Below, one piece after another: positions 1 to 64,000 of a DNA stretch of 64,000 nucleotides (within the stretch, counting starts at the first letter, position 1; every line of letters starts with the position of its first letter). The notes under the pieces were generated by a model. The model saw only the letters and a list, made by a program, of their open reading frames with translations. It was not told the origin of the DNA and did not search any database. Source of the DNA: Methanohalophilus halophilus (GTDB taxonomy: Archaea > Halobacteriota > Methanosarcinia > Methanosarcinales > Methanosarcinaceae); contig NZ_CP017921.1 in assembly GCF_001889405.1 (NCBI RefSeq), positions 1,750,057 to 1,814,056 on the forward strand, given 5' to 3'. The translations under genes were made by a program, and so were the position numbers.

Positions 1-247
1 ACATCAGCAGGTCAGCATAGGTCAGTTCCAGGGGATTATCCACCAGCCCATCCACCCGGAGGACATATTCATCCCTGTCTATATACTGGGCGCCCTTGAT
101 CATGAAATTACCCTGCTGGGAAATGGGTGTCAGGGACACACCTTCATACACCCTTGCCTCCCCCTCCATGTATGCAGATTCATTGATTGCAGGAGGCTCA
201 GATAGAGATACACAACCTGCTGTAATGATGGATACAAGAACAAACAT
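1..247 (-). CDS. Molybdopterin-dependent oxidoreductase lipoprotein (sulfite-oxidase fold), N-terminal part
   Basis: This gene runs off the left edge, so only about 82 N-terminal residues are visible. A hydrophobic N-terminus ends in a lipobox (IITAGC), so the product is probably a membrane-anchored extracytoplasmic lipoprotein. After a short linker comes YVLRVDGLVDNPLELTYADL, the typical opening of the Oxidored_molyb domain of YedY/sulfite-oxidase-like enzymes, which bind molybdopterin. The substrate cannot be inferred. The ATG at 247 has no ribosome-binding site and would give a signal peptide with no positive charge. A strong GGAGGGGG lies further upstream and points to an ATT codon at 265 (MIRSTLVMF...), giving the arginine a signal peptide needs. 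The family call rests on this fragment only. Confidence 0.7.
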   Translation of the reverse strand, partial: MFVLVSIITAGCVSLSEPPAINESAYMEGEARVYEGVSLTPISQQGNFMIKGAQYIDRDEYVLRVDGLVDNPLELTYADLLM

Positions 248-410
248 GACTAATGTGGACCTAATCGTTCCCCCTCCCGTAACCCATTAGGAGATTTTGT
301 TGATTATGTGAGATATAGATTTTGATTGAGGAAAATAGGATTAATACCTGCAACAAATCAGAATGATTTAAATATACCAAATTTTGAATAAAGCATCAGC
401 GGGGACATCA

Positions 411-1061
411 ATGCCAGTCGATGAAAATATCAAGAAGATTTTTGAGGAAATCGGTGACAAGACACTCATCTGTGTCACCAAGACTATTGAACCTGAAAGG
501 ATCAACGAAGCCATAGGAGCAGGAGCTGCCATAATCGGAGAGAACCGGGTTCAGGAATATGAAGATAAATGCGGGGAAATCCTGCCCTGTGAGACACATC
601 TGATAGGCCACCTGCAGACAAATAAAGTCAAAAAGGCCGTGGATTTTTTTGATGTTATCCAGTCAGTCGACTCCCTTAAAGTAATAAATAATATTGACAG
701 TAGAGCCGGCGATATTGATAAGATACAAAGAGTCTTCCTCCAGGTCAATATAGGCAACGAGCCACAGAAACATGGTTTCAGGCTGGACAGGATCGAAGAA
801 GCGATAAACGAAATCCGCTCCCTTAAAAATATCCGTGTGGAAGGCCTGATGTGCATCCCTCCTTTTGTCCCTCCCGAACAAACCCGTCCCTATTTCAGGA
901 AGATGAAAGCCCTTTTTGATGAGATAAAGCAGGAAAACCGGGGGAATATAGATATTCAGGAACTTTCAATGGGCATGTCCAATGACTACATGGTAGCCAT
1001 AGAGGAAGGGGCTACGATGGTGCGTGTGGGTTCGGCTATATTCGGGAAGCGAGAGTATTGA
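411..1061 (+). CDS. YggS/PLPBP family pyridoxal-phosphate homeostasis protein
   Basis: The 216-residue protein has all the family landmarks of the cytosolic PLP-binding protein YggS (PROSC/PLPBP): the PLP lysine in ICVTKT, then GENRVQEY, HLIGHLQTNKVKK, IQSVDS, and the C-terminal phosphate-binding LSMGMSNDY with VRVGSAIFGKR. Family members have no known catalytic activity; they buffer PLP and affect amino-acid homeostasis. The start is placed at ATG 411, preceded by GCGGGGAC. An in-frame TTG at 384 would add nine residues but has no ribosome-binding site. The gene stands alone, converging on the kinase remnant downstream. Confidence 0.9.
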   Translation: MPVDENIKKIFEEIGDKTLICVTKTIEPERINEAIGAGAAIIGENRVQEYEDKCGEILPCETHLIGHLQTNKVKKAVDFFDVIQSVDSLKVINNIDSRAGDIDKIQRVFLQVNIGNEPQKHGFRLDRIEEAINEIRSLKNIRVEGLMCIPPFVPPEQTRPYFRKMKALFDEIKQENRGNIDIQELSMGMSNDYMVAIEEGATMVRVGSAIFGKREY

Positions 1062-1106
1062 AGATATTATTTGGTGGACAAAGTGACTTCTTAATTCAAA
1101 TAAACC

Positions 1107-2597
1107 TTAAGTTGGAATGGTGAAAGTAAAAGTACTTCCATGTCCAACTTCACTTTTAACCCATATATCTCCACCATGCATTTCAACATATTCTTTTACC
1201 AAGGTCAGACCTAATCCAGTTCCTTCATATTCCTTTGAAGCCGAGGAATCAATTTGCTTGAAAGAGTCGAATATACTTCTTTGCTGTTTTTCTGATATAC
1301 CCATACCTGAATCGCTTACTGCTACTTGTAAATTATCATTAACGAATTTAATTTCAATGCAGATATTCCCATTTTCAGGAGTGAATTTGGCTGCATTACT
1401 GAGCAGATTATGCAAAATTTGAGTGAATTTGGATTTATCAGCTTTTATAAGCCGCCCAGGTTGTTGTACTTCGCATTCCAGAGATATGTTTTTTTCTTCA
1501 ACCAGCGGATATATTATCGGGCAGACTTCATCACAAATATCCGATATATCAAGTAATTCTGGGTAAAATTCCATTTTTCCATTTTGGATTTTTGATATGT
1601 CAAGTATATCATTAATTAATTCAAGGAGATGTTTACCACTATTCTGGATATTGGATAGATATTTGAGCTCTTTATTATCAAGATTATTTGCTTTATTTCT
1701 AGATAAAATTTGAGAAAAACCAATAATTGAATTGAGTGGTGTGCGCAATTCGTGGCTCATATTAGCAAGGAATTCAGATTTGGCTTTATTTGCATTTTCT
1801 GCAACGATTTTTCTCTGAATAAGTAAATTCTCTGCTTCTCTCCTTTTAGTTATGTTCCGAACAATTGCTAATACTGTTGTGTCTTCTTTTGGTACCATTC
1901 GAGATTCAAATATTTTTTTGTCCCCGTCCATCTCAATCTCATATTCATATACATGAATCTGTTTTTCATGAAGTGTTTTTTTAATGTTTTCCATCGTAAT
2001 AGATGCAATTTGAGCAGGAAATATGTTTTTTATGTTTTAATTTAGAAAAGCATTAGGTGAAAACAGTAAATCATTATCATCAGGTGCATTATAGTCTATG
2101 AAATTCCCTTTTGCATCCATTTCAAAAATTAAATCTGGCAAAGCTTTGTTGATAGATTCATTTCTTGCTTCACTTTTTTGTAGATTCTTATATGCCTTTT
2201 TTTGTAAAGTTATGTCACGACCTACACCTAGAACACATTTAATTCCTCTGTATTTTATTGGTGTAAGTGTTAGTTCAAGAGTTTTAATTTCATCATTTAC
2301 CAGATATGGTGTTTCTATGGTCCCACCAATTTCCCATAATCTAAAATGTTCTTCTAAATCCACACTTTCCTGATTTGGAGGTAAGAAATTACGAATATTC
2401 ATTTTTAACAGATCTTGAGGTTGGACATTAACAAATTTGCAAAAAGCATCATTTGCTTTTATGTAATTGCCCTGTATATCGATAACCGCAATAGGGTTTA
2501 AATTGTTTTGAAACAAGGCCTCATAAAATCGAGCATTATCGCCTGCTACGTACTCATCTTCATTATTTTCAATTGATGACTATGTATTAAATTTCAT
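1107..2597 (-). pseudogene. PAS-PAS histidine kinase interrupted by in-frame TAG and TAA
   Basis: One continuous reading frame of 497 codons encodes two PAS domains (about residues 28-145 and 147-235), then a HisKA box (FLANMSHELRTPLNSI) and an HATPase with N box (NLLSNAAKFTPENG), G1 (DSGMGI) and G2 (GTGLGLTLVKEY). Two stop codons interrupt it without any frame change: TAG at codon 6 (2582-2580) and TAA at codon 187 (2039-2037). The TAA falls in the second PAS domain where relatives read like GKNIxDIFP. The ATG at 2597 has AAGG 11 bases upstream. TAG might be read as pyrrolysine here, but TAA cannot, so a full-length kinase is unlikely. A kinase-only product could start at ATG 1994. No response regulator is nearby. 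Confidence 0.8.
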
Positions 2598-2817
2598 AAA
2601 TTTTACAACCTTGATGAAGACGTTAATTTCGCAAAGTACACATTAAAGATGCCTTATATACCTTTACATATATATTAAGCATATTATGTCTAATAATATT
2701 TTGCTCAGGCGTTGTGCAACCAGAAATGAAACCTAACCTTGAAACGAGAATACAAAATTTAGAAAATCAACTCGAATCACTACAGGAATCCCTATCAGAA
2801 ACCGACAAACACCGAAG

Positions 2818-2891
2818 TGGGCCCGCTGGAATTCGAATCCAGGATCTCCGCCGTGTGAAGGCGACGTCATAACCGGCTAGACTACGGGCCC
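2818..2891 (-). tRNA. tRNA-Val (anticodon CAC)
   Basis: The 74-base cloverleaf folds cleanly. The acceptor GGGCCCG pairs with CGGGCCC and the discriminator is A. The D arm is GTC/GAC with AGCCGGTTA in the loop. The anticodon stem is TCGCC/GGCGG around loop TTCACAC, which puts CAC at 34-36 (valine, GUG codons). The T arm is CTGGA-TTCGAAT-TCCAG. CCA is not encoded, and no intron is present. Confidence 0.93.
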
Positions 2892-3011
2892 GTAAAAGAT
2901 ATTCACTTAAGTGAACCACGATAAAATATAAGGTTTTCGACAAGTTAAAAATGGAAGTAAATGATTTTAGAGGGAGACAAAAAAGAAAATGTGTGGTGAC
3001 AGACACCACTT

Positions 3012-4247
3012 TTATTCAACGTACATCAATTTACCTTCTTCTCCGGGGTCGACCTGATACCTGGCATCAAGTTTCCATTCATAATTTCCATCATTCTCAC
3101 CGATTGCCCAGATGTCGTAATCCCAGTGTATCCTGTCACCATTTTCATCGAGCTTTGTCCAGCCGGTGACACCGAAGTACGTATCGGAAAGGGTATCCAT
3201 TGCCAGTTTTGTGCTTTCATCATTCTCAGGAACCGCATCGAGATCCACGAAAGTAGCCAGCCAGAGAGCATCATATGCAGCCAGTGCATAAGTTTCAGGA
3301 GCCCGTCCAAGTTCTTCCTCAATTCTGGATTCGACTACCTGATAGCGGTCGTTTTCTTCCTCATAACCATAAATTGGTGCCCTGAGATTGGTTGTTACAG
3401 CAAAGCTGGCAACTTCCTCTTCAAGCAACTTTTCATTAAGGGCCACACCATCACTACCATACCACCTGACATTTGATAGTGCAGGATATTCTCCAGCCAA
3501 TGCGAAGATTTCCGTAACCTCTTCATAAGAACACAGGAGCACTGCCACTGAATCCTCATTGGAATCTGATGTTGCAGAAATCACCTTTCCATTCAAGGCT
3601 TCAATTTCTGCGGAAAAATCCTCAGTTGCAGATTCGTAGCTTATTCCTTCCATTACTGTTCCATCAAAATGCTTTGCTGTTTCCTCACGAAGGCCATTGC
3701 CCCATGTATCATTCCTGTAAATTGGAATTACAGTATCAACTTTTTCTTCCTTCATCATTGTAGCCAGTACCATTCCCTGATTGCTGTCATCCGGCACAAG
3801 CCTGAAGAGGTTATCATCAGCTACAGCCAGAGAAGGAGCTGTGGAGGCAGTACTCAAAAGAACTATACCATTGTTTTCAGCATACTCCAGAACTGCTTCT
3901 GCATTGTTACTTGACTGTGGACCAATAACAATCTTTATACCCATCTCATCAAGTGATTTGAGTTGTTCCAGCGCTTTAGCCGGATTGTCCTCAGTATCCC
4001 TGATTATCACTTCTACATTCTTATCTGAGCCAAGCCCTGAAAAATAATTATTAATGTCCTTTCTTGACATCTCGAGAGCGGTCTGGCTTGCTACACCGAT
4101 AGAATCAAGGTCACCTGTTACTGGTAAAAGTGCACCTATGGTTATATCTGCCGATTCGGTGGCAGATTCTTCTGTCGATTCGGTACAACCCATTCCCAGA
4201 GTTGACAAAATTAAAATAGCTACTAAAAAACCTGTAAATTTTTTCAT
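3012..4247 (-). CDS. Branched-chain-amino-acid-type (LivK-like) ABC substrate-binding lipoprotein
   Basis: The 411-residue protein has a signal peptide ending in the lipobox LGMGC, so it is exported and lipid-anchored. It then shows the type I periplasmic-binding fold of the LivK/Peripla_BP_6 family: ITIGALLPVTGDLDSIG at the start of the mature domain, IGPQSSNNAEAVLEYAE, and SATEDFSAEI. The ligand could be an amino acid, a short amide or another small molecule. No LivHMGF permease or ATPase genes lie next to it, so it either feeds a transporter encoded elsewhere or acts as a receptor. It is transcribed towards the tRNA gene and diverges from the membrane-protein operon at 4451. Confidence 0.85.
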   Translation of the reverse strand: MKKFTGFLVAILILSTLGMGCTESTEESATESADITIGALLPVTGDLDSIGVASQTALEMSRKDINNYFSGLGSDKNVEVIIRDTEDNPAKALEQLKSLDEMGIKIVIGPQSSNNAEAVLEYAENNGIVLLSTASTAPSLAVADDNLFRLVPDDSNQGMVLATMMKEEKVDTVIPIYRNDTWGNGLREETAKHFDGTVMEGISYESATEDFSAEIEALNGKVISATSDSNEDSVAVLLCSYEEVTEIFALAGEYPALSNVRWYGSDGVALNEKLLEEEVASFAVTTNLRAPIYGYEEENDRYQVVESRIEEELGRAPETYALAAYDALWLATFVDLDAVPENDESTKLAMDTLSDTYFGVTGWTKLDENGDRIHWDYDIWAIGENDGNYEWKLDARYQVDPGEEGKLMYVE

Positions 4248-4450
4248 TAAATAATCGCCATGATAGTATATATATAAAACCTGTTTATATATTTATTTAG
4301 TTATTCAAAGTACAAATATATTAAAATGCATAAATATTATGCGCGATAATCAAATATACAATTAGGAAAAATGATAATAGTCAGGACCTTACTCCTGAAT
4401 AAAAAATAATCATATAACAGGTGTCATTAGTAGTAAGGGAGAAATGGATT
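4248..4450. promoter_or_regulatory. Divergent intergenic region with a 15-base dyad
   Basis: This AT-rich region separates the LivK-like gene from the operon starting at 4451 and must carry both promoters. It contains TATA-like tracts (around 4267-4276 and 4283-4296) and a perfect dyad, GCATAA-ATA-TTATGC, at 4328-4342, which could be an operator. No regulator is encoded beside it. The role of the dyad is inference. Confidence 0.3.
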
Positions 4451-4865
4451 ATGTTCGATAAAATATTACCACAACAAAAAAGCATGTCCACGAAATTAGG
4501 CGGGTTGCTTGTACTTATAGGAGAAACAATGTTCCTTTTTTCCTTGATGAACTTCCTGATGATCACCAGATTGCAATATTACAGCGAAGGCGATTCTTTC
4601 ATACGCACCCTGTTTCCTCACTATTTATTCTTTGTAATAGCCCTGTTCCTCGTAGCTTTTACCGGTATGTGGTTTGCCTATGTGTATATAATTCCCAGTA
4701 AGCAGAAATTCTCCCAACAGCAGGCAGTAAAGGATGCACGCAGCCCGATGTACAACCGTCTGATAGAAGTACATGAAGACCTCAAAGGCATTGACAGTAA
4801 ATTGCAGGACCTATCGGACAGGCTTGATGAACTTGAAAAAAACCAGCGTCCGGGAAAAGAAAGAA

Positions 4866-4876
<11 letters not shown>
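4451..4876 (+). CDS. Two-helix membrane protein with coiled-coil tail (unknown)
   Basis: I do not recognise this 141-residue protein. It has two predicted transmembrane helices (about residues 18-40 and 56-84), followed by a charged cytoplasmic tail with heptad character (residues 93-137, LIEVHEDLKGIDSKLQDL). The start is ATG 4451 because AAGGGAG lies 8 bases upstream; an in-frame GTG at 4421 has no such signal. The gene overlaps the metallophosphoesterase gene by 11 bases, so the two are translated from one message. It may tether or regulate the DNA/RNA enzymes encoded downstream, but nothing in the sequence proves this. Confidence 0.7.
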
Positions 4877-8527
<3,651 letters not shown>

Positions 8528-8588
8528 TGAAGACTGCATTTTGTTTCCTTCCAAAAACTAAAATACATTACAAACTGTTATTCTTATC

Positions 8589-10013
8589 ATGAGCTCAACT
8601 ATTGAAGATTTAGTCCAGTCATTAAATCCCAAACAACAAGGTTATGTGAACCTCGAATTGCCCGACCCTACCAACGGTGAATACCTGCTTACGGTTTTCA
8701 GACTCGTGCCCGGCGGGGAAATGAATATGTTACAGGCAGCTGCTGAAATCGCAGCGGAATCATCAACGGGTACGAATTTCAGGGTAAATACCGAGACTAA
8801 GTTTTCAAAGGTAATGAATGCCCTGGTCTACCAGATGGACCTGGAAAGGGAACTTGTGTGGATAGCCTACCCCTGGAGACTTTTTGACAGGGGAGGCAAT
8901 GTACAGAACATCCTGACCTACATCGTGGGAAACGTCCTGGGAATGAAAGAGATATCAGCCCTCAAACTGCTGGATGTCTGGTTTCCTCCCTCAATGCTTG
9001 AACAATATGACGGGCCCGGTTTCACAGTCGATGACATGCGCAGTTATCTCGGAGTTTACGACAGGCCTATTCTCGGTACCATCGTCAAACCCAAGATGGG
9101 GTTGACTTCTGCCGAATATGCCGAAGTCTGTTATGACTTCTGGGCAGGCGGCGGGGATTTTGTCAAGAATGACGAACCACAGGCCAATCAGGACTTCTGT
9201 CCCTACGACAAGATGGTAAAGCACGTTAAAGAAGCCATGGACAAGGCCGTAAAGGAAACCGGGAAGAAAAAGGTGCATTCATTCAACGTCTCGGCACCGG
9301 ACTTTGACACCATGATCCAGCGCTGCGAAATGGTCAGGAATGCAGGATTTGAGCCCGGAAGTTACGCTTTCCTCATCGACGGCATTACCGCCGGTTGGAT
9401 GGCTATCCAGACCATCAGGAGGAGGTATCCCGATGTTTTCCTGCATTTCCACAGGGCTGCCCACGGTGCTTTCACACGCCCGGAAAATCCTATTGGTTTT
9501 TCCGTGCTGGTCCTGTCTAAATTCGCACGTCTGGCAGGTGCTTCCGGAATCCACACGGGTACCGCAGGAGTTGGAAAAATGAAAGGAACTCCTGAGGAAG
9601 ACGTTGTTGCAGCCCACGGTATACAGTACCTGAGTTCACACGGTCATTTCTTCGACCAGAGCTGGGCCAAGATCATGGAAACGGATAAGGATGCCATAGA
9701 ACTTGCGAATGAAGACATAGCCCATCATGTCATCCTGGAAAAAGACAGCTGGAGAGGTATGAAAAAATGTTGTCCCATTGTTTCCGGAGGACTGAACCCC
9801 GTCAGGCTGAAGCCCTTCATCGATGTAATGGGTAACGTTGATTTCATCACGACCATGGGATCAGGAGTACATGCCCATCCGGAAGGAACCAGATCAGGAG
9901 CAAAGGCACTGGTACAGGCATGTGATGCCTATCTGCAGGGAATTGATATCAAGGATTATGCCAAAAATCACAGGGAACTTGCCCAGGCTATTGAATTTTT
10001 CCCGAAAAAATGA
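8589..10013 (+). CDS. rbcL: Ribulose-1,5-bisphosphate carboxylase/oxygenase, form II/III
   Basis: This 474-residue large subunit keeps every active-site element I can check: TIVKPKMGL (the two catalytic lysines), FVKNDE (carbamylated lysine and Mg ligands), HFHRAAHGAF, GIHTGTAGVGKM, IVSGGLNP and TTMGSGVHAHP. Its length and an extra segment at about residues 360-393 match the form II/III enzyme of Methanococcoides burtonii, where an assembly-domain insertion shapes the oligomer. In archaea it fixes CO2 on ribulose bisphosphate derived from AMP or nucleosides, giving 3-phosphoglycerate. No AMP phosphorylase, ribose-1,5-bisphosphate isomerase or small subunit is adjacent. ATG 8589 has no clear ribosome-binding site, so the message may be leaderless. 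Confidence 0.96.
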   Translation: MSSTIEDLVQSLNPKQQGYVNLELPDPTNGEYLLTVFRLVPGGEMNMLQAAAEIAAESSTGTNFRVNTETKFSKVMNALVYQMDLERELVWIAYPWRLFDRGGNVQNILTYIVGNVLGMKEISALKLLDVWFPPSMLEQYDGPGFTVDDMRSYLGVYDRPILGTIVKPKMGLTSAEYAEVCYDFWAGGGDFVKNDEPQANQDFCPYDKMVKHVKEAMDKAVKETGKKKVHSFNVSAPDFDTMIQRCEMVRNAGFEPGSYAFLIDGITAGWMAIQTIRRRYPDVFLHFHRAAHGAFTRPENPIGFSVLVLSKFARLAGASGIHTGTAGVGKMKGTPEEDVVAAHGIQYLSSHGHFFDQSWAKIMETDKDAIELANEDIAHHVILEKDSWRGMKKCCPIVSGGLNPVRLKPFIDVMGNVDFITTMGSGVHAHPEGTRSGAKALVQACDAYLQGIDIKDYAKNHRELAQAIEFFPKK

Positions 10014-10103
10014 GATCATAGAATTGAAAAGGCCTTCCTGTGCGTGCAATTGCTGCGGGCCGATAAATTGCGGCTTCGCAGCAAATTGCTAAAAATAAAA
10101 AGA

Positions 10104-11336
10104 TCAACCGTACTTATTCATGTAATTTTTATAGGCCCGGATATATTCGGCATGGGGCCAGATCAAAGGAATAGTGACATACGCAAGTCCATCCTTCCAC
10201 TTGGGGTGAGCACGGACATGTTCTATCATCTTCATCTTGCTGTCCCTGAGAATTTTGGCATTGGTATAATCCTCCAGCCACATCTCAAACCGTTCTATGG
10301 TTGATATATGTTCAGGTAACTGGTACTCATGAGCCATATCAACCACCCATCCCAGGTACATTTCCGCCATTTCTTTTTTATCAATATTTATGAAATGGTT
10401 TGCAAGTTCACAGGTAAAATGGCACCATGGACCATAGCCACCATTATTCCGATCCCAGTGTTCAGGGTAACGGTTGAGGCCGCCAATTTCCTTATCCCAT
10501 AAATTATCGTGGATTCTTTTTACAGTAGACTTTATCTTAACATCCGAGTCCGGAAGGAGACCAAAGTAAGCAGGTGCATATTCCACAGCATCCACATCAA
10601 TAACACTGGAGGCAAATGCATCATACCCTATTGGATTACTGCTCTTATCCTTCACACGGATACATTTTATAAAGGAACGCCTGCGTGGACTGTAGAGACG
10701 TGTCATGATGGCATTCCTGACCTTTCCTCCTTCTTCCTTCCACTTTGAGACGTCCTTACCCAAAGCTTCCCCCATCTTCACAGCTTCCAGTACACCCGCA
10801 CAGCATGCACAGTTGGCATAAATCTCAAAACCATGCTCATAAGCAGGATATTCATGAATACTGTTCACTGTATGGATAAGATCAACTTCTTCATTTTTAT
10901 TCATCAGGATAAAATCGACTGCCTTTTCGACAACAGGCCAGTATTCTTCGATGAACTTCTTATCAGCCATCTTATCAAAAAATGAGCCACCTGTGGCCTC
11001 GAAATACTTCCCAAGCGCATAAAGGATAAGACCGTTTCCGTCTATCTGCAAATCCTTGTAACTTGCATCATTGCCGTCTATATCATACCGCTGGGAAAAT
11101 TCACCCAGGGGCTTTTGGGCATTCAACATAAATTCGAGCCCTTTGCGAGCCTGATCCATCAGGTCAGCATCTATTGCACCAAGGATATCCATCGAATGAT
11201 CCCTGGGATAAATAAAAGGATATCTTGTGCCGGGAGGACTTGCATAAAATCCACCCTTTTCATGCTGATTTTTACTAAGAATGTTGACACTGTTTTCATA
11301 AAGCCTGTGGGCTTCCAGATAATTCAATAGGATCAC
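10104..11336 (-). CDS. GH15-like glycoside hydrolase ((alpha/alpha)6 barrel)
   Basis: The 410-residue cytosolic protein resembles the catalytic barrel of glucoamylase/trehalase-type GH15 enzymes: YPFIYPRDHSMDI near the N-terminus, DLQIDGNGLILYAL, and a C-terminal GYGPWCHFTCELA with YIRAY. It has no signal peptide. Its operon partner is a mannosyl- or glucosyl-3-phosphoglycerate phosphatase homologue, so hydrolysis of the solute glucosylglycerate or mannosylglycerate is an attractive role, but this is inference. GTG 11336 overlaps the upstream stop. A TTG at 11327, just after AGAGGAGTGATC, is an equally good start. Confidence 0.75.
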   Translation of the reverse strand: MILLNYLEAHRLYENSVNILSKNQHEKGGFYASPPGTRYPFIYPRDHSMDILGAIDADLMDQARKGLEFMLNAQKPLGEFSQRYDIDGNDASYKDLQIDGNGLILYALGKYFEATGGSFFDKMADKKFIEEYWPVVEKAVDFILMNKNEEVDLIHTVNSIHEYPAYEHGFEIYANCACCAGVLEAVKMGEALGKDVSKWKEEGGKVRNAIMTRLYSPRRRSFIKCIRVKDKSSNPIGYDAFASSVIDVDAVEYAPAYFGLLPDSDVKIKSTVKRIHDNLWDKEIGGLNRYPEHWDRNNGGYGPWCHFTCELANHFINIDKKEMAEMYLGWVVDMAHEYQLPEHISTIERFEMWLEDYTNAKILRDSKMKMIEHVRAHPKWKDGLAYVTIPLIWPHAEYIRAYKNYMNKYG

Positions 11337-11863
11337 TCCTCTTCAGGATATTCGATTTTAAATACGGAAAACGATTTATCAAGATAGCTGGAAACTTCAT
11401 CCTTTGAGATGCCGGACCTTGCAATAGCCTGCTCATTATATTCTTTTACTTTACTTACAGGTGATTTACTACCCAGATTAAGGAGTTTGGCGCCTGCCAG
11501 CTCAGCACGTTTTTTACTATAACTATGATGCAATATACCCACGGCACTGGAAAGTGCCGGATAGTCCCAGCCTTCTTCAGATTGGTGCTTCTGATTCTTG
11601 ACAAAATCAATTAGTTGCTGGTATTCTTCTGGTCTTTCCCCATATATTTCTATAAACTCGACAAGATCATTGCCAAATGGGCATACAGGCAAATAGTTTA
11701 TATTGTCATCCCTTGCACCCTCAAATCCGGGACCTTCAATCTCAGCAAGCCTATTACCAATAGATTCAATCCAGTGGTAAGTCTTTTCCGGCCCTACCAT
11801 ATCCACCATTTCTATAATGCCCACAAGAAAAGCCTTGGGAAGCATATTTTCAAGTCGTATCAC
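11333..11863 (-). CDS. Conserved protein of unknown function in sugar-glycerate operon
   Basis: I do not recognise a characterised family in this 176-residue soluble protein. A single cysteine sits in the motif LPVCPFGNDL, in a half that is otherwise helical (FLVGIIEMVDMVGPEKTYHWIESI). The C-terminal half contains an alanine/leucine-rich helix followed by a repeat-like acidic tail. The CPFG element recalls small heme- or metal-binding regulators, but the match is too weak to claim. The start is GTG 11863, preceded by AAGGGGGA. It lies 23 bases after the phosphatase gene and overlaps the GH15-like gene by four bases, so it is part of that operon. Confidence 0.75.
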   Translation of the reverse strand: MIRLENMLPKAFLVGIIEMVDMVGPEKTYHWIESIGNRLAEIEGPGFEGARDDNINYLPVCPFGNDLVEFIEIYGERPEEYQQLIDFVKNQKHQSEEGWDYPALSSAVGILHHSYSKKRAELAGAKLLNLGSKSPVSKVKEYNEQAIARSGISKDEVSSYLDKSFSVFKIEYPEEE

Positions 11864-11886
11864 AATAATTCCCCCTTATTTTAAGA

Positions 11887-12711
11887 TCAAACTGTATCTC
11901 TGTTCTCATTAGATCCGATTAATTTAAGAATTGCACGGTTCCATCCCTCAGGCCCTATCCCTTCAACCCTGATTATATCATCATCCTCTATGGAAGGATC
12001 ATGCTTACCATCTGGTTTCTGGACAAGGTAAGCCACATCAACCGTCTGTAACATGGGCAGGTCGTTCTGACTATCTCCCAAACCCACACTTACAACAGAG
12101 GGATGAATTTTCCTGTATAATTCACTCAATATCGAAACTGCCATTCCTTTATCATTATCTCCCATCAAATGCCAGTATCTTCCACCCCTGGTGAAATTCA
12201 ACCCCTGGGCAAGAATGTGCTCTTTGAGCAGTTCTGTCCTTGCATCATCTTCCATTTTAAATGCTTCATCATATTCCCTGCTTTTGGCAAGTGTTGAGGA
12301 TTCAATGTCAAGACCCGTATCCTTACTTACCTCTTCAGCATCCAGGTCACCAAAACCAGTAATTGGGAGAGCGGTACGATCCCGAATAATCGAAAGTACC
12401 CTGCGGAGCTCTTCATAGCGGGTTCCAAGTTCAATTATTTCATAATCCTCATTTTCGCTTGTATACTCAAAGTCTACATTGAAATAGCCCCGGGGGATGA
12501 AGATAGCCCCACCATTTTCTGAAATAAAAGGATGACGAATATTTAGTTCCTTAACATAAATCTCTATTTCAGCGCGGGTCTTACTGGTACAGAAAATCAG
12601 GGGGATGTCCTTTTTGTCAAGCAATTTTATTGCATCAAGGGCAGCTTCATATGAATAAGTATCATGATCAATTAACGTACCATCAAGATCAGTAAAAATA
12701 ATATATTTCAT
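11887..12711 (-). CDS. Mannosyl-/glucosyl-3-phosphoglycerate phosphatase (HAD-IIB)
   Basis: The 274-residue protein is a HAD-superfamily IIB phosphatase: motif I FTDLDGTLID, motif II CTSKTRAE, motif III lysine in NDKGMA, and motif IV GLGDSQNDLPML. The length and the HDTYSYEAA cap start match the MPGP/GpgP family, which dephosphorylates mannosyl- or glucosyl-3-phosphoglycerate to the compatible solutes mannosylglycerate or glucosylglycerate. Halophilic methanogens make glucosylglycerate, so GpgP activity is the more likely one here. The matching synthase (GpgS/MpgS) is not in this window. ATG 12711 has GGGAG 9 bases upstream, and it is the first gene of the operon. Confidence 0.85.
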   Translation of the reverse strand: MKYIIFTDLDGTLIDHDTYSYEAALDAIKLLDKKDIPLIFCTSKTRAEIEIYVKELNIRHPFISENGGAIFIPRGYFNVDFEYTSENEDYEIIELGTRYEELRRVLSIIRDRTALPITGFGDLDAEEVSKDTGLDIESSTLAKSREYDEAFKMEDDARTELLKEHILAQGLNFTRGGRYWHLMGDNDKGMAVSILSELYRKIHPSVVSVGLGDSQNDLPMLQTVDVAYLVQKPDGKHDPSIEDDDIIRVEGIGPEGWNRAILKLIGSNENRDTV

Positions 12712-12837
12712 TTTTTAACACTCCCACATAGGTATCACATTTAGAGTACCAAAGCTCTGCAAACATATCTGATTGCTATTATTGTCTTTTGTCTCTGTCT
12801 CTGAAGATTTCATTTGTTAGAAGAAGTATATAAATAA

Positions 12838-15030
12838 TTGGAGAAGAAACGGTTTAAGCCTATAGCAAAATGCAAAACTAAATCCACGGCAAATAACGAC
12901 AATGCTTACCATTTACAGGGACAAGAAATAATAAGTGGACAGGTATTAATTCACATGATGCAAAAGCTAATTTCAATATTCAACCCCCATATGAGTATTG
13001 CAACAAAAAATAACATCATTGATAAAATCGGGAAAAGACAAACTCAAATTATAATGCCCATTTCAAATCATTTATTAATGGAAATAAAAGGAAAATCCAA
13101 TACAAATGGAAATAAAAAAACAGCCACAACAATTGTAGATAGTGGTTTATGTGAAATCAAATCACATGCTCTTGCAGAGAAGATGGACACTCTCCTGACA
13201 GATGAATTTGGGAATCTGCAAGATCCAGGACTGTATCTGGAAGATTTTAAGAGAGACTTAATTGGTGGTTGTGCTTTTATATCAAGAAGCAAGCGGTGGA
13301 TTACCTGTGCAACTGATTTGTTAGGAGTGAAATCTCTATGGTATTCTACAGAAGATGGCTTTGCTGTTGCATCCGAAAAGAAATATCTTGCAATGGCTGG
13401 TTATTATAATATTGAAAAAGTTGACCCGCGAAGTACCCTTAGTTATGATACAGAAGAGGGGACATTACATACATACAGTGACTATGAACTGAAACCATCT
13501 GTTGAACCTGCAACAAAACAACCTGATGAAATCATAGAACAACTATATCGGCTGCTTGGGGATTCTGTCAGCAGGTGTCTTCCTCCTTCCAGGACAGGAG
13601 TTTTGTTTTCGGGAGGTGTGGATTCCACACTTGTAAGCATGTTGTGTAAAAAATATAGCAAGCAAGATATCTGTTGCTATGTAGCAGGACTTGAAAGTGA
13701 AATACAAGCACCCGATGTACAGCATGCACGAAAAATAGCAAACGAGCTGGATTTGCCGCTGAAAGTTATTGAAGTATCTCTTGAAGAGACAGAAGAAATC
13801 CTGAAAAAACTCGTTCCCCTGATAGAAACTACAAGTGTACCCATGGTTGGGGTTGCCCTGCCAACGTATATAGCAGCCAGGGCAGCAAAAGAGGATGGGG
13901 TCAGCGTTCTTTTTACAGGTAGCGGGGCAGATGAAATGTTCGGTGGCTATAACAGACACAAAAGAGCAACTGACCTTAACAATGAATGTCTGAAGGATAC
14001 ACTAAATATCCATCTGGAAGATACTTACAGGGACGGATTGATTGCATCCGAACTGGAACTGGACTTACGTTCCCCTTTCCTGAACAGGCATGTTGCAGAA
14101 TATGCCCTGGGAATTCCTGCTGCCCTTAAGCTTAATGAAAAAGGCAATAAGATGATACTGCGCCAGGTGGCTGAAAGGACTGGAATTGCTGCAGAATTTG
14201 CATTCAGGAGTAAAAAGGCTGCCCAGTATGGGAGCAAGTTTGACAGGGGTATCGAAAAACTGGCAAAACGAGCTGGTTATAAAAATAAAACGGATTATCT
14301 GAAGAACATGGAAAAAAACTACAAGCCCAAACTTGGAGTACTGTTCAGTTCGGGAAAAGATTGTCACTTCGCAATGTACAAAATGCAAGATGCAGGTTAT
14401 CCGATCAAGTGCCTGATCACAGTAAAAAGCAAAAATCCGGACTCCTATATGTTCCATACACCTAACATCAATATGGCATCCCTGCAATCCCAAGCCATGG
14501 GAATCCCCCTTCTGGAACAGGAAACCGCAGGGGAAAAGGAAGTTGAGCTGGATGACTTGAAAAAGGCAATCGTGAAGGCAAAAAAAGAATATGGGATCGA
14601 AGGAGTGGTAACCGGTGCCCTGTATTCAACTTACCAGAAAGAGCGAATCGAAAATATCTGTTCAGAACTCGGGATGCATGTGTATTCACCTCTCTGGCAT
14701 ATGAACCAGGAAGAAGAAATGCACAAATTGCTAGAAGAAAAGTTTCATTTCCTATTCAGTAGCATCGCAGCTTATGGTTTAAGCAACAAGTGGCTGGGTA
14801 AGGAAATTACCAAAAACGAGATTGAGGAACTGGTAAAACTGAATGGTAAAATCGGGCTGAATATTGCCGGGGAAGGAGGAGAATTTGAAAGTTTCGTTCT
14901 TGACTGTCCCTTATACTCCAAAAGAATAGAAATAAAAAAGAGCACTATCATAGATAGTGATGAGTATACTGCACGCCTTAATATAGAGGATGCTATACTT
15001 GTACAAAAGGAAAGGGTACAAAGGGAGTGA
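12838..15030 (+). CDS. Asparagine-synthetase-like / diphthine-ammonia-ligase-like fusion
   Basis: Two ATP-pyrophosphatase units are fused. Residues about 125-185 resemble a degenerate glutaminase domain (CATDLLGVKSLWY) without an N-terminal catalytic cysteine. Residues about 230-470 are an asparagine-synthetase domain with PP-loop LFSGGVDSTL and LFTGSGADEMFGGY. Residues 490-730 are a Dph6/MJ0570-type domain with a second PP-loop LFSSGKDCHFAMYK, EGVVTGAL, YSPLWH and NIAGEGGEFESFVLDCPLY. Dph6 amidates diphthine on elongation factor 2 with free ammonia. The asparagine-synthetase half might supply ammonia or work on another substrate; this is inference. The TTG start at 12838 sits inside a TATA-like tract (TATATAAATAA), so ATG 12955 or another downstream codon may be the real start. 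Confidence 0.85.
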   Translation: MEKKRFKPIAKCKTKSTANNDNAYHLQGQEIISGQVLIHMMQKLISIFNPHMSIATKNNIIDKIGKRQTQIIMPISNHLLMEIKGKSNTNGNKKTATTIVDSGLCEIKSHALAEKMDTLLTDEFGNLQDPGLYLEDFKRDLIGGCAFISRSKRWITCATDLLGVKSLWYSTEDGFAVASEKKYLAMAGYYNIEKVDPRSTLSYDTEEGTLHTYSDYELKPSVEPATKQPDEIIEQLYRLLGDSVSRCLPPSRTGVLFSGGVDSTLVSMLCKKYSKQDICCYVAGLESEIQAPDVQHARKIANELDLPLKVIEVSLEETEEILKKLVPLIETTSVPMVGVALPTYIAARAAKEDGVSVLFTGSGADEMFGGYNRHKRATDLNNECLKDTLNIHLEDTYRDGLIASELELDLRSPFLNRHVAEYALGIPAALKLNEKGNKMILRQVAERTGIAAEFAFRSKKAAQYGSKFDRGIEKLAKRAGYKNKTDYLKNMEKNYKPKLGVLFSSGKDCHFAMYKMQDAGYPIKCLITVKSKNPDSYMFHTPNINMASLQSQAMGIPLLEQETAGEKEVELDDLKKAIVKAKKEYGIEGVVTGALYSTYQKERIENICSELGMHVYSPLWHMNQEEEMHKLLEEKFHFLFSSIAAYGLSNKWLGKEITKNEIEELVKLNGKIGLNIAGEGGEFESFVLDCPLYSKRIEIKKSTIIDSDEYTARLNIEDAILVQKERVQRE

Positions 15031-15034
15031 TTAT

Positions 15035-15220
15035 ATGCCTACACCATCAAATGAACCAAAACCTATTAAGAAAAAGGAAGAAGAGCCCGGGGAAACTGCT
15101 GAAGAGGCAATCGATGACTGGTGTGAACTTGTAAGCGGTGATGAAGAGGAAACAACAGAAGCTGACCGCGAGATGAAAGAATGGTGCAAGAGCACCACAT
15201 CCAAAAAGGAAGAAGAGTAA
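15035..15220 (+). CDS. Small acidic cysteine-containing protein (unknown)
   Basis: This 61-residue, highly charged protein has two similar halves, each with a tryptophan-cysteine pair (IDDWCEL and MKEWCKS) in an acidic helix-like setting, flanked by lysine/glutamate runs. I do not recognise the family. The start is ATG 15035, 7 bases after AAAGGGAG; that ribosome-binding site overlaps the stop of the fusion protein, so the two are probably co-translated. Paired WC motifs could bind a metal or form a disulfide, but this is speculation. The TAA stop is immediately followed by TAG. Confidence 0.65.
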   Translation: MPTPSNEPKPIKKKEEEPGETAEEAIDDWCELVSGDEEETTEADREMKEWCKSTTSKKEEE

Positions 15221-15254
15221 TAGTTGACATCCTCACAAACACACGGGTATAAAT

Positions 15255-16688
15255 ATGAAATTACCAGATCACCGTACCAAAATTGTATGCACGATTGGCC
15301 CGGCTTCCAGTCCCGAACCCGTACTCAGGCAATTGATACTTAAGGGGATGAATGTAGCCAGGATCAATTTTTCTCATGGTGATCTGGAAAAACACAGGGA
15401 AGTTATTCACAGGATTCGTAGTTTATCAACTGAATTGGGAGTTACTGTGGCCATCCTTGCCGACCTCCCGGGTCCCAGAATAAGGGTTGGTGACCTGGAA
15501 AATGAGCCATTAACTCTTGAAAAGGGAGATACTGTTTATCTCACCCCTCTGGATATAGAGGGTGAGATAAACATTATACCTGTAAATTATAAACGGCTTT
15601 ATGAAAGTGTGAGCCCGGGAAGCAATGTATTTCTTAATGACGGGTTTATCCAGCTTAGATGTCTGGGAAATACCGATAAAGGGGTGGAATGCAAGGTTGA
15701 AATCGGGGGTTATCTCACATCCCACAAAGGAGTAAATTTGCCAGGCTCCCGCATCTTTCTGGATGCTGTTACGGATGATGACCTGAGATTCATGAAGTTT
15801 GCCCTGGAGGAAGGAATTAACATATTCAGTCTCTCGTTTGTAGAAAGTGCATCTGATATTGAAAAGCTGCGAAATTTTGCCCAGCAGCATGGTGAGTCTA
15901 TTTATGTCGTGGCAAAAATAGAAAGGGAAGAAGCTGTAAAAAATATAAATGATATTCTTGAGCATACCGATGCCATAATGCTTGCAAGGGGGGATCTGGG
16001 AGTTGAAACCCCGATCCAGCAAGTACCGGTTTTGCAAAAAGAGATTATACATAAGGCAAATTTGCGGGGCAAACCTGTCATTACTGCAACACATATGCTT
16101 GAATCAATGACAGAAAATATTCGTCCAACACGGGCAGAGGCCACGGATGTGTCAAATGCGATACTTGACGGGACAGATGCCCTGATGCTATCCGGGGAAA
16201 CGGCAGTCGGAAAATACCCGATTGAAACCGTGTTGATGATGACTGGAATCGCTTCAAGGACAGAAAAATGGAGGAATGAAACCGGCTGGGGAACTGAATT
16301 ACTTACAAAAGGCATCGATGAACTTACCATGTCAGTTAGTGATGTTATTGCCCTGCAGGTTTACCAGGCCATCAAGCGTTTGAAAGTAGACCACACTATA
16401 ACACCCACCATTTCCGGCCAGACTCCGCGCAGGATTTCCCGGCTTAAACCCGATTGCTGGATATTCGCTCTGAGCAGAAGAGAGGAAATATGTGAAACCC
16501 TTGCCCTTTCATACGGGGTTTATCCTATATATTCCCCGAATAAAGGTGGTAGCTGGGAACAAACTGCCTCTAAGTTGCTGAAAGAAAACCAGATCGCATC
16601 GGTTGGTGATCTCATAGTTTTCACAGAAGGCCAGTCTCCCGGTAAGCCGGGAGGGACCAATATGCTGAAAATTTTGCAGATCGAATGA
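15255..16688 (+). CDS. pyk: Pyruvate kinase
   Basis: The 477-residue enzyme converts phosphoenolpyruvate and ADP to pyruvate and ATP. It shows the family signatures TKIVCTIGPAS, NVARINFSHGD, LADLPGPRIRVG, the substrate/Mg region VVAKIEREEAV with IMLARGDLGVE, and THMLESM with RAEATDVSNAILDGTDALMLSGETA. The C-terminal domain is present, with the PK_C core TPTISGQTPRRISRLKPDCW. The gene follows the small acidic gene by 34 bases and converges on the HdrD-like gene with only two bases between stops. Confidence 0.96.
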   Translation: MKLPDHRTKIVCTIGPASSPEPVLRQLILKGMNVARINFSHGDLEKHREVIHRIRSLSTELGVTVAILADLPGPRIRVGDLENEPLTLEKGDTVYLTPLDIEGEINIIPVNYKRLYESVSPGSNVFLNDGFIQLRCLGNTDKGVECKVEIGGYLTSHKGVNLPGSRIFLDAVTDDDLRFMKFALEEGINIFSLSFVESASDIEKLRNFAQQHGESIYVVAKIEREEAVKNINDILEHTDAIMLARGDLGVETPIQQVPVLQKEIIHKANLRGKPVITATHMLESMTENIRPTRAEATDVSNAILDGTDALMLSGETAVGKYPIETVLMMTGIASRTEKWRNETGWGTELLTKGIDELTMSVSDVIALQVYQAIKRLKVDHTITPTISGQTPRRISRLKPDCWIFALSRREEICETLALSYGVYPIYSPNKGGSWEQTASKLLKENQIASVGDLIVFTEGQSPGKPGGTNMLKILQIE

Positions 16689-16690
16689 TT

Positions 16691-17767
16691 TTAAAGTATT
16701 TGTTCTGCAAGTAACGTAGAGATGTCTTTTATCACTGGTTTTGGTTCTCCTGAAACACCGTCCAGATGATACTGGCAAAAGGGACAGTAACTTACCAGTG
16801 TGTTGCCTTCCTGTAGGTTTTCAAGGGTTAGATTTGCTATTTTGCCGGATATTTCCGGGAAATTGGGTTTGACACCTGCAGGTGCACCACAACAAACCGT
16901 ACCTTCAAAAAGTTCTTCTATGGAATATCCCATAGCTGAAATCAACTGTCTGGGAACATCCTTTTCTTTTCTCATGGGACATGCATCCCTCAGAGAAACC
17001 GCACCCGTGGTCTTACGTGGCTGCAGTTTGCTTTCCCTGACAAGCTCACTGAATAGGTCAAGAGAAAATACAACTTCGAATCCTGGTTTTCTGCCTAATT
17101 TTGCATACTCTTTCCCGATAACCTCGTAACATCCCGGACAGGAGACCACCAGTTTTTTTATTCCCTGTGATTCGATGTAATCCACATATTTACGTGCATG
17201 TTCTGCAGCTTCATCCAGATGGCCGTTGTCAATCAGGAAAAGACCACAGCATTTTTCCTCTTCAAGTAACATGGGCCTGATATCTGCAGCATTCAGCAAT
17301 TGTATCGTTGAACGTGCAATCTCCGGCTGAGCAAAGGATACCCAACAGCCTCCCATATAAGCAATTTCTGATTTTTCAGCGATTTCCAGATCCTTGGTTA
17401 CCCAGTCAAAACGATGAGCATCGTCCATGTGTCCCGGTACATTATTTACAAGAATGTTCTGACAGATTTTGGATGTTTTCTCCGGTTCCCTGCCCTGTTC
17501 TGCGAGCAGTTGCCTTTCCCTCTGTATAATATCCGTTATTGGAATGTCCACGGGACAGACATCATCGCAGGCACCACAGCGTGTGGAAAGGTAAACATTG
17601 TTTATTTCATCCTCTGTAAGCTCATCTCCTCTTTCGATACGTCGCAACAGAGATATTTTGGCCTGTGGGGTGAAAGATTGGTTACCCATTACTTTTGTAA
17701 CAGGGCATATATCCCAGCATTTACCACACTCAATACATGAATCCGCAAGTTTTTCAAAATTTTTCAT
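16691..17767 (-). CDS. HdrD-like (Fe-S) oxidoreductase subunit with two CCG domains
   Basis: The 358-residue protein starts with two ferredoxin-type [4Fe-4S] motifs (CIECGKCWDICP and CGACDDVCPVDIP). It then has two complete CCG domains, C-x(33)-CC-x(n)-CxxC, with CCGLFLIDNG/SCPGC and CCGAPAGVKPN/YCPFC, as in HdrD/HdrB, where such cysteines hold the noncubane cluster that reduces the CoM-S-S-CoB disulfide. It is a soluble paralogue with no HdrE cytochrome beside it. It may reduce a disulfide or serve as the electron-transfer partner of a flavoprotein such as a GlcD- or lactate-type dehydrogenase. GAGG precedes ATG 17767. Confidence 0.85.
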   Translation of the reverse strand: MKNFEKLADSCIECGKCWDICPVTKVMGNQSFTPQAKISLLRRIERGDELTEDEINNVYLSTRCGACDDVCPVDIPITDIIQRERQLLAEQGREPEKTSKICQNILVNNVPGHMDDAHRFDWVTKDLEIAEKSEIAYMGGCWVSFAQPEIARSTIQLLNAADIRPMLLEEEKCCGLFLIDNGHLDEAAEHARKYVDYIESQGIKKLVVSCPGCYEVIGKEYAKLGRKPGFEVVFSLDLFSELVRESKLQPRKTTGAVSLRDACPMRKEKDVPRQLISAMGYSIEELFEGTVCCGAPAGVKPNFPEISGKIANLTLENLQEGNTLVSYCPFCQYHLDGVSGEPKPVIKDISTLLAEQIL

Positions 17768-17927
17768 AATTTGCCTCTGAGTACCAACTGTATTTTACTG
17801 TGATTCAATATCGATAAATACGTACTGATTTAATAATGTTGAAATCGTACAAAACAGGTTTTCTGCAGAACCAATAAAAAGACTTATCAACATTGATTTT
17901 TAAATTAATATTACGGGAGGGGTATAT

Positions 17928-18332
17928 ATGAAGAAAGTATTTATGATTTTAATAGTGCTAGTGACTGTATTTCTGGCTATAGGATGTGCCGATTATCAGC
18001 AATCTGATAACGGAGCAGAAGAAAATGGTGAAGCTATAGAAACAACCAGTGTGATTATGGAAGATATCCAGTTCAAACCAGCTACCATACAGATATCAGT
18101 AGGAGATACTGTTACATGGACCAATGAAGATTCAGCCACGCATACAGTAACAGGTCAGAATTTTGATTCTGGTAACCTAGGCCAAGGAGAAACTTTCACT
18201 TATACATTTGATGAAGCCGGAACCTATGAGTATGAATGTACAATACATCCATCAATGACAGGTACGGTTATTGTAGGTGATGTGGCTACAGGTTCGGGTA
18301 CTGATGAAGGTGAAAATACCGGTGGATATTAA
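17928..18332 (+). CDS. Cupredoxin (plastocyanin/amicyanin-like) lipoprotein
   Basis: The 134-residue precursor has a lipobox (FLAIGC) and is probably membrane-anchored outside the cell. The mature domain is a single type 1 copper fold: FKPATIQISVGDTVTWTNED, then the first histidine ligand in SATHTV, and the C-terminal ligand loop ECTIHPSMTG giving Cys, His and Met. All four ligands are present, so blue-copper electron transfer is plausible, which is unusual for a strict anaerobe. GGGAGGGG lies just before the ATG. The gene is monocistronic. Confidence 0.88.
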   Translation: MKKVFMILIVLVTVFLAIGCADYQQSDNGAEENGEAIETTSVIMEDIQFKPATIQISVGDTVTWTNEDSATHTVTGQNFDSGNLGQGETFTYTFDEAGTYEYECTIHPSMTGTVIVGDVATGSGTDEGENTGGY

Positions 18333-18367
18333 ATTGAGTAAAAGTTATTCCGGTTTTGAAAAAATCT

Positions 18368-18559
18368 TCATTTAAGCAAGGATTGTGACCTTGATATGCT
18401 TATCAAGGTCACGTACCAATAATTTGAATATGATCTCTCATGACCTATTTTTGTAATTCTTGCTCCTATCTCTTCTCCATATCTTTCTTTCAAAACAGGA
18501 AACACTGTTTCTACCAGGTTTCTGTTATGGTCAATATCTTCATCAAATACAGACGCCAT
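18368..18559 (-). pseudogene. Fragment of a DDE transposase (IS5/IS1182-like C-terminus)
   Basis: The 63-codon frame contains DEDIDHNRNLVETVFPVLK followed by ERYGEEIGAR, which matches the E-containing end of DDE transposases of the IS5 group (HxRNxVETVFSxxKR). The rest of the enzyme is missing: sequence upstream of ATG 18559 does not resemble a transposase, and the reading drifts after about residue 40. It is therefore a relic with no expected function. A 12-base perfect inverted repeat lies inside its 3' part. Confidence 0.6.
18385..18412. repeat. 12-base perfect inverted repeat
   Basis: GTGACCTTGATA and TATCAAGGTCAC flank a four-base loop (TGCT). It sits 52 bases after the cupredoxin stop and inside the transposase remnant. 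No T-run follows, so it is not a classical terminator; an IS end or a protein-binding palindrome are both possible. Confidence 0.5.
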
Positions 18560-18614
18560 CTTCTGGAAATATATCCCTTGTGTTATTTGCCCAGAAATTC
18601 CGATAGTAAGTTTT

Positions 18615-19223
18615 TCAATAATTATTCCTTAACAAAACCCACAAATTTCTGAGAACTATTCTCTTTGAAATGAAACGAATAATTCCCGGGAAAAATCTGT
18701 AAAGCCGAAAACGCAAAGTTGCCCGTACATCCATTTCAAACATCTTTTCATCAAACAGGGGTATAAGTCTATAATTGCAATGCAAACATCTGTTTTTGAT
18801 AACAGAAAGTGCTGCATGCAAAAAGCCACAAGTGATACCCGTAGTTGCAGGATCATCCAAACCCCATTTAAGATTAAAGTGAAAATTACGAAAGTGGATT
18901 ACCTTTAATGTATCATTCATCAGCCTTAAAAGAGGTATTCTAATATCATGAAGTATCGAAATGGCAGATGAAATTTTTTTTGCTGCTTTGTTATTAGGTA
19001 TTTCAGCTTTACCCGCAGCATTAGAGGATTTTGTAACCTCCTTTTTTTGGTTATTTTTGATATTGATAACTCTGGATAGCCTTAGCAAACTTATTTTTAT
19101 ATCGCCGGTATATCCGTTTTTATCAATCTTAAAACTGAATGTCAAGTCAAACGCTGCAATAAATATTACAAGTACTACTAACAGCAGTACTAATAAAACA
19201 AAAAAAAGAATTGTAGGCCACAT
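18615..19223 (-). CDS. DUF2953 membrane protein (YtfI-like)
   Basis: The 202-residue protein has one strong N-terminal transmembrane helix (residues 3-28), a DLTFSFKIDKNGYTGDIKISLL segment typical of DUF2953, and a C-terminal half with LRLMNDTLKVIHFRNFHFNL and GLDDPATTGITCGFLHAA, which are family hallmarks. Function is unknown. It follows the GerW-like gene by 35 bases on the same strand. The same pair (ytfJ-ytfI) is found in spore-forming Bacillus, which supports a shared, non-sporulation role in this archaeon. Confidence 0.8.
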   Translation of the reverse strand: MWPTILFFVLLVLLLVVLVIFIAAFDLTFSFKIDKNGYTGDIKISLLRLSRVINIKNNQKKEVTKSSNAAGKAEIPNNKAAKKISSAISILHDIRIPLLRLMNDTLKVIHFRNFHFNLKWGLDDPATTGITCGFLHAALSVIKNRCLHCNYRLIPLFDEKMFEMDVRATLRFRLYRFFPGIIRFISKRIVLRNLWVLLRNNY

Positions 19224-19258
19224 AGACCTGTAAACTCTTAATTATCGACAGGAAAATA

Positions 19259-19669
19259 TCAGTTATTTTCCTCTTCTGTCGGACTTTGTTCTTGTGTTTC
19301 ACCGGGTTTATTGGAATCTTTCATCTTACCTTTCATTCCTTTGACTTTCCCGATTATTTCCGGAACTGCTTCAATAAACTTATCGATATCGCCTTTGCCG
19401 GATACACGCAACAACTTTACGTCTTCTTCAGATATAACAAGAAATGCAACAGGCTCTATTTTTGCACCTGCACCGCCGCCGCCACCAAAGCCCGATTCGG
19501 TTGCACTTTTCTTACCTTCACCACCGCCGCTACCAAAGCCAAAAGATACTTTGCTGATGGGTATGATAGTCTTTCCACCTGCTTCCATCGCTTCCCCCAC
19601 AACAGTTTTTGTGCTTACAAGGCGCTCAAGTTCCTCTGAGACCTCTTTCATTACATCTTCTACTCCCAT
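19259..19669 (-). CDS. GerW/YtfJ-family protein
   Basis: The 136-residue protein matches the GerW (YtfJ) family: an N-terminal helix with VSTKTVVGEAMEAGGKTIIP, a glycine-rich centre (GFGSGGGEGKK and GFGGGGGAGAK), then IEPVAFLVISEEDVKLLRV. The tail is low-complexity and charged. In Bacillus the homologue supports germination, but non-spore-formers carry it too, so function here is unknown. GGGAGTGTC precedes ATG 19669. It is the first gene of a two-gene unit with the DUF2953 gene. Confidence 0.88.
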   Translation of the reverse strand: MGVEDVMKEVSEELERLVSTKTVVGEAMEAGGKTIIPISKVSFGFGSGGGEGKKSATESGFGGGGGAGAKIEPVAFLVISEEDVKLLRVSGKGDIDKFIEAVPEIIGKVKGMKGKMKDSNKPGETQEQSPTEEENN

Positions 19670-19897
19670 ATGACACTCCCTGATATTCGATAGATTTATG
19701 GATATAATAAGATAGGCACTTTTCCTTAAAAAGATAATCCAACATTTTCTGGAGACAAAAAGATTATAGTTACACGCACGCCAAACAGAAGTCTGTGGAT
19801 GATATAACGCTTAAATATATAAGCACATACTTACACATCACATAATGTTTCTAAAAGAAACAGAAAATAATTCATAAAGCCAAATGGATGTGGAACA

Positions 19898-20455
19898 ATG
19901 AAAGTTGTAGGTTTTGTAGGAAGTCCCCGTAAAGATGGGAATACAGATGTACTTGTACAGCAAGTCCTTGACGGTGCCTCCGAGAACGGTGCTGATGTCA
20001 GGAAATTCAATATCAATGAGATGGATTTTCAGGGATGTCAGGCATGTGGCTACTGTAAAGCCCATGAAAGATGTAAACTTGAAGACGACATGGAAAAGGC
20101 TCTGGATGCAATCATTGATGCTGATGGTATTGTTTTTGGATCACCCATTTATTTCGGCCAGTTTACCGGACAGGCACGTTCATTCATAGACAGGTTCTAT
20201 TCTCTGATTAACCCGGATTTCTCTCCGCGTATCAATGCCGGTAAGAAACTTGTATTGGTGGGTTCCCAGGGGTTCCCCGAAAAGGACCAGTACAAACCGG
20301 TATTTGACGAGTTTGGGGGACTGATGAACCAGTTTTTCGGGATGGAAATCAAGAATACATTGCTGGGTGCCGGTTATTATGAACCGGGTGCAGTTAAAGA
20401 TAACACGGAATTAATGGATGAGGCAAAAACCGTCGGAAAAGAATTGCTCGACTGA
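19898..20455 (+). CDS. Iron-sulfur flavoprotein (Isf-like, FMN reductase fold)
   Basis: The 185-residue protein has the flavodoxin-like FMN-binding start VVGFVGSPRKDGNTDVLV and the compact cluster motif C-x2-C-x2-C-x5-C (CQACGYCKAHERC) that defines the methanogen iron-sulfur flavoprotein family. SPIYFGQFTGQARSFIDR is the second FMN-contact motif. Such proteins pass electrons from ferredoxin and can reduce O2 or peroxide, so a role in redox balance or oxidative stress is likely. A TATA-like tract (TTAAATATATAAG) lies about 80 bases upstream. The gene is monocistronic. Confidence 0.88.
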   Translation: MKVVGFVGSPRKDGNTDVLVQQVLDGASENGADVRKFNINEMDFQGCQACGYCKAHERCKLEDDMEKALDAIIDADGIVFGSPIYFGQFTGQARSFIDRFYSLINPDFSPRINAGKKLVLVGSQGFPEKDQYKPVFDEFGGLMNQFFGMEIKNTLLGAGYYEPGAVKDNTELMDEAKTVGKELLD

Positions 20456-20508
20456 TTCCCAAACATTCCTGCCTGTGTATTTTCATATTACAGGCATAAA
20501 TTTATTTT

Positions 20509-21072
20509 TTATTTACGGAAAATACCGGTATAATGAGGCCACCTGAAATACTCCCCATGCATGCCGGAAAGTTCTGCAAGACCTGCTTTTTTCATGTGTT
20601 CTACTATTTCTACAGGGGACATACCATGATCATGTTTGGTTGGTTCCCTGATGTAAATAAGACCGTTTTTCTTAAGTTTGCCTGCAAGGGAGTTTAATAT
20701 TTCCTGCCTGTCCTTTTCGTCAATGTCATGGAGGACAAAATGAATGAAAACAGAATCAAAATGATTATCAGGCAGATCTGCATTCTCGATTCTTTCACAG
20801 ATGAATTCAACGTTGGAAAAACCATTCATACGTTTTTTTGCTTTCTCCAGCCAGAAAGCAGAGGTGTCAATGCAAACGAGATTGCCGCTGTCTGAAAGGG
20901 CCTTTGCTATATGCTTTGAAGCCGCGCCTCCTCCGCATCCAAAATCCAGAATATTTTCATCACCTTTCAACTGTAGACCCTGAATATATTGCTTATAGCG
21001 GAAACTTCCCAGACGGTTCCAGAGCACTTCCATTCGCAACTTTTCAAAAAAACCAGGGTTATCAAAGCTCAT
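20509..21072 (-). CDS. Class I SAM-dependent methyltransferase
   Basis: The 187-residue protein has the Methyltransf_11/25-type core: motif I NILDFGCGGGAASKHIA, acidic residue in LVCIDTSAFWL, ADLPDNHFDSVFIHFVLHDI (motifs III-IV) and LKKNGLIYIREP (motif V). The substrate is not recognisable. It converges on the flavoprotein gene and diverges from the GNAT gene. Confidence 0.82.
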   Translation of the reverse strand: MSFDNPGFFEKLRMEVLWNRLGSFRYKQYIQGLQLKGDENILDFGCGGGAASKHIAKALSDSGNLVCIDTSAFWLEKAKKRMNGFSNVEFICERIENADLPDNHFDSVFIHFVLHDIDEKDRQEILNSLAGKLKKNGLIYIREPTKHDHGMSPVEIVEHMKKAGLAELSGMHGEYFRWPHYTGIFRK

Positions 21073-21179
21073 GTGCTATAATCAATAATCTATTTCATTA
21101 GTTTTTCGCCATATTTTTACACATTGCAATAGAATTTTCTTTGATATTAGCGACGGTAAAACACATAAGTCTTTGAATC

Positions 21180-21728
21180 ATGTGTATACCCATGCCAGCA
21201 AGAATACACGAAATCATAGAATCCAAAAGGCTTGTCATAAGGCCGCTGGAGGAGAAAGATTTTGCTGGTTTTTACAGGTTTATTTCAAATGATAAAGCTA
21301 CAAAATATTTTTTCTTCAGTCAAAAACCGGTATCCTATAAAGATAGCCGCAGGTTTTTCCGTAAAACGATGGAAAACTACGATGAACCAGACCAGGTCTA
21401 TGCCTATACTGTTGCAAAAAAGAGCAGTGATGAATTTGTCGGTTCTGTTGGAATGTTACCTGACCCGGATAAGGGAGCCTAGCAGGTATACTGGTCCATT
21501 TTACCAAAACACTGGAATCGGGGATTTGCAACCGAGGCTATCCAAATATTCTTGCATCACGCTTGCCGCAAACTGGATTGTAAGCAATTCATCGCTTTTT
21601 CACATAAGGACAACATTGCTTCCAGGAGAGTTGCAAAAAAAATCGGTATGAAAAATGAAGGACCTACAAGAGTAAAAGGGGTTGACCATAGACCCCTGCG
21701 TTATACACTGGACAATGGTGAACATTGA
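21180..21728 (+). CDS. GNAT acetyltransferase (RimJ/RimL type) with an in-frame TAG
   Basis: The frame of 183 codons encodes one GNAT domain: SKRLVIRPLEEKDFAGFYRF at the start, VAKKSSDEFVGSVGMLPDP, then the TAG codon at 21480-21482 (codon 101), then QVYWSILPKHWNRGFATEA, including the acetyl-CoA loop, and SHKDNIASRRVAKKIGMKNEG. Everything after the TAG is conserved family sequence in the same frame, ending in TGA. Either UAG is decoded as pyrrolysine, as in methylamine-using relatives, or a single CAG-to-TAG-type change has made a pseudogene. ATG 21192 is an alternative start. The substrate is unknown; RimJ-like enzymes acetylate protein N-termini or small amines. Confidence 0.72.
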
Positions 21729-21793
21729 ATACGGATATTCAATCCACCCATTGCCATAAAAAGAACTGATTAACGACCGATTCGAAAAAAAAG

Positions 21794-22078
21794 TTAAGAA
21801 TTACTTTGTTTTTCGCACAGGCCATTTAGATCGGCGATTAATTTTTTAGTGCCCACATTCTGCTTGTCTGCGATCTGGCATATTTCATCATATAACAGAG
21901 CAAGTTCCAATTCATATTCCGATTCTCCCTTGACCCTGGACCAATAATCCAAAAATATATCCCTCTCAAATTCGACAAAATTACCATCTATTTTTAAGAA
22001 AATTGCCAGTGGATTTGTTTCTACAATTTTCCCAAGTTTGCCAGTTTCATTATTCTTATAGAACTCCCCATGTCTCAT
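21794..22078 (-). CDS. Small conserved hypothetical protein
   Basis: I do not recognise this soluble 94-residue protein. The first half is beta-like and reads like a small barrel (GEFYKNNETGKLGKIVETNP, FLKIDGNFVEF); the second half is helical with two cysteines (DEICQIADKQNV and LNGLCEKQ). The start is ATG 22078, which has a perfect GGAGGGG four bases upstream; a longer frame from 22099 would bury that signal. It is monocistronic. Confidence 0.7.
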   Translation of the reverse strand: MRHGEFYKNNETGKLGKIVETNPLAIFLKIDGNFVEFERDIFLDYWSRVKGESEYELELALLYDEICQIADKQNVGTKKLIADLNGLCEKQSNS

Positions 22079-22230
22079 TTTTCCCCTCCAACTATACATT
22101 TGATTTTCTAATTTATTACAGTTAAGTATATCGACAGGGGGTGGATGTCAGGCTTTGTAATTTCAATTTTTCGTGGATTCCAATAAACTGTATTTTAACA
22201 ATTGTGAGAGATGAAAACGTTACTTCAAAT

Positions 22231-23418
22231 TCACTCCCACTTCTCCCTCAACCCCACCGACAGCACAAACGCCACCGTCACAAGCAACGCCAGCACCAGC
22301 AGTGATTCACGTGCACCGTACTGGTCCAGCATCACCCCTGCAATCACCGGACCCAGCGCTGCACCGAGCCAGCGAACCATATTGAACGTGCTCATTGTGG
22401 TGCCCAGTATGCTTGAATCGGTACGTACAACCTCATCCACCAGGATGGTTGAGGTGAGGGTTACAACCGGACTGAAACACAACCCCACCAGGGCGAAATT
22501 CAGGGCGATTGAAAGGGGGTCCACGGGCATCCTGCAGAACAGGATTAAAGCAACCGCTGCCACGAATGTGACTGCGACCAGAGGTTTTTTCCGGCCGATT
22601 GTATCGGAACATTTCCCGCAACCTGAAGCACTTATTGAACTGACCGCTGCAAACGGTACGAACAACAAACCGGTAGTTGATGTAGATATGCCCTGGTCCT
22701 GTGCGAAAAAGGGCAGCACGTAGGTGGCACCGATGGAAACCATGTTACACAACATCGCTATAAAGGTCACAAATAGGATGGTGCGGGTTTTGAAAAAATT
22801 GAGGGACAGGGTCATGAGATTCAGGAAATGGGCGCTTTCCTGATATCTCGGAGCAGTCTCTTCCAGCAGGAAAAAGACAGCACATACAAGAAAAACGATC
22901 AATGAAAGTGTCTTGAAGACAAGTCGCCATCCGTATTCTTCTCCCAGTGTACCTCCGGCTATATATCCGGAAATCGTACCCAACCCCACAGCAATGGCTA
23001 TTATACCCATTGCCCTTCCCCTCTCCTTTAATTCATAAAGATCACCAATCATCGTGAAAGAGGTCGAAAAAAAGATTGCAGCCCCTATTCCTGAAATCGC
23101 GCGGGCTCCCAGGAGGCTGAGGAAGGAATAAGCAAATGAAGTCACAAATAATCCGCTGGAAAAAATGAATATCCCACCGATTATCATGGGCTTTCTTCCC
23201 AACCTGTCTGACATCATTCCAAAGGGAATCTGGAAAAAAGCCATACATATCATGAAAATTCCCGCCACCCAACCCAGGTTTGAACGGGAAATGTTGAGTT
23301 CTGCAGCTATGGGTGGCAGCAGGGGAATAAAAGATAAAAGGGCCAGGAAAACACAGAATGTCCCCAGAAAAAGCAGGGTAAGTTGTCTGGATTGGTGCTT
23401 TCCTGATAGATCTTTCAT
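22231..23418 (-). CDS. Major facilitator superfamily transporter (drug-efflux type)
   Basis: The 395-residue protein shows twelve predicted transmembrane helices and the MFS loop 2-3 signature GMMSDRLGRKPMIIGG, with the weaker repeat CSDTIGRKKPLVAV in the second half. The opening LLFLGTFCVFLALLSFIPLLP resembles DHA1-type proton-coupled efflux systems. The substrate cannot be predicted. It stands alone on the minus strand. Confidence 0.87.
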   Translation of the reverse strand: MKDLSGKHQSRQLTLLFLGTFCVFLALLSFIPLLPPIAAELNISRSNLGWVAGIFMICMAFFQIPFGMMSDRLGRKPMIIGGIFIFSSGLFVTSFAYSFLSLLGARAISGIGAAIFFSTSFTMIGDLYELKERGRAMGIIAIAVGLGTISGYIAGGTLGEEYGWRLVFKTLSLIVFLVCAVFFLLEETAPRYQESAHFLNLMTLSLNFFKTRTILFVTFIAMLCNMVSIGATYVLPFFAQDQGISTSTTGLLFVPFAAVSSISASGCGKCSDTIGRKKPLVAVTFVAAVALILFCRMPVDPLSIALNFALVGLCFSPVVTLTSTILVDEVVRTDSSILGTTMSTFNMVRWLGAALGPVIAGVMLDQYGARESLLVLALLVTVAFVLSVGLREKWE

Positions 23419-23468
23419 TTTTTTCTCTCGTTATTTACCCGCATCTGTAAGATAAATACAGGGCATTT

Positions 23469-24212
23469 TCATGAATGAACCACTGCAGAACTTTTTGTAT
23501 CAAAAGGATTGGTCCGCATTGCCAGGGAGAAGAGATATGGGTGGTTGTGTTTTAAATACTTCATGTAATCCAGCCATTCTATAACAAGTCTTCCATAAGC
23601 CCTTTCTATATCCAGTGCCAGATGATCAAAATCTGACTCCGGGAGATCTTCCAGATCCGCACGGCTAACCAGTTCCTCCATCAAGTGGAAGACTGCACGC
23701 AATAAACCCGTAAAGGATTCATGTTCAAGCAATGAAGGATTTTCAAGTAACCCTGCCATGAAACTGCGGTGTTTTTTCAGGAAATCACGCAGAAAAACAA
23801 GATCTACATTGCCTATATTCACCGAATATTCGTAATTACGCAGGAATGAAGTAATTTCCTCGAAATCCTCATCGGTCCAATCTTTCCTTACGATTAGCCG
23901 ATTGCGAACATTTTCAAGACCTGGATCGGCGTCTGAAAAGAAAGCTAGTAATTTCGTTCCCACTTCGCTGAAAAAAACACCGATAACCATATTCAATTTT
24001 TCAAGCCGCTTGCTTCTTTCCATGTCACTAAGCAGTTTATGTAATATCATCGTGACAAGCAAAACCTCTATTGGAACAAATGCTATATCGCTCACGAGGA
24101 ATATGAATATGTGGTGTGGGTCATGAAAAATCAGGTAATGGAAGAAGTAAAGAATGGTTGATGCAACCACCAGGGTTATTCCAAATATTTTGTAACTTTT
24201 TGAAATGTCCAT
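23469..24212 (-). CDS. Two-helix membrane protein (unknown)
   Basis: I do not recognise this 247-residue protein. Two N-terminal transmembrane helices (about residues 10-27 and 35-58) are followed by a long helical cytoplasmic domain, with KDWTDEDFEEITSFLRNYEY and LDIERAYGRLVIEWLDYMKY. The layout resembles archaeal small-molecule or membrane-stress sensors but carries no named domain. GGAGAT precedes ATG 24212. It diverges from the anchored protein gene at 24323. Confidence 0.75.
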   Translation of the reverse strand: MDISKSYKIFGITLVVASTILYFFHYLIFHDPHHIFIFLVSDIAFVPIEVLLVTMILHKLLSDMERSKRLEKLNMVIGVFFSEVGTKLLAFFSDADPGLENVRNRLIVRKDWTDEDFEEITSFLRNYEYSVNIGNVDLVFLRDFLKKHRSFMAGLLENPSLLEHESFTGLLRAVFHLMEELVSRADLEDLPESDFDHLALDIERAYGRLVIEWLDYMKYLKHNHPYLFSLAMRTNPFDTKSSAVVHS

Positions 24213-24322
24213 GAATTGGTATCTCCTGTATAACAGATATTCTTAAGCCATCAAATATGTTTGTTCTTCCTATATAGTATTTCAAGAGATAAAAACTTAT
24301 AATTATACTACAAAAAGCAACT

Positions 24323-25108
24323 ATGAACAAATTTATAAAAATATTTCTGATATTTGCCATTTTAATTATAGCGGCCTCGGTTCTATGGGCCAACCACCAG
24401 AACCAGATGTACGAAGATACTTTCCAGAGCGAATATCAATATGATGTCAGCATAAAAACATTGCATCCACTCCATAACGTGACCCTGTATTTACCTCTTC
24501 CTTCTGATGGGAATGAATCATTTTTTTCAGAGCCCCTGAAATCAGAAAACAATCTGAACAAGCCAATCGGATGGAACTGTACCATTACAGAAACCAAACA
24601 CGGTAAAATGCTGCAAATCACGGCCCTAAAAATAGACCCTGAATTCCATTCAACTCCGATTCCAATAGAAGAAGGCCAGGGTGAAGGACTGAACCGTACA
24701 ATAAACGAATCCACTGAATATTCAGAAGATACACCTATTCCCTATCCAGAGGGTTTCAGCATCTACCAGAATGGGGATCATGAATTGGACACAAGAAACC
24801 CTCTGGAAAAAGAAGCTACATTCATACCAAAATACAACACAAAAGAAGTTCCAAACCAATTCCCCAATGAGGAAAATGAAAATGTCAAGACGTACCAATA
24901 CGAAAGCCGTCTCTATGCAAAGTACAACACAACTGCAGAAAACACGGTAGATATTTCCATGAGTTTCATGGGAATGAACAATTGGTGGATCTATGGCTGG
25001 AGCGGCAACCAGTATCATGAACATCTTCACATAACCCTTGAAGGAAATCAGGATGGTTGGGTCCCAATCGAGGGAGAAATTATTACAGGCGAGGGTCATT
25101 ACCGGTGA
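24323..25108 (+). CDS. Signal-anchored extracellular protein (unknown)
   Basis: The 261-residue protein has one N-terminal hydrophobic helix (residues 5-23) without a lipobox, so it is probably anchored with its body outside the cell. The rest is acidic and rich in N-glycosylation sequons (for example NGTI-like sites NVT, NES, NCT, NRT, NTT), and ends in a predicted beta-rich region (ISMSFMGMNNWWIYGWS). I do not recognise the family. The acidic surface fits a halophilic lifestyle. Confidence 0.72.
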   Translation: MNKFIKIFLIFAILIIAASVLWANHQNQMYEDTFQSEYQYDVSIKTLHPLHNVTLYLPLPSDGNESFFSEPLKSENNLNKPIGWNCTITETKHGKMLQITALKIDPEFHSTPIPIEEGQGEGLNRTINESTEYSEDTPIPYPEGFSIYQNGDHELDTRNPLEKEATFIPKYNTKEVPNQFPNEENENVKTYQYESRLYAKYNTTAENTVDISMSFMGMNNWWIYGWSGNQYHEHLHITLEGNQDGWVPIEGEIITGEGHYR

Positions 25109-25284
25109 ACAACGGAATTATTCCTTTCTATTAATTTTTCATTAATATAACAGATGAATATTAATTACTCCGTTTTTGGGGGTTATCTTTTTGGTGCCTA
25201 TTAAACATAATTTTATTATCTAATCTATACTTTGTTTTGAATTTTAATTGTTTGGAAAGTAAGTAAACTATAGGAGAAGTGGAA

Positions 25285-26847
25285 ATGGTAAGTTTTGGGG
25301 ATGTTTTTGACGTGGTAGCAGGAGTGGCAACAGGCGGATTATATACGCTTGGCAAATCGATTTATGAGAGCAGTGAATCTGCAGGCGATGCCGCAGAAGC
25401 CGCAGGCATCTCCATTGCGATAATTGGATCGACAATCCAATCCGTAGGAGAACAACTAAATTCTTTCCTGCAGGAAACAGAAGAACTCATATCCATAAAA
25501 AGGCTGAGCCCACGGGCAGAAAATGATCTCTGGGAAGAAGAGAAAACCAGACTTGATGAATTAAAAATTGAAAAGCAGGAATTGTTGCAGCAACTTCAAA
25601 ATCTGGGTGTGGAAGATCCTCTGGATTTTTCCTTTAATTTCTGGGATATGATTTCAGATATGGAAAATGTACTTGAAAAGTTCGAAATCCTTTCAAGAAT
25701 CGCAGCTATCAACGGTCAGATCATGGAAATTCTCTATAAGGAACCGGGAGTTCTTACCAGCGGGATATACAATGCAAAAGAAGTTCTTGAGCGCCTGAAT
25801 ACCGTTGAACAGCCTATGATAGAAGATGTTCTCGGAGGAATTGATGACAACCTGGAGGTTAGTGAAGAAGTATTGACAGAAGCTAAAAAACTGTTTGTTA
25901 CCAGAGAAAAGGTACCCATAGCCATTACAGACCTAAAACCTGCACAGAAACTGGAACTTGACAGGATAACTGCACGTAAAGCCTATTTCAACGACCTGAT
26001 AGAACGCAAAGGGGAGATAGCAGCGTCCCTGCAATCTGTAATGAAAGAAATGCCTGCTGCAAAATTTGAAATAAACAAAGATATCATTCAACCTGTGGGG
26101 ATGATTGATACATCGGACTACCTGAAATTTCCAAAATCAGATTTACTAAAGCAGGATTCATCCAGTTTCAAGTCAGTAAGTGATGATGATGAAGTTAAAA
26201 GAACCTTTAATCCTGATTATCTGAAAATAAATGAAGAGAAACAATTTGCAAAGATCGACACAGGCAAAGAGGATTACCAAAATACGGAAGAAGTATCTGC
26301 CTTAAAAGACAAAATACCTTCAAGTACAGAGGCAAGCATTTCAGCTATAAGAAGTTCATTAACCTCTTCGGGAAAATTTTCTCTGGAAAAAGCACAGCCT
26401 GCGGGTGCAAGAGTTTCCGCTTCCATTGCTACAAAATTTGATGGTTACCAGCGTAATTTTGATCATATTCTGGCCCAAAGATCCCATTATGAAAGGCAAC
26501 TCCATAAATTTGAAAAGGAAGAATTGCTGCTTACCCATGTGTGGAAGGATACATCCGGCATTATCCCGCAAACCCTTGATGAAGCTCATGGAGTCCTTGA
26601 AAGTTTGCGTCGCGATCAACAACCGCGCATCAATACCGTACTGGACAACCTTAATGACAATCTTGAAGAGTCAAAAGAGACACTTTCAAAAGCAAACGAT
26701 ACAATGGATTCAGTAAAACAATCCCTTTCAATATTCGATTTCAATACCACATGGATCAAATACGGAGTAATGGCAATTGGAGGACTTGTTGTACTGAATT
26801 TACTGATGGGACTTATAGTGCTTACACGTACGGCTTTTGGAATATAA
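25285..26847 (+). CDS. Large coiled-coil protein with C-terminal membrane anchor (unknown)
   Basis: The 520-residue protein starts with a small, glycine/alanine-rich amphipathic segment (DVVAGVATGGLYTLG), continues as long coiled coil, and ends with one transmembrane helix (YGVMAIGGLVVLNLLMGLIV). Two segments are clearly related: VLERLNTVEQPMIEDVLGGI with DDNLEVSEEVLTEA, and VLESLRRDQQPRINTVLDNL with NDNLEESKETLSKA. This shows internal duplication. The start is ATG 25285, with GGAG 8 bases upstream. The architecture recalls scaffold or membrane-remodelling proteins, but no function can be assigned. Confidence 0.78.
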   Translation: MVSFGDVFDVVAGVATGGLYTLGKSIYESSESAGDAAEAAGISIAIIGSTIQSVGEQLNSFLQETEELISIKRLSPRAENDLWEEEKTRLDELKIEKQELLQQLQNLGVEDPLDFSFNFWDMISDMENVLEKFEILSRIAAINGQIMEILYKEPGVLTSGIYNAKEVLERLNTVEQPMIEDVLGGIDDNLEVSEEVLTEAKKLFVTREKVPIAITDLKPAQKLELDRITARKAYFNDLIERKGEIAASLQSVMKEMPAAKFEINKDIIQPVGMIDTSDYLKFPKSDLLKQDSSSFKSVSDDDEVKRTFNPDYLKINEEKQFAKIDTGKEDYQNTEEVSALKDKIPSSTEASISAIRSSLTSSGKFSLEKAQPAGARVSASIATKFDGYQRNFDHILAQRSHYERQLHKFEKEELLLTHVWKDTSGIIPQTLDEAHGVLESLRRDQQPRINTVLDNLNDNLEESKETLSKANDTMDSVKQSLSIFDFNTTWIKYGVMAIGGLVVLNLLMGLIVLTRTAFGI

Positions 26848-26854
26848 AGAAAAG

Positions 26855-26876
26855 AGGGTCAAAAGGACCCTTTCAC
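26855..26876. terminator. Bidirectional hairpin between convergent genes
   Basis: AGGGTC and GACCCT form a six-base-pair stem around AAAAG, placed between the stops of the coiled-coil gene and the permease gene. T-rich sequence follows on both strands. Confidence 0.5.
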
Positions 26877-26880
26877 AATT

Positions 26881-29130
26881 TTATACTTTCTTTTTAAGCA
26901 TATCCCTGAACTTAACCCATCTACGTGTCATGATAACAGTTTTATCAGTGCCACGAATGACCTGTTCAGGGAACACACCGCTCAGGAAGTTCTTGAGGAA
27001 TGGGCGGGTAGTTGCTCCCAAAAAGATCACATCATGGTTCTTTGCCTCTTCATCAATTACGGACACTGCATCATCACCAACAATAAACTTGCTTTCTGTT
27101 TTCACTCCAGATAAATGAATGGAAACTCCCTGGAATACCTTTGTTGCAACTTTTCTGTCCTCATCCGAAGGTCCAACATTGAGCATCGTGACAGTTCCAT
27201 TTTCTTTCCTGGCAAGGCTGCGTGCCATCTCTGCTGCAAGAATAGCATGAGGACCACCTGCGGTGGGAAGGAGTATATTCTTCATATCTTCCCATTCCCT
27301 GTCAGCTTCGAAACGGGCAACTACCACGTCACAGGGAGCCTTGAGCAATAATGGGTCAATGGTACTGCCAAGCACGACGTCTTGTCTGAAGGTCCTGCCT
27401 CTCCATCCCATAACCAACATATTGGATTCTTCTTCCTCCACAGTATCCATTATTGTGTCAGGTGCAGACCTGCTAACCTTAATGATGCCTCCTGCAGGTA
27501 CATCAACTGAATCGATAAGCCTGTGAATAAATTCCTGTTTTTCCGGTAGGTACTCATCAGCAGCCGAGAAAGGTGTTTGTTCAGGCAGCGTTATTACACT
27601 CAAAAAAAGGATTGTACCATCTTTTTCCTTTGCCACGGAATGGGCAAATGATGCAAGTTTGAAGGCACTTTCCTCATCTTTTACAGGGATCAATATTTTA
27701 TAACCTTCTTCTCGAGCAGGCTTTCTTTCATACATTTTCTTACGGCTGACCAAAGCACGTTTTTTAAGCTCCTTCTCTGAGTAAGAGAAATAAATAAAAG
27801 AACCCAGAATAACCCAGAGGATAGTAACTGCAACCACAAATGCAGTATTTTCGATTTCAGTTACCATGTAATAACCAATAAATACCTGCACCACGATTGC
27901 AACCAGGGGTAGATACGGGGCAAAAGGCATCTTGAATGCCCTTTTCAGGTCAGGCCTCCTGAAACGGAGAATTATAAGGACCATGTTGACCAGAATAAAC
28001 AGAATTAAAAACATCACATTTGCAGCTGAGGCCACCGTTTCGATGGGAAGCAGAGCCATTGATGCTATGATCAGGTAACTGAAGAGGATTGCAAAATGAG
28101 GCGTCCGTCTTTTTTCATTGATGTTCGAAAGGGAATTGGGCAAAAAACCCATTCTTCCCAGGGCAAAAGCCACTCTGGAAGAGGAATAAACGGTGGCGTT
28201 CATTGCACTGATAGTGGAAACGAAACCTCCCACCAGGATCAGCACCGAACCGAAAGATACTATCTGGTTTGCCACCCGTATCATACTGAATTCACCAAGT
28301 TCACCCAGATAAATCCAGTTGGGAATACCTACTTCAATGCCACCTATCAAAGCAAAAGCGACTATGATGTAAATGATAACAGCTGTCCACAGGGAGATAA
28401 GGACAGCTTTGGGAATGTTATGTTCCGGTCTTTTGACTTCCTCACCACTCTGCACTATGATTTCATATCCTTCAAAAGCAATGAAGGTCAAACCCATAGC
28501 TACCAGGATACCGATAAAACCATTAGGTGCAAAAGAGGGGTCACTGAAAAATGAAAATGTCCAGTCAGGCTGGGTAATGGTTTTGTAGATACCAAACCCG
28601 GCAAAAACTACCAGGATAGCAATTTTAAAAAGTGTGACAAAACCACCGAGGCGACCACTTTCCTTGGCCCCCATGAAATTTATGAGAGCCATAAGGGAAA
28701 CAATAACAAGAGCTGATAATTTTATCAAGAGACCTTGATCGAACTGCTCATATCCCAGGAAATTGACAATAAGTTCTGAAAAGAATGCACCGAAAGTTAC
28801 TGCATACAGGGCACATGCGATAGTATGTGCTGCCCAGTCAACCCAGCCGGAAAGAAAACCCAGATGGTTGCCCATGCCTTCCCTTACCCACAGGTAACTT
28901 CCACCGGCTTCAGGCATTGCAGAACCAAGTTCAGCGTATGCCAGACCTGTAAAGGTTGCCACTACACCATTTAAGAGAAAAGCGAGCATAACTGCCGGCC
29001 CCGCTATACCCGTGGCTATACCGGTAAGAGCAAAAATACCGGCTCCTATCATACCGGCAAGGCCTATCATAGTAATATCAAAAAGGGTAAGATCCCTGCT
29101 CAAACTGACACGTATGTTATCTTCGGGCAC
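26881..29130 (-). CDS. APC-family amino acid permease fused to two universal-stress domains
   Basis: The 749-residue protein joins an APC transporter (residues 1-450, twelve predicted helices, with GLAGMIGAGIFALTG and AFEGYEIIVQSGEEVKRPE) to two USP domains. USP1 (about 470-610) has ILIPVKDEESAF and VMGWRGRTFRQDVVLGS, a nucleotide-binding loop. USP2 (about 615-749) has ILLPTAGGPHA and LGATTRPFLKNFLSG. USP domains on transporters are thought to sense ATP or stress and gate transport. The substrate is probably an amino acid or amine. The start is GTG 29130; a hairpin AAAGGA-GTTA-TCCTTT lies just upstream (29142-29157). Confidence 0.9.
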   Translation of the reverse strand: MPEDNIRVSLSRDLTLFDITMIGLAGMIGAGIFALTGIATGIAGPAVMLAFLLNGVVATFTGLAYAELGSAMPEAGGSYLWVREGMGNHLGFLSGWVDWAAHTIACALYAVTFGAFFSELIVNFLGYEQFDQGLLIKLSALVIVSLMALINFMGAKESGRLGGFVTLFKIAILVVFAGFGIYKTITQPDWTFSFFSDPSFAPNGFIGILVAMGLTFIAFEGYEIIVQSGEEVKRPEHNIPKAVLISLWTAVIIYIIVAFALIGGIEVGIPNWIYLGELGEFSMIRVANQIVSFGSVLILVGGFVSTISAMNATVYSSSRVAFALGRMGFLPNSLSNINEKRRTPHFAILFSYLIIASMALLPIETVASAANVMFLILFILVNMVLIILRFRRPDLKRAFKMPFAPYLPLVAIVVQVFIGYYMVTEIENTAFVVAVTILWVILGSFIYFSYSEKELKKRALVSRKKMYERKPAREEGYKILIPVKDEESAFKLASFAHSVAKEKDGTILFLSVITLPEQTPFSAADEYLPEKQEFIHRLIDSVDVPAGGIIKVSRSAPDTIMDTVEEEESNMLVMGWRGRTFRQDVVLGSTIDPLLLKAPCDVVVARFEADREWEDMKNILLPTAGGPHAILAAEMARSLARKENGTVTMLNVGPSDEDRKVATKVFQGVSIHLSGVKTESKFIVGDDAVSVIDEEAKNHDVIFLGATTRPFLKNFLSGVFPEQVIRGTDKTVIMTRRWVKFRDMLKKKV

Positions 29131-29238
29131 AAGGGAGGAGAAAAGGATAACTCCTTTAAAAGATTTTCTCTTTATATGTCTGTATTTGTGGATAAACAGG
29201 ACATAATGTCATCGACTTTACCTTTTTCCATACAGGTT

Positions 29239-30039
29239 TCATGAAACATCCGGTTTATTTCGAAACAATTGATCCTTCAATATCCCGTACTCATCAAAAC
29301 AAATACGTGATGTCAGGAAAATTGCAAGTGTCACACATGTAACAGTGGATACATAAACAGAAACCATTACTGCAATCTGGTATTTGATCGCCAGGATTGG
29401 TGATGCTCCGGCTATCAACTGGCCGCTCATCATGCCGGGAAGATGAACAATTCCTATAGTAGAAATATCTCCTACAGCCGGTTTCAGGGAAGAACGAAGG
29501 CCCTTTCTTACATAGGGCATAAGTGCCTCATTCATTCCGGCACCAAAAGAAAGGCTGGATACATAGCGGTTTTCGTTTCTTTTTAAGCTGCTGTAGAAAT
29601 TTCCTACACCAATTATAGTTCCACCAAGGGAATTGCCAAGCAATATACCACCTATGGGTATGAGGTAAGGAGCTTCAAACACATTGGCCAGATCAATTAC
29701 AAAGGAGTTTACATACATAAGTATCAGGAACGTACCTCCCAGGAAAGCACCAAGTGTAGGGATATAGAGGGATTTGAGATCCATTTCCTGACGCTGGACG
29801 GACTCAAATGCTGCAAATGAAACCATCAGGAAAAACCACAACAAATTCAATAAAGGATTGTTCATATCAAACACAAATGTCAGGAATAAGCCGGCAAGGA
29901 AAAGCTGTACCGTCATCCTGAAAATCGCTGTAAGGGATTCTTTCCCCATATTCAGTCGTACATATCTCATGATCAACAAAGGAATTATGAGCAGAAGAAA
30001 ACCAAAGAATAAACCCGTGTAAGAAATCTCGTCAGGCAT
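29239..30039 (-). CDS. fetB: FetB/YbbM-family ABC transporter permease
   Basis: The 266-residue membrane protein belongs to UPF0014, the permease of the E. coli FetAB (YbbLM) system that exports iron under oxidative stress. It shows about seven hydrophobic helices and the family core GGTIIGVGNFYSSLKRN and SSLKPAVGDISTIGIVHLPGMM. Its start overlaps the end of the ATPase gene by eight bases, so they form one transporter. The iron substrate is known only from the E. coli family member. Confidence 0.86.
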   Translation of the reverse strand: MPDEISYTGLFFGFLLLIIPLLIMRYVRLNMGKESLTAIFRMTVQLFLAGLFLTFVFDMNNPLLNLLWFFLMVSFAAFESVQRQEMDLKSLYIPTLGAFLGGTFLILMYVNSFVIDLANVFEAPYLIPIGGILLGNSLGGTIIGVGNFYSSLKRNENRYVSSLSFGAGMNEALMPYVRKGLRSSLKPAVGDISTIGIVHLPGMMSGQLIAGASPILAIKYQIAVMVSVYVSTVTCVTLAIFLTSRICFDEYGILKDQLFRNKPDVS

Positions 30040-30676
30040 TTATTTCACATCCGTCAACAAAGACTTCATCCATAGCTACTCTATCCCATGTGTTGTCGTG
30101 AGACACGACAAGAAGTGTCCAATTTTCATTTTCAAGAAAGAAGTCCACAACTTTTTCCTTAAGTTCGAGATCCAGTGCTGATGTGACTTCATCAAGCAGG
30201 AAAATCTCCTTGCCCAGTAACACGGAAATTATTATGCATATTCTCTGTTTCTCCCCTCCAGAAAGATCTTCAAACTTCTTGTACACAATGGACCTGTCCA
30301 ATCCAAAGTATTCAAGCAGGGAATTACGTTTCCTGTGATACTTCCTTCCCTGGTTATGGTCAAAAGAAAATATTTCATTGATCAAATCCTTGACAATTCC
30401 CTCCCCGATATCAGTATCCTGTGAAACATATGCGATTTCTTTCCTGATATCCCATATGTTCGAGGGCGAAATTTTTCTCCCCCTGTAAAAAACCTCTCCA
30501 TCGTCGACATGTAAAATACCCAAAAGTATTTTGAGAAGAGTTGATTTACCACTTCCTGACCGCCCTTTCAGGATTAATTTATCACCTTTATTGACAGTCA
30601 GGTTAAAGTTAGAAAAAAGGCAGGAGCCATGAAAATCAACACATATGTCCTTATATCGTATCAGTTCTGAACTCAT
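30032..30676 (-). CDS. fetA: FetA/YbbL-family ABC transporter ATP-binding protein
   Basis: The 214-residue ATPase has Walker A LKGRSGSGKSTLLK, Q-loop IAYVSQD, signature FEDLSGGEKQRICI, Walker B IFLLDEVTSALD and switch histidine in VVSHD. The short length and the FetB partner identify it as FetA-like. GAGG lies upstream of ATG 30676. It is the first gene of a two-gene operon. Confidence 0.9.
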   Translation of the reverse strand: MSSELIRYKDICVDFHGSCLFSNFNLTVNKGDKLILKGRSGSGKSTLLKILLGILHVDDGEVFYRGRKISPSNIWDIRKEIAYVSQDTDIGEGIVKDLINEIFSFDHNQGRKYHRKRNSLLEYFGLDRSIVYKKFEDLSGGEKQRICIIISVLLGKEIFLLDEVTSALDLELKEKVVDFFLENENWTLLVVSHDNTWDRVAMDEVFVDGCEINA

Positions 30677-31067
30677 GTATGAACCTCACTCAAAAACCCT
30701 CATTTTAGTAACACTTAAATCATAAATATTATACTTATTCTTGCAATAAATTATACTATTTAATACAGCGATACATGTTGTTTTTTGTAAAATATAGCAA
30801 TTATATCTATTTTACTTGTTTTGTAGATTCAATAATCTCAATTAAGAAACTGTAATGCGCATATTACATATGAATTTTACTTATTATTTTTAACACGAAA
30901 GTTGTATTTGATTATACTAAAACCCATAATAGTAACACCCAAAAGTCACATCTATAAAAGTATGCCAATAATGTTTAAAGTAAAGAGATGAAAGGATAAC
31001 ACTGAAGTAGTAAACGAACAAAATCTAAAGGAAATAGAGAATAAAATATCTTATACAAAGGTCAACC
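30677..31067. other. 391-base AT-rich intergenic region
   Basis: No credible gene is visible. The region separates the divergent fetAB operon and the corrinoid methyltransferase gene. It is very AT-rich, with TATA-like tracts at both ends, and long 5' leaders are possible. I see no tRNA, riboswitch or repeat. Confidence 0.5.
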
Positions 31068-32084
31068 ATGCAACAAAAACAGAGAATCATCAATGCACTG
31101 GAACGCAAACCGGTAGATAAAATTCCTACAGGATTGTTCACAACCGCTGCTCCACTGGAAATTATGGATTCATGTGGTGTTGCCAGACCCGAAGCTGACT
31201 TTGATCCTGAAAAGATGGCTGAGCTGGCAATAGCCACCCAAAGTATCCCCGGATTTGAGACTATACGCTACCCCTTTGACTTAACAGCGCTGGCAGAAAG
31301 TTTCGGCTGCAAGATTCACAGGGGATCAAAGGACATACCTCCCGCTGTACTCGAAGGTCCGGAGATTAACATTGAAGATATAGAAGTCCCTGAAGATTTG
31401 ATGCAAAGAGGAAGAATGCCTGCAATTCTTGAGGCCACACATATTATAAAAAGGCAAGTCGAAAATGAAGTCCCACTTATATGTGGTTTTGCCGGTCCTG
31501 TGGACCTTGCTGTTAATCTGATGGGCATGAAGCCTTTCCTTTTAAAAATACTGAAAGAACCACATAAAATAGAAAGATTAGTGGAAGTCACTACCCGGGC
31601 ATGCATAAAAGCTGCTAATGAAAGCCTGGAAGCAGGAGCAGATGTGATATGTTTCGGAGAAGCAGTTGTTTCCCCCGACATTGTTCCACCGGCTATGTTT
31701 AAGTCCGTCATAAAACCATACTATAGGCAACTTGTAGATTCTGTTAACGGGAAATGTGTAATCCATGTATGCGGGAAAGCCGATCCCATAATAAAAGATA
31801 TTGCAGAATGTGGATTTTGTGGTATAAGTGTTGAAGAAAGTGTTGAAGATCTGCAATACGCTATAAAAATGGCACATGAAGGAGGTGCTGCATTGATAGG
31901 CAACGTTTCAACTTCAGTAACCATATACAATAAAACCGCTGAAGAAGTAAAAGCAGAAGCTTTGAAATGTCTGGAGGCAGGCGTGGATATCCTGGCCCCT
32001 GGTTGCGGAATCGCACCACAGTCACCCATAAAGAATATGCAGGCCCTTGCACAAGCACGAAATGAATTCTGCGCAGAAAGATAA
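31068..32084 (+). CDS. Methylcobamide:CoM methyltransferase, MtaA/MtbA family
   Basis: The 338-residue zinc enzyme belongs to the UroD-like MtaA/CmuA family that moves a methyl group from a methylated corrinoid protein to coenzyme M. The zinc ligands are visible as HVCG (about residue 227) and PGCGI near the C-terminus; the start KQRIINALERKPVDKIPTG is typical. Methanol (MtaA) and methylamine (MtbA) versions cannot be separated by eye, and this one may be a third paralogue. No corrinoid protein or substrate-specific methyltransferase is adjacent, but a CobW-like GTPase follows by 44 bases and is probably co-transcribed. AAAGG precedes the ATG. Confidence 0.88.
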   Translation: MQQKQRIINALERKPVDKIPTGLFTTAAPLEIMDSCGVARPEADFDPEKMAELAIATQSIPGFETIRYPFDLTALAESFGCKIHRGSKDIPPAVLEGPEINIEDIEVPEDLMQRGRMPAILEATHIIKRQVENEVPLICGFAGPVDLAVNLMGMKPFLLKILKEPHKIERLVEVTTRACIKAANESLEAGADVICFGEAVVSPDIVPPAMFKSVIKPYYRQLVDSVNGKCVIHVCGKADPIIKDIAECGFCGISVEESVEDLQYAIKMAHEGGAALIGNVSTSVTIYNKTAEEVKAEALKCLEAGVDILAPGCGIAPQSPIKNMQALAQARNEFCAER

Positions 32085-32127
32085 AAAACGTATCAAGAAG
32101 TAACTTATTTCTCTAAAGGTGTAATGA

Positions 32128-33186
32128 ATGAAAGTAATAATCATTGGCGGCTTTCTGGGCAGCGGTAAAACTACTACCCTGCTTAAGCTGGGAAAATATC
32201 TCAATGATAAAGGCGAAAAAATCGCTATTATCGTAAATGAGATAGGTGAGATCGGAGTTGACGGGACAACACTGGATATAGAAGGAGTGGAAACCAGGGA
32301 AATCACCAACGGATGTATTTGCTGCACTTTGAAAATCGATATGGAACAGGCGCTTGATTCCCTTGCCGAGGAATATGGTCCGGACACGGTAATTATTGAA
32401 CCAACTGGAGTCGCATTCCCCCGCCAGATCAAAGAAGAAATAGAACTTATGAAAATCACAGATATGGAGTTTTCCCCCATAATAAATCTGATAGATGGCA
32501 GCAGGTTCGATCTGGAAATTGAACAGGTTCCAAAATTCATAAAGACCCAGATAGCGGATGCAGACATCCTGGGAATTAACAAGATAGATGTTGCGACAGA
32601 TGAACAGGTCAGTAAAGTCAAAGCTTTGTTGCAACACTGTAATACAGATGCAAAAATACTGGAATTTTCGGCAAGGGAAAATGCAGGAAATTTTAAAGAA
32701 TTGATAGAGACCATAGGTGGAAAAGGAAAACAAAGAGACCATTTCACAAAACAAAATTCTATTGCCGAATCAAATGTATCTTCCCATGCCATTGAATATG
32801 CAATTGAGACAAATGATCTGGAAATCAAGAAAGGGCACGAAATGGCAAATGGTATTGTTGATTCCATCCTCAGCCAGTTCATTCAATTGAATCCGGATTT
32901 CATAGGCCATATAAAGATGTCCATGGACCTACCGGAAACCTTCCTGAAAATCAGTCTCACGTCCTCTACAAACAAACCTGAAATAGAAATTTTTGAGAGG
33001 GAAAATGTTGCAAACCCAAAAATTAGAGCATTGGCAGCTGTGACAAATATCAGACAGGATGAAGTAGTCAAAATCCTGGAAAATACTATTAAGGAAATGT
33101 TTGCGGAAACGGGAATTACCCTCCAGAGAATCCAGCAACATACAGACACAAAGAATATCATTAACCTGTGTGATATTTCTATATAA
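32128..33186 (+). CDS. CobW/G3E-family metallochaperone-type GTPase
   Basis: The 352-residue P-loop GTPase has Walker A IIGGFLGSGKTTTLL, the metal-binding CICC in TNGCICCTLK, EPTGVAFP, and the G4-like LGINKID. G3E GTPases deliver Zn, Co, Ni or cobalamin to client enzymes. Its position behind the zinc-dependent corrinoid methyltransferase suggests that metal loading or cobalamin handling for that enzyme is its task; this is inference. The C-terminal domain lacks the usual histidine-rich CobW tail. A weak AAAGGTG precedes the ATG. Confidence 0.87.
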   Translation: MKVIIIGGFLGSGKTTTLLKLGKYLNDKGEKIAIIVNEIGEIGVDGTTLDIEGVETREITNGCICCTLKIDMEQALDSLAEEYGPDTVIIEPTGVAFPRQIKEEIELMKITDMEFSPIINLIDGSRFDLEIEQVPKFIKTQIADADILGINKIDVATDEQVSKVKALLQHCNTDAKILEFSARENAGNFKELIETIGGKGKQRDHFTKQNSIAESNVSSHAIEYAIETNDLEIKKGHEMANGIVDSILSQFIQLNPDFIGHIKMSMDLPETFLKISLTSSTNKPEIEIFERENVANPKIRALAAVTNIRQDEVVKILENTIKEMFAETGITLQRIQQHTDTKNIINLCDISI

Positions 33187-33242
33187 ACAAATCCGGGGGT
33201 CTAATAATAACTGATAACAAATCGGAGCAAAATCAGAGAGTG

Positions 33243-33506
33243 ATGCCTATATGGGTATCTGCAGGAGCTATTGCAGGTGCTCTCTACGGCAATCTCTTAC
33301 TTGGACCGTCTATAGGGAGTGTGGGACTTGGCACTATAATGGGTATAGCAATAGGTTCACTTGGTGGTATTTCCTTCGGATTATCACAAATCCGAAAACA
33401 GGAAGGAGATGATCGATATTCCTTTGAAGGTGAAGAAAACCTCATGAAAATCATGGGAGCGGTCGCTATCATCCTTTTTGTAATTACTCTTGCTATGTTG
33501 TTCTGA
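33243..33506 (+). CDS. Small glycine-rich membrane protein (unknown)
   Basis: The 87-residue protein has a first hydrophobic, glycine-rich segment (GAIAGALYGNLLLGPSIGSV and GTIMGIAIGSLGGISFG), a short charged loop and a second transmembrane helix at the C-terminus (MGAVAIILFVITLAMLF). I do not recognise it. It follows the CobW-like gene by 56 bases and could be in the same transcript. GTG 33240 directly precedes the ATG and cannot be excluded as the start. Confidence 0.65.
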   Translation: MPIWVSAGAIAGALYGNLLLGPSIGSVGLGTIMGIAIGSLGGISFGLSQIRKQEGDDRYSFEGEENLMKIMGAVAIILFVITLAMLF

Positions 33507-33653
33507 CAAGAAGAATGCCGATGGGGGTCTACATTCCTTAAATGAGCCATGCAGCCTATTATGCTATGCGAGAAACTTATATATTATTTGCAAACATATA
33601 AGCATGTTAACAATTGTGAATTTACAGATATAAGAATGTTCAGGGGAAAAGAT

Positions 33654-33875
33654 ATGACAACAATAGAAGTTGATACCAGGGGGGAGACCTGTCCGGTCCC
33701 ACTAGTTGAATGCAGGAAAGCACTAAGAAAAGCTAAACCCGGAGATGAGGTAATAGTCACCGGCACACATCCAGCTTCAAAGAAGGAGATACCAATGGCC
33801 TGTGAATCCATGGGACTTGAAATTATCGGTATCGATGAAGAATCTGATGAGTGGAAAATCAGAATTAAGCGTTAA
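33654..33875 (+). CDS. TusA/SirA-family sulfur carrier
   Basis: The 73-residue protein has the complete TusA signature: VDTRGETCPVPLVECRKALR, with the persulfide-carrying cysteine in TCPVP, then the PGDEVIVTGTHPASKKEIP core. TusA proteins receive sulfane sulfur from cysteine desulfurases. ATG 33654 follows AGGGGAAAAG, so the longer frame from 33549 is rejected. It heads a block with a DsrE-like, a cysteine-desulfurase-like and an IscU-like gene. Confidence 0.9.
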   Translation: MTTIEVDTRGETCPVPLVECRKALRKAKPGDEVIVTGTHPASKKEIPMACESMGLEIIGIDEESDEWKIRIKR

Positions 33876-33889
33876 AAGGATTGGTTTCT

Positions 33890-34309
33890 GTGAGCAACAA
33901 AACAGTCATAATAGTCCATAGCGGGGACATGGATAAGCTGTACAGTGCACTCATTATTGCAAATGGTTCAATGTCAATGGGAATGGAAGCTTCCCTGTAT
34001 TTTACTTTTTGGGGCCTTGAGAGGTTGAAAAAAGGAGGACTTGAAAAGGGCCCCTTATCCAAAATGAATTTCCTGGGGCTTGGCAAATGGATGGTCAAAA
34101 GCAGGATGAAAAAGGCCAATGTCGCTCCTCTTGAAAGAATGATGACCGATTTCAAGGAACTGGGGGGCAAAATTATTGCCTGTGAAATGACCATGGAAAT
34201 TATGGGGATCAAGCAAGAACAGCTACGTACCGAATGGATTGATGAATATGGTGCGGTGGGCACCTATGTCCATGAAGCAAAGGATGCAGAGATTACATTG
34301 TTTATCTGA
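33890..34309 (+). CDS. DsrE/DsrF-like (DrsE_2) sulfur-relay protein
   Basis: The 139-residue protein matches the DsrE/F/DrsH-like family: TVIIVHSGDMDKLYSALIIA at the N-terminus, MGMEASLYFTFWGL, and the family cysteine in KIIACEMTMEIMGI. Such proteins carry or exchange persulfides with TusA. GTG 33890 is preferred over TTG 33881 because AAAGGA is 9 bases upstream. It lies 14 bases after the TusA gene and 8 bases before the desulfurase-like gene. Confidence 0.85.
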   Translation: MSNKTVIIVHSGDMDKLYSALIIANGSMSMGMEASLYFTFWGLERLKKGGLEKGPLSKMNFLGLGKWMVKSRMKKANVAPLERMMTDFKELGGKIIACEMTMEIMGIKQEQLRTEWIDEYGAVGTYVHEAKDAEITLFI

Positions 34310-34317
34310 GGTATTGT

Positions 34318-35484
34318 ATGGAAGACAAAACTGCTTATTTTGATAATTCCGCAAGCACACGGCTGGACGAAAGAGTGTTTGAGGCAATGAAGCCGTATTA
34401 TTTTGATACTTATGCAGTGGCAACATCAGAATTTGCCTATTCGATGGGTATCGATGCAAAGGAGGCACTTGAAGAAGCGAGGTCCACCATTGCAGATTCA
34501 TTAAATGCTTCGCCAGGAGAAATTGTTTTCACATCCGGAAGCACCGAATCAAGCAATATGGCAATAAAGGGAGTAACATCTGCACTCAAAAAGAAAGGGA
34601 AACATCTTATTGTCTCAAAGATCGAGGATTTCCCCGTCCTGAACACCGCAAAAGCCCTGGAAAAACAGGGTTTTGAAGTAGATTTTATTAAAGTGGACGA
34701 GAGGGGGCGGCTTAATACAGAACAACTTGCAGAGATGATCACAGACGAAACGGTTCTAGTCTCGATACAGCATGCCAACCAGGAAATAGGTACACTGCAG
34801 GATCTGGAAAGCATTTCAAGCATATGCAGGGAGAAAGGAGTACTTCTGCATACAGATGCCACCCATAGTTTCACACGCGTTCCAATAGATGTGCAAAAAA
34901 TTCCTGTGGACCTGATAACTATTGCATCACATACCATACATGGCCCCCGTGGTGTTGGAAGTCTCTATATACGCAAAGGCACACCTATCAACAAATGGAT
35001 GGACGGCGGATTCCAGGAATTCAACCTCAGGGCAGGTCTTGAAAACATACCCGCAGCTGTAGGGTTTGCAAAAGCAGTAGAACTTGTGACAGAAGAGGAA
35101 AACAAGCAGATCAAAGCGTTGAGAGACCATCTTATAGAGAGAATATCCAGTGAAATTACGGATGTAATATTAAACGGAAGTAAGGAACACAGGAGTCCAC
35201 ATAATGCTAACATAACTTTCCATTATGTAGAAGGTGAATCGCTCACCCTACATCTGGATATGCGTGGATTTGCGGTCAGCACGGGTTCCGCGTGTTTTAG
35301 TCGCTCCCTTGAAGCAAGTCACGTTATACTGGGCATAGGTGGAGACCATGAAAGGGCCCATGGTTCATTGCGCTTTACCTTCAGTCGTTACAATACCCTT
35401 GAGGAAACCGATGCCATTGTGGATGCGATTAAGGAAATCGTTGCACAATTAAGAGAGATTAGTCCTTTGTATGAGAAAAAGTGA
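34318..35484 (+). CDS. Cysteine-desulfurase-like protein lacking the PLP lysine
   Basis: The 388-residue aminotransferase class V protein resembles IscS/NifS: YFDNSASTRLD, FTSGSTESSNMA, SIQHANQEIGT, HTDATHSFTRVPID. The catalytic cysteine loop STGSACFSRS is intact at Cys326. However, the PLP site SHKxxGPKG is SHTIHGPRG here: codon 206 (34933-34935) is ACC, threonine. Without the Schiff-base lysine normal cysteine desulfuration is not expected; the protein could be a persulfide carrier or partner subunit, or use PLP differently. It lies between sulfur-carrier genes and an IscU-like gene. Confidence 0.88.
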   Translation: MEDKTAYFDNSASTRLDERVFEAMKPYYFDTYAVATSEFAYSMGIDAKEALEEARSTIADSLNASPGEIVFTSGSTESSNMAIKGVTSALKKKGKHLIVSKIEDFPVLNTAKALEKQGFEVDFIKVDERGRLNTEQLAEMITDETVLVSIQHANQEIGTLQDLESISSICREKGVLLHTDATHSFTRVPIDVQKIPVDLITIASHTIHGPRGVGSLYIRKGTPINKWMDGGFQEFNLRAGLENIPAAVGFAKAVELVTEEENKQIKALRDHLIERISSEITDVILNGSKEHRSPHNANITFHYVEGESLTLHLDMRGFAVSTGSACFSRSLEASHVILGIGGDHERAHGSLRFTFSRYNTLEETDAIVDAIKEIVAQLREISPLYEKK

Positions 35485-35494
35485 GGTGTTTGAT

Positions 35495-36130
35495 GTGAAA
35501 TTCCCTTATAGCGAAAAAGTTCTTGATCATTTCAAAAACCCGCGCAATGTGGGCAAAATAGAAAAACCGGATGGCAAGGGCCTGGAAGGAAGTGCGGCAT
35601 GTGGTGACATGGTGGCAGTATACCTGAATGTGAATCCTGAAACCCTGGTGATAGAGGATATAAAATTTGAATCCTATGGATGTGCATCCAATATCGCTAC
35701 AGCTTCCATAATTACCGAAATGGCCAAGGGAAAGACCCTGGAAGAAGCCAAAAATATCTCATGGAAACAGGCCACAGAAGAACTAGGAGGGCTGCCCACC
35801 GTAAAAGCACACTGTTCAGTACTGGCTGTGGAAGGTTTGAGGGCGGCAATTAGGGATTATGAAGAAAAGCATGGCCTTGTGAGTGAGAAAGAAACTACTA
35901 CAGAAGAAGTTGTCAGAAGGCGCCTGAAACATGTCATGAATCCCATGGCAGGGCTGGATATAATCAGGACGGAACTTGTGACAAAGATAGAGGTCAAAGA
36001 GGGTTCTGTGAGAATACTTATAGACCTTCCTTCAGATCATCAGTTCGCATCAGCTATTAAAGAGGATATTCTGGAAAAAGTAGAGTCACTATGGGATATA
36101 GAGGAAGTGGAGGTCGTTTTCACAGAATAA
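35495..36130 (+). CDS. IscU-like Fe-S scaffold fused to a MIP18/DUF59-like domain
   Basis: The N-terminal 130 residues are an IscU scaffold with the three cluster cysteines and aspartate: SAACGDMVAVYL, ESYGCASNIATASII, and VKAHCSVLAVEGLRAAI. The last 70 residues resemble the MIP18/DUF59 fold used in Fe-S maturation (HVMNPMAGLDIIRTEL, VRILIDLPSDHQFASAIKED, VEEVEVVF-like end). A joined IscU-MIP18 protein would couple cluster assembly and delivery. GTG 35495 is chosen because GAGGTG is six bases upstream; the frame could also open at ATG 35471, which overlaps the desulfurase-like gene. Confidence 0.85.
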   Translation: MKFPYSEKVLDHFKNPRNVGKIEKPDGKGLEGSAACGDMVAVYLNVNPETLVIEDIKFESYGCASNIATASIITEMAKGKTLEEAKNISWKQATEELGGLPTVKAHCSVLAVEGLRAAIRDYEEKHGLVSEKETTTEEVVRRRLKHVMNPMAGLDIIRTELVTKIEVKEGSVRILIDLPSDHQFASAIKEDILEKVESLWDIEEVEVVFTE

Positions 36131-36747
36131 TTACAGAAGAGGAGGAATATAGTATTACAATAGATATTCTGGGAATCTGTGCAAGTCCCAGGAAAGGAGG
36201 CAATACCTACGTATTGCTGGATGAGGTAATGGAAGGTGCAAAAAGAAACGGTGCTACAGTTGAGATAGTACATCTGCGAGATTACAGTATCGATTCCTGT
36301 GTGGGATGTGAAAGATGTCGCCAAGATAAGACCTGTACCCGCTTCCATGACGGGATGAATTTACTGTACCCAAAGATCGAAGAAGCAAAGGGTATGGTGC
36401 TTGGCTCCCCTACCTACAATTACAACGTCACCTCCCTTATGAAAACCTTCATAGACCGCCTGTATCCCTACTACAATTTCACCGATGACAGGCCACGTGA
36501 ATATTCCAGCCGGCTGGCAGGGCAGGGAAGACATGCCTGCGTTTTCACCATTGGAGAGCAACCCATCATTGAAGATATAGGTTTCAGCCTGGAAGCCATG
36601 AGTTATCCACTGGAAGCCCTGGGATATAAAGTGGATAAGGCGATGCCTGTGCTTAACCAATTTGACAGGGGAGTTATCAAAAAGGATGAAGCAGCGCTTA
36701 AAAAGGCTTTCGAAATGGGCGAGGAACTTGCAGGGAACTTAAAGTGA
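36091..36747 (+). CDS. Iron-sulfur flavoprotein (Isf-like)
   Basis: The protein has FMN-binding LGICASPRKGGNTYVLL, the compact [4Fe-4S] motif C-x2-C-x2-C-x4-C (CVGCERCRQDKTC) and SPTYNYNVTSLMKTFIDRL. It is a second Isf-type electron carrier in this window. The first in-frame ATG (36091) lies inside the IscU-like gene and has no ribosome-binding site. A very strong GAGGAGG is followed 8 bases later by ATT 36154, where homology also begins, so ATT may be the true start. Overlap with the scaffold gene links it to the sulfur/Fe-S block as a possible electron donor. Confidence 0.82.
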   Translation: MGYRGSGGRFHRIITEEEEYSITIDILGICASPRKGGNTYVLLDEVMEGAKRNGATVEIVHLRDYSIDSCVGCERCRQDKTCTRFHDGMNLLYPKIEEAKGMVLGSPTYNYNVTSLMKTFIDRLYPYYNFTDDRPREYSSRLAGQGRHACVFTIGEQPIIEDIGFSLEAMSYPLEALGYKVDKAMPVLNQFDRGVIKKDEAALKKAFEMGEELAGNLK

Positions 36748-36889
36748 AGTATTACCTTGTTGGATTGATAACTAAAATACAGATTTGTTATTGAAGAATC
36801 ACATGCACAATTCATCGGGATTGCTTGATATAGAATCTACATAATCTATGTAGGTAACACTTATTGCCACATCAGCTCCTCTATATTTC

Positions 36890-37351
36890 ATGAAAGAAAG
36901 CAACGAAAAAGTCAAAGTACTTTTCATTTGTGTGCACAACAGTGCAAGAAGCCAGATAGCAGAAGAATACCTGAGAAGACTTGGAGAAGGCAAGTTCGAA
37001 GCTGAGAGTGCGGGTTTTGAACCCGAACAGATTAATCCACTCGTCCTTGAAGTAATGAAGGAAGATGGATTCGACCTCACAAAGAAAAAGACCCAGGATG
37101 CATGGGACCTCTTCCGGGCAGGTAAATTTTTCCATTTCGTAATCACTGTTTGCGACAGAGAGCACGAGGAGAGATGTCCCATATATCCAAAACCCTTTGC
37201 AAAATTATACTGGCCATTCCCGGAACCTGAAAATTTCACAGGCACACATGAAGAAAAGCTGGAACAAATGAGGAATTTGAGAGATTCAATAAAAAAGAGG
37301 GTTGAACAATTCGTAGAAGAAACAAGCGGATTTTCTGAAGGCTCAAAATAA
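36890..37351 (+). CDS. Arsenate-reductase-type low-molecular-weight phosphatase
   Basis: The 153-residue protein has the LMW-PTP/ArsC P-loop VLFICVHNSARSQIAEEY (CxxNxxRS), the second cysteine region VITVCDREHEERCP with two cysteines needed for the thioredoxin-coupled relay, and WPFPEPENFTGT. This is the pattern of thioredoxin-dependent arsenate reductases. No ars operon partner is adjacent. The gene is probably monocistronic with a hairpin terminator behind it. Confidence 0.88.
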   Translation: MKESNEKVKVLFICVHNSARSQIAEEYLRRLGEGKFEAESAGFEPEQINPLVLEVMKEDGFDLTKKKTQDAWDLFRAGKFFHFVITVCDREHEERCPIYPKPFAKLYWPFPEPENFTGTHEEKLEQMRNLRDSIKKRVEQFVEETSGFSEGSK

Positions 37352-37374
37352 TTCAATTCCAGAATGCCTTTTAA

Positions 37375-37409
37375 GTGGGGGCGTAAAATAACCCCACATA
37401 ATACTTTTT
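37375..37409 (+). terminator. Hairpin with T-run after arsC-like gene
   Basis: GTGGGG and CCCCAC (37375-37380, 37392-37397) form a six-pair stem with an 11-base loop, followed by CTTTTTT. It lies 24 bases after the stop of the ArsC-like gene. Confidence 0.5.
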
Positions 37410-37534
37410 TGCTTTTAATTCAAATAAGGACAAATTATATAAGAAACTTCCATCACAGCAATAGCAATAGTCATTTTAATAACGATGCACCACTAAGTGT
37501 ATCGTCTTTATTTTACAATTATTGAGGAAATAAA

Positions 37535-38797
37535 ATGGTATCAAAAGAAGTACCTTTTACTAAAGAAAAAGTACAGGAGATCGTGGAAAAATATCCCACT
37601 CCATTCCATCTTTATGATGAGAAAGGAATACTGGAAAATGTGAAAAAACTTAAAGAAGCCTTCAGGATTCTGGAAGGTTTTCAGGAATACTACGCTGTAA
37701 AAGCCCTCCCCAATCCTTATATACTCAAAATCCTGAAAGAACAGGGATTTGGTGCCGATTGCAGTTCCCTTCCCGAACTTGTACTGGCTGAGAAGGCAGG
37801 TATTGTTGGCGAAAATATTATGTTCAGCTCCAACGATACACCAGCAGAAGAGTTCGTCAAGGCAAAAGAACTGGGCGCTATAATCAATCTTGACGATATA
37901 AGCCATATCGATTATCTTGAAAAACATGCAGGCCTGCCTGAAATGATCTGTTTCCGATATAATCCCGGTGCACTAAAAAAAGGTAACAAGTTCATAGGCA
38001 ATCCAGAAGATGCAAAATACGGTTTCACACGGGAACAGCTCTTTGAAGGATACAAAAAACTTGCCGATAAAGGGGTCAAGAGATTCGGTATCCACACAAT
38101 GGTAGCATCCAATGAACTGGACCCGACCTATTTCATAGAAACTGCCAGGATTCTCTTTGAAGTTATCGCCGATATTTCAAAGGAACTCGATATCAAATTT
38201 GAATTCGCGAATTTGGGAGGCGGTATAGGAATACCCTACGAGCCTGATCAGGAACCAGTCCCGTATGATGTTATAGCAAAGGGTGTTAAGGAAGAATATG
38301 ACAAAATAATCTCCGCAAACGGTCTTGGCCCCCTCAAGATCTACCTTGAATGTGGGAGAGTAATCACCGGACCCTATGGATACCTCATCAGTAAAGTACG
38401 CCATCTCAAGCATACATACAAGGATTTTGTAGGAATGGATGCCACAATGGCAAACCTTATGAGGCCGGGTGTTTACGGAGCTTACCACCATATAACTGTA
38501 CCTGGCAAGGAAAACCAGCCTCATGACCATACATATGATGTGACAGGCTCTCTTTGCGAAAATAATGACAAATTCGCCATAGACAGGAAATTGCCTGAAA
38601 TCGAAATCGGTGATATCCTTGCAATGCATGATGCCGGAGCACACGGCCATGCAATGGGATTTAACTATAATGGAAAATTACGCTCTGCTGAAATCTTGCT
38701 CAGGAAAGATGGCGGTGCTGTGCAAATCAGAAGAGCAGAAACCATGGAAGACTATTTTGCCACACTGGATTTTGAAGGCCTTAAGAATTTTAAATAA
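37535..38797 (+). CDS. Diaminopimelate-decarboxylase-like fold III PLP enzyme
   Basis: The 420-residue protein shows the alanine-racemase-like barrel of group IV decarboxylases: PLP lysine in YYAVKALPNP, GADCSSLPELVLA, the HTMVASNE segment, phosphate-binding ANLGGGIGIPY and ECGRVITGPYG. The C-terminal domain has SLCENNDKF (catalytic cysteine loop) and DAGAHGHAMGFNYNG. This fits diaminopimelate decarboxylase (last step of lysine synthesis). However, the usual H-x-G-S pair is replaced by H-T-M-V, and DAGAYG is DAGAHG, so another diamino substrate is possible. The gene is monocistronic. Confidence 0.82.
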   Translation: MVSKEVPFTKEKVQEIVEKYPTPFHLYDEKGILENVKKLKEAFRILEGFQEYYAVKALPNPYILKILKEQGFGADCSSLPELVLAEKAGIVGENIMFSSNDTPAEEFVKAKELGAIINLDDISHIDYLEKHAGLPEMICFRYNPGALKKGNKFIGNPEDAKYGFTREQLFEGYKKLADKGVKRFGIHTMVASNELDPTYFIETARILFEVIADISKELDIKFEFANLGGGIGIPYEPDQEPVPYDVIAKGVKEEYDKIISANGLGPLKIYLECGRVITGPYGYLISKVRHLKHTYKDFVGMDATMANLMRPGVYGAYHHITVPGKENQPHDHTYDVTGSLCENNDKFAIDRKLPEIEIGDILAMHDAGAHGHAMGFNYNGKLRSAEILLRKDGGAVQIRRAETMEDYFATLDFEGLKNFK

Positions 38798-38818
38798 ACT
38801 GGCCTGGAAAAACAGATA

Positions 38819-38847
38819 TAATCGGGTATAAAACCCGATTATTTTTT
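38819..38847. terminator. Bidirectional terminator between convergent genes
   Basis: AATCGGGT and ACCCGATT (38820-38827, 38833-38840) make a perfect eight-pair stem with loop ATAAA, followed by a T-run on the plus strand. It serves the decarboxylase-like gene and overlaps the stop of the TPR gene. Confidence 0.75.
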
Positions 38848-41800
38848 ATACCACCGTGAAGGCAGCTCATATCCCAGATTGGGATCGTATTTTTTTGGCA
38901 GGAAGAATTTCGTTCCCCTGTTGTCCAGAGACTCTTCAAAACCCGGATCGATGGAATCAAGTTTCAGTTTAGCTGTCTTTGCCTCTGAAGATTTACCTAT
39001 TCTATAAAGGGCAAACCGCTTATTGTAAAGCACAGAAGGATTGTTCGGATCAATCGAAAGGGCCCGGTCGTAGCATTTAATTGCCTCATCGACATTGCCC
39101 ATCATATTATTGGCAAATCCTTTGTTGTACCATGCAGTAATGCAATTGGGTTTCAATTCGAGTAGACGGTCATAATATTTTATTGACCCTGCATAGCTAC
39201 TCAACAGGTACTTGATAGTAGCTTTGTGATAGAGAGCCTCAGCGTTGTTTGGCTCGAGCTTTAGAATCTGGTCGTATACAATATCGGCTTTATTGTACTC
39301 TCCAAGCAGGTATAGATCAAACCCTTTATGTTCCATTGCAGTAACATGCTGTGGATTAACGGCAAGTAACTGTTCATAGCATTCGATTGCTTTCTGGTAT
39401 TGTCCGATATTTTCAAAAGCCAGCCCCTTATTGAACAATGCATCCTGGTTTTTGGGATCAGAATCCAGAATTTCATCATAAACACCTATTGCATCACTGA
39501 AGCGGCCCATCTTTTCAAGATTGTCAGATTTGAGATACAGAGCATCCTCATTTGAAGGCTGATTACTAATGACAGTATCAATTGCATTCAGGGATACATC
39601 ATACATCCTTGCTTTGTGCGCGGATTGAGCCAGCAGATACCATGCATCCATATCTTTTGGCTCCAAATTGAGATATTTCTGGTAAGCATTGGCTGCATTC
39701 CTGAAACTTCCAAGTTCGTCATATATCAATCCCCTGTTATACAGAGCATCCCCGTTATCCGGATCATTTTCTACTACTCTTCCATAAGCATACAGGGCAG
39801 TCTGGAGGTCATCTGCTTTTTGTGATACTATTGCGTATTTATACCACAATTTTGCAGAATCGGAATTAACTGAAAGAGCCTGTTTAAACGCATCTGAAGA
39901 ATCGGCCCATTGATTGTATTTTTTGAAAAGATCTCCTTTACCTTCCCAAGCCGCTGCATAGTCGGGTTCTATCATTGTAGCCATTTCAAATGAAGAGAGG
40001 GATTTATTCGTATTATTTACTGCTGACATCGTCATGGCGCGTGAATACCAGAGGTATTCGGGAGCTGGCAACTCGCCATCTTCAATAGACGTAAGAGGGT
40101 TGCCGGACACATCTGCCCCACTTCCCAGAAATGTCAGATCAAAGCCGTTACTCTTAAGGAAATCAAGGAATGGGGAATTGCTTGTATAATGAAAATTATT
40201 CTTATAAGCAGATTCTTTTTGATTGGATTCTAATAGCTTACTCTGGTCAGTCCTTAGTTGGTAGCTAGCTGCTGAGTGACCAGGATTCAGTTCAAGGACT
40301 TTTTCATAGGAAGTGATAGCTTCATCATATCTTCCAAGTTCATCCAGAACGGCCCCTCTTTCATACCACACCTGTGCTGAGGATGGCTCAAGTTCACAGA
40401 CTTTATCGTAAGCCTCTAAAGATTGCTCGTATTTACCCAGTATTTTCAGGTCAGCAGCCATTTCATACCAGGCAAGGGTATAGTTTTCATCCCTTTCTGT
40501 GGCCTCATCATAGCTCTTTACCGCTTTTCCATACTCGCCTATCCTGTCAAGCAATACTGCCTGTTCATACCATACAGCAGGAACGTCAGATTCAAGATCA
40601 AGGGCCTCTTCATAATTATCTATAGCTTCGGAATAATCACCATCGTTTTGCAGAATAGTGGCCTTTCGGTACCATACGACCGCATAAGGTTCTGTTTCAA
40701 GTACGTCATTGTAGCATTCAAGTGCATCCTCATATTTTTCCAGCCTGTAGAATGCTTCACCTTTATTGAACAGTATCTGGGCAGACTCTGAATCAAACTG
40801 TGGTGTTTCATAGAAAATCCCATGGGAATCGGTTTCAATCATAATTGAAGGTGCCTCTGAAACACGTCCTATACCACGTGCATGATCCGGATTTAATTTC
40901 AGGGCCTGGTCATAGCATTCAATCGATTCCTCGTACCTACCCATTTTATCCAGTAGTTGTCCCTTCAGGTTCCATAATGCCTTATTTTCAGGGTCGTATT
41001 CCAGTGCCTGATTGTAACAGGTTAGTGCATAATTATTCTGACCCAGATCTTCAAGACTGCGGGCTTTGTACCTCCATGAATCCACATTGTAGGGTTGTAT
41101 TTCAAGCACCCTGTCATAATACTCAATGGCCAGACTGTGATCATCCATTTTTTCTGCAACAAGACCATACTTCAATAATAATTCAGAATCGTTTGGGTTC
41201 CTCTGGAGGGCCTTATCATAATTATCCTGTGCTTTCTGGTACTCTCCAATAGCTTCATAACATTCCCCTAACTGTGACCAGGAATCTGTTTTGGAGGGAT
41301 TGATACGCAAAGCCGCCTGGAAATGTTCGATTGCATCCGCGTAATTGCCTTCATTTTTGTGATACAAACCCTTGTTATAGAGGTCTTCAGAATGATACCC
41401 ATAAGCACTTAATGCTGCATCCTGATAAGTAAGCGAATCATTATAATTTCCCTCTAAATGGCTTATTTTACCTTTAAGGAATAGGATTGGCAACGCTTCC
41501 AGATCGGGATTATTGATCATTTCAGTGATATTTTGATTCTCAGTATCCTTTAGGTTTAGAAGAGCTTTTTCATAATACTGTATGGCCTCATTCTCACGAG
41601 CCAGATTTTCGAGATTCAGGCCAGCCATATAAAGGGCATAAGTAGAATTGGGATTGGAACCTAGAACCTTTTTGGAAACTTCCAGAGATTGATCATAGTT
41701 TCCTGATAAGTAAAAAGATGAAATGTTCTCATATGTGTCATTATAAGGGTCCAGAGAACCATTTGTCTGTGAAATATTTACTTCATCCGAATAAAGGGAT

Positions 41801-41910
41801 ATAACATCATCATTCAAATTATCAACAGCAACAGCTGGATGACATAGAATAATTGCCAAAAGTAATACTAAGGTTAATCTTAATAAAATGTTTTTGAGCC
41901 CCATTACCAT
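38839..41910 (-). CDS. Giant secreted tetratricopeptide-repeat protein
   Basis: The 1023-residue protein has a cleavable signal peptide (LLLAIILCHPAVA), so it acts outside the membrane. The rest is an almost unbroken array of about 25 TPR units with the 34-residue W/Y-G-A-Y-A-P spacing, for example YNKGLYHKNEGNYADAIEHF and WYNKGFANNMMGNVDEAIKC. A non-TPR spacer lies at about residues 550-620. TPR arrays bind proteins; no catalytic domain is fused. Methanosarcinales carry many such surface proteins, so a scaffold role in the cell envelope is likely. GGTGGT lies before the start. Confidence 0.88.
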   Translation of the reverse strand: MVMGLKNILLRLTLVLLLAIILCHPAVAVDNLNDDVISLYSDEVNISQTNGSLDPYNDTYENISSFYLSGNYDQSLEVSKKVLGSNPNSTYALYMAGLNLENLARENEAIQYYEKALLNLKDTENQNITEMINNPDLEALPILFLKGKISHLEGNYNDSLTYQDAALSAYGYHSEDLYNKGLYHKNEGNYADAIEHFQAALRINPSKTDSWSQLGECYEAIGEYQKAQDNYDKALQRNPNDSELLLKYGLVAEKMDDHSLAIEYYDRVLEIQPYNVDSWRYKARSLEDLGQNNYALTCYNQALEYDPENKALWNLKGQLLDKMGRYEESIECYDQALKLNPDHARGIGRVSEAPSIMIETDSHGIFYETPQFDSESAQILFNKGEAFYRLEKYEDALECYNDVLETEPYAVVWYRKATILQNDGDYSEAIDNYEEALDLESDVPAVWYEQAVLLDRIGEYGKAVKSYDEATERDENYTLAWYEMAADLKILGKYEQSLEAYDKVCELEPSSAQVWYERGAVLDELGRYDEAITSYEKVLELNPGHSAASYQLRTDQSKLLESNQKESAYKNNFHYTSNSPFLDFLKSNGFDLTFLGSGADVSGNPLTSIEDGELPAPEYLWYSRAMTMSAVNNTNKSLSSFEMATMIEPDYAAAWEGKGDLFKKYNQWADSSDAFKQALSVNSDSAKLWYKYAIVSQKADDLQTALYAYGRVVENDPDNGDALYNRGLIYDELGSFRNAANAYQKYLNLEPKDMDAWYLLAQSAHKARMYDVSLNAIDTVISNQPSNEDALYLKSDNLEKMGRFSDAIGVYDEILDSDPKNQDALFNKGLAFENIGQYQKAIECYEQLLAVNPQHVTAMEHKGFDLYLLGEYNKADIVYDQILKLEPNNAEALYHKATIKYLLSSYAGSIKYYDRLLELKPNCITAWYNKGFANNMMGNVDEAIKCYDRALSIDPNNPSVLYNKRFALYRIGKSSEAKTAKLKLDSIDPGFEESLDNRGTKFFLPKKYDPNLGYELPSRWYKK

Positions 41911-42223
41911 TTGAACCTACCACCACGGTCCACTAAATCAATTAATATGCTACAATGATTTACTAAAATTTAAAGTTGTTGTCCGGATATAAAATTATCG
42001 CAGGATGAAAAAAGTAATCAGAGGGGTTTGGCAGTCCACATTCTTATTTGTCTATAATCAATGTTACCACCTATTAATCTTGCTTTTTGCTATTTGGATT
42101 CACATTCCTGCAAAAATGCACATTTACCAATCGTATTCCATATTATGCAATCTGAACAAAATATTTCTTTGTTTTCCTGAGAATAACCAAATTTTTCGAT
42201 CTGGCACATTGTAACCCTTCATG
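41911..42223. other. 313-base intergenic region
   Basis: Apart from a weak plus-strand frame at 42005-42214, which lacks a ribosome-binding site and reads unlike its neighbours, I see no gene. The region holds the promoter of the TPR gene and the 3' end of a small zinc-ribbon gene. Confidence 0.45.
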
Positions 42224-42367
42224 TTAGCATATCAGAATTGAATCTATTCTAGCCTGGCCTTTTTGAGTCCAGTAATGGCAGCATTCACATATCTGATAAT
42301 CATTGTTTTCCCTGAGATCTGTTCCGCAAACCGGGCAATTTTTTAAGAGATAGTCATATCGGTTCAT
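42224..42367 (-). CDS. 47-residue zinc-ribbon protein
   Basis: A short frame on the minus strand begins at ATG 42367 with AAGGAG seven bases upstream. It encodes two cysteine pairs, CPVCGTD and CECCHYW, spaced as in a rubredoxin-like zinc ribbon, plus a short basic tail ending in a further cysteine. It is below the usual size limit for gene calling, but the strong ribosome-binding site and metal-binding pattern make it credible. Function is unknown. Confidence 0.65.
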   Translation of the reverse strand: MNRYDYLLKNCPVCGTDLRENNDYQICECCHYWTQKGQARIDSILIC

Positions 42368-42400
42368 TGTACCACTCCTTAATCTCCCTAAGGGAGGAAC

Positions 42401-42455
42401 ATTAATATATAGTTTTGGAATATAAACTATAAAAACAGTGTATTAATATATAGTT
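42401..42455. repeat. Pair of 14-base direct repeats in promoter region
   Basis: ATTAATATATAGTT occurs at 42401-42414 and again at 42442-42455, just upstream of the zinc-ribbon gene (minus) and about 170 bases before the DUF92 gene (plus). A CTCCCT-A-AGGGAG palindrome lies next to it (42384-42396). The repeats may be TATA/BRE elements or regulator sites. Confidence 0.4.
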
Positions 42456-42622
42456 AGTATGCACGATTTCTGGTTACAACCTGGAATCTGAACCGCTTCA
42501 TACAAATCCTCAAAAATTAATTTTACCGTTTATGCACAAATACATATATAAAAATAAATTAAACTAAAAGATGACTTTTATAAATAATCAGTGCTTTATT
42601 AAACAAAAAATCTCTGATTTTC

Positions 42623-43945
42623 ATGACAGGCTGGCCAAAATGCTTTACCGAAGAAGATGAAGGGAAAGACTATACCCCCTATTTCATAATTATAGCATTA
42701 GTTTCCATGCTGATATTTCCATTCTTAAGCAGGGAAATCTTACTCCTGATTTTTGCCGGTGCCGGTGTATATAGCTATATTACCAATAGCAATCGGAATA
42801 TAACAAATCTTATTGTCTCAATAGTTTTGCTACTTTTGATAAGTATTACTGCGAATCACTATTCCTATTCCTTACCAAAATACATAATTGTATCAGCAAT
42901 CCAGATCTCTACCATTGGCTTCACAAGTGCAACCATAGTGCGCTGCGGCACCAAAAAGGACTTACAAGAAAATACCACCAATCTCCCATCAAGCCTTGCT
43001 TTATTAATAGCAGGGGCCTCTTCTGCCTTCATAGCAGGTTCATTGTATGTATACTGGACAGCCGCTGTATCATACGAACTTATATTTTTCATAGCAGTAA
43101 TCGGAGCAATTACAGCAGCTCTCTTTGAATCCATACCATCCTCCGTAGACAGGCTTTTTTCAATGACCCTGGGTTCGGCAATGGCAATGTGGATTCTTGC
43201 AGCATTTGGTTACACAGTTGCTCCTTTACATTTATTGATTGCATTCATTTTTGCACTCTTTTTAGGGTATCTTGCATATCGCACCAATATAGCTGATATT
43301 TCCGCAGTGTTGAGTGCTACACTTATGGGAGTTTTGATTATTGTTTTTAGTAACTTTCTCTGGTTTGTTTTACTTCTTACCTTTTTCATACTCGGAGGAA
43401 TATTCACTAAATACAAATACAACTATAAGCTGGACCTGGGTATCGCACAGGAAAAAGGAGGAGTAAGGACTTATGAAAATGTATTCAGCAACAGTACTGC
43501 CGCACTTGTGCTTGCCATTGCATGTGGCATATATCCCCAACACAGCAATCTAATAACATATGCTTTCCTGGGAACCGTAGCAACAGCTGCAGGTGACACC
43601 CTTGCAAGTGAAATCGGAACAACTGCCCGCCAGACACCCAGGATGATAACAAACTTAAAACCTACAAAAACCGGTACTGATGGGGCTGTAACTTCACTTG
43701 GAGAACTTGCATCTTTTGGTGGAGCACTGACAATAGGAATACTTGGAGCAGCCTTTGGGTTTGTGGATCAGATAATTCCTGCCATACTTATTACATGTGC
43801 AGGAGGATGGGGAGGAACAAATATCGATAGTTTACTTGGTGCTACATTCCAGAAAAATGGATACCTATCCAATAGTGGAGTCAATTTTGTAGCAACTGCC
43901 ACAGGTGCCCTCATATCAGGTATACTGTATGTTCTTGTCCTGTAA
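42623..43945 (+). CDS. DUF92 integral membrane protein
   Basis: The 440-residue protein has about eleven predicted transmembrane helices. The C-terminal half is DUF92 (TIGR00297), with the family core VATAAGDTLASEIGTTARQTPRMI, GTDGAVTSLGELASFGGA and GWGGTNIDSLLGAT. DUF92 includes plant VTE6, a phytyl-phosphate kinase, so a role in isoprenoid-phosphate metabolism is possible; for the archaeal members this is inference. ATG 42623 has no strong ribosome-binding site. Confidence 0.85.
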   Translation: MTGWPKCFTEEDEGKDYTPYFIIIALVSMLIFPFLSREILLLIFAGAGVYSYITNSNRNITNLIVSIVLLLLISITANHYSYSLPKYIIVSAIQISTIGFTSATIVRCGTKKDLQENTTNLPSSLALLIAGASSAFIAGSLYVYWTAAVSYELIFFIAVIGAITAALFESIPSSVDRLFSMTLGSAMAMWILAAFGYTVAPLHLLIAFIFALFLGYLAYRTNIADISAVLSATLMGVLIIVFSNFLWFVLLLTFFILGGIFTKYKYNYKLDLGIAQEKGGVRTYENVFSNSTAALVLAIACGIYPQHSNLITYAFLGTVATAAGDTLASEIGTTARQTPRMITNLKPTKTGTDGAVTSLGELASFGGALTIGILGAAFGFVDQIIPAILITCAGGWGGTNIDSLLGATFQKNGYLSNSGVNFVATATGALISGILYVLVL

Positions 43946-43984
43946 GGACAAAAAAGATATACTTACCGCAATTATATCTAACAT

Positions 43985-44380
43985 ATGAAAGTAGAGGGCA
44001 TTGCCCGGGAAACACTGGAATTTATATTGAAAAGTAGTGAATCAACATATCCCCGGGAATTTGTGGGTTTACTGGAAGCAGAAAAAGGCATAATAAGCAA
44101 TGTGATAATCCTGCCCGGAACCGAGAGCAGTGAAATGAATGCAGTAATCAAATTGTTCATGATGCCAAATGTACAATCTGTGGGTTCTGTGCACAGCCAT
44201 CCTGGGCCCAGTTATCGGCCCTCAAATGCCGACCTTGTAATGTTTGGTAAGACTGGGGACTGGCATATAATTGTTGCCGAACCTTTCGATGAGAACAGCT
44301 GGCAATGCTATAACAGGGAGGGCTACCCTGTAGACCTGCCGGTACTTGATGTAGAATTGGACCAGCCGGAACTGCCCTAA
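43985..44380 (+). CDS. JAMM/MPN+ metalloprotease
   Basis: The 131-residue single-domain protein has the zinc-protease signature: glutamate in YPREFVGLL, and HSHPGPSYRPSNADL, giving H-x-H-x(n)-S-x2-D. Archaeal JAMM proteins (JAMP/HvJAMM1-like) remove ubiquitin-like SAMP from targets or process sulfur-carrier proteins. No SAMP or E1 gene is near. It is compact and lacks extra domains. It follows the DUF92 gene by 39 bases and may be co-transcribed. Confidence 0.88.
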   Translation: MKVEGIARETLEFILKSSESTYPREFVGLLEAEKGIISNVIILPGTESSEMNAVIKLFMMPNVQSVGSVHSHPGPSYRPSNADLVMFGKTGDWHIIVAEPFDENSWQCYNREGYPVDLPVLDVELDQPELP

Positions 44381-44429
44381 CAAAAAATAAATATGGAACC
44401 AAATCGAATTTTTTAAAGGGATGATAAAT

Positions 44430-44555
44430 ATGGAACCTGAAGACTATGTAATTAAAGAAGGACCAATACCACATGAAAATGCTAAATTTGGAGCAGGTCT
44501 TGTAATATTGATTCTATACATTATTGTGCTTGGAAGATGGCTGGGAGTATTCTAA
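44430..44555 (+). CDS. 41-residue single-pass membrane protein
   Basis: A small frame starts at ATG 44430, nine bases after AAAGGG. It encodes an acidic N-terminus (MEPEDYVIKEGP) and one transmembrane helix (GAGLVILILYIIVLGRWLG). An earlier ATG at 44421 directly abuts the ribosome-binding site and is less likely. I do not recognise it. It may interact with another membrane complex. Confidence 0.5.
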   Translation: MEPEDYVIKEGPIPHENAKFGAGLVILILYIIVLGRWLGVF

Positions 44556-44564
44556 TCCCATTAC

Positions 44565-44756
44565 TTATTTTTCGCGCAGGACCGAATATGTAAACCCTCC
44601 GAGCCAATAGCCGATCATTCCAAAAAGGAAAGCTGCGGGGATCAGTATAAGGGATTCATAACCCAAATCCAATATCCATTCAAAAGCCATTATTACAAAC
44701 AGGATTACAAAAAGAATATATCCTGCATATTTGGCACTTGTTTTGCCCCGGTACAT
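44565..44756 (-). CDS. Small two-helix membrane protein (unknown)
   Basis: The 63-residue protein has two transmembrane helices (YAGYILFVILFVIMAFEWIL and LILIPAAFLFGMIGYWLGG). ATG 44756 follows AAAGTGATC, a good match to the anti-Shine-Dalgarno end; GTG 44765 is the alternative. It lies 10 bases after the next gene on the same strand and is probably co-transcribed with it. Function is unknown. Confidence 0.6.
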   Translation of the reverse strand: MYRGKTSAKYAGYILFVILFVIMAFEWILDLGYESLILIPAAFLFGMIGYWLGGFTYSVLREK

Positions 44757-44766
44757 TTTGATCACT

Positions 44767-45084
44767 TTAAATCATCTGGCAGGCAGATCCACCAAAGCCA
44801 CATCTGGACATCATAGAGTCTATTTGCTCTTCAGAAGAAAAATCATCATATGCCTTATTAGCCTCTTCCACACTGGAATAAAGGCGTGCAAAGATACAAT
44901 CCCAGTAACCATCATCACTTTTTACAATTGAATTATACTGATTGTTTTCAGCGGGTGCCCATATCAACACCTGCCCACCGGTTCCCTGCTGGGACTGGAC
45001 TTCGACCTTCAATCTTCCAAGAGCCTTGGTTTCATGATTAATACTATCATTTTCTGCCATAGCATCCCAATATAATTCCATCAT
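44767..45084 (-). CDS. Small acidic hypothetical protein
   Basis: I do not recognise this 105-residue protein. It is acidic and has a beta-rich centre (RLKVEVQSQQGTGGQVLIWA) and a C-terminal SRCGFGGSACQMI with two cysteines that could form a disulfide or bind metal. It has no signal peptide. It heads a two-gene unit with the small membrane protein. Confidence 0.65.
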   Translation of the reverse strand: MMELYWDAMAENDSINHETKALGRLKVEVQSQQGTGGQVLIWAPAENNQYNSIVKSDDGYWDCIFARLYSSVEEANKAYDDFSSEEQIDSMMSRCGFGGSACQMI

Positions 45085-45190
45085 TTTTAACCTATTGGGT
45101 CACCGGAAACGATTTGTATTTAAAGAACAAAAAACAAAATTCGACAGGTACTTAAAGAAGATAAATTAAAGAGGAAATGTAAAAGAAATA

Positions 45191-45931
45191 ATGGGGGTAA
45201 TTATTCCTATGCAGGACAAAAATCAAGAGTACGAAAATCCCATAATAGTTTTCCTATGGAATGCAGAAAAGGACTGGCCGGTTGAATTTGTATCCGATAA
45301 CATTCAGCAACTCGGATACAATGCCGATGATTTTATATCCGGGAACAAGACCTATGCACAGATAATCCATCCACACGATATCGATGAAGTCAGAGAAAAC
45401 ATACGCCGCATCTGTAAGGAAGGCATCAAGGAATACACCCATCGATACAGGATACTAACTGCTGATGATCAGGAAAGATGGGTTATGGAAAAGACCCTTG
45501 TGGAAAGAGACATCGAGGATGAACCATGCCATTTCCAGGGTTTTGTAATGGATATCACAGGCCAGATGGATTCTGAAGAGATGAGCGTGGACATGATATC
45601 TACAAAAAGTCCTGTTGTAGCATTTGTCTGGAAAGTAAAAAAGGGGTGGCCTGTAGAATACGTTTCAGATGAAATTGAAAAGTATGGCTACACAACCGAA
45701 GAATTCCTGTCAGGTAATCTTAATTACGGGGACATTATCCACAAAGACGATCTAAAAAGAGTAGAGGACGAACTGAGCAGGAGATGCCGGGAAGGATACA
45801 ATGATTTTTATCAGGAATATCGGATATACACAAAAGAAGGCCAGATCCGCAAAGTTGCTGAAAGGACCCTTATAATTCGTGATGAAAATGGCAACCCCTC
45901 AAAATATCAGGGAATCATTGAAGACCTCTGA
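45191..45931 (+). CDS. Output-less double PAS-domain protein
   Basis: The 246-residue soluble protein consists of two PAS_3-type domains (about residues 15-122 and 135-246). Each has the signature W-P-V-E-[FY]-V-S and the pattern I-I-H-x-x-D that marks the PAS core, ending in PAC-like YRILTADDQERW and YRIYTKEGQIRK. No kinase, HTH or cyclase domain follows, so it must signal through a partner. The large protein at 60404 carries three more copies of the same signature. A second ATG at 45209, preceded by GGGGGT, may be the true start. Confidence 0.82.
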   Translation: MGVIIPMQDKNQEYENPIIVFLWNAEKDWPVEFVSDNIQQLGYNADDFISGNKTYAQIIHPHDIDEVRENIRRICKEGIKEYTHRYRILTADDQERWVMEKTLVERDIEDEPCHFQGFVMDITGQMDSEEMSVDMISTKSPVVAFVWKVKKGWPVEYVSDEIEKYGYTTEEFLSGNLNYGDIIHKDDLKRVEDELSRRCREGYNDFYQEYRIYTKEGQIRKVAERTLIIRDENGNPSKYQGIIEDL

Positions 45932-45978
45932 TTCCAGATAAATTATATATAAAATAATATTATATTTTGATAGTAAGT

Positions 45979-46674
45979 ATGCGTGCCTACATCAACAGAA
46001 AAGGTTTGAGAGACTACATAATATACACACTAGCCTTGCTTCCAATGGCTATGTTGTGTTACAAGCAACAGCTAACTCTTGGACCAATTTCATCATACCC
46101 TCTCTTTTTAATCTTACTCCTGATGCCAATTGCCTCAAATATAGAAATACCCATAACCAAAATCAGAACGCGCAAAAACCAGCACATGCATAGGGACGCC
46201 CTCCTTCTGGAAGAAACGTATGGTGTACCCGTGGTAAATGAACTTACTACAGGCACAAACCTGATCTATGACACAAAAATCACACTTAATGTAGGTGGAT
46301 TTATAATTCCTATTTTGACAATTCTGTATTTATTTTTCAGTGAAATGGGTTTTGTTGCGTTGGAAATAATGCTCATAGTACTGGTTGTCGTTGCATTACT
46401 GGCTGATTTTGTTGATGGAGTAGGGATAGTAATACCCTCATACGTAGGGATATTTACAATTCCACTGGCATTGATATTGGCCCCTCAGAATGCAGCTACT
46501 ATCATATTCATCGCCGGGACAGGCGGAATCATAGCAGGCACAGTGGCATCCTTGATGGCCTTGAAAAGAGAAGAAAAAGGAAGCGCTTATATCGATATAG
46601 GTGGAGCAGCCTGCTTTCAGGCAATATATATAACCGCCTTACTGGCCGCATTAATATCCGGGTTCATTCCTTGA
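45979..46674 (+). CDS. DUF1614 integral membrane protein
   Basis: The 231-residue protein has six or seven predicted helices and the DUF1614 core: ALLLEETYGVPVVNELTTG in the loop, TLNVGGFIIPILTILYL, LLADFVDGVGIVIPSYVG, and TGGIIAGTVASL. Function of the family is unknown; the conserved glycine- and aspartate-containing motifs suggest ion or small-molecule transport. ATG 45979 is preferred over TTG 45967. Its 3' end overlaps the convergent KaiC-like gene by 24 bases. Confidence 0.8.
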   Translation: MRAYINRKGLRDYIIYTLALLPMAMLCYKQQLTLGPISSYPLFLILLLMPIASNIEIPITKIRTRKNQHMHRDALLLEETYGVPVVNELTTGTNLIYDTKITLNVGGFIIPILTILYLFFSEMGFVALEIMLIVLVVVALLADFVDGVGIVIPSYVGIFTIPLALILAPQNAATIIFIAGTGGIIAGTVASLMALKREEKGSAYIDIGGAACFQAIYITALLAALISGFIP

Positions 46675-47559
46675 ATAAAGATTACCATTACCCTGATTTC
46701 CAATTTTATTTTGCAGGACTTTTGATGTTTTGACGGAACGATATTTTTCAATCCCTTTCTCACCGAACCTGAATGATTGAGGCGTGGGATCTATTTTTGT
46801 GGCCCTCATTTTTTGTATAGCCATAACAGGAGTTAAGGTGTTATCAATATCATTTAATTGCATGGAATCAAGAAATATGATACCATCACCCAGAAAATCA
46901 TATTCATCAAAATCTTTGGTTTCAATACCATGCTTTTTTTCCGTTATTAAAAATGAAGTTATATCCCTATTCTTAATAGTTCTGTGTAACGAACGCCAGC
47001 CCCCGGAATTGCGGAATTTTTCAGGGTTGCTAAAAACATTAAGGGAATCAAACACTATCCTGCGGGGTTTATACGTCTCAATAATCTCTGTGATCTCTTC
47101 AAAGGTCAACATCGACATCCCAAAAACTTCCAGATAGCCATCATCGATGTATTTTGCAACATCCCAGCCAAATCTCATAAATTGTTGCACCAGCTGCGGA
47201 AGACGTTCTTCAAAGGAAAAAAGGACACATTTCTCTGCCTTGATTACACCCTCCATCAGATATTGCATGCAAAGAGTGGTCTTTCCCGTGCCAGGGGGGC
47301 CTGTAACAATCACTGAGAATCCTTCCGGAATACCCCCTTCCAGCATATCATCCAGCCCCACAATGCCGGTACTTATACGTTTTATTGAGCATTGCAAATT
47401 ACCGGCATCCATTTTTGACCTGAAGCGCCCCTTGTCAAGCGAGAGTAAAGCTTTCTCGAGTACAAGGTTTTTAGCACCAAGTTCTTTTTCATACCGATCA
47501 AGAACTTTAATGGCATCCGAACTGAGTGTCGTATGAACCGGGTATTTGTTACGTACCAT
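46651..47559 (-). CDS. KaiC/RadA-type ATPase
   Basis: The 302-residue protein has a 60-residue N-terminal extension, then one KaiC domain: STGIVGLDDMLEGGIPEG, Walker A VTGPPGTGKTTLCMQYL, FEERLPQLVQQFMRFGWD, and Walker B RRIVFDSLNVF. Archaeal single-domain KaiC-like ATPases act as signalling ATPases, often with sensor kinases; this one has no partner gene beside it. Its last eight codons lie antisense to the DUF1614 gene. ATP hydrolysis is likely; target unknown. Confidence 0.84.
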   Translation of the reverse strand: MVRNKYPVHTTLSSDAIKVLDRYEKELGAKNLVLEKALLSLDKGRFRSKMDAGNLQCSIKRISTGIVGLDDMLEGGIPEGFSVIVTGPPGTGKTTLCMQYLMEGVIKAEKCVLFSFEERLPQLVQQFMRFGWDVAKYIDDGYLEVFGMSMLTFEEITEIIETYKPRRIVFDSLNVFSNPEKFRNSGGWRSLHRTIKNRDITSFLITEKKHGIETKDFDEYDFLGDGIIFLDSMQLNDIDNTLTPVMAIQKMRATKIDPTPQSFRFGEKGIEKYRSVKTSKVLQNKIGNQGNGNLYSRNEPGY

Positions 47560-47631
47560 GCTTTAAGGATATAGTCCATAGTGCATATAAAATTTTGCGC
47601 ACCATGGACACAAAAAAAGAAAGTATGTACA

Positions 47632-48999
47632 TCAATCTTCGTCTTTAACAGAGCCGGCACCTGGAAGGAAATTACCCCTTCCTCGTCTTCCCACAATATC
47701 ACCATCCCAAATAATCTCCCCGCGGGAAATGGTATATTCAGGGAATATGCCTTCCATTCCTTCATACGGTGTCCATCCTGCTTTACTGTGCAACATGTCT
47801 GAATTAATAGATTTGACATTCCCTGGATCCATGACTATTAAATCAGCGTCATAGCCTTCAGCAAAAACACCTTTTCCATGGTTGTCAAGTCCAAAAATTC
47901 TTGCCGGATTGCTACTTGTGACTTCAATGAGGCGCTTGAGGGGGAAAAGATTTCTTTTAGCTCCCACCATCATAAGGGGCATAAGGGTTTCCACTCCCGG
48001 TACACCCGAAGGAGCGCTCTTAATGTCCCCCTCCTTCTCCGACTCCCTGTGAGGAGCATGGTCCGAAGCTACAACGTCCACAGTACCATCATTTATTCCA
48101 TTAATAAGTGCTTTCACACTTTGTCGGTTCCTCAGCGGAGGATTCATTTTACCGAAAGTACCAAGCCTTTCCCAATCATGGTCTGATAGGAAAAGATGAT
48201 GGGGAGCTACCTCAAAGCTTAAATGACGCGAAACATCCTCTTTTTCAAGAATATATTTTTCCCTTTTTAGCTGACCAAAAGCTTCCAGTGTACTGATGTG
48301 ACAAAAATGAGTATTTACGGATGTCAAACCGGACAATTCAAGTGCATTCTTAACTGCCATTGCCTCACATTGATTGGAGCGAATTCTGGAATGGGATTGA
48401 GGAGTGAAATCTTTCTTGAGTAAATTTTCATTATCGCATTTGATATTTTCATCCTCAGCATGGATACAGGCCAATGCTCCAAGCTGCTGGATTGTTTCAA
48501 GAGCCTCTTTTAGCAATTCTGAATCCAATCCCAAACCGGCAGTTGATTCTGCCATGAAAATTTCTCCAAAAGACGTAACGCCCAGTTCCCAGAGAGTTTC
48601 CAGTTTTTCAATATTCTTCCCCACACCACCATTAATTCCAAAATCAATGATGGATTTACGATTTGCCAGTTTGAATTTTTCCCTGAAAGATTTTCTGTCA
48701 AGAACCGGCGGCAATGTATTTGGGTGTTCCACAACTGTCCCGATACCACCTGCAGCAGCTGCACAGCTTCCTGAGTACCAATCTTCTTTGTGAGTCATAC
48801 CGGGCTCCCGGAAATGCACATGTACATCGATGCCTGCTGGAATAGTAAGTCCCCCGTGTGCATCAATATGCCTGTCTGCATCCTCGCCCTTCAGATTTTT
48901 GGCAATTTTTTTTATTTTACCCTCATCTATAAGCACTTCGCCGGGTTGCAACTGATTTTTATAAAAAACTTTAGTGTTCTTAATTAATATATCATTCAT
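47632..48999 (-). CDS. pyrC: Dihydroorotase
   Basis: The 455-residue class I dihydroorotase closes N-carbamoyl-aspartate to dihydroorotate in pyrimidine synthesis. Metal and active-site motifs are complete: GIDVHVHFREPGMTHKEDW, the zinc-bridging region HFCHISTLEA, VASDHAPH and SSNPARIFGL. The gene starts at ATG 48999 behind AAGGGAAGAG. The KaiC-like gene lies 72 bases downstream on the same strand. Confidence 0.94.
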   Translation of the reverse strand: MNDILIKNTKVFYKNQLQPGEVLIDEGKIKKIAKNLKGEDADRHIDAHGGLTIPAGIDVHVHFREPGMTHKEDWYSGSCAAAAGGIGTVVEHPNTLPPVLDRKSFREKFKLANRKSIIDFGINGGVGKNIEKLETLWELGVTSFGEIFMAESTAGLGLDSELLKEALETIQQLGALACIHAEDENIKCDNENLLKKDFTPQSHSRIRSNQCEAMAVKNALELSGLTSVNTHFCHISTLEAFGQLKREKYILEKEDVSRHLSFEVAPHHLFLSDHDWERLGTFGKMNPPLRNRQSVKALINGINDGTVDVVASDHAPHRESEKEGDIKSAPSGVPGVETLMPLMMVGAKRNLFPLKRLIEVTSSNPARIFGLDNHGKGVFAEGYDADLIVMDPGNVKSINSDMLHSKAGWTPYEGMEGIFPEYTISRGEIIWDGDIVGRRGRGNFLPGAGSVKDED

Positions 49000-49165
49000 A
49001 CTCTTCCCTTCGACTAGTTATTGGTAGGTATGCATATTATTTTTCCCATTTTACATCTTCCGACCATATGTAAATAATGATTTAAATTTTATATATAGAT
49101 ATTTGGGACAAAGTATATATTAATGAAAAACATTACTTATTTTGGTGGAGGAAGTGATAGACAAT

Positions 49166-49321
49166 ATGAAATGCATTGAGAAAAATGAAAGGGGACTTAA
49201 AACCCAAAAAGGTAATCCGAATATTTCTCATACTATATATAGGGGAAGAATCAACGGAAACCTTGACAACGAAGAAATGGACCTTTACAGATTCCTCATA
49301 GGTGGAATCGAAGGAAAATGA
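49166..49321 (+). CDS. 51-residue basic hypothetical protein
   Basis: This small frame begins at ATG 49166, 13 bases after GGTGGAGGA, and ends with TGA overlapping the next start (ATGA). It encodes a basic, cysteine-containing N-terminus (MKCIEKNERGLKTQKG) and a helical acidic C-terminus (DNEEMDLYRFLIGGIEG). An in-frame GTG at 49154 is possible. The overlap with the following zinc-ribbon frame supports both as real genes. Confidence 0.55.
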   Translation: MKCIEKNERGLKTQKGNPNISHTIYRGRINGNLDNEEMDLYRFLIGGIEGK

Positions 49322-49470
49322 GTGCTAAAACAATACCTCATGTTGTGCCAGGCAACGTACGCTGCTATTTTTGTAGCTCAGACCTTGAGAACAGACGCCT
49401 GGGAAATATGTCCATATACTTTTGCAACAATTGCAATCACATAATACCAAAAAAGATTGAATATTACTGA
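49318..49470 (+). CDS. 50-residue zinc-ribbon protein
   Basis: The frame overlaps the previous one by four bases (ATGA). It encodes two CxxC knuckles, CYFCSSD and CNNCNHI, separated by 19 residues, the pattern of a small zinc ribbon, with a basic tail (IIPKKIEYY). The pair of small genes resembles toxin-antitoxin or nucleic-acid-binding accessory proteins, but no family is recognised. Confidence 0.6.
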   Translation: MSAKTIPHVVPGNVRCYFCSSDLENRRLGNMSIYFCNNCNHIIPKKIEYY

Positions 49471-49528
49471 ATGTTCAATTACTTTTTAGATTTTATAAAT
49501 AAAGAGTGATTAAAAACTCTAATATCAA

Positions 49529-49550
49529 CTATATAGACATATATATTATA
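49529..49550. promoter_or_regulatory. Putative phosphate-regulated promoter element of first pstS
   Basis: CTATATAGAC followed by ATATATATTATATG lies 84 bases before the first pstS. The ten-base core is repeated exactly before the second pstS (50583-50592). The tract also contains the best TATA-like sequence in this gap. The regulatory meaning is inferred from the sharing. Confidence 0.4.
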
Positions 49551-49622
49551 TGATGGTAAATATTTATAAATGGCTAATTCACTTGTTTTAAAAAGAAACT
49601 TAACTTACATTAGAGGGTTAGT

Positions 49623-50510
49623 ATGATAAAATCACACAGGACATTAATAATTATACTTATTTTATTGTTGGCATTGTTTGCTGCAGGATGCCTTGGCGAG
49701 AGTGACAACACACAGGAAGAGAAGGCAAATGAAACAATAACAGAAGATATTAAAATCGAAAATATTAACGTAGAAGGATCCACGACGGTCTTCCCTCTTG
49801 CACAGGCAGCTGCTGAAATATATATGGAAAATCATCCTGAGAAGTCAATAAATGTTATTAGCGGAGGATCAACCACGGGTATTAAAGCCCTGATAGATGA
49901 TAAGGTAGATATTGCAATGGCTTCCAGGAAAATGAAGGATTCCGAAAGAGAAGCAGCAGAAGCAAATGGAATTGATCCTGTGGAACACGTAATTGCATGG
50001 GACGGACTTACAGTAGTTGTAAACCCTGCAAACCCCGTAGACCAGCTTACCTACGACCAGATAAAGGGAATCTATGACGGTTCCATCAGCAACTGGGCAG
50101 ATGTAGGCGGAGAAGATAAAGAAATAATAATACAGAACCGTGACCCAAGTTCCGGAACCTATGGCTATTTCAAGGAAGAACTATTAGGAGAAGAAGAATT
50201 CCGCCCGGATTTAGTATCCCGGGGCTCAAATGGAGCCATTGTCCAGGCAGTCACACAGGAAGATGCAGCAATTGGATACATAGGATTTGCATACCTTGAT
50301 GACAGTGTGAAGGCCGTAGATATCGATGCCGGGTATGGAATGGTTGAGCCTACTTCCGAAAACATCCTTGCTGGTGACTATCCACTTGCCAGACCTCTTC
50401 ACTTCTACACAGACGGACAGCCTACCGGCCTTGCAGCAGACTTCATAGAATATATACTGAGCGAGGAAGGCACAATAATTATAAATGATGTGGGGTACTT
50501 CCCCACATAA
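49623..50510 (+). CDS. pstS: Phosphate ABC transporter substrate-binding lipoprotein PstS
   Basis: The 295-residue lipoprotein (lipobox FAAGCL) is a PstS-like phosphate-binding protein: VEGSTTVFPLAQAAAE with the anion-binding SGGSTTGI, MASRKMKDSE, and RDPSSGTYGYFKEELLG with SRGSNGAIVQAV. It is a single-domain protein closely related to both halves of the next gene, with long stretches of identical DNA (for instance around 50380-50450). GAGGG precedes the ATG. It has its own promoter region and probably also supplies the PstCAB system downstream. Confidence 0.93.
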   Translation: MIKSHRTLIIILILLLALFAAGCLGESDNTQEEKANETITEDIKIENINVEGSTTVFPLAQAAAEIYMENHPEKSINVISGGSTTGIKALIDDKVDIAMASRKMKDSEREAAEANGIDPVEHVIAWDGLTVVVNPANPVDQLTYDQIKGIYDGSISNWADVGGEDKEIIIQNRDPSSGTYGYFKEELLGEEEFRPDLVSRGSNGAIVQAVTQEDAAIGYIGFAYLDDSVKAVDIDAGYGMVEPTSENILAGDYPLARPLHFYTDGQPTGLAADFIEYILSEEGTIIINDVGYFPT

Positions 50511-50582
50511 ATCTCCTAAACAAAGCCTGCTGATAACCCTCTATTCTTTTTTAAGCATCTTGACATTACATACACAATATCT

Positions 50583-50620
50583 CTATATAGACTATATGTT
50601 AAAATATAGTATAGTATAGA
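50583..50620. promoter_or_regulatory. Putative promoter element of second pstS
   Basis: CTATATAGAC (50583-50592) repeats the element found before the first pstS. It continues into TATATGTT and an imperfect AT-rich dyad (ATATAGTATAGTATAG). It lies about 110 bases before the chosen start at 50704. Confidence 0.4.
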
Positions 50621-50703
50621 ATATTGCGACAAAGACTATAAGTATGGTATCCATTACTTTTTTCCGAGGCTTAAGCCTTCAAATGGAAAAGGATAATGTA
50701 ACT

Positions 50704-52383
50704 ATGGTAGAAAGGTCAAAAATACTTTCAATAGCACTTACTTTAATAATGGTACTGGCGTTATTCACCGCCGGCTGTGTCAGCAATGACGAGGAACCAG
50801 CAGAAAGCCCTGATGAAGGACCTTCAAATGGTGCTGAAGAAGCAGAAGAAATCAATGTAAAAGGTTCAACAACTGTGCTCCCCCTAGCACAGGCAGCAGC
50901 TGAAACCTACATGGAAAATCACCCCGAACAGTCCATCAGTATCAGTGGTGGCGGCTCCGGTACAGGTATCGCAGCCCTGATCGATGGAGATGTCCACATT
51001 GCAATGGCTTCCAGGCAGATCAAAGATTCCGAAATCGAAGAAGCAGAAGCAAACGGAATTAATCCTGTAGAACACGTAATTGCATGGGACGGACTCACAG
51101 TAGTTGTAAACCCGGAAAACCCCGTAGACCAGCTTACCTACGATCAGATAAAGGGAATCTATGACGGTTCTATCAGCAACTGGGCAGATGTCGGTGGCCC
51201 TGACAAAGAAATCGTAGTAATTAACCGTGACAGCAGTTCCGGTACCTATGGTTACTTCCAGGAAGAAGTTCTCGGTGAAGACAACGAGTTCCGTGAAGAT
51301 GCAATCGCACAGAGCTCAAATGGTGCTGTAGTACAGGCAGTTTCACAGAACGATGCAGCAATAGGATACATCGGTTTTGCTTATCTCAATGACAATGTAA
51401 AAGGTGTAGATGTCGACAAGGGTAGTGGAATGGTAGAACCTACCGCTGAGAACATCCTTGCAGGCGACTATCCACTTGCCAGACCACTTCACTTCTACAC
51501 AGACGGACAGCCTACCGGCCTTGCTGCAGACTTCACAGAATTTATACTGAGCGAGGAAGGCACAGAGATCGTCTACGATGTAGGATACTTCCCTGTTGAA
51601 TCCACTTCTGAAACTGCAGAAGCAGAAGAAATCAATGTAAAAGGCTCAACAACCGTACTCCCCCTAGCACAGGCAGCAGCTGAAACCTACATGGACAATC
51701 ATCCTGAGGCTTCAATCAGTATCAGTGGTGGCGGCTCCGGTACAGGTATCGCAGCCCTGATCGATGGTGATGTTGACATTGCAATGGCTTCCAGACAGAT
51801 CAAGGACTCCGAAACCGAAGAAGCAGAAGCAAACGGAATTAATCCTGTAGAACACGTAATTGCATGGGACGGACTCACAGTAGTTGTAAACCCTGCAAAC
51901 TCCGTAGACCAGCTGACCTACGACCAGATAAAGGGAATCTATGACGGTTCCATCAGCAACTGGGCAGATGTAGGCGGAGAAGATAAAGAAATCGTAGTTA
52001 TTAACCGTGACAGCAGCTCCGGTACCTATGGTTACTTCCAGGAAGAAGTCCTCGGTGAAGACAATGAATTCCGCCCGGACGCACTTGCACAGAGTTCAAA
52101 CGGTGCAGTGGTACAGGCAGTTTCACAGAACGATGCAGCAATCGGATACATCGGTTTTGCTTATCTCAATGAAAACGTAAAGGGTGTAGATGTCAACAAG
52201 GGAGACGGAATGGTTGCACCAACTTCCGAAAACATCCTTGCAGGCGACTATCCACTTGCCAGACCACTTCACTTCTACACAGACGGACAGCCTACAGGAC
52301 TTGCTGCAGACTTCACAGAATTTATACTGAGCGAGGAAGGTACAGAGATCGTCTACGAAGTAGGATACTTCCCTGTTGAGTAA
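50704..52383 (+). CDS. pstS: Tandem double-domain PstS phosphate-binding lipoprotein
   Basis: The 559-residue lipoprotein (lipobox FTAGCV) has two full PstS domains in a row, the second starting about 260 residues after the first. Both contain VKGSTTVLPLAQAAAE, SISGGGSGTGIAALIDGDV, NRDSSSGTYGYFQEEVLG and AQSSNGAVVQAVS, so both should bind phosphate. The two halves are almost identical even at DNA level. The start is placed at ATG 50704 (MVERSKIL), which gives a normal signal peptide; an ATG at 50644 adds 20 residues. A two-domain receptor on one anchor might raise local phosphate capture. PstC follows after 33 bases. Confidence 0.92.
   Translation: MVERSKILSIALTLIMVLALFTAGCVSNDEEPAESPDEGPSNGAEEAEEINVKGSTTVLPLAQAAAETYMENHPEQSISISGGGSGTGIAALIDGDVHIAMASRQIKDSEIEEAEANGINPVEHVIAWDGLTVVVNPENPVDQLTYDQIKGIYDGSISNWADVGGPDKEIVVINRDSSSGTYGYFQEEVLGEDNEFREDAIAQSSNGAVVQAVSQNDAAIGYIGFAYLNDNVKGVDVDKGSGMVEPTAENILAGDYPLARPLHFYTDGQPTGLAADFTEFILSEEGTEIVYDVGYFPVESTSETAEAEEINVKGSTTVLPLAQAAAETYMDNHPEASISISGGGSGTGIAALIDGDVDIAMASRQIKDSETEEAEANGINPVEHVIAWDGLTVVVNPANSVDQLTYDQIKGIYDGSISNWADVGGEDKEIVVINRDSSSGTYGYFQEEVLGEDNEFRPDALAQSSNGAVVQAVSQNDAAIGYIGFAYLNENVKGVDVNKGDGMVAPTSENILAGDYPLARPLHFYTDGQPTGLAADFTEFILSEEGTEIVYEVGYFPVE
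50841..52380 (+). repeat. 780-base tandem duplication within pstS
   Basis: The units 50841-51600 and 51621-52380 are in register with a period of 780 bases. For example, the 60-base lines starting at 50941 and 51721 differ at only a few positions. The single-domain gene upstream is a third, more diverged copy. Confidence 0.85.
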
Positions 52384-52416
52384 ATGATTTGAAGCATGAA
52401 CCCTTAGAGGTGAGCG

Positions 52417-53310
52417 ATGTTTCACAGAAGACTTAAAGAGAAGGGCATTGAGAGTGGCCTGTTCTTAGCAGCGGCAACAACTGTCGTTGTCCTTCTCTTC
52501 ATTTGTATTTTTCTTTTTAGAGATGGATACCTATTATTCGAAACAAGTTCTTTTACTGGTTTCATAACCGGTAGTTCATGGTACACCGCTTCAACACCAC
52601 CACGTTTTGGAATACTACCCCTTTTATTCGGCTCATTTCTGGTCACAGCAGGCGCAATAGCCATAGCTGTACCTCTGGGTGTTGCTGCAGCAATATATAT
52701 TTCAGAGTTGTCAAGCCCAAAAATCGCTGACTTACTGAAACCATTCATTGAAATTCTTGCAGGCATACCATCCGTTGTATACGGTTTCTTTGGTCTGGTA
52801 GTCCTGGTACCCCTTGTAAAAGAAATTTTTGATATACCCACAGGCCAAACAGCCCTTACAGGTTCTATAATGCTTGCAATGATGGCACTCCCCACAATAA
52901 TTTCAATTTCCGAAGATTCCATTAATGCGGTACCACAGGCACTTAAAGAAGGTTCATTAGCCCTGGGGAGTACACAATGGCAGACAATTTATAAAGTAAC
53001 GTTGCCGGCTGCCCTTTCCGGAATATCCGCCGCAGTGATATTGGGAGTAGGCAGAGCAATTGGTGAAACAATGACAGTATTGATGGTAACAGGTAATATG
53101 GCCATAATACCTGGATTCCCTGAAGGATTTATTGATCCTGTCAGGACAATGACAGCAACTATTGCACTTGAAATGGGAGAAGTGCCCAAAGGCAGCCCGC
53201 ATTTCCATGCATTGTTTGCAGTTGGTTCTGTATTGTTTATTACGACTTTCATAATAAATATAGTTGCAGATAGGATAAAGAGAAAATATAAACTAAAGGA
53301 GGGGCTCTGA
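52417..53310 (+). CDS. pstC: Phosphate ABC transporter permease PstC
   Basis: The 297-residue inner-membrane protein has six predicted helices and the binding-protein-dependent permease EAA loop (VPQALKEGSLALGSTQWQTI, with the conserved G). FEILAGIPSVVYGFFGLVVL is typical of PstC. AGAGGTGA is the ribosome-binding site. It pairs with PstA to form the phosphate channel. Confidence 0.94.
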   Translation: MFHRRLKEKGIESGLFLAAATTVVVLLFICIFLFRDGYLLFETSSFTGFITGSSWYTASTPPRFGILPLLFGSFLVTAGAIAIAVPLGVAAAIYISELSSPKIADLLKPFIEILAGIPSVVYGFFGLVVLVPLVKEIFDIPTGQTALTGSIMLAMMALPTIISISEDSINAVPQALKEGSLALGSTQWQTIYKVTLPAALSGISAAVILGVGRAIGETMTVLMVTGNMAIIPGFPEGFIDPVRTMTATIALEMGEVPKGSPHFHALFAVGSVLFITTFIINIVADRIKRKYKLKEGL

Positions 53311-54162
53311 TTGGATTCAAGAACTACTGAAAAAATAGCCTTTGGTTTCCTCAGAGCATGTATATGGGTTGTTATTGCATTTGTGGCAATCCTTATACTG
53401 TACATTGTAATACAGGGATACAGCATAATGAGCTGGGAGTTCCTGACAGAGATGCCCAAAAATCGAATGACTGAAGGTGGCATTTATCCCGCTTTGATGG
53501 GGACAGCATATCTTGTAGGCATATCTATGGCGGTAGCAATTCCCCTTGGCGTTCTTTCAGCTATCTACCTAAATGAATATGCAAAGGAAAGCCGTTCAAC
53601 ATGGATTATTGAAATGGCAATCAACAATCTTGCTGGGACCCCTTCCGTAGTATTCGGATTGTTTGGATTGGCATTATTTGTCAAATATTTAGCATTTAAG
53701 CCCTCAATTATCTCGGCATCCCTTACCCTTTCCCTCTTGATATTGCCAGTTGTAATCAGAGCAAGTAAAGAAGCCTTGATAACCGTTCCACAGGAACACC
53801 GGGAAGCTTCCCTTGCCCTTGGTGTAACAAAATGGAAAACCATAAGCAATATAGTATTGCCAGCATCATTACCAGGAATAGTAACCGGAATCATCCTGAG
53901 TATTGGCAGGGTTGCAGGTGAAACCGCCCCGATATTGTTCACAGGTGCAGCTTTCTTCTTGCCACGTCTGCCGGAGTCTGTATTTTCACAATTCATGGCT
54001 TTGCCATACCACCTTTTCATACTGGCGACCTCCGGTCTCAACCCAATGGAAACCAGACCCATACAGTATGGAACTGCTCTTGTATTACTGATATTGGTAC
54101 TGCTCATAAACAGCATAGCAATTGTTATCAGAAAACATTACAGGAAGAAACTTAACAGATAA
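53311..54162 (+). CDS. pstA: Phosphate ABC transporter permease PstA
   Basis: The 283-residue permease has six helices, NNLAGTPSVVFGLFGLALF and the EAA loop VPQEHREASLALGVTKWKTI. The start is TTG 53311, immediately after the pstC stop, with AAAGGAGGGG six bases upstream. It forms the second half of the phosphate channel and is translationally coupled to pstC. Confidence 0.94.
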   Translation: MDSRTTEKIAFGFLRACIWVVIAFVAILILYIVIQGYSIMSWEFLTEMPKNRMTEGGIYPALMGTAYLVGISMAVAIPLGVLSAIYLNEYAKESRSTWIIEMAINNLAGTPSVVFGLFGLALFVKYLAFKPSIISASLTLSLLILPVVIRASKEALITVPQEHREASLALGVTKWKTISNIVLPASLPGIVTGIILSIGRVAGETAPILFTGAAFFLPRLPESVFSQFMALPYHLFILATSGLNPMETRPIQYGTALVLLILVLLINSIAIVIRKHYRKKLNR

Positions 54163-54179
54163 TTTATCGAGGATAAGAG

Positions 54180-54947
54180 ATGAGTGGAACTAATGATTTC
54201 GCAGCCATAGAGGTTGAGGACCTCAACCTCTGGTACGGGTCTAACCAGGCCCTTAAAGACATAAATATGTCAATCCCCAGCAAAAGTGTAACCGCCCTTA
54301 TCGGTCCTTCCGGATGTGGGAAATCCACATTCATTCGTTGCATAAACAGGATGAATGATCTTATTAAAGTATGTCATATCGAAGGCAAGATTAAAATCGA
54401 CAATAAAAACATCTACGATGAAGATGTGGATGTAGTTGAACTCAGAAAGAAGATAGGCATGGTTTTCCAGAAACCAAACCCATTCCCCATGTCAATTTTC
54501 GATAATATTGCCTATGGCCCAAAAATCCACAAAGTACCCAAAAAAGACATAAAGGGAATTGTTGATAAAACCCTGCAGGATTCAGCTCTTTATGGAGAAG
54601 TATCTGACAGGCTGGATTCATCAGCCCTAGACCTCAGTGGAGGACAGCAGCAAAGACTCTGTATTGCAAGGACCATGGCTGTAGAACCGGAAATCATACT
54701 TTTTGATGAACCATGCAGTGCTCTTGACCCCATATCTACAAATAAGATAGAGGACCTAATTCTTGAATTGAAGAAAGATTACACAATTGTAATTGTTACC
54801 CATAATATGCAACAGGCAGCCAGAATATCTGACTATACTGCATTTTTCCTTCTGGGAGAAGTAATCGAATTCGGTGAAACCAATCAGATATTTGAAAACC
54901 CGAAGGAAAAACGTACTGAAGATTACATCACGGGTAGATTCGGGTGA
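54180..54947 (+). CDS. pstB: Phosphate ABC transporter ATPase PstB
   Basis: The 255-residue ATPase has Walker [15 protein letters not shown], the PstB-typical [10 protein letters not shown]-loop [13 protein letters not shown], signature [16 protein letters not shown], Walker [16 protein letters not shown] and switch histidine [10 protein letters not shown]. It powers phosphate uptake through PstCA. GAGGAT precedes the ATG, 17 bases after pstA. Confidence 0.96.
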
Positions 54948-54951
54948 TTAA

Positions 54952-55602
54952 ATGGTTCGCGAAAAATACTTTGCTGAACTTGAAGAACTTAAAAATACCG
55001 TCTCAGACATGAGTTCTGTAACCCTTGAAATGTTCCAAAAATCTATAAAGGCACTTGCGAATGCTGATAAGGAACTTGCAGAGGAAATCATTGAGATGGA
55101 CGAAATTGTAAATGACTTTGAGATGAAGGTTGAAAACCGTGCTACAAGTTTGTTGGCATTACAACAACCAATTGCAAGCGACCTACGCCTGATAACAGCT
55201 TCTTATCATATAGCCATCGATCTTGAAAGAATGAGTGATCTGGCAGTTGATGTAGCAAAAAGAATCAAAAAAATGAATGCAAAGAAAGTCCTTTCAATTT
55301 CTGAATGTAAGCCTATTGTATCCACATGTGAGGAAATGATAGAGCAGTCCATTAAAGCCTATGCAGAATCTGATGTTGAGATGGCAAAGAAGATTGCTTC
55401 AAAAGATGAAATCGTCGATAAGAATGTTTATGCGGGCTGGGAAGACCTTGTCCAGATGATGATAGACAACACTACCATCATAGAAAATGCAGTAGACATG
55501 ATGTTTGTTCTCAGGTATCTGGAACGTATTGCAGATCATACATGCAACATATGTGAAAGTATTGTATACATTGCAACTGCTAAAAGGGTCGATCTGAACT
55601 GA
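54952..55602 (+). CDS. phoU: Phosphate uptake regulator PhoU
   Basis: The 216-residue protein is built of two three-helix repeats. Each carries the metal-binding E/D-x3-D type pattern (EIIEMDEIVNDFE and KIASKDEIVDKN), with LLALQQPIASDLRLITASY in the first repeat and MMFVLRYLERIADHTCNICE in the second. PhoU restrains the Pst transporter when phosphate is plentiful. It lies four bases after pstB and ends the operon. Confidence 0.94.
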   Translation: MVREKYFAELEELKNTVSDMSSVTLEMFQKSIKALANADKELAEEIIEMDEIVNDFEMKVENRATSLLALQQPIASDLRLITASYHIAIDLERMSDLAVDVAKRIKKMNAKKVLSISECKPIVSTCEEMIEQSIKAYAESDVEMAKKIASKDEIVDKNVYAGWEDLVQMMIDNTTIIENAVDMMFVLRYLERIADHTCNICESIVYIATAKRVDLN

Positions 55603-55619
55603 TCGATCCTTTATTTTTT
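55586..55619 (+). terminator. Terminator of the pst operon
   Basis: GGGTCGATC and GATCGATCC form a nine-pair stem (one G-U pair) with loop TGAACT, followed by TTTATTTTTT. The hairpin includes the phoU stop codon. Confidence 0.75.
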
Positions 55620-55708
55620 CATTGTTCATACTATTTTCAATTCGTAAAATTAATATGCTGAAGGTCTCTTCTATGACCCCTGACTAACGAGAAATAGAGG
55701 CTTTCAAC

Positions 55709-56836
55709 GTGACCCAAGAACTTTTTGACCTGAATATAGGATATATCAATTTCAAAAATCCAGTCGCCATCGCTCCAATGGCGGGCATTACAGACAGCTC
55801 ATTTGTAAACAGTTATGGCAAAAGTGCCGCACTTGTGATAATGGGCGGATACAACCTTGATGAGAAAACCAATGCTGCAGCATGTGAACTCATAGAAAGA
55901 GGTAGAAAAGAATTCATATCACAGGAACCGATCGAGCATATCACAAAAGAGCTAAATGCCGTTGATTTCGATGGGACAGTGGGGATAAACCTGCGCAGCA
56001 GTGAACTTAAACCCTTACTTGAAGTGGCAGGAATCATCAGGGACGCTGGTGCAATAATGGAACTGGATGCACACTGCCGCCAACCTGAAATGAAAGAAGC
56101 AGGAGTTGGAGAGGCCCTGATGGAAGACCTCCCACGCCTCACAGAATGGATAAGGCAGATAAAAGAAACTGGTGTCGTGCTTTCAATCAAGATCAGGGCA
56201 AATGTTGTTGATGATACACAACTTGCAAAAGCAATTGAAAGTGCAGGTGCAGATATCATCCATGTAGATGCCATGAAAGAAGGTGCAGGTGCCGACCTTG
56301 ACGCCATCCGCCGCATCAGGGATGTAACACGTATATTCCTGATAGGAAATAATTCGGTACAGAGCTTTGATGATGCAAAAGAGATGTTTTCCAGAGGTGC
56401 AGATATGGTATCTGTGGGAAGACAGGCAATGGATTCCCCACAACTTGTAGACTCCCTTGTAGATGCTGTTTCTGAATTTCAGGAAATTACCGGTTGGTAT
56501 AATGCTCCAAAACATATTTGCAGGGGACAGGGCGATATGCGAGGACTGACTTTCTGTTGCCTCCCCGTCAAACCCTGTGCTGTACAAAATAAGGCCAAGC
56601 AACTGGGTTTCAGTCCCCGGGAATTTGCAAACCTGAAAATGGAATTTGTAAAAGGTACGCTCCTTGAATACGGTGACAGTACCTGCTTTGGCAGTCTTGC
56701 ATGGTGTTGTAAGATCACAAAACCCTGTTTCATGAGAGACGGTGTGCTGGATCTTATAGACCTCTCCCCACAGGAGTACATGAAACTCAAAAAACAAATG
56801 GCTGACTACATACTCGACCACAGTAAAGAAAAATAA
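55709..56836 (+). CDS. Methanogenesis marker protein 9 (Dus-like barrel)
   Basis: The 375-residue protein has an N-terminal TIM barrel related to dihydrouridine synthases and dihydroorotate dehydrogenases (NPVAIAPMAGITDSSFV, DAHCRQPEM, ADIIHVDAMKEG, IGNNSVQSFDDAKEMF). The last 100 residues match the methanogenesis marker 9 module, with eight cysteines including FCCLPVKPCAV and FGSLAWCCKITKPCFM. Markers of this type occur essentially only in methanogens; this protein's function is unknown, but the cysteines suggest Fe-S clusters. The start is GTG 55709. It heads a likely operon with the CitG-like and DUF447 genes. Confidence 0.88.
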   Translation: MTQELFDLNIGYINFKNPVAIAPMAGITDSSFVNSYGKSAALVIMGGYNLDEKTNAAACELIERGRKEFISQEPIEHITKELNAVDFDGTVGINLRSSELKPLLEVAGIIRDAGAIMELDAHCRQPEMKEAGVGEALMEDLPRLTEWIRQIKETGVVLSIKIRANVVDDTQLAKAIESAGADIIHVDAMKEGAGADLDAIRRIRDVTRIFLIGNNSVQSFDDAKEMFSRGADMVSVGRQAMDSPQLVDSLVDAVSEFQEITGWYNAPKHICRGQGDMRGLTFCCLPVKPCAVQNKAKQLGFSPREFANLKMEFVKGTLLEYGDSTCFGSLAWCCKITKPCFMRDGVLDLIDLSPQEYMKLKKQMADYILDHSKEK

Positions 56837-56846
56837 ACGGTGGGAT

Positions 56847-57764
56847 ATGAACTCCTGTTACAAGATACAGCCCTCCGAAGTTGCCCGCAGTGCCCAGCTT
56901 GCAATGATATTGGAAGTGTCGGCATCACCCAAACCCGGAAATATTGACAGGACGCATGATTATATCGATACCCGGTATGAACATTTCCTTGCATCTGCTA
57001 CAGGTGTTTATCCGGTATTTGAAAGGGCTGCTTCTGGAAAAGAAAATATAGGGGAATTGCTTAAAGAAGCTGTTTTTGAAAGTAACAAATGGCAAAAAGG
57101 AGGAAACACACATTTCGGTGCTTTTTTACTCCTCCTGCCCCTAGCAAAATCTGCAGGTCAGCTGATTCAGGAAAATGAAAAGTTTGATATGAAAAAAATC
57201 GTTGAGAGAGCCCACCGGCTAGTTAAACACACAGATGTCGAGGACTCGATTAACTTCTATCAGGCTTTTGGAAAAGCAAATGTCTGCGTACAGGATATAG
57301 AGGATCTTGATCTCAATGATTCGGATTCCATCACAAACTTAAGGAAAAATCAAACCAGCCTTTTCGAATTGATGGAAATATCCGAAAACTACGACATGAT
57401 AGCTAAAGAGTGGACCCATGGTTTTGAACTGTGCAGCTGGTGCAGCGAACAAATCACTGACCTTATGGAAAGAGGGATTCGTACAGACATAAATTGCTCC
57501 ATTGTTTACACTTTCCTCAAGTTATTGTCGAAAAATCCCGATACATTCATACAGACTAAATTCAACCGGGAAACTGCAGTTGAGGTTTCAGAAAAGGCAA
57601 CCAATATAGTTACACAGATAGAAACATCGGGGTATGAAGCATCACTTCCTTCAATAATTGAGTTTGATGAAGAGTTACTCAAAAAGAAAATAAATCCCGG
57701 TTCAACTGCAGATATAATTATTGGGGGGCTTTTCCTTTCAATCATTGGAGGCATGCGGTTTTGA
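56847..57764 (+). CDS. CitG/MdcB-like triphosphoribosyl-dephospho-CoA synthase family
   Basis: The 305-residue protein shows the CitG-type ATP:dephospho-CoA transferase fold: EVSASPKPGNIDRTHDY, GGNTHFGAFLLLLPLA, and a C-terminal NPGSTADIIIGGLFLS, all family marks. No citrate lyase exists here. Distant homologues are found in tetrahydromethanopterin biosynthesis clusters, so a role in making a methanogenic cofactor is more likely than CoA-derived prosthetic-group synthesis. GGTGGGAT precedes the ATG, and the stop overlaps the DUF447 start by one base. Confidence 0.85.
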   Translation: MNSCYKIQPSEVARSAQLAMILEVSASPKPGNIDRTHDYIDTRYEHFLASATGVYPVFERAASGKENIGELLKEAVFESNKWQKGGNTHFGAFLLLLPLAKSAGQLIQENEKFDMKKIVERAHRLVKHTDVEDSINFYQAFGKANVCVQDIEDLDLNDSDSITNLRKNQTSLFELMEISENYDMIAKEWTHGFELCSWCSEQITDLMERGIRTDINCSIVYTFLKLLSKNPDTFIQTKFNRETAVEVSEKATNIVTQIETSGYEASLPSIIEFDEELLKKKINPGSTADIIIGGLFLSIIGGMRF

Positions 57765-58387
57765 TGGAAGTTTCAGAACTTGACAAATACGGTATATGCG
57801 ATGGAATTTCCGAGATCATATTGACATCCGGCATGAAAAATCCCAATGCTGCTCCAATTGGCCTGATTCGCAAAGATAACAGAGTCTTCATAAGACTTTA
57901 TAGAGGATCGACAACTTATGAAAATGTGAAACAGGATGAAGTTTTTGCTGCCAATGTGACCTGTGACCCTTTACTTTTTATAAAGTCGACTTTTTCCAAT
58001 CTCGAAGATGAGGATTTCAAGTATCATCCCCTGAATTCAAAAAGCATACCACTGCTAAAAAATTCAGCAACCAGTGTTATTTTCATATGCGATGAAATAA
58101 AACATACAAAACAGGCCATGACAGCAGAAATCATCCCAATGGGTGCAGTGGCTAATGATTATCTACCAAGGGCCATTAACCGGGGCCTTACAGCAGTTAT
58201 AGAAGCAGCTGTCCACGCTACTCGTTATAAATTAACAGGAAATAATGAATTTCTCGACTTGATTGACCGGTGTCTGGAAACCACCTACAAATGTGGAGGA
58301 CAAAGGGAAAAAGATGCCGCTGAAATCCTCTTAAATGAAATTGATGAAATTAAGAAACATGTAGATGGGGGCAAAGATACTGAATAA
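57764..58387 (+). CDS. DUF447 flavin-binding-like protein
   Basis: The 207-residue protein matches DUF447: GICDGISEIILTSG, NAAPIGLIRKDNRVFIRLYRG, and a C-terminal NRGLTAVIEAAVHATRY. The fold is a flavin-reductase-like split barrel, and structures of homologues bind FMN, but the reaction is unknown. The gene overlaps the CitG-like gene (TGATG) and the deaminase gene by 23 bases, so four genes (55709-58844) form one operon. Confidence 0.85.
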   Translation: MEVSELDKYGICDGISEIILTSGMKNPNAAPIGLIRKDNRVFIRLYRGSTTYENVKQDEVFAANVTCDPLLFIKSTFSNLEDEDFKYHPLNSKSIPLLKNSATSVIFICDEIKHTKQAMTAEIIPMGAVANDYLPRAINRGLTAVIEAAVHATRYKLTGNNEFLDLIDRCLETTYKCGGQREKDAAEILLNEIDEIKKHVDGGKDTE

Positions 58388-58844
58388 TTTCATGGAAATT
58401 GCCATTGAACAAGCACGACTGGGAATGAGAGACAATCTGGGTGGGCCCTTTGGAGCTGTGATTGTAAAAGATAAAACTATAATCTCCAGAGCACATAACA
58501 GAGTGCTTGATTCTAATGACCCCACGGCCCATGCTGAAATAATGGCAATCAGGATAGCCTCATCAAAGCTGGGAACATTTGACCTGTCTGAATGCGAAAT
58601 ATATACTACCTCTTATCCATGTCCCATGTGTATGTCCGCTCTGTACTGGGCACGCATCAAAACACTTTATTATGGGACAACAACGACCGAGGTAGAAAAG
58701 ATCGGATTTGACGACGGACAGATATACAGGGCCCTGTGTGAAGGTCATAATGATACAGGAATGAATATGGAAAAGCTGGACAGCAAAATATGCCAGCAAT
58801 TGCTGTCCGAATGGGAAGAAAAAGAAGACAAGTATATGTACTGA
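58365..58844 (+). CDS. Guanine-deaminase-like nucleoside deaminase
   Basis: The 159-residue zinc deaminase has HAE in PTAHAEIMAIR and PCPMC in TTSYPCPMCMSALYWA, with NLGGPFGAVIVKD at the start. The length, GFDDGQIYRAL region and tail ending in KEDKYMY resemble the Bacillus GuaD type that turns guanine into xanthine. Other bases or pterin-like compounds are possible given its operon of cofactor genes. ATG 58392 inside the frame is an alternative start. Confidence 0.8.
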   Translation: MGAKILNNFMEIAIEQARLGMRDNLGGPFGAVIVKDKTIISRAHNRVLDSNDPTAHAEIMAIRIASSKLGTFDLSECEIYTTSYPCPMCMSALYWARIKTLYYGTTTTEVEKIGFDDGQIYRALCEGHNDTGMNMEKLDSKICQQLLSEWEEKEDKYMY

Positions 58845-58850
58845 AGATCC

Positions 58851-59768
58851 TCACTCTTTCTCTTCAGCAGAATAATCAGGATTTATATGGTCTTTTGCCT
58901 GAGAGTTTTCAGGATCAAGTTCCAATAACTTTGCAAAGGCTTTATTGGCCCTATCCTCGTCTCCAATTTTCAGGTAAGTATTTGCAAGACCCTGCCATAT
59001 TTGGGGAGATTCTGGCTCTATATCAATGGCACCTTTAAAGGCTTCTATAGCCTCTTCAAATCTCTCCAATTTGAACAAAGTATTACCTTTCCCATATAAA
59101 ATGCCCGCAGCATCTTTTTTAAGTTTGGGTTTTGGATTCATGTTCAAAAATGAATATCGTGGAAATGCAAAATCCTTGATGTTTGAATGTTGGGCCGCCA
59201 TTTTATAACATTCAAGGGCTTGCGTAAATTCACCATTGTGATAAAGAAGAGTGGCTTTACAATACCAGGCATCTGAGAAAGCAGAATCCAGATCCAGGCA
59301 TTTGGAAAACGATTCAACCGCCTTTTGATGCTGTCCTATCGATTGCATTACAACCCCGTGTCCAAACCATTTATCAGGATCTTGCGGATCATCCTCAAGA
59401 AAACTATCAATCACTTCAAGAGCCTCTTCATGCTTTCCCATCTTGTAAAGGACAAAACAACGGCTATAAAGAACATTCTGGCATTTTTTTCTCAAAATGG
59501 CCACGTCATCTTCCATATCATCTTCAAGATCGAGCAATTTATTTTTCAATTCGCCCCATATAGCGGCCGCCTCATTGTATTTATCCAGCGCCTCTTCATA
59601 CTTGCCCATTTCAAAAAGTACATATCCGTTTCCATATATTTCTTCACCGCGTCTATAAAGAGTTGTGAATTGTTTTTTCCGGGAAACTTTATCGTACCAT
59701 TTTTTCAGAAAACTCATGGCAGTAGGATAAGCCTTCTCTGTATCATATATCTTTTGTAATATCGGCAC
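58851..59768 (-). CDS. Cytosolic TPR protein
   Basis: The 305-residue protein has no signal peptide. After a 40-residue basic leader it has about six TPR units, for example YGNGYVLFEMGKYEEALDKY and WQGLANTYLKIGDEDRANKA, with a non-TPR helix pair in the centre. It probably works as a protein-interaction adaptor. The start is GTG 59768. It converges on the deaminase gene and diverges from the glycosylase gene with 13 bases between starts, so the two promoters must overlap. Confidence 0.83.
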   Translation of the reverse strand: MPILQKIYDTEKAYPTAMSFLKKWYDKVSRKKQFTTLYRRGEEIYGNGYVLFEMGKYEEALDKYNEAAAIWGELKNKLLDLEDDMEDDVAILRKKCQNVLYSRCFVLYKMGKHEEALEVIDSFLEDDPQDPDKWFGHGVVMQSIGQHQKAVESFSKCLDLDSAFSDAWYCKATLLYHNGEFTQALECYKMAAQHSNIKDFAFPRYSFLNMNPKPKLKKDAAGILYGKGNTLFKLERFEEAIEAFKGAIDIEPESPQIWQGLANTYLKIGDEDRANKAFAKLLELDPENSQAKDHINPDYSAEEKE

Positions 59769-59781
59769 ATCAAATTTGAGG

Positions 59782-60261
59782 ATGGCAAAAAAAGGACTTG
59801 AGCCGATAATCCACCAAGATACCGAAATCTTAATTCTGGGATCCCTGCCAGGAGAAGAATCCCTCAGACAACAAAAATATTATGCCAATAAAGGAAATGA
59901 TTTCTGGAAACTCACAGGTGATGCTATCGGAGAGGAACTTGACAATAAGGAATATCCAGAAAAATTAAGGATCCTAAAAGAACATAAAATCGGCCTGTGG
60001 GATGTTTTCAGGGAAGCAGAAAGAAAGGGAAGTGGTGATTCTGAAATCAGGTATGAGGTTATTAATGATTTTTCCATGCTTAAAGTGATAGCACCTAACA
60101 TACGTAAAATCCTTTTCAATGGAAAAACAAGAGCCGGGAAATACGAGTATTTGTTACAGGAAAAAGGATACGATACTGCAGTATTGCCTTCATCCAGTGG
60201 CGCCAACAGACAAAACAGAATTGAAAGAGAAAAAATATGGAAGCAGCAATTGCAATGCTGA
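59782..60261 (+). CDS. Hypoxanthine-DNA glycosylase (UDG superfamily family 6)
   Basis: The 159-residue protein carries the family 6 motifs: motif 1 ILGSLPGEESLRQQKYYANK with the catalytic asparagine in GNDFWKL, and motif 2 LPSSSGANR. Family 6 enzymes, first described in Methanosarcina, excise hypoxanthine formed by adenine deamination. The IGLWDVFREAERKGSGD loop matches known members. The start is ATG 59782, or TTG 59776 two codons earlier. Confidence 0.9.
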   Translation: MAKKGLEPIIHQDTEILILGSLPGEESLRQQKYYANKGNDFWKLTGDAIGEELDNKEYPEKLRILKEHKIGLWDVFREAERKGSGDSEIRYEVINDFSMLKVIAPNIRKILFNGKTRAGKYEYLLQEKGYDTAVLPSSSGANRQNRIEREKIWKQQLQC

Positions 60262-60403
60262 TTCGATACAGTGTATTATATAAGTGTTCAGATACCAATT
60301 TTAATAAATAAGATCAATCAGTGGAAGTGGTACCATCTCAACCCCCAATCATCCATCCCCGAAAAATGACAGTTCTTTTTCTGCAGGTATTGACACCTCA
60401 ACA

Positions 60404-62926
60404 ATGAAAAGTGTGCTTGAAGATATTGTCAATGCAAGCCCTGCAATTGTTTTCGTATGGAAGGAGGAGGAAAGGTGGCCTGTGGAGTTCGTCTCGAAAA
60501 ATATCTCTCTTTTTGGCTATACTCCCGATGATTTTATTTCAGGCGCCTTAAGGTACAGTGACATAATCCATCCGGATGACCTTGAAATGGTAACTGAAGA
60601 GGTGGAAAAACATCTGGAAAGTGGAGATGAACAGTTTAACCTTACCTATCGTGTCCTAACCTTGAAAAAAGATGTACGCTGGGTCGAAGAACGTACCATA
60701 ATCCACCATAATCCCGATAACACCTACTATGAGGGTATTATCATGGATATTACTTCCAGAAAGATGGAAGAAAAAAAGGTCATTGATGGCGCCCTGGGGA
60801 TGAAAAAAGCCCTCGAAACAGTAATCAATTCAAGCCCTGTGATTGTTTTCCTGTGGAGAGCAGAAGATGACTGGCCCGTGGAATTTGTCTCGGAAAACAT
60901 TACACAATTCGGATATGAAGTTGAAGAATTCACATCGGACAAAATGGTGTACGGTGATATCGTTCACCCTGATGATATAGAGAAAGTGCGCCAGGGGATG
61001 GCCCGTTGTGTTGCAGAGGGTAACAGGCAGTTCACCAAAGAATATCGGATCCTGACAAAAAATGGAGATGTACGCTGGGTGGATGAACGCACAAAAATCC
61101 AGCAAAATGATACAGGTGATGTGACATATCTGCAGGGTATAATTGTTGATATAACAGAAAGAAAGGATGTGGAAAGCGCCCTCTACCTTGAAGAAAAACG
61201 TCATGAAGCACTCTTGAAACTATATGCCATGTCCGATTCCTCAATTCAGGAAATTATGGATTATGCGCGTGAACAGGCAGTCTTACTAACTGAAAGCAAG
61301 ATTGGCTTTCTGGCATTTCTGGATGAAACGGAAACAAACTATGCGGTTATTTCCTGGTCAAACGGCAAACAGAGTTCAGACGAGGCTCCGGCAGAGAGCT
61401 ACAGTATCTGGGATGAAGCACTTTACCATCGCACCCCCATTATAAACAACGAATATTTAGCTGAAGAAGATACTGGTCAAAAATTAATCCAGAGAAATCT
61501 GAGTGTTCCCATTTTTGAAGGCGGTAGAATTGCTGGGGTTGTGGGTGTTGCCAATAAGGTGCAGGATTATACACCTACAGATGTGAGGCAATTAAAATTA
61601 CTCATGCAGGGAATGTGGAATATAATCCAGCAAAAATTGGCTGATGAGGAATTATACCAGTATATGGAAGATTTGAAAAAATCAAGTGAAATAAAATCAG
61701 TCCTTTCTGATGTCATTAAAAACAGCCCTGCAGTCGTATTTATATGGTGGGCTGAAGAAGACTGGCCTGTTGAATTCGTCTCCGAGAATATAACACAGTT
61801 TGGCTACACTGTGAATGATTTCCTGTCGGGTAAACTGGTCTACGCTGACATAGTACACCCATACGACCTGGAAAGGGTCCAAAAAGAACTCGCAAAAAGA
61901 ATCGATGCAGGACAGACTGATTTCAATCAAGAATACAGAATAATGACAAAGTTTGGAGATGTCCGCTGGATAGATGAAAGGACTTTTATCAAATATGATG
62001 AGGATGGAAAGGTAACGTATTTGCAAGGTATCATTGTAGACATCACAGAAAGAAAGCATTCTAATGATTTCATGCATCTGCAGTATGATCTTGACAGTGT
62101 CCTCAGTTCTGCCACATCAAATAGCGAGACATTCAACAGGCTACTGGAACTTGCACTGAGAATCACACCCATTGATTCAGGAGCCCTGTACCTTGTTGAC
62201 GATAAAACAGGAGACCTGGACCTGGTAGCTCATCACGGACTGTCTGATCAGTTTGTGAATAGCACCTCCCACTATGAAAGGAATTCAGTACAGACACGAC
62301 TGGTTATGAGTGGACAGGCGGTGTATAAACATCATTCCGAACTCAGCGCAATTACCAGCGGCAAGAACCTCCGGTATGAAGGCTTGCATGGAACTGCAAT
62401 AATTCCGATTCGATACCACAACGAGATAATAGCTGCTCTCTATCTGTCCTCGCATTCTGAATATGAGATCCCCGATAAATCCAGACATGATCTCGAAACT
62501 ATAGCAAAGCAAATCGGGGAAGTCCTATCAAATATGCACAAAGAAGCATCCGTCCAAAAGGAGATCAGTGATTTGCAGATATTGATTGACAATGTAAAAG
62601 AAGGGATTGCCGTTACCGATAAAAAAGGAGCGTTGCTTTATACAAACAAGATACTTGAGAAGTGGATACGATACTCTGCAGATGAACTTAAAAAAATGGA
62701 CATTACAGATCTATATCCGCTGAGATACAGGCATGTCCTGGATTCTGTAAACAAGCCAATAAACCAAAACCGGCCTTATAGCGAAGATATCAGGCTACAT
62801 TCCAGCACAGGAAGAGAAATTCCCTGCAGAGTAACTCTTAAGAATATAAAATGGAACGAAAAAGATTGCATACTTGGAATCTACGAACACATCAATACAT
62901 CAGCAACCTCCATTCATAATACATAA
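60404..62926 (+). CDS. Multi-PAS/GAF sensor protein without output domain
   Basis: The 840-residue soluble protein reads PAS (1-125), PAS (130-260), GAF (265-420), PAS (430-560), GAF (565-705), PAS (710-835). The three first PAS domains share the near-identical signature WPVEFVSENITQFGY and HPDDLE. Redox, ligand or light sensing is possible; no histidine kinase, GGDEF or DNA-binding domain is present, so it must act on a partner. A related two-PAS protein is encoded at 45191. No strong ribosome-binding site precedes ATG 60404. Confidence 0.86.
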   Translation: MKSVLEDIVNASPAIVFVWKEEERWPVEFVSKNISLFGYTPDDFISGALRYSDIIHPDDLEMVTEEVEKHLESGDEQFNLTYRVLTLKKDVRWVEERTIIHHNPDNTYYEGIIMDITSRKMEEKKVIDGALGMKKALETVINSSPVIVFLWRAEDDWPVEFVSENITQFGYEVEEFTSDKMVYGDIVHPDDIEKVRQGMARCVAEGNRQFTKEYRILTKNGDVRWVDERTKIQQNDTGDVTYLQGIIVDITERKDVESALYLEEKRHEALLKLYAMSDSSIQEIMDYAREQAVLLTESKIGFLAFLDETETNYAVISWSNGKQSSDEAPAESYSIWDEALYHRTPIINNEYLAEEDTGQKLIQRNLSVPIFEGGRIAGVVGVANKVQDYTPTDVRQLKLLMQGMWNIIQQKLADEELYQYMEDLKKSSEIKSVLSDVIKNSPAVVFIWWAEEDWPVEFVSENITQFGYTVNDFLSGKLVYADIVHPYDLERVQKELAKRIDAGQTDFNQEYRIMTKFGDVRWIDERTFIKYDEDGKVTYLQGIIVDITERKHSNDFMHLQYDLDSVLSSATSNSETFNRLLELALRITPIDSGALYLVDDKTGDLDLVAHHGLSDQFVNSTSHYERNSVQTRLVMSGQAVYKHHSELSAITSGKNLRYEGLHGTAIIPIRYHNEIIAALYLSSHSEYEIPDKSRHDLETIAKQIGEVLSNMHKEASVQKEISDLQILIDNVKEGIAVTDKKGALLYTNKILEKWIRYSADELKKMDITDLYPLRYRHVLDSVNKPINQNRPYSEDIRLHSSTGREIPCRVTLKNIKWNEKDCILGIYEHINTSATSIHNT

Positions 62927-62998
62927 AGTCCGAAGATATTTATATATTAGAAGGACTATCGTTGTTAAATTCAACAGGGATGACTGCGGAGTGAATTC

Positions 62999-63877
62999 AT
63001 GAGTCCTAGAAAAAAAGATGAGAAAAAATATACAAAATATGTAGGTATATTCCTTGCAGTAATAATGGTCGGATCAATCGGCATGTTCTTTTTCAGTGGA
63101 GCAGGAAACAACAACAATAATGAACAAACATCTGAAAATGGTCAGGTATCTGGTTTTGAGAGTGTGCCGGGTGAACATATAGAAATAACATTAAACTCCA
63201 TTCAGGATGGTCTGCAGGTAACTCCAGATAATGTTACTACAGCCAGATACATGAACATTGCCTCCCTGAAAGGTACACCACTGCAATATCTTACCGGTAA
63301 TACATCCGTTTACAATAATTTCTACGGGTCAAATGTAACCAAACTGTATTCAGCAGGATATGATAATTCTTCATGGATAGAAATGCATGAGATTGACCCA
63401 AAGGTTGTGGCATTCCAGTATTATACTGCCCCTGAAACATATAAGGGATACCAGCCCCTTTCCAGAGGTCAGGGCATCTACAATGTCATAGGAACTCCCA
63501 TGGTATTGGGAGAACAACAGAGTGTTGAAGACACAATAGATGTAATTGAAGGAGATGCAGAATCTGCCCAAAAGTTCAATGAGATTCTCCAATTCGCAAG
63601 TACAGATGCCCCTATACAGCAGGTTGTTGATCTGGAAAATGAGTTCGCAGACCAGTATTATGTTGAGTGGGATATTGAAGATGATAACAGTTTCAGAAGA
63701 ACTGCCCTTTATGCTGATCCCACAGAAAACACAATGACCAACCTGACAACCAGGGCATCCAACACAAGCCAGAGAGGCCTAAATTACAATATTACAGAAT
63801 ATGGGAATATTATCAAGGTGGACATCACTGCCAATGCATCTAACTTCTATGCAATGGCCATGGAACCCATCCAGTAA
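62999..63877 (+). CDS. Signal-anchored extracellular protein (unknown)
   Basis: The 292-residue protein has a basic N-terminus, one transmembrane helix (YVGIFLAVIMVGSIGMFFF), an asparagine-rich linker and a 240-residue acidic extracellular body with many N-glycosylation sequons (NVT, NTS, NSS, NLT, NTS, NIT, NAS). GGAGTGA precedes the ATG. I do not recognise a family; similar anchored proteins are common in Methanosarcinales. The stretch after it to the window end (63878-64000) holds no visible gene. Confidence 0.75.
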   Translation: MSPRKKDEKKYTKYVGIFLAVIMVGSIGMFFFSGAGNNNNNEQTSENGQVSGFESVPGEHIEITLNSIQDGLQVTPDNVTTARYMNIASLKGTPLQYLTGNTSVYNNFYGSNVTKLYSAGYDNSSWIEMHEIDPKVVAFQYYTAPETYKGYQPLSRGQGIYNVIGTPMVLGEQQSVEDTIDVIEGDAESAQKFNEILQFASTDAPIQQVVDLENEFADQYYVEWDIEDDNSFRRTALYADPTENTMTNLTTRASNTSQRGLNYNITEYGNIIKVDITANASNFYAMAMEPIQ

Positions 63878-64000
63878 TTTTTCCTTTTACTTTTTTAAAT
63901 CGATACCAGAAGTTTTATAATCGATAGGCATATTCAAGAAGTGCTATCGAATTGTCGCAAGTTATATATGTACCAGTGGCGATTCATACCAAATACTCCA

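What the first reader, a model, noticed from the sequence alone, without database searches (positions are those of the whole stretch)
21180..21728. GNAT acetyltransferase with a single in-frame TAG: possible new pyrrolysine protein
Seen: a 183-codon frame encodes a full GNAT domain, and the only interruption is TAG at 21480-21482. Conserved family sequence (QVYWSILPKHW, acetyl-CoA loop NRGFATEA) follows in the same frame up to a TGA. None of about 65 complete genes in the window ends in TAG, so TAG is avoided as a stop. Known: Methanosarcinaceae that use methylamines insert pyrrolysine at UAG in methyltransferases, and only a few other pyrrolysine proteins are known. Inference: either a non-methyltransferase pyrrolysine protein or a fresh nonsense mutation.
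Basis: partly seen in the sequence, partly recalled or inferred. Interest (0 to 1): 0.82.

Follow-up and report, generated by a model that had tools for sequence, protein, structure and literature searches.

The report
Acetyltransferase gene with conserved pyrrolysine codon
A methane-producing archaeon carries an ordinary-looking acetyltransferase gene whose internal TAG "stop" codon is kept in six related species and is almost certainly read as the rare 22nd amino acid pyrrolysine, probably as a harmless passenger rather than as part of the enzyme's chemistry.

Summary
Window 21180-21728 (+) is a complete GNAT (Pfam PF13302, E 1e-28) broken only by TAG at codon 101 and ending in TGA. It is not a fresh nonsense mutation: all six Methanohalophilus genomes with this gene have TAG at the same codon, and the frame beyond it is under the same purifying selection as the frame before it (pN/pS 0.26 and 0.23). 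The genome has a full pylTSBCD operon and in-frame-TAG mtmB. Only 2 of 199 sampled ORFs end in TAG, and mfnA (methanofuran synthesis) has a conserved in-frame TAG in the same six species. Best reading: UAG is decoded as pyrrolysine and a full-length 182-residue GNAT is made. Pyl probably has no special role. Codon 101 is variable (Tyr in the closest relatives, one base change away) and lies one residue before the catalytic-Glu position (invariant Gln102 here); a homologue in another genus has a separate TAG two codons upstream. This is a new member of a known kind: non-methyltransferase Pyl proteins such as Thg1 of Methanosarcina acetivorans. No peptide evidence was available, so decoding is inferred.

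The parts
21180..21728 (+). GNAT acetyltransferase gene, 182 residues if TAG is read as pyrrolysine, stop TGA 21726-21728
   Evidence: Translation; PF13302 over the whole domain; orthologues in five further Methanohalophilus genomes
21480..21482 (+). In-frame TAG, codon 101, proposed pyrrolysine codon
   Evidence: Same codon in 6 of 6 congeners with the gene
21483..21725 (+). Conserved frame after the TAG (codons 102-182): Gln102 at the catalytic-Glu position, acetyl-CoA loop NRGFATEA, C-terminal GNAT half
   Evidence: pN/pS 0.26 downstream against 0.23 upstream; Gln102 aligned with Glu102 of PA3944

Best explanation
The gene is an intact GNAT acetyltransferase in a Methanohalophilus species that decodes UAG as pyrrolysine. 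PylB, PylC and PylD make Pyl, PylS charges the CUA-anticodon tRNA-Pyl, and the ribosome inserts Pyl at codon 101, giving a full-length 182-residue enzyme; some ribosomes may still terminate there. The codon most likely arose by one base change from a Tyr codon (TAT/TAC to TAG) in an ancestor of six species and was kept by drift because UAG is a tolerated sense codon there. The site is variable, at the start of strand beta4, next to but not at the catalytic position. Shown here: pyl operon, conserved TAG, continued purifying selection, avoidance of TAG as stop, a second conserved in-frame TAG in mfnA, variability of the site. Inferred: actual Pyl incorporation, its efficiency, and its neutrality. 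The substrate of the GNAT is unknown.
For: Conserved TAG in six species. Purifying selection on both sides, with the same third-position bias of variable sites (27 of 46 and 21 of 35, Fisher P 1.0). Complete pylTSBCD, PylS in 8 of 8 genus genomes, mtmB with in-frame TAG in the genus. 2 of 199 ORFs end in TAG. mfnA with TAG at codon 41 in the same six species. Pyl measured in an MttB peptide of M. portucalensis (PMC4928046). Tyr codons at the site in the nearest homologues, other residues in remoter ones.
Against: No peptide or footprint data for this gene. One of six copies (M. profundi) has a 1-base deletion, so the gene may be dispensable, although that assembly also splits mfnA. Two of eight genus genomes lack the orthologue. 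Termination at UAG competes with decoding in Methanosarcina acetivorans (20-30% read-through of a reporter, PMC2933860).
Confidence: 0.85

Rival explanations
1. Pseudogene: the TAG is a nonsense mutation fixed in the common ancestor, and the gene has been decaying since.
For: M. profundi copy has a frameshift; citrate synthase in the same genus shows that genes do decay in this clade.
Against: Codons 102-182 are as constrained as codons 1-100; five of six copies have no further stop or indel; the cell has the means to read UAG.
Confidence: 0.07
2. Pyl at codon 101 is functional: it modulates the active site, or the UAG makes production of active enzyme depend on the Pyl supply.
For: TAG unchanged in six species while the wobble base of the codon before it varies; it is adjacent to the catalytic-Glu position; a homologue in another genus gained a TAG in the same loop.
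Against: Position variable in homologues, with Tyr, Ile, Ala, Thr, Asp, Met, Phe; about 60% of codons are invariant in the set, so lack of change is expected; TAG in the other genus is not at the same site.
Confidence: 0.07
3. Two polypeptides: translation stops at UAG and restarts downstream to make a separate C-terminal product.
For: Termination at UAG competes with decoding in Methanosarcina (PMC2933860).
Against: The first in-frame start codon after the TAG is TTG at codon 125, beyond the acetyl-CoA loop; the next is ATG157. The conserved segment 102-124 could not be made that way.
Confidence: 0.01

Closest known systems
tRNA-His guanylyltransferase Thg1 of Methanosarcina acetivorans (Pyl-containing)
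   Same: A non-methyltransferase gene that gained an in-frame amber codon in a pyl-bearing archaeon; Pyl reported as not essential for its activity (PMC2933860)
   Different: Reported for one species only, with Pyl physically observed; here the TAG is shared by six species but no protein has been seen
Methylamine methyltransferases MtmB, MtbB, MttB
   Same: In-frame UAG conserved across species in the same genomes
   Different: There Pyl is in the active site and required; here the position is variable and not catalytic
RimJ/RimL/SpeG-type GNATs (PF13302), for example PA3944 (6edd, 7kpp) and 3fbu
   Same: Fold and sequence family
   Different: The solved ones compared have no TAG-encoded residue; this protein has Gln102 where 3fbu and PA3944 have Glu
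Citrate synthase of Methanohalophilus mahii with amber codon (PMC3017947)
   Same: In-frame TAG in a non-methyltransferase gene of the same genus, proposed there as Pyl
   Different: Not conserved: only fragments are matched in several congeners

Membership tests
Pyrrolysine-containing protein | Genome encodes tRNA-Pyl (CUA), PylS and PylBCD | tested here: met
   L051: tRNA-Pyl 4820-4891, pylS 4988-6205, pylB 6202-7263, pylC, pylD to 9140
Pyrrolysine-containing protein | In-frame UAG conserved among orthologues | tested here: met
   6 of 6 Methanohalophilus orthologues
Pyrrolysine-containing protein | Coding constraint continues after the UAG | tested here: met
   pN/pS 0.26 downstream, 0.23 upstream
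Pyrrolysine-containing protein | Pyl residue observed in the protein | not testable with these tools
   Needs mass spectrometry; no peptide data held
Organism that uses UAG broadly as a sense codon | UAG nearly absent as terminator, and conserved in-frame UAG in several unrelated genes | tested here: met
   2 of 199 ORFs end in TAG; GNAT, mfnA and mtmB carry conserved in-frame TAG. The sample is 14% of the genome, and pylB still ends in TAG
GNAT acetyltransferase (PF13302) | Full-length domain match above the curated cut-off, acetyl-CoA loop present | tested here: met
   101.3 bits against 25.4, profile 1-138 of 138; NRGFATEA loop
GNAT acetyltransferase (PF13302) | Acetyltransferase activity | not testable with these tools
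   Needs an assay; substrate unknown
Gene with a PYLIS-type downstream RNA structure | Stable stem-loop just after the UAG | tested here: not met
   MFE -16.4 against shuffle mean -19.9, z +1.1; the element is reported as not required for Pyl insertion (PMC9499178)

The most novel reading that the evidence does not exclude
Pyl at codon 101 is functional in this GNAT: its electrophilic ring beside the active site alters substrate choice, or the UAG makes active enzyme depend on the Pyl supply and so links an acetylation to methylamine growth.
Probability: 0.07. Interest if true: 0.75.

Novelty: new member of a known kind. Interest (0 to 1): 0.48.

Why it matters
Pyrrolysine is still widely described as dedicated to methylamine methyltransferases. 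A GNAT and MfnA with TAG conserved through six species indicate that UAG works there as a tolerated sense codon over evolutionary time, with constraint measurable on both sides of the codon. Standard annotation will call such genes truncated or pseudogenes. The case can be tested directly by a peptide search in Methanohalophilus proteomes.

Tried and rejected
Fresh nonsense mutation or sequencing error: rejected by six-species conservation. Downstream RNA insertion element: the 101 nt after the TAG fold no better than shuffles (z +1.1). Overlapping +1-frame ORF 21262-21651 as the cause of conservation: it has internal stops in three of five intact congeners, and the substitution pattern follows the GNAT frame. 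Pyl in place of the catalytic Glu: considered because GNATs often have Glu near this point, but explicit alignment puts Glu102 of PA3944 on Gln102, as the E102A entry confirms. Citrate synthase as a second conserved Pyl case: not conserved, only fragments in several congeners. KaiC-like ATPase with TAG (L053:4231-4992): the closest copy (94%) has no TAG, so a recent change. DRG-type GTPase frame in L056: the TAG lies upstream of the matched domains, so not counted. One search used a wrong family accession and says nothing. Reports I recall on archaea that use TAG broadly as Pyl were not found in the library, so I could not check whether this gene is already listed in one of them.

Full report
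What is there. The frame 21180-21728 on the + strand encodes 182 residues and is interrupted only by TAG at codon 101 (21480-21482), with TGA as its last codon. Read through, it is a full PF13302 GNAT domain, 101.3 bits against a cut-off of 25.4, with the match running across the TAG. The closest solved relatives by profile are 3fbu, 2fsr, SpeG enzymes and PA3944. The predicted model (mean pLDDT 66, so moderate) matches RimL- and PA3944-type GNATs. A flavodoxin-like gene, a methyltransferase gene and a small downstream gene flank it in the three long congener loci examined (the first two names are my reading of the sequences).

Where it is. The window lies in a single-contig genome of 2,022,959 bases.

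Is the TAG a mutation of this strain? No. Six of the eight genus genomes hold the gene (the others at 93-95% DNA identity) and all six have TAG at codon 101. The codon before it differs in its third base among species (GCC, GCT, GCA) while TAG does not change. Because about 60% of codons are invariant in this set, that identity alone is not strong. The stronger result is that selection continues past the TAG. Pooled pN/pS is 0.23 for codons 1-100 and 0.26 for codons 102-182, and the third-position bias of variable sites is the same on both sides (27 of 46, 21 of 35, Fisher P 1.0). Five of six copies have no other stop or indel. The sixth, M. profundi, lacks one T in a T run; its mfnA match is also split between two frames, so assembly error is a fair possibility.

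Can the cell read UAG? [quoted passage not shown] PylS is present in all eight genus genomes, and mtmB matches with one in-frame TAG occur in all eight. A Pyl-bearing MttB peptide has been measured in M. portucalensis (PMC4928046). TAG ends 2 of 199 ORFs of at least 150 aa in 278 kb: pylB, and one ORF with tandem TAGTGA. Small samples of four other family members show 1-4%.

Is it alone? No. In the same sample mfnA, the tyrosine decarboxylase gene of methanofuran synthesis, has TAG at codon 41 inside the matched domain (TIGR03812, 523 bits). The TAG is at the same place in the same six species, while the two outlying genus members have Ala. It is the only match over the family cut-off in each genome, so termination there would remove a core cofactor enzyme. 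This is the best independent argument that UAG is routinely decoded in this clade.

What does the residue do? Probably nothing special. At codon 101 the nearest homologues have Tyr (TAC or TAT, one base from TAG) and more distant ones Ile, Ala, Thr, Asp, Met or Phe. Alignment places Glu102 of PA3944 (mutated in entry 7kpp) on Gln102 of this protein, which is invariant in the 12 aligned homologues. Codon 101 is its neighbour at the start of a strand, beside a low-confidence turn. The M. burtonii-sized genome has a TAG in its 33% identical homologue two codons upstream of the homologous site and keeps Tyr at the site itself, which points to a separate gain in the same loop. This fits drift of a tolerated sense codon, as reported for Thg1 of M. 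acetivorans, where Pyl is present but not essential for activity (PMC2933860).

Alternatives. Decay is disfavoured by the selection result. Split translation is disfavoured by the absence of any start codon before TTG125. A dedicated RNA element is not supported, since there is no unusually stable fold. A functional role for Pyl is not excluded; I give it 7%.

Novelty. Non-methyltransferase Pyl proteins are known (Thg1, transposases), amber-interrupted genes of M. mahii have been noted before, and I recall, but could not read, recent reports of archaea that use TAG broadly as Pyl. This is therefore a new member of a known kind, with unusually good evolutionary support for one gene. Protein evidence is the missing step.

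Noticed in passing
L051:7261-7263 (pylB stop); L039-L046 and L104-L133: pylB ends in TAG in 34 of 38 Methanosarcinaceae checked, one base before the pylC start (for example TAGAATG), although only 1-4% of sampled ORFs end in TAG; the four exceptions, all genus g10, have an ATGA overlap. A TAG stop in three species (TAA in M. barkeri) was already reported (PMC2933860). A possible feedback, read-through of pylB disturbing coupled pylC initiation when Pyl is plentiful, would be testable.
   Followed up: partly
L055:13438-14580, TAG at 13558: mfnA, tyrosine decarboxylase of methanofuran synthesis, has an in-frame TAG at codon 41 conserved in six Methanohalophilus genomes and absent from G002 and G007.
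   Followed up: yes
L070-L076: Citrate synthase is intact in G002 and G004, has one TAG in M. mahii, and only fragments are matched in G000, G001, G005 and G006. The published idea that the M. mahii amber codon is pyrrolysine (PMC3017947) may instead describe a gene in decay.
   Followed up: partly
L053:4231-4992, TAG at 4420: KaiC-like ATPase with one in-frame TAG in this genome; the 94% identical copy in G006 has no TAG.
   Followed up: yes
L020 (G024:C1:808041-808553): The homologue in the M. burtonii-sized genome has its own in-frame TAG two codons upstream of the homologous position.
   Followed up: partly
L054:1022-1876: TAG-read-through frame that joins a piece of a glycosyltransferase domain to a piece of a UDP-sugar dehydrogenase C-terminal domain, with three TAGs; looks like gene debris.
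   Followed up: no
PMC8211752, pyrrolysine section: The review says Methanohalophilus lacks the Pyl system, citing Fricke et al. 2006, a Methanosphaera genome paper; it looks like a name slip and is contradicted.
   Followed up: yes
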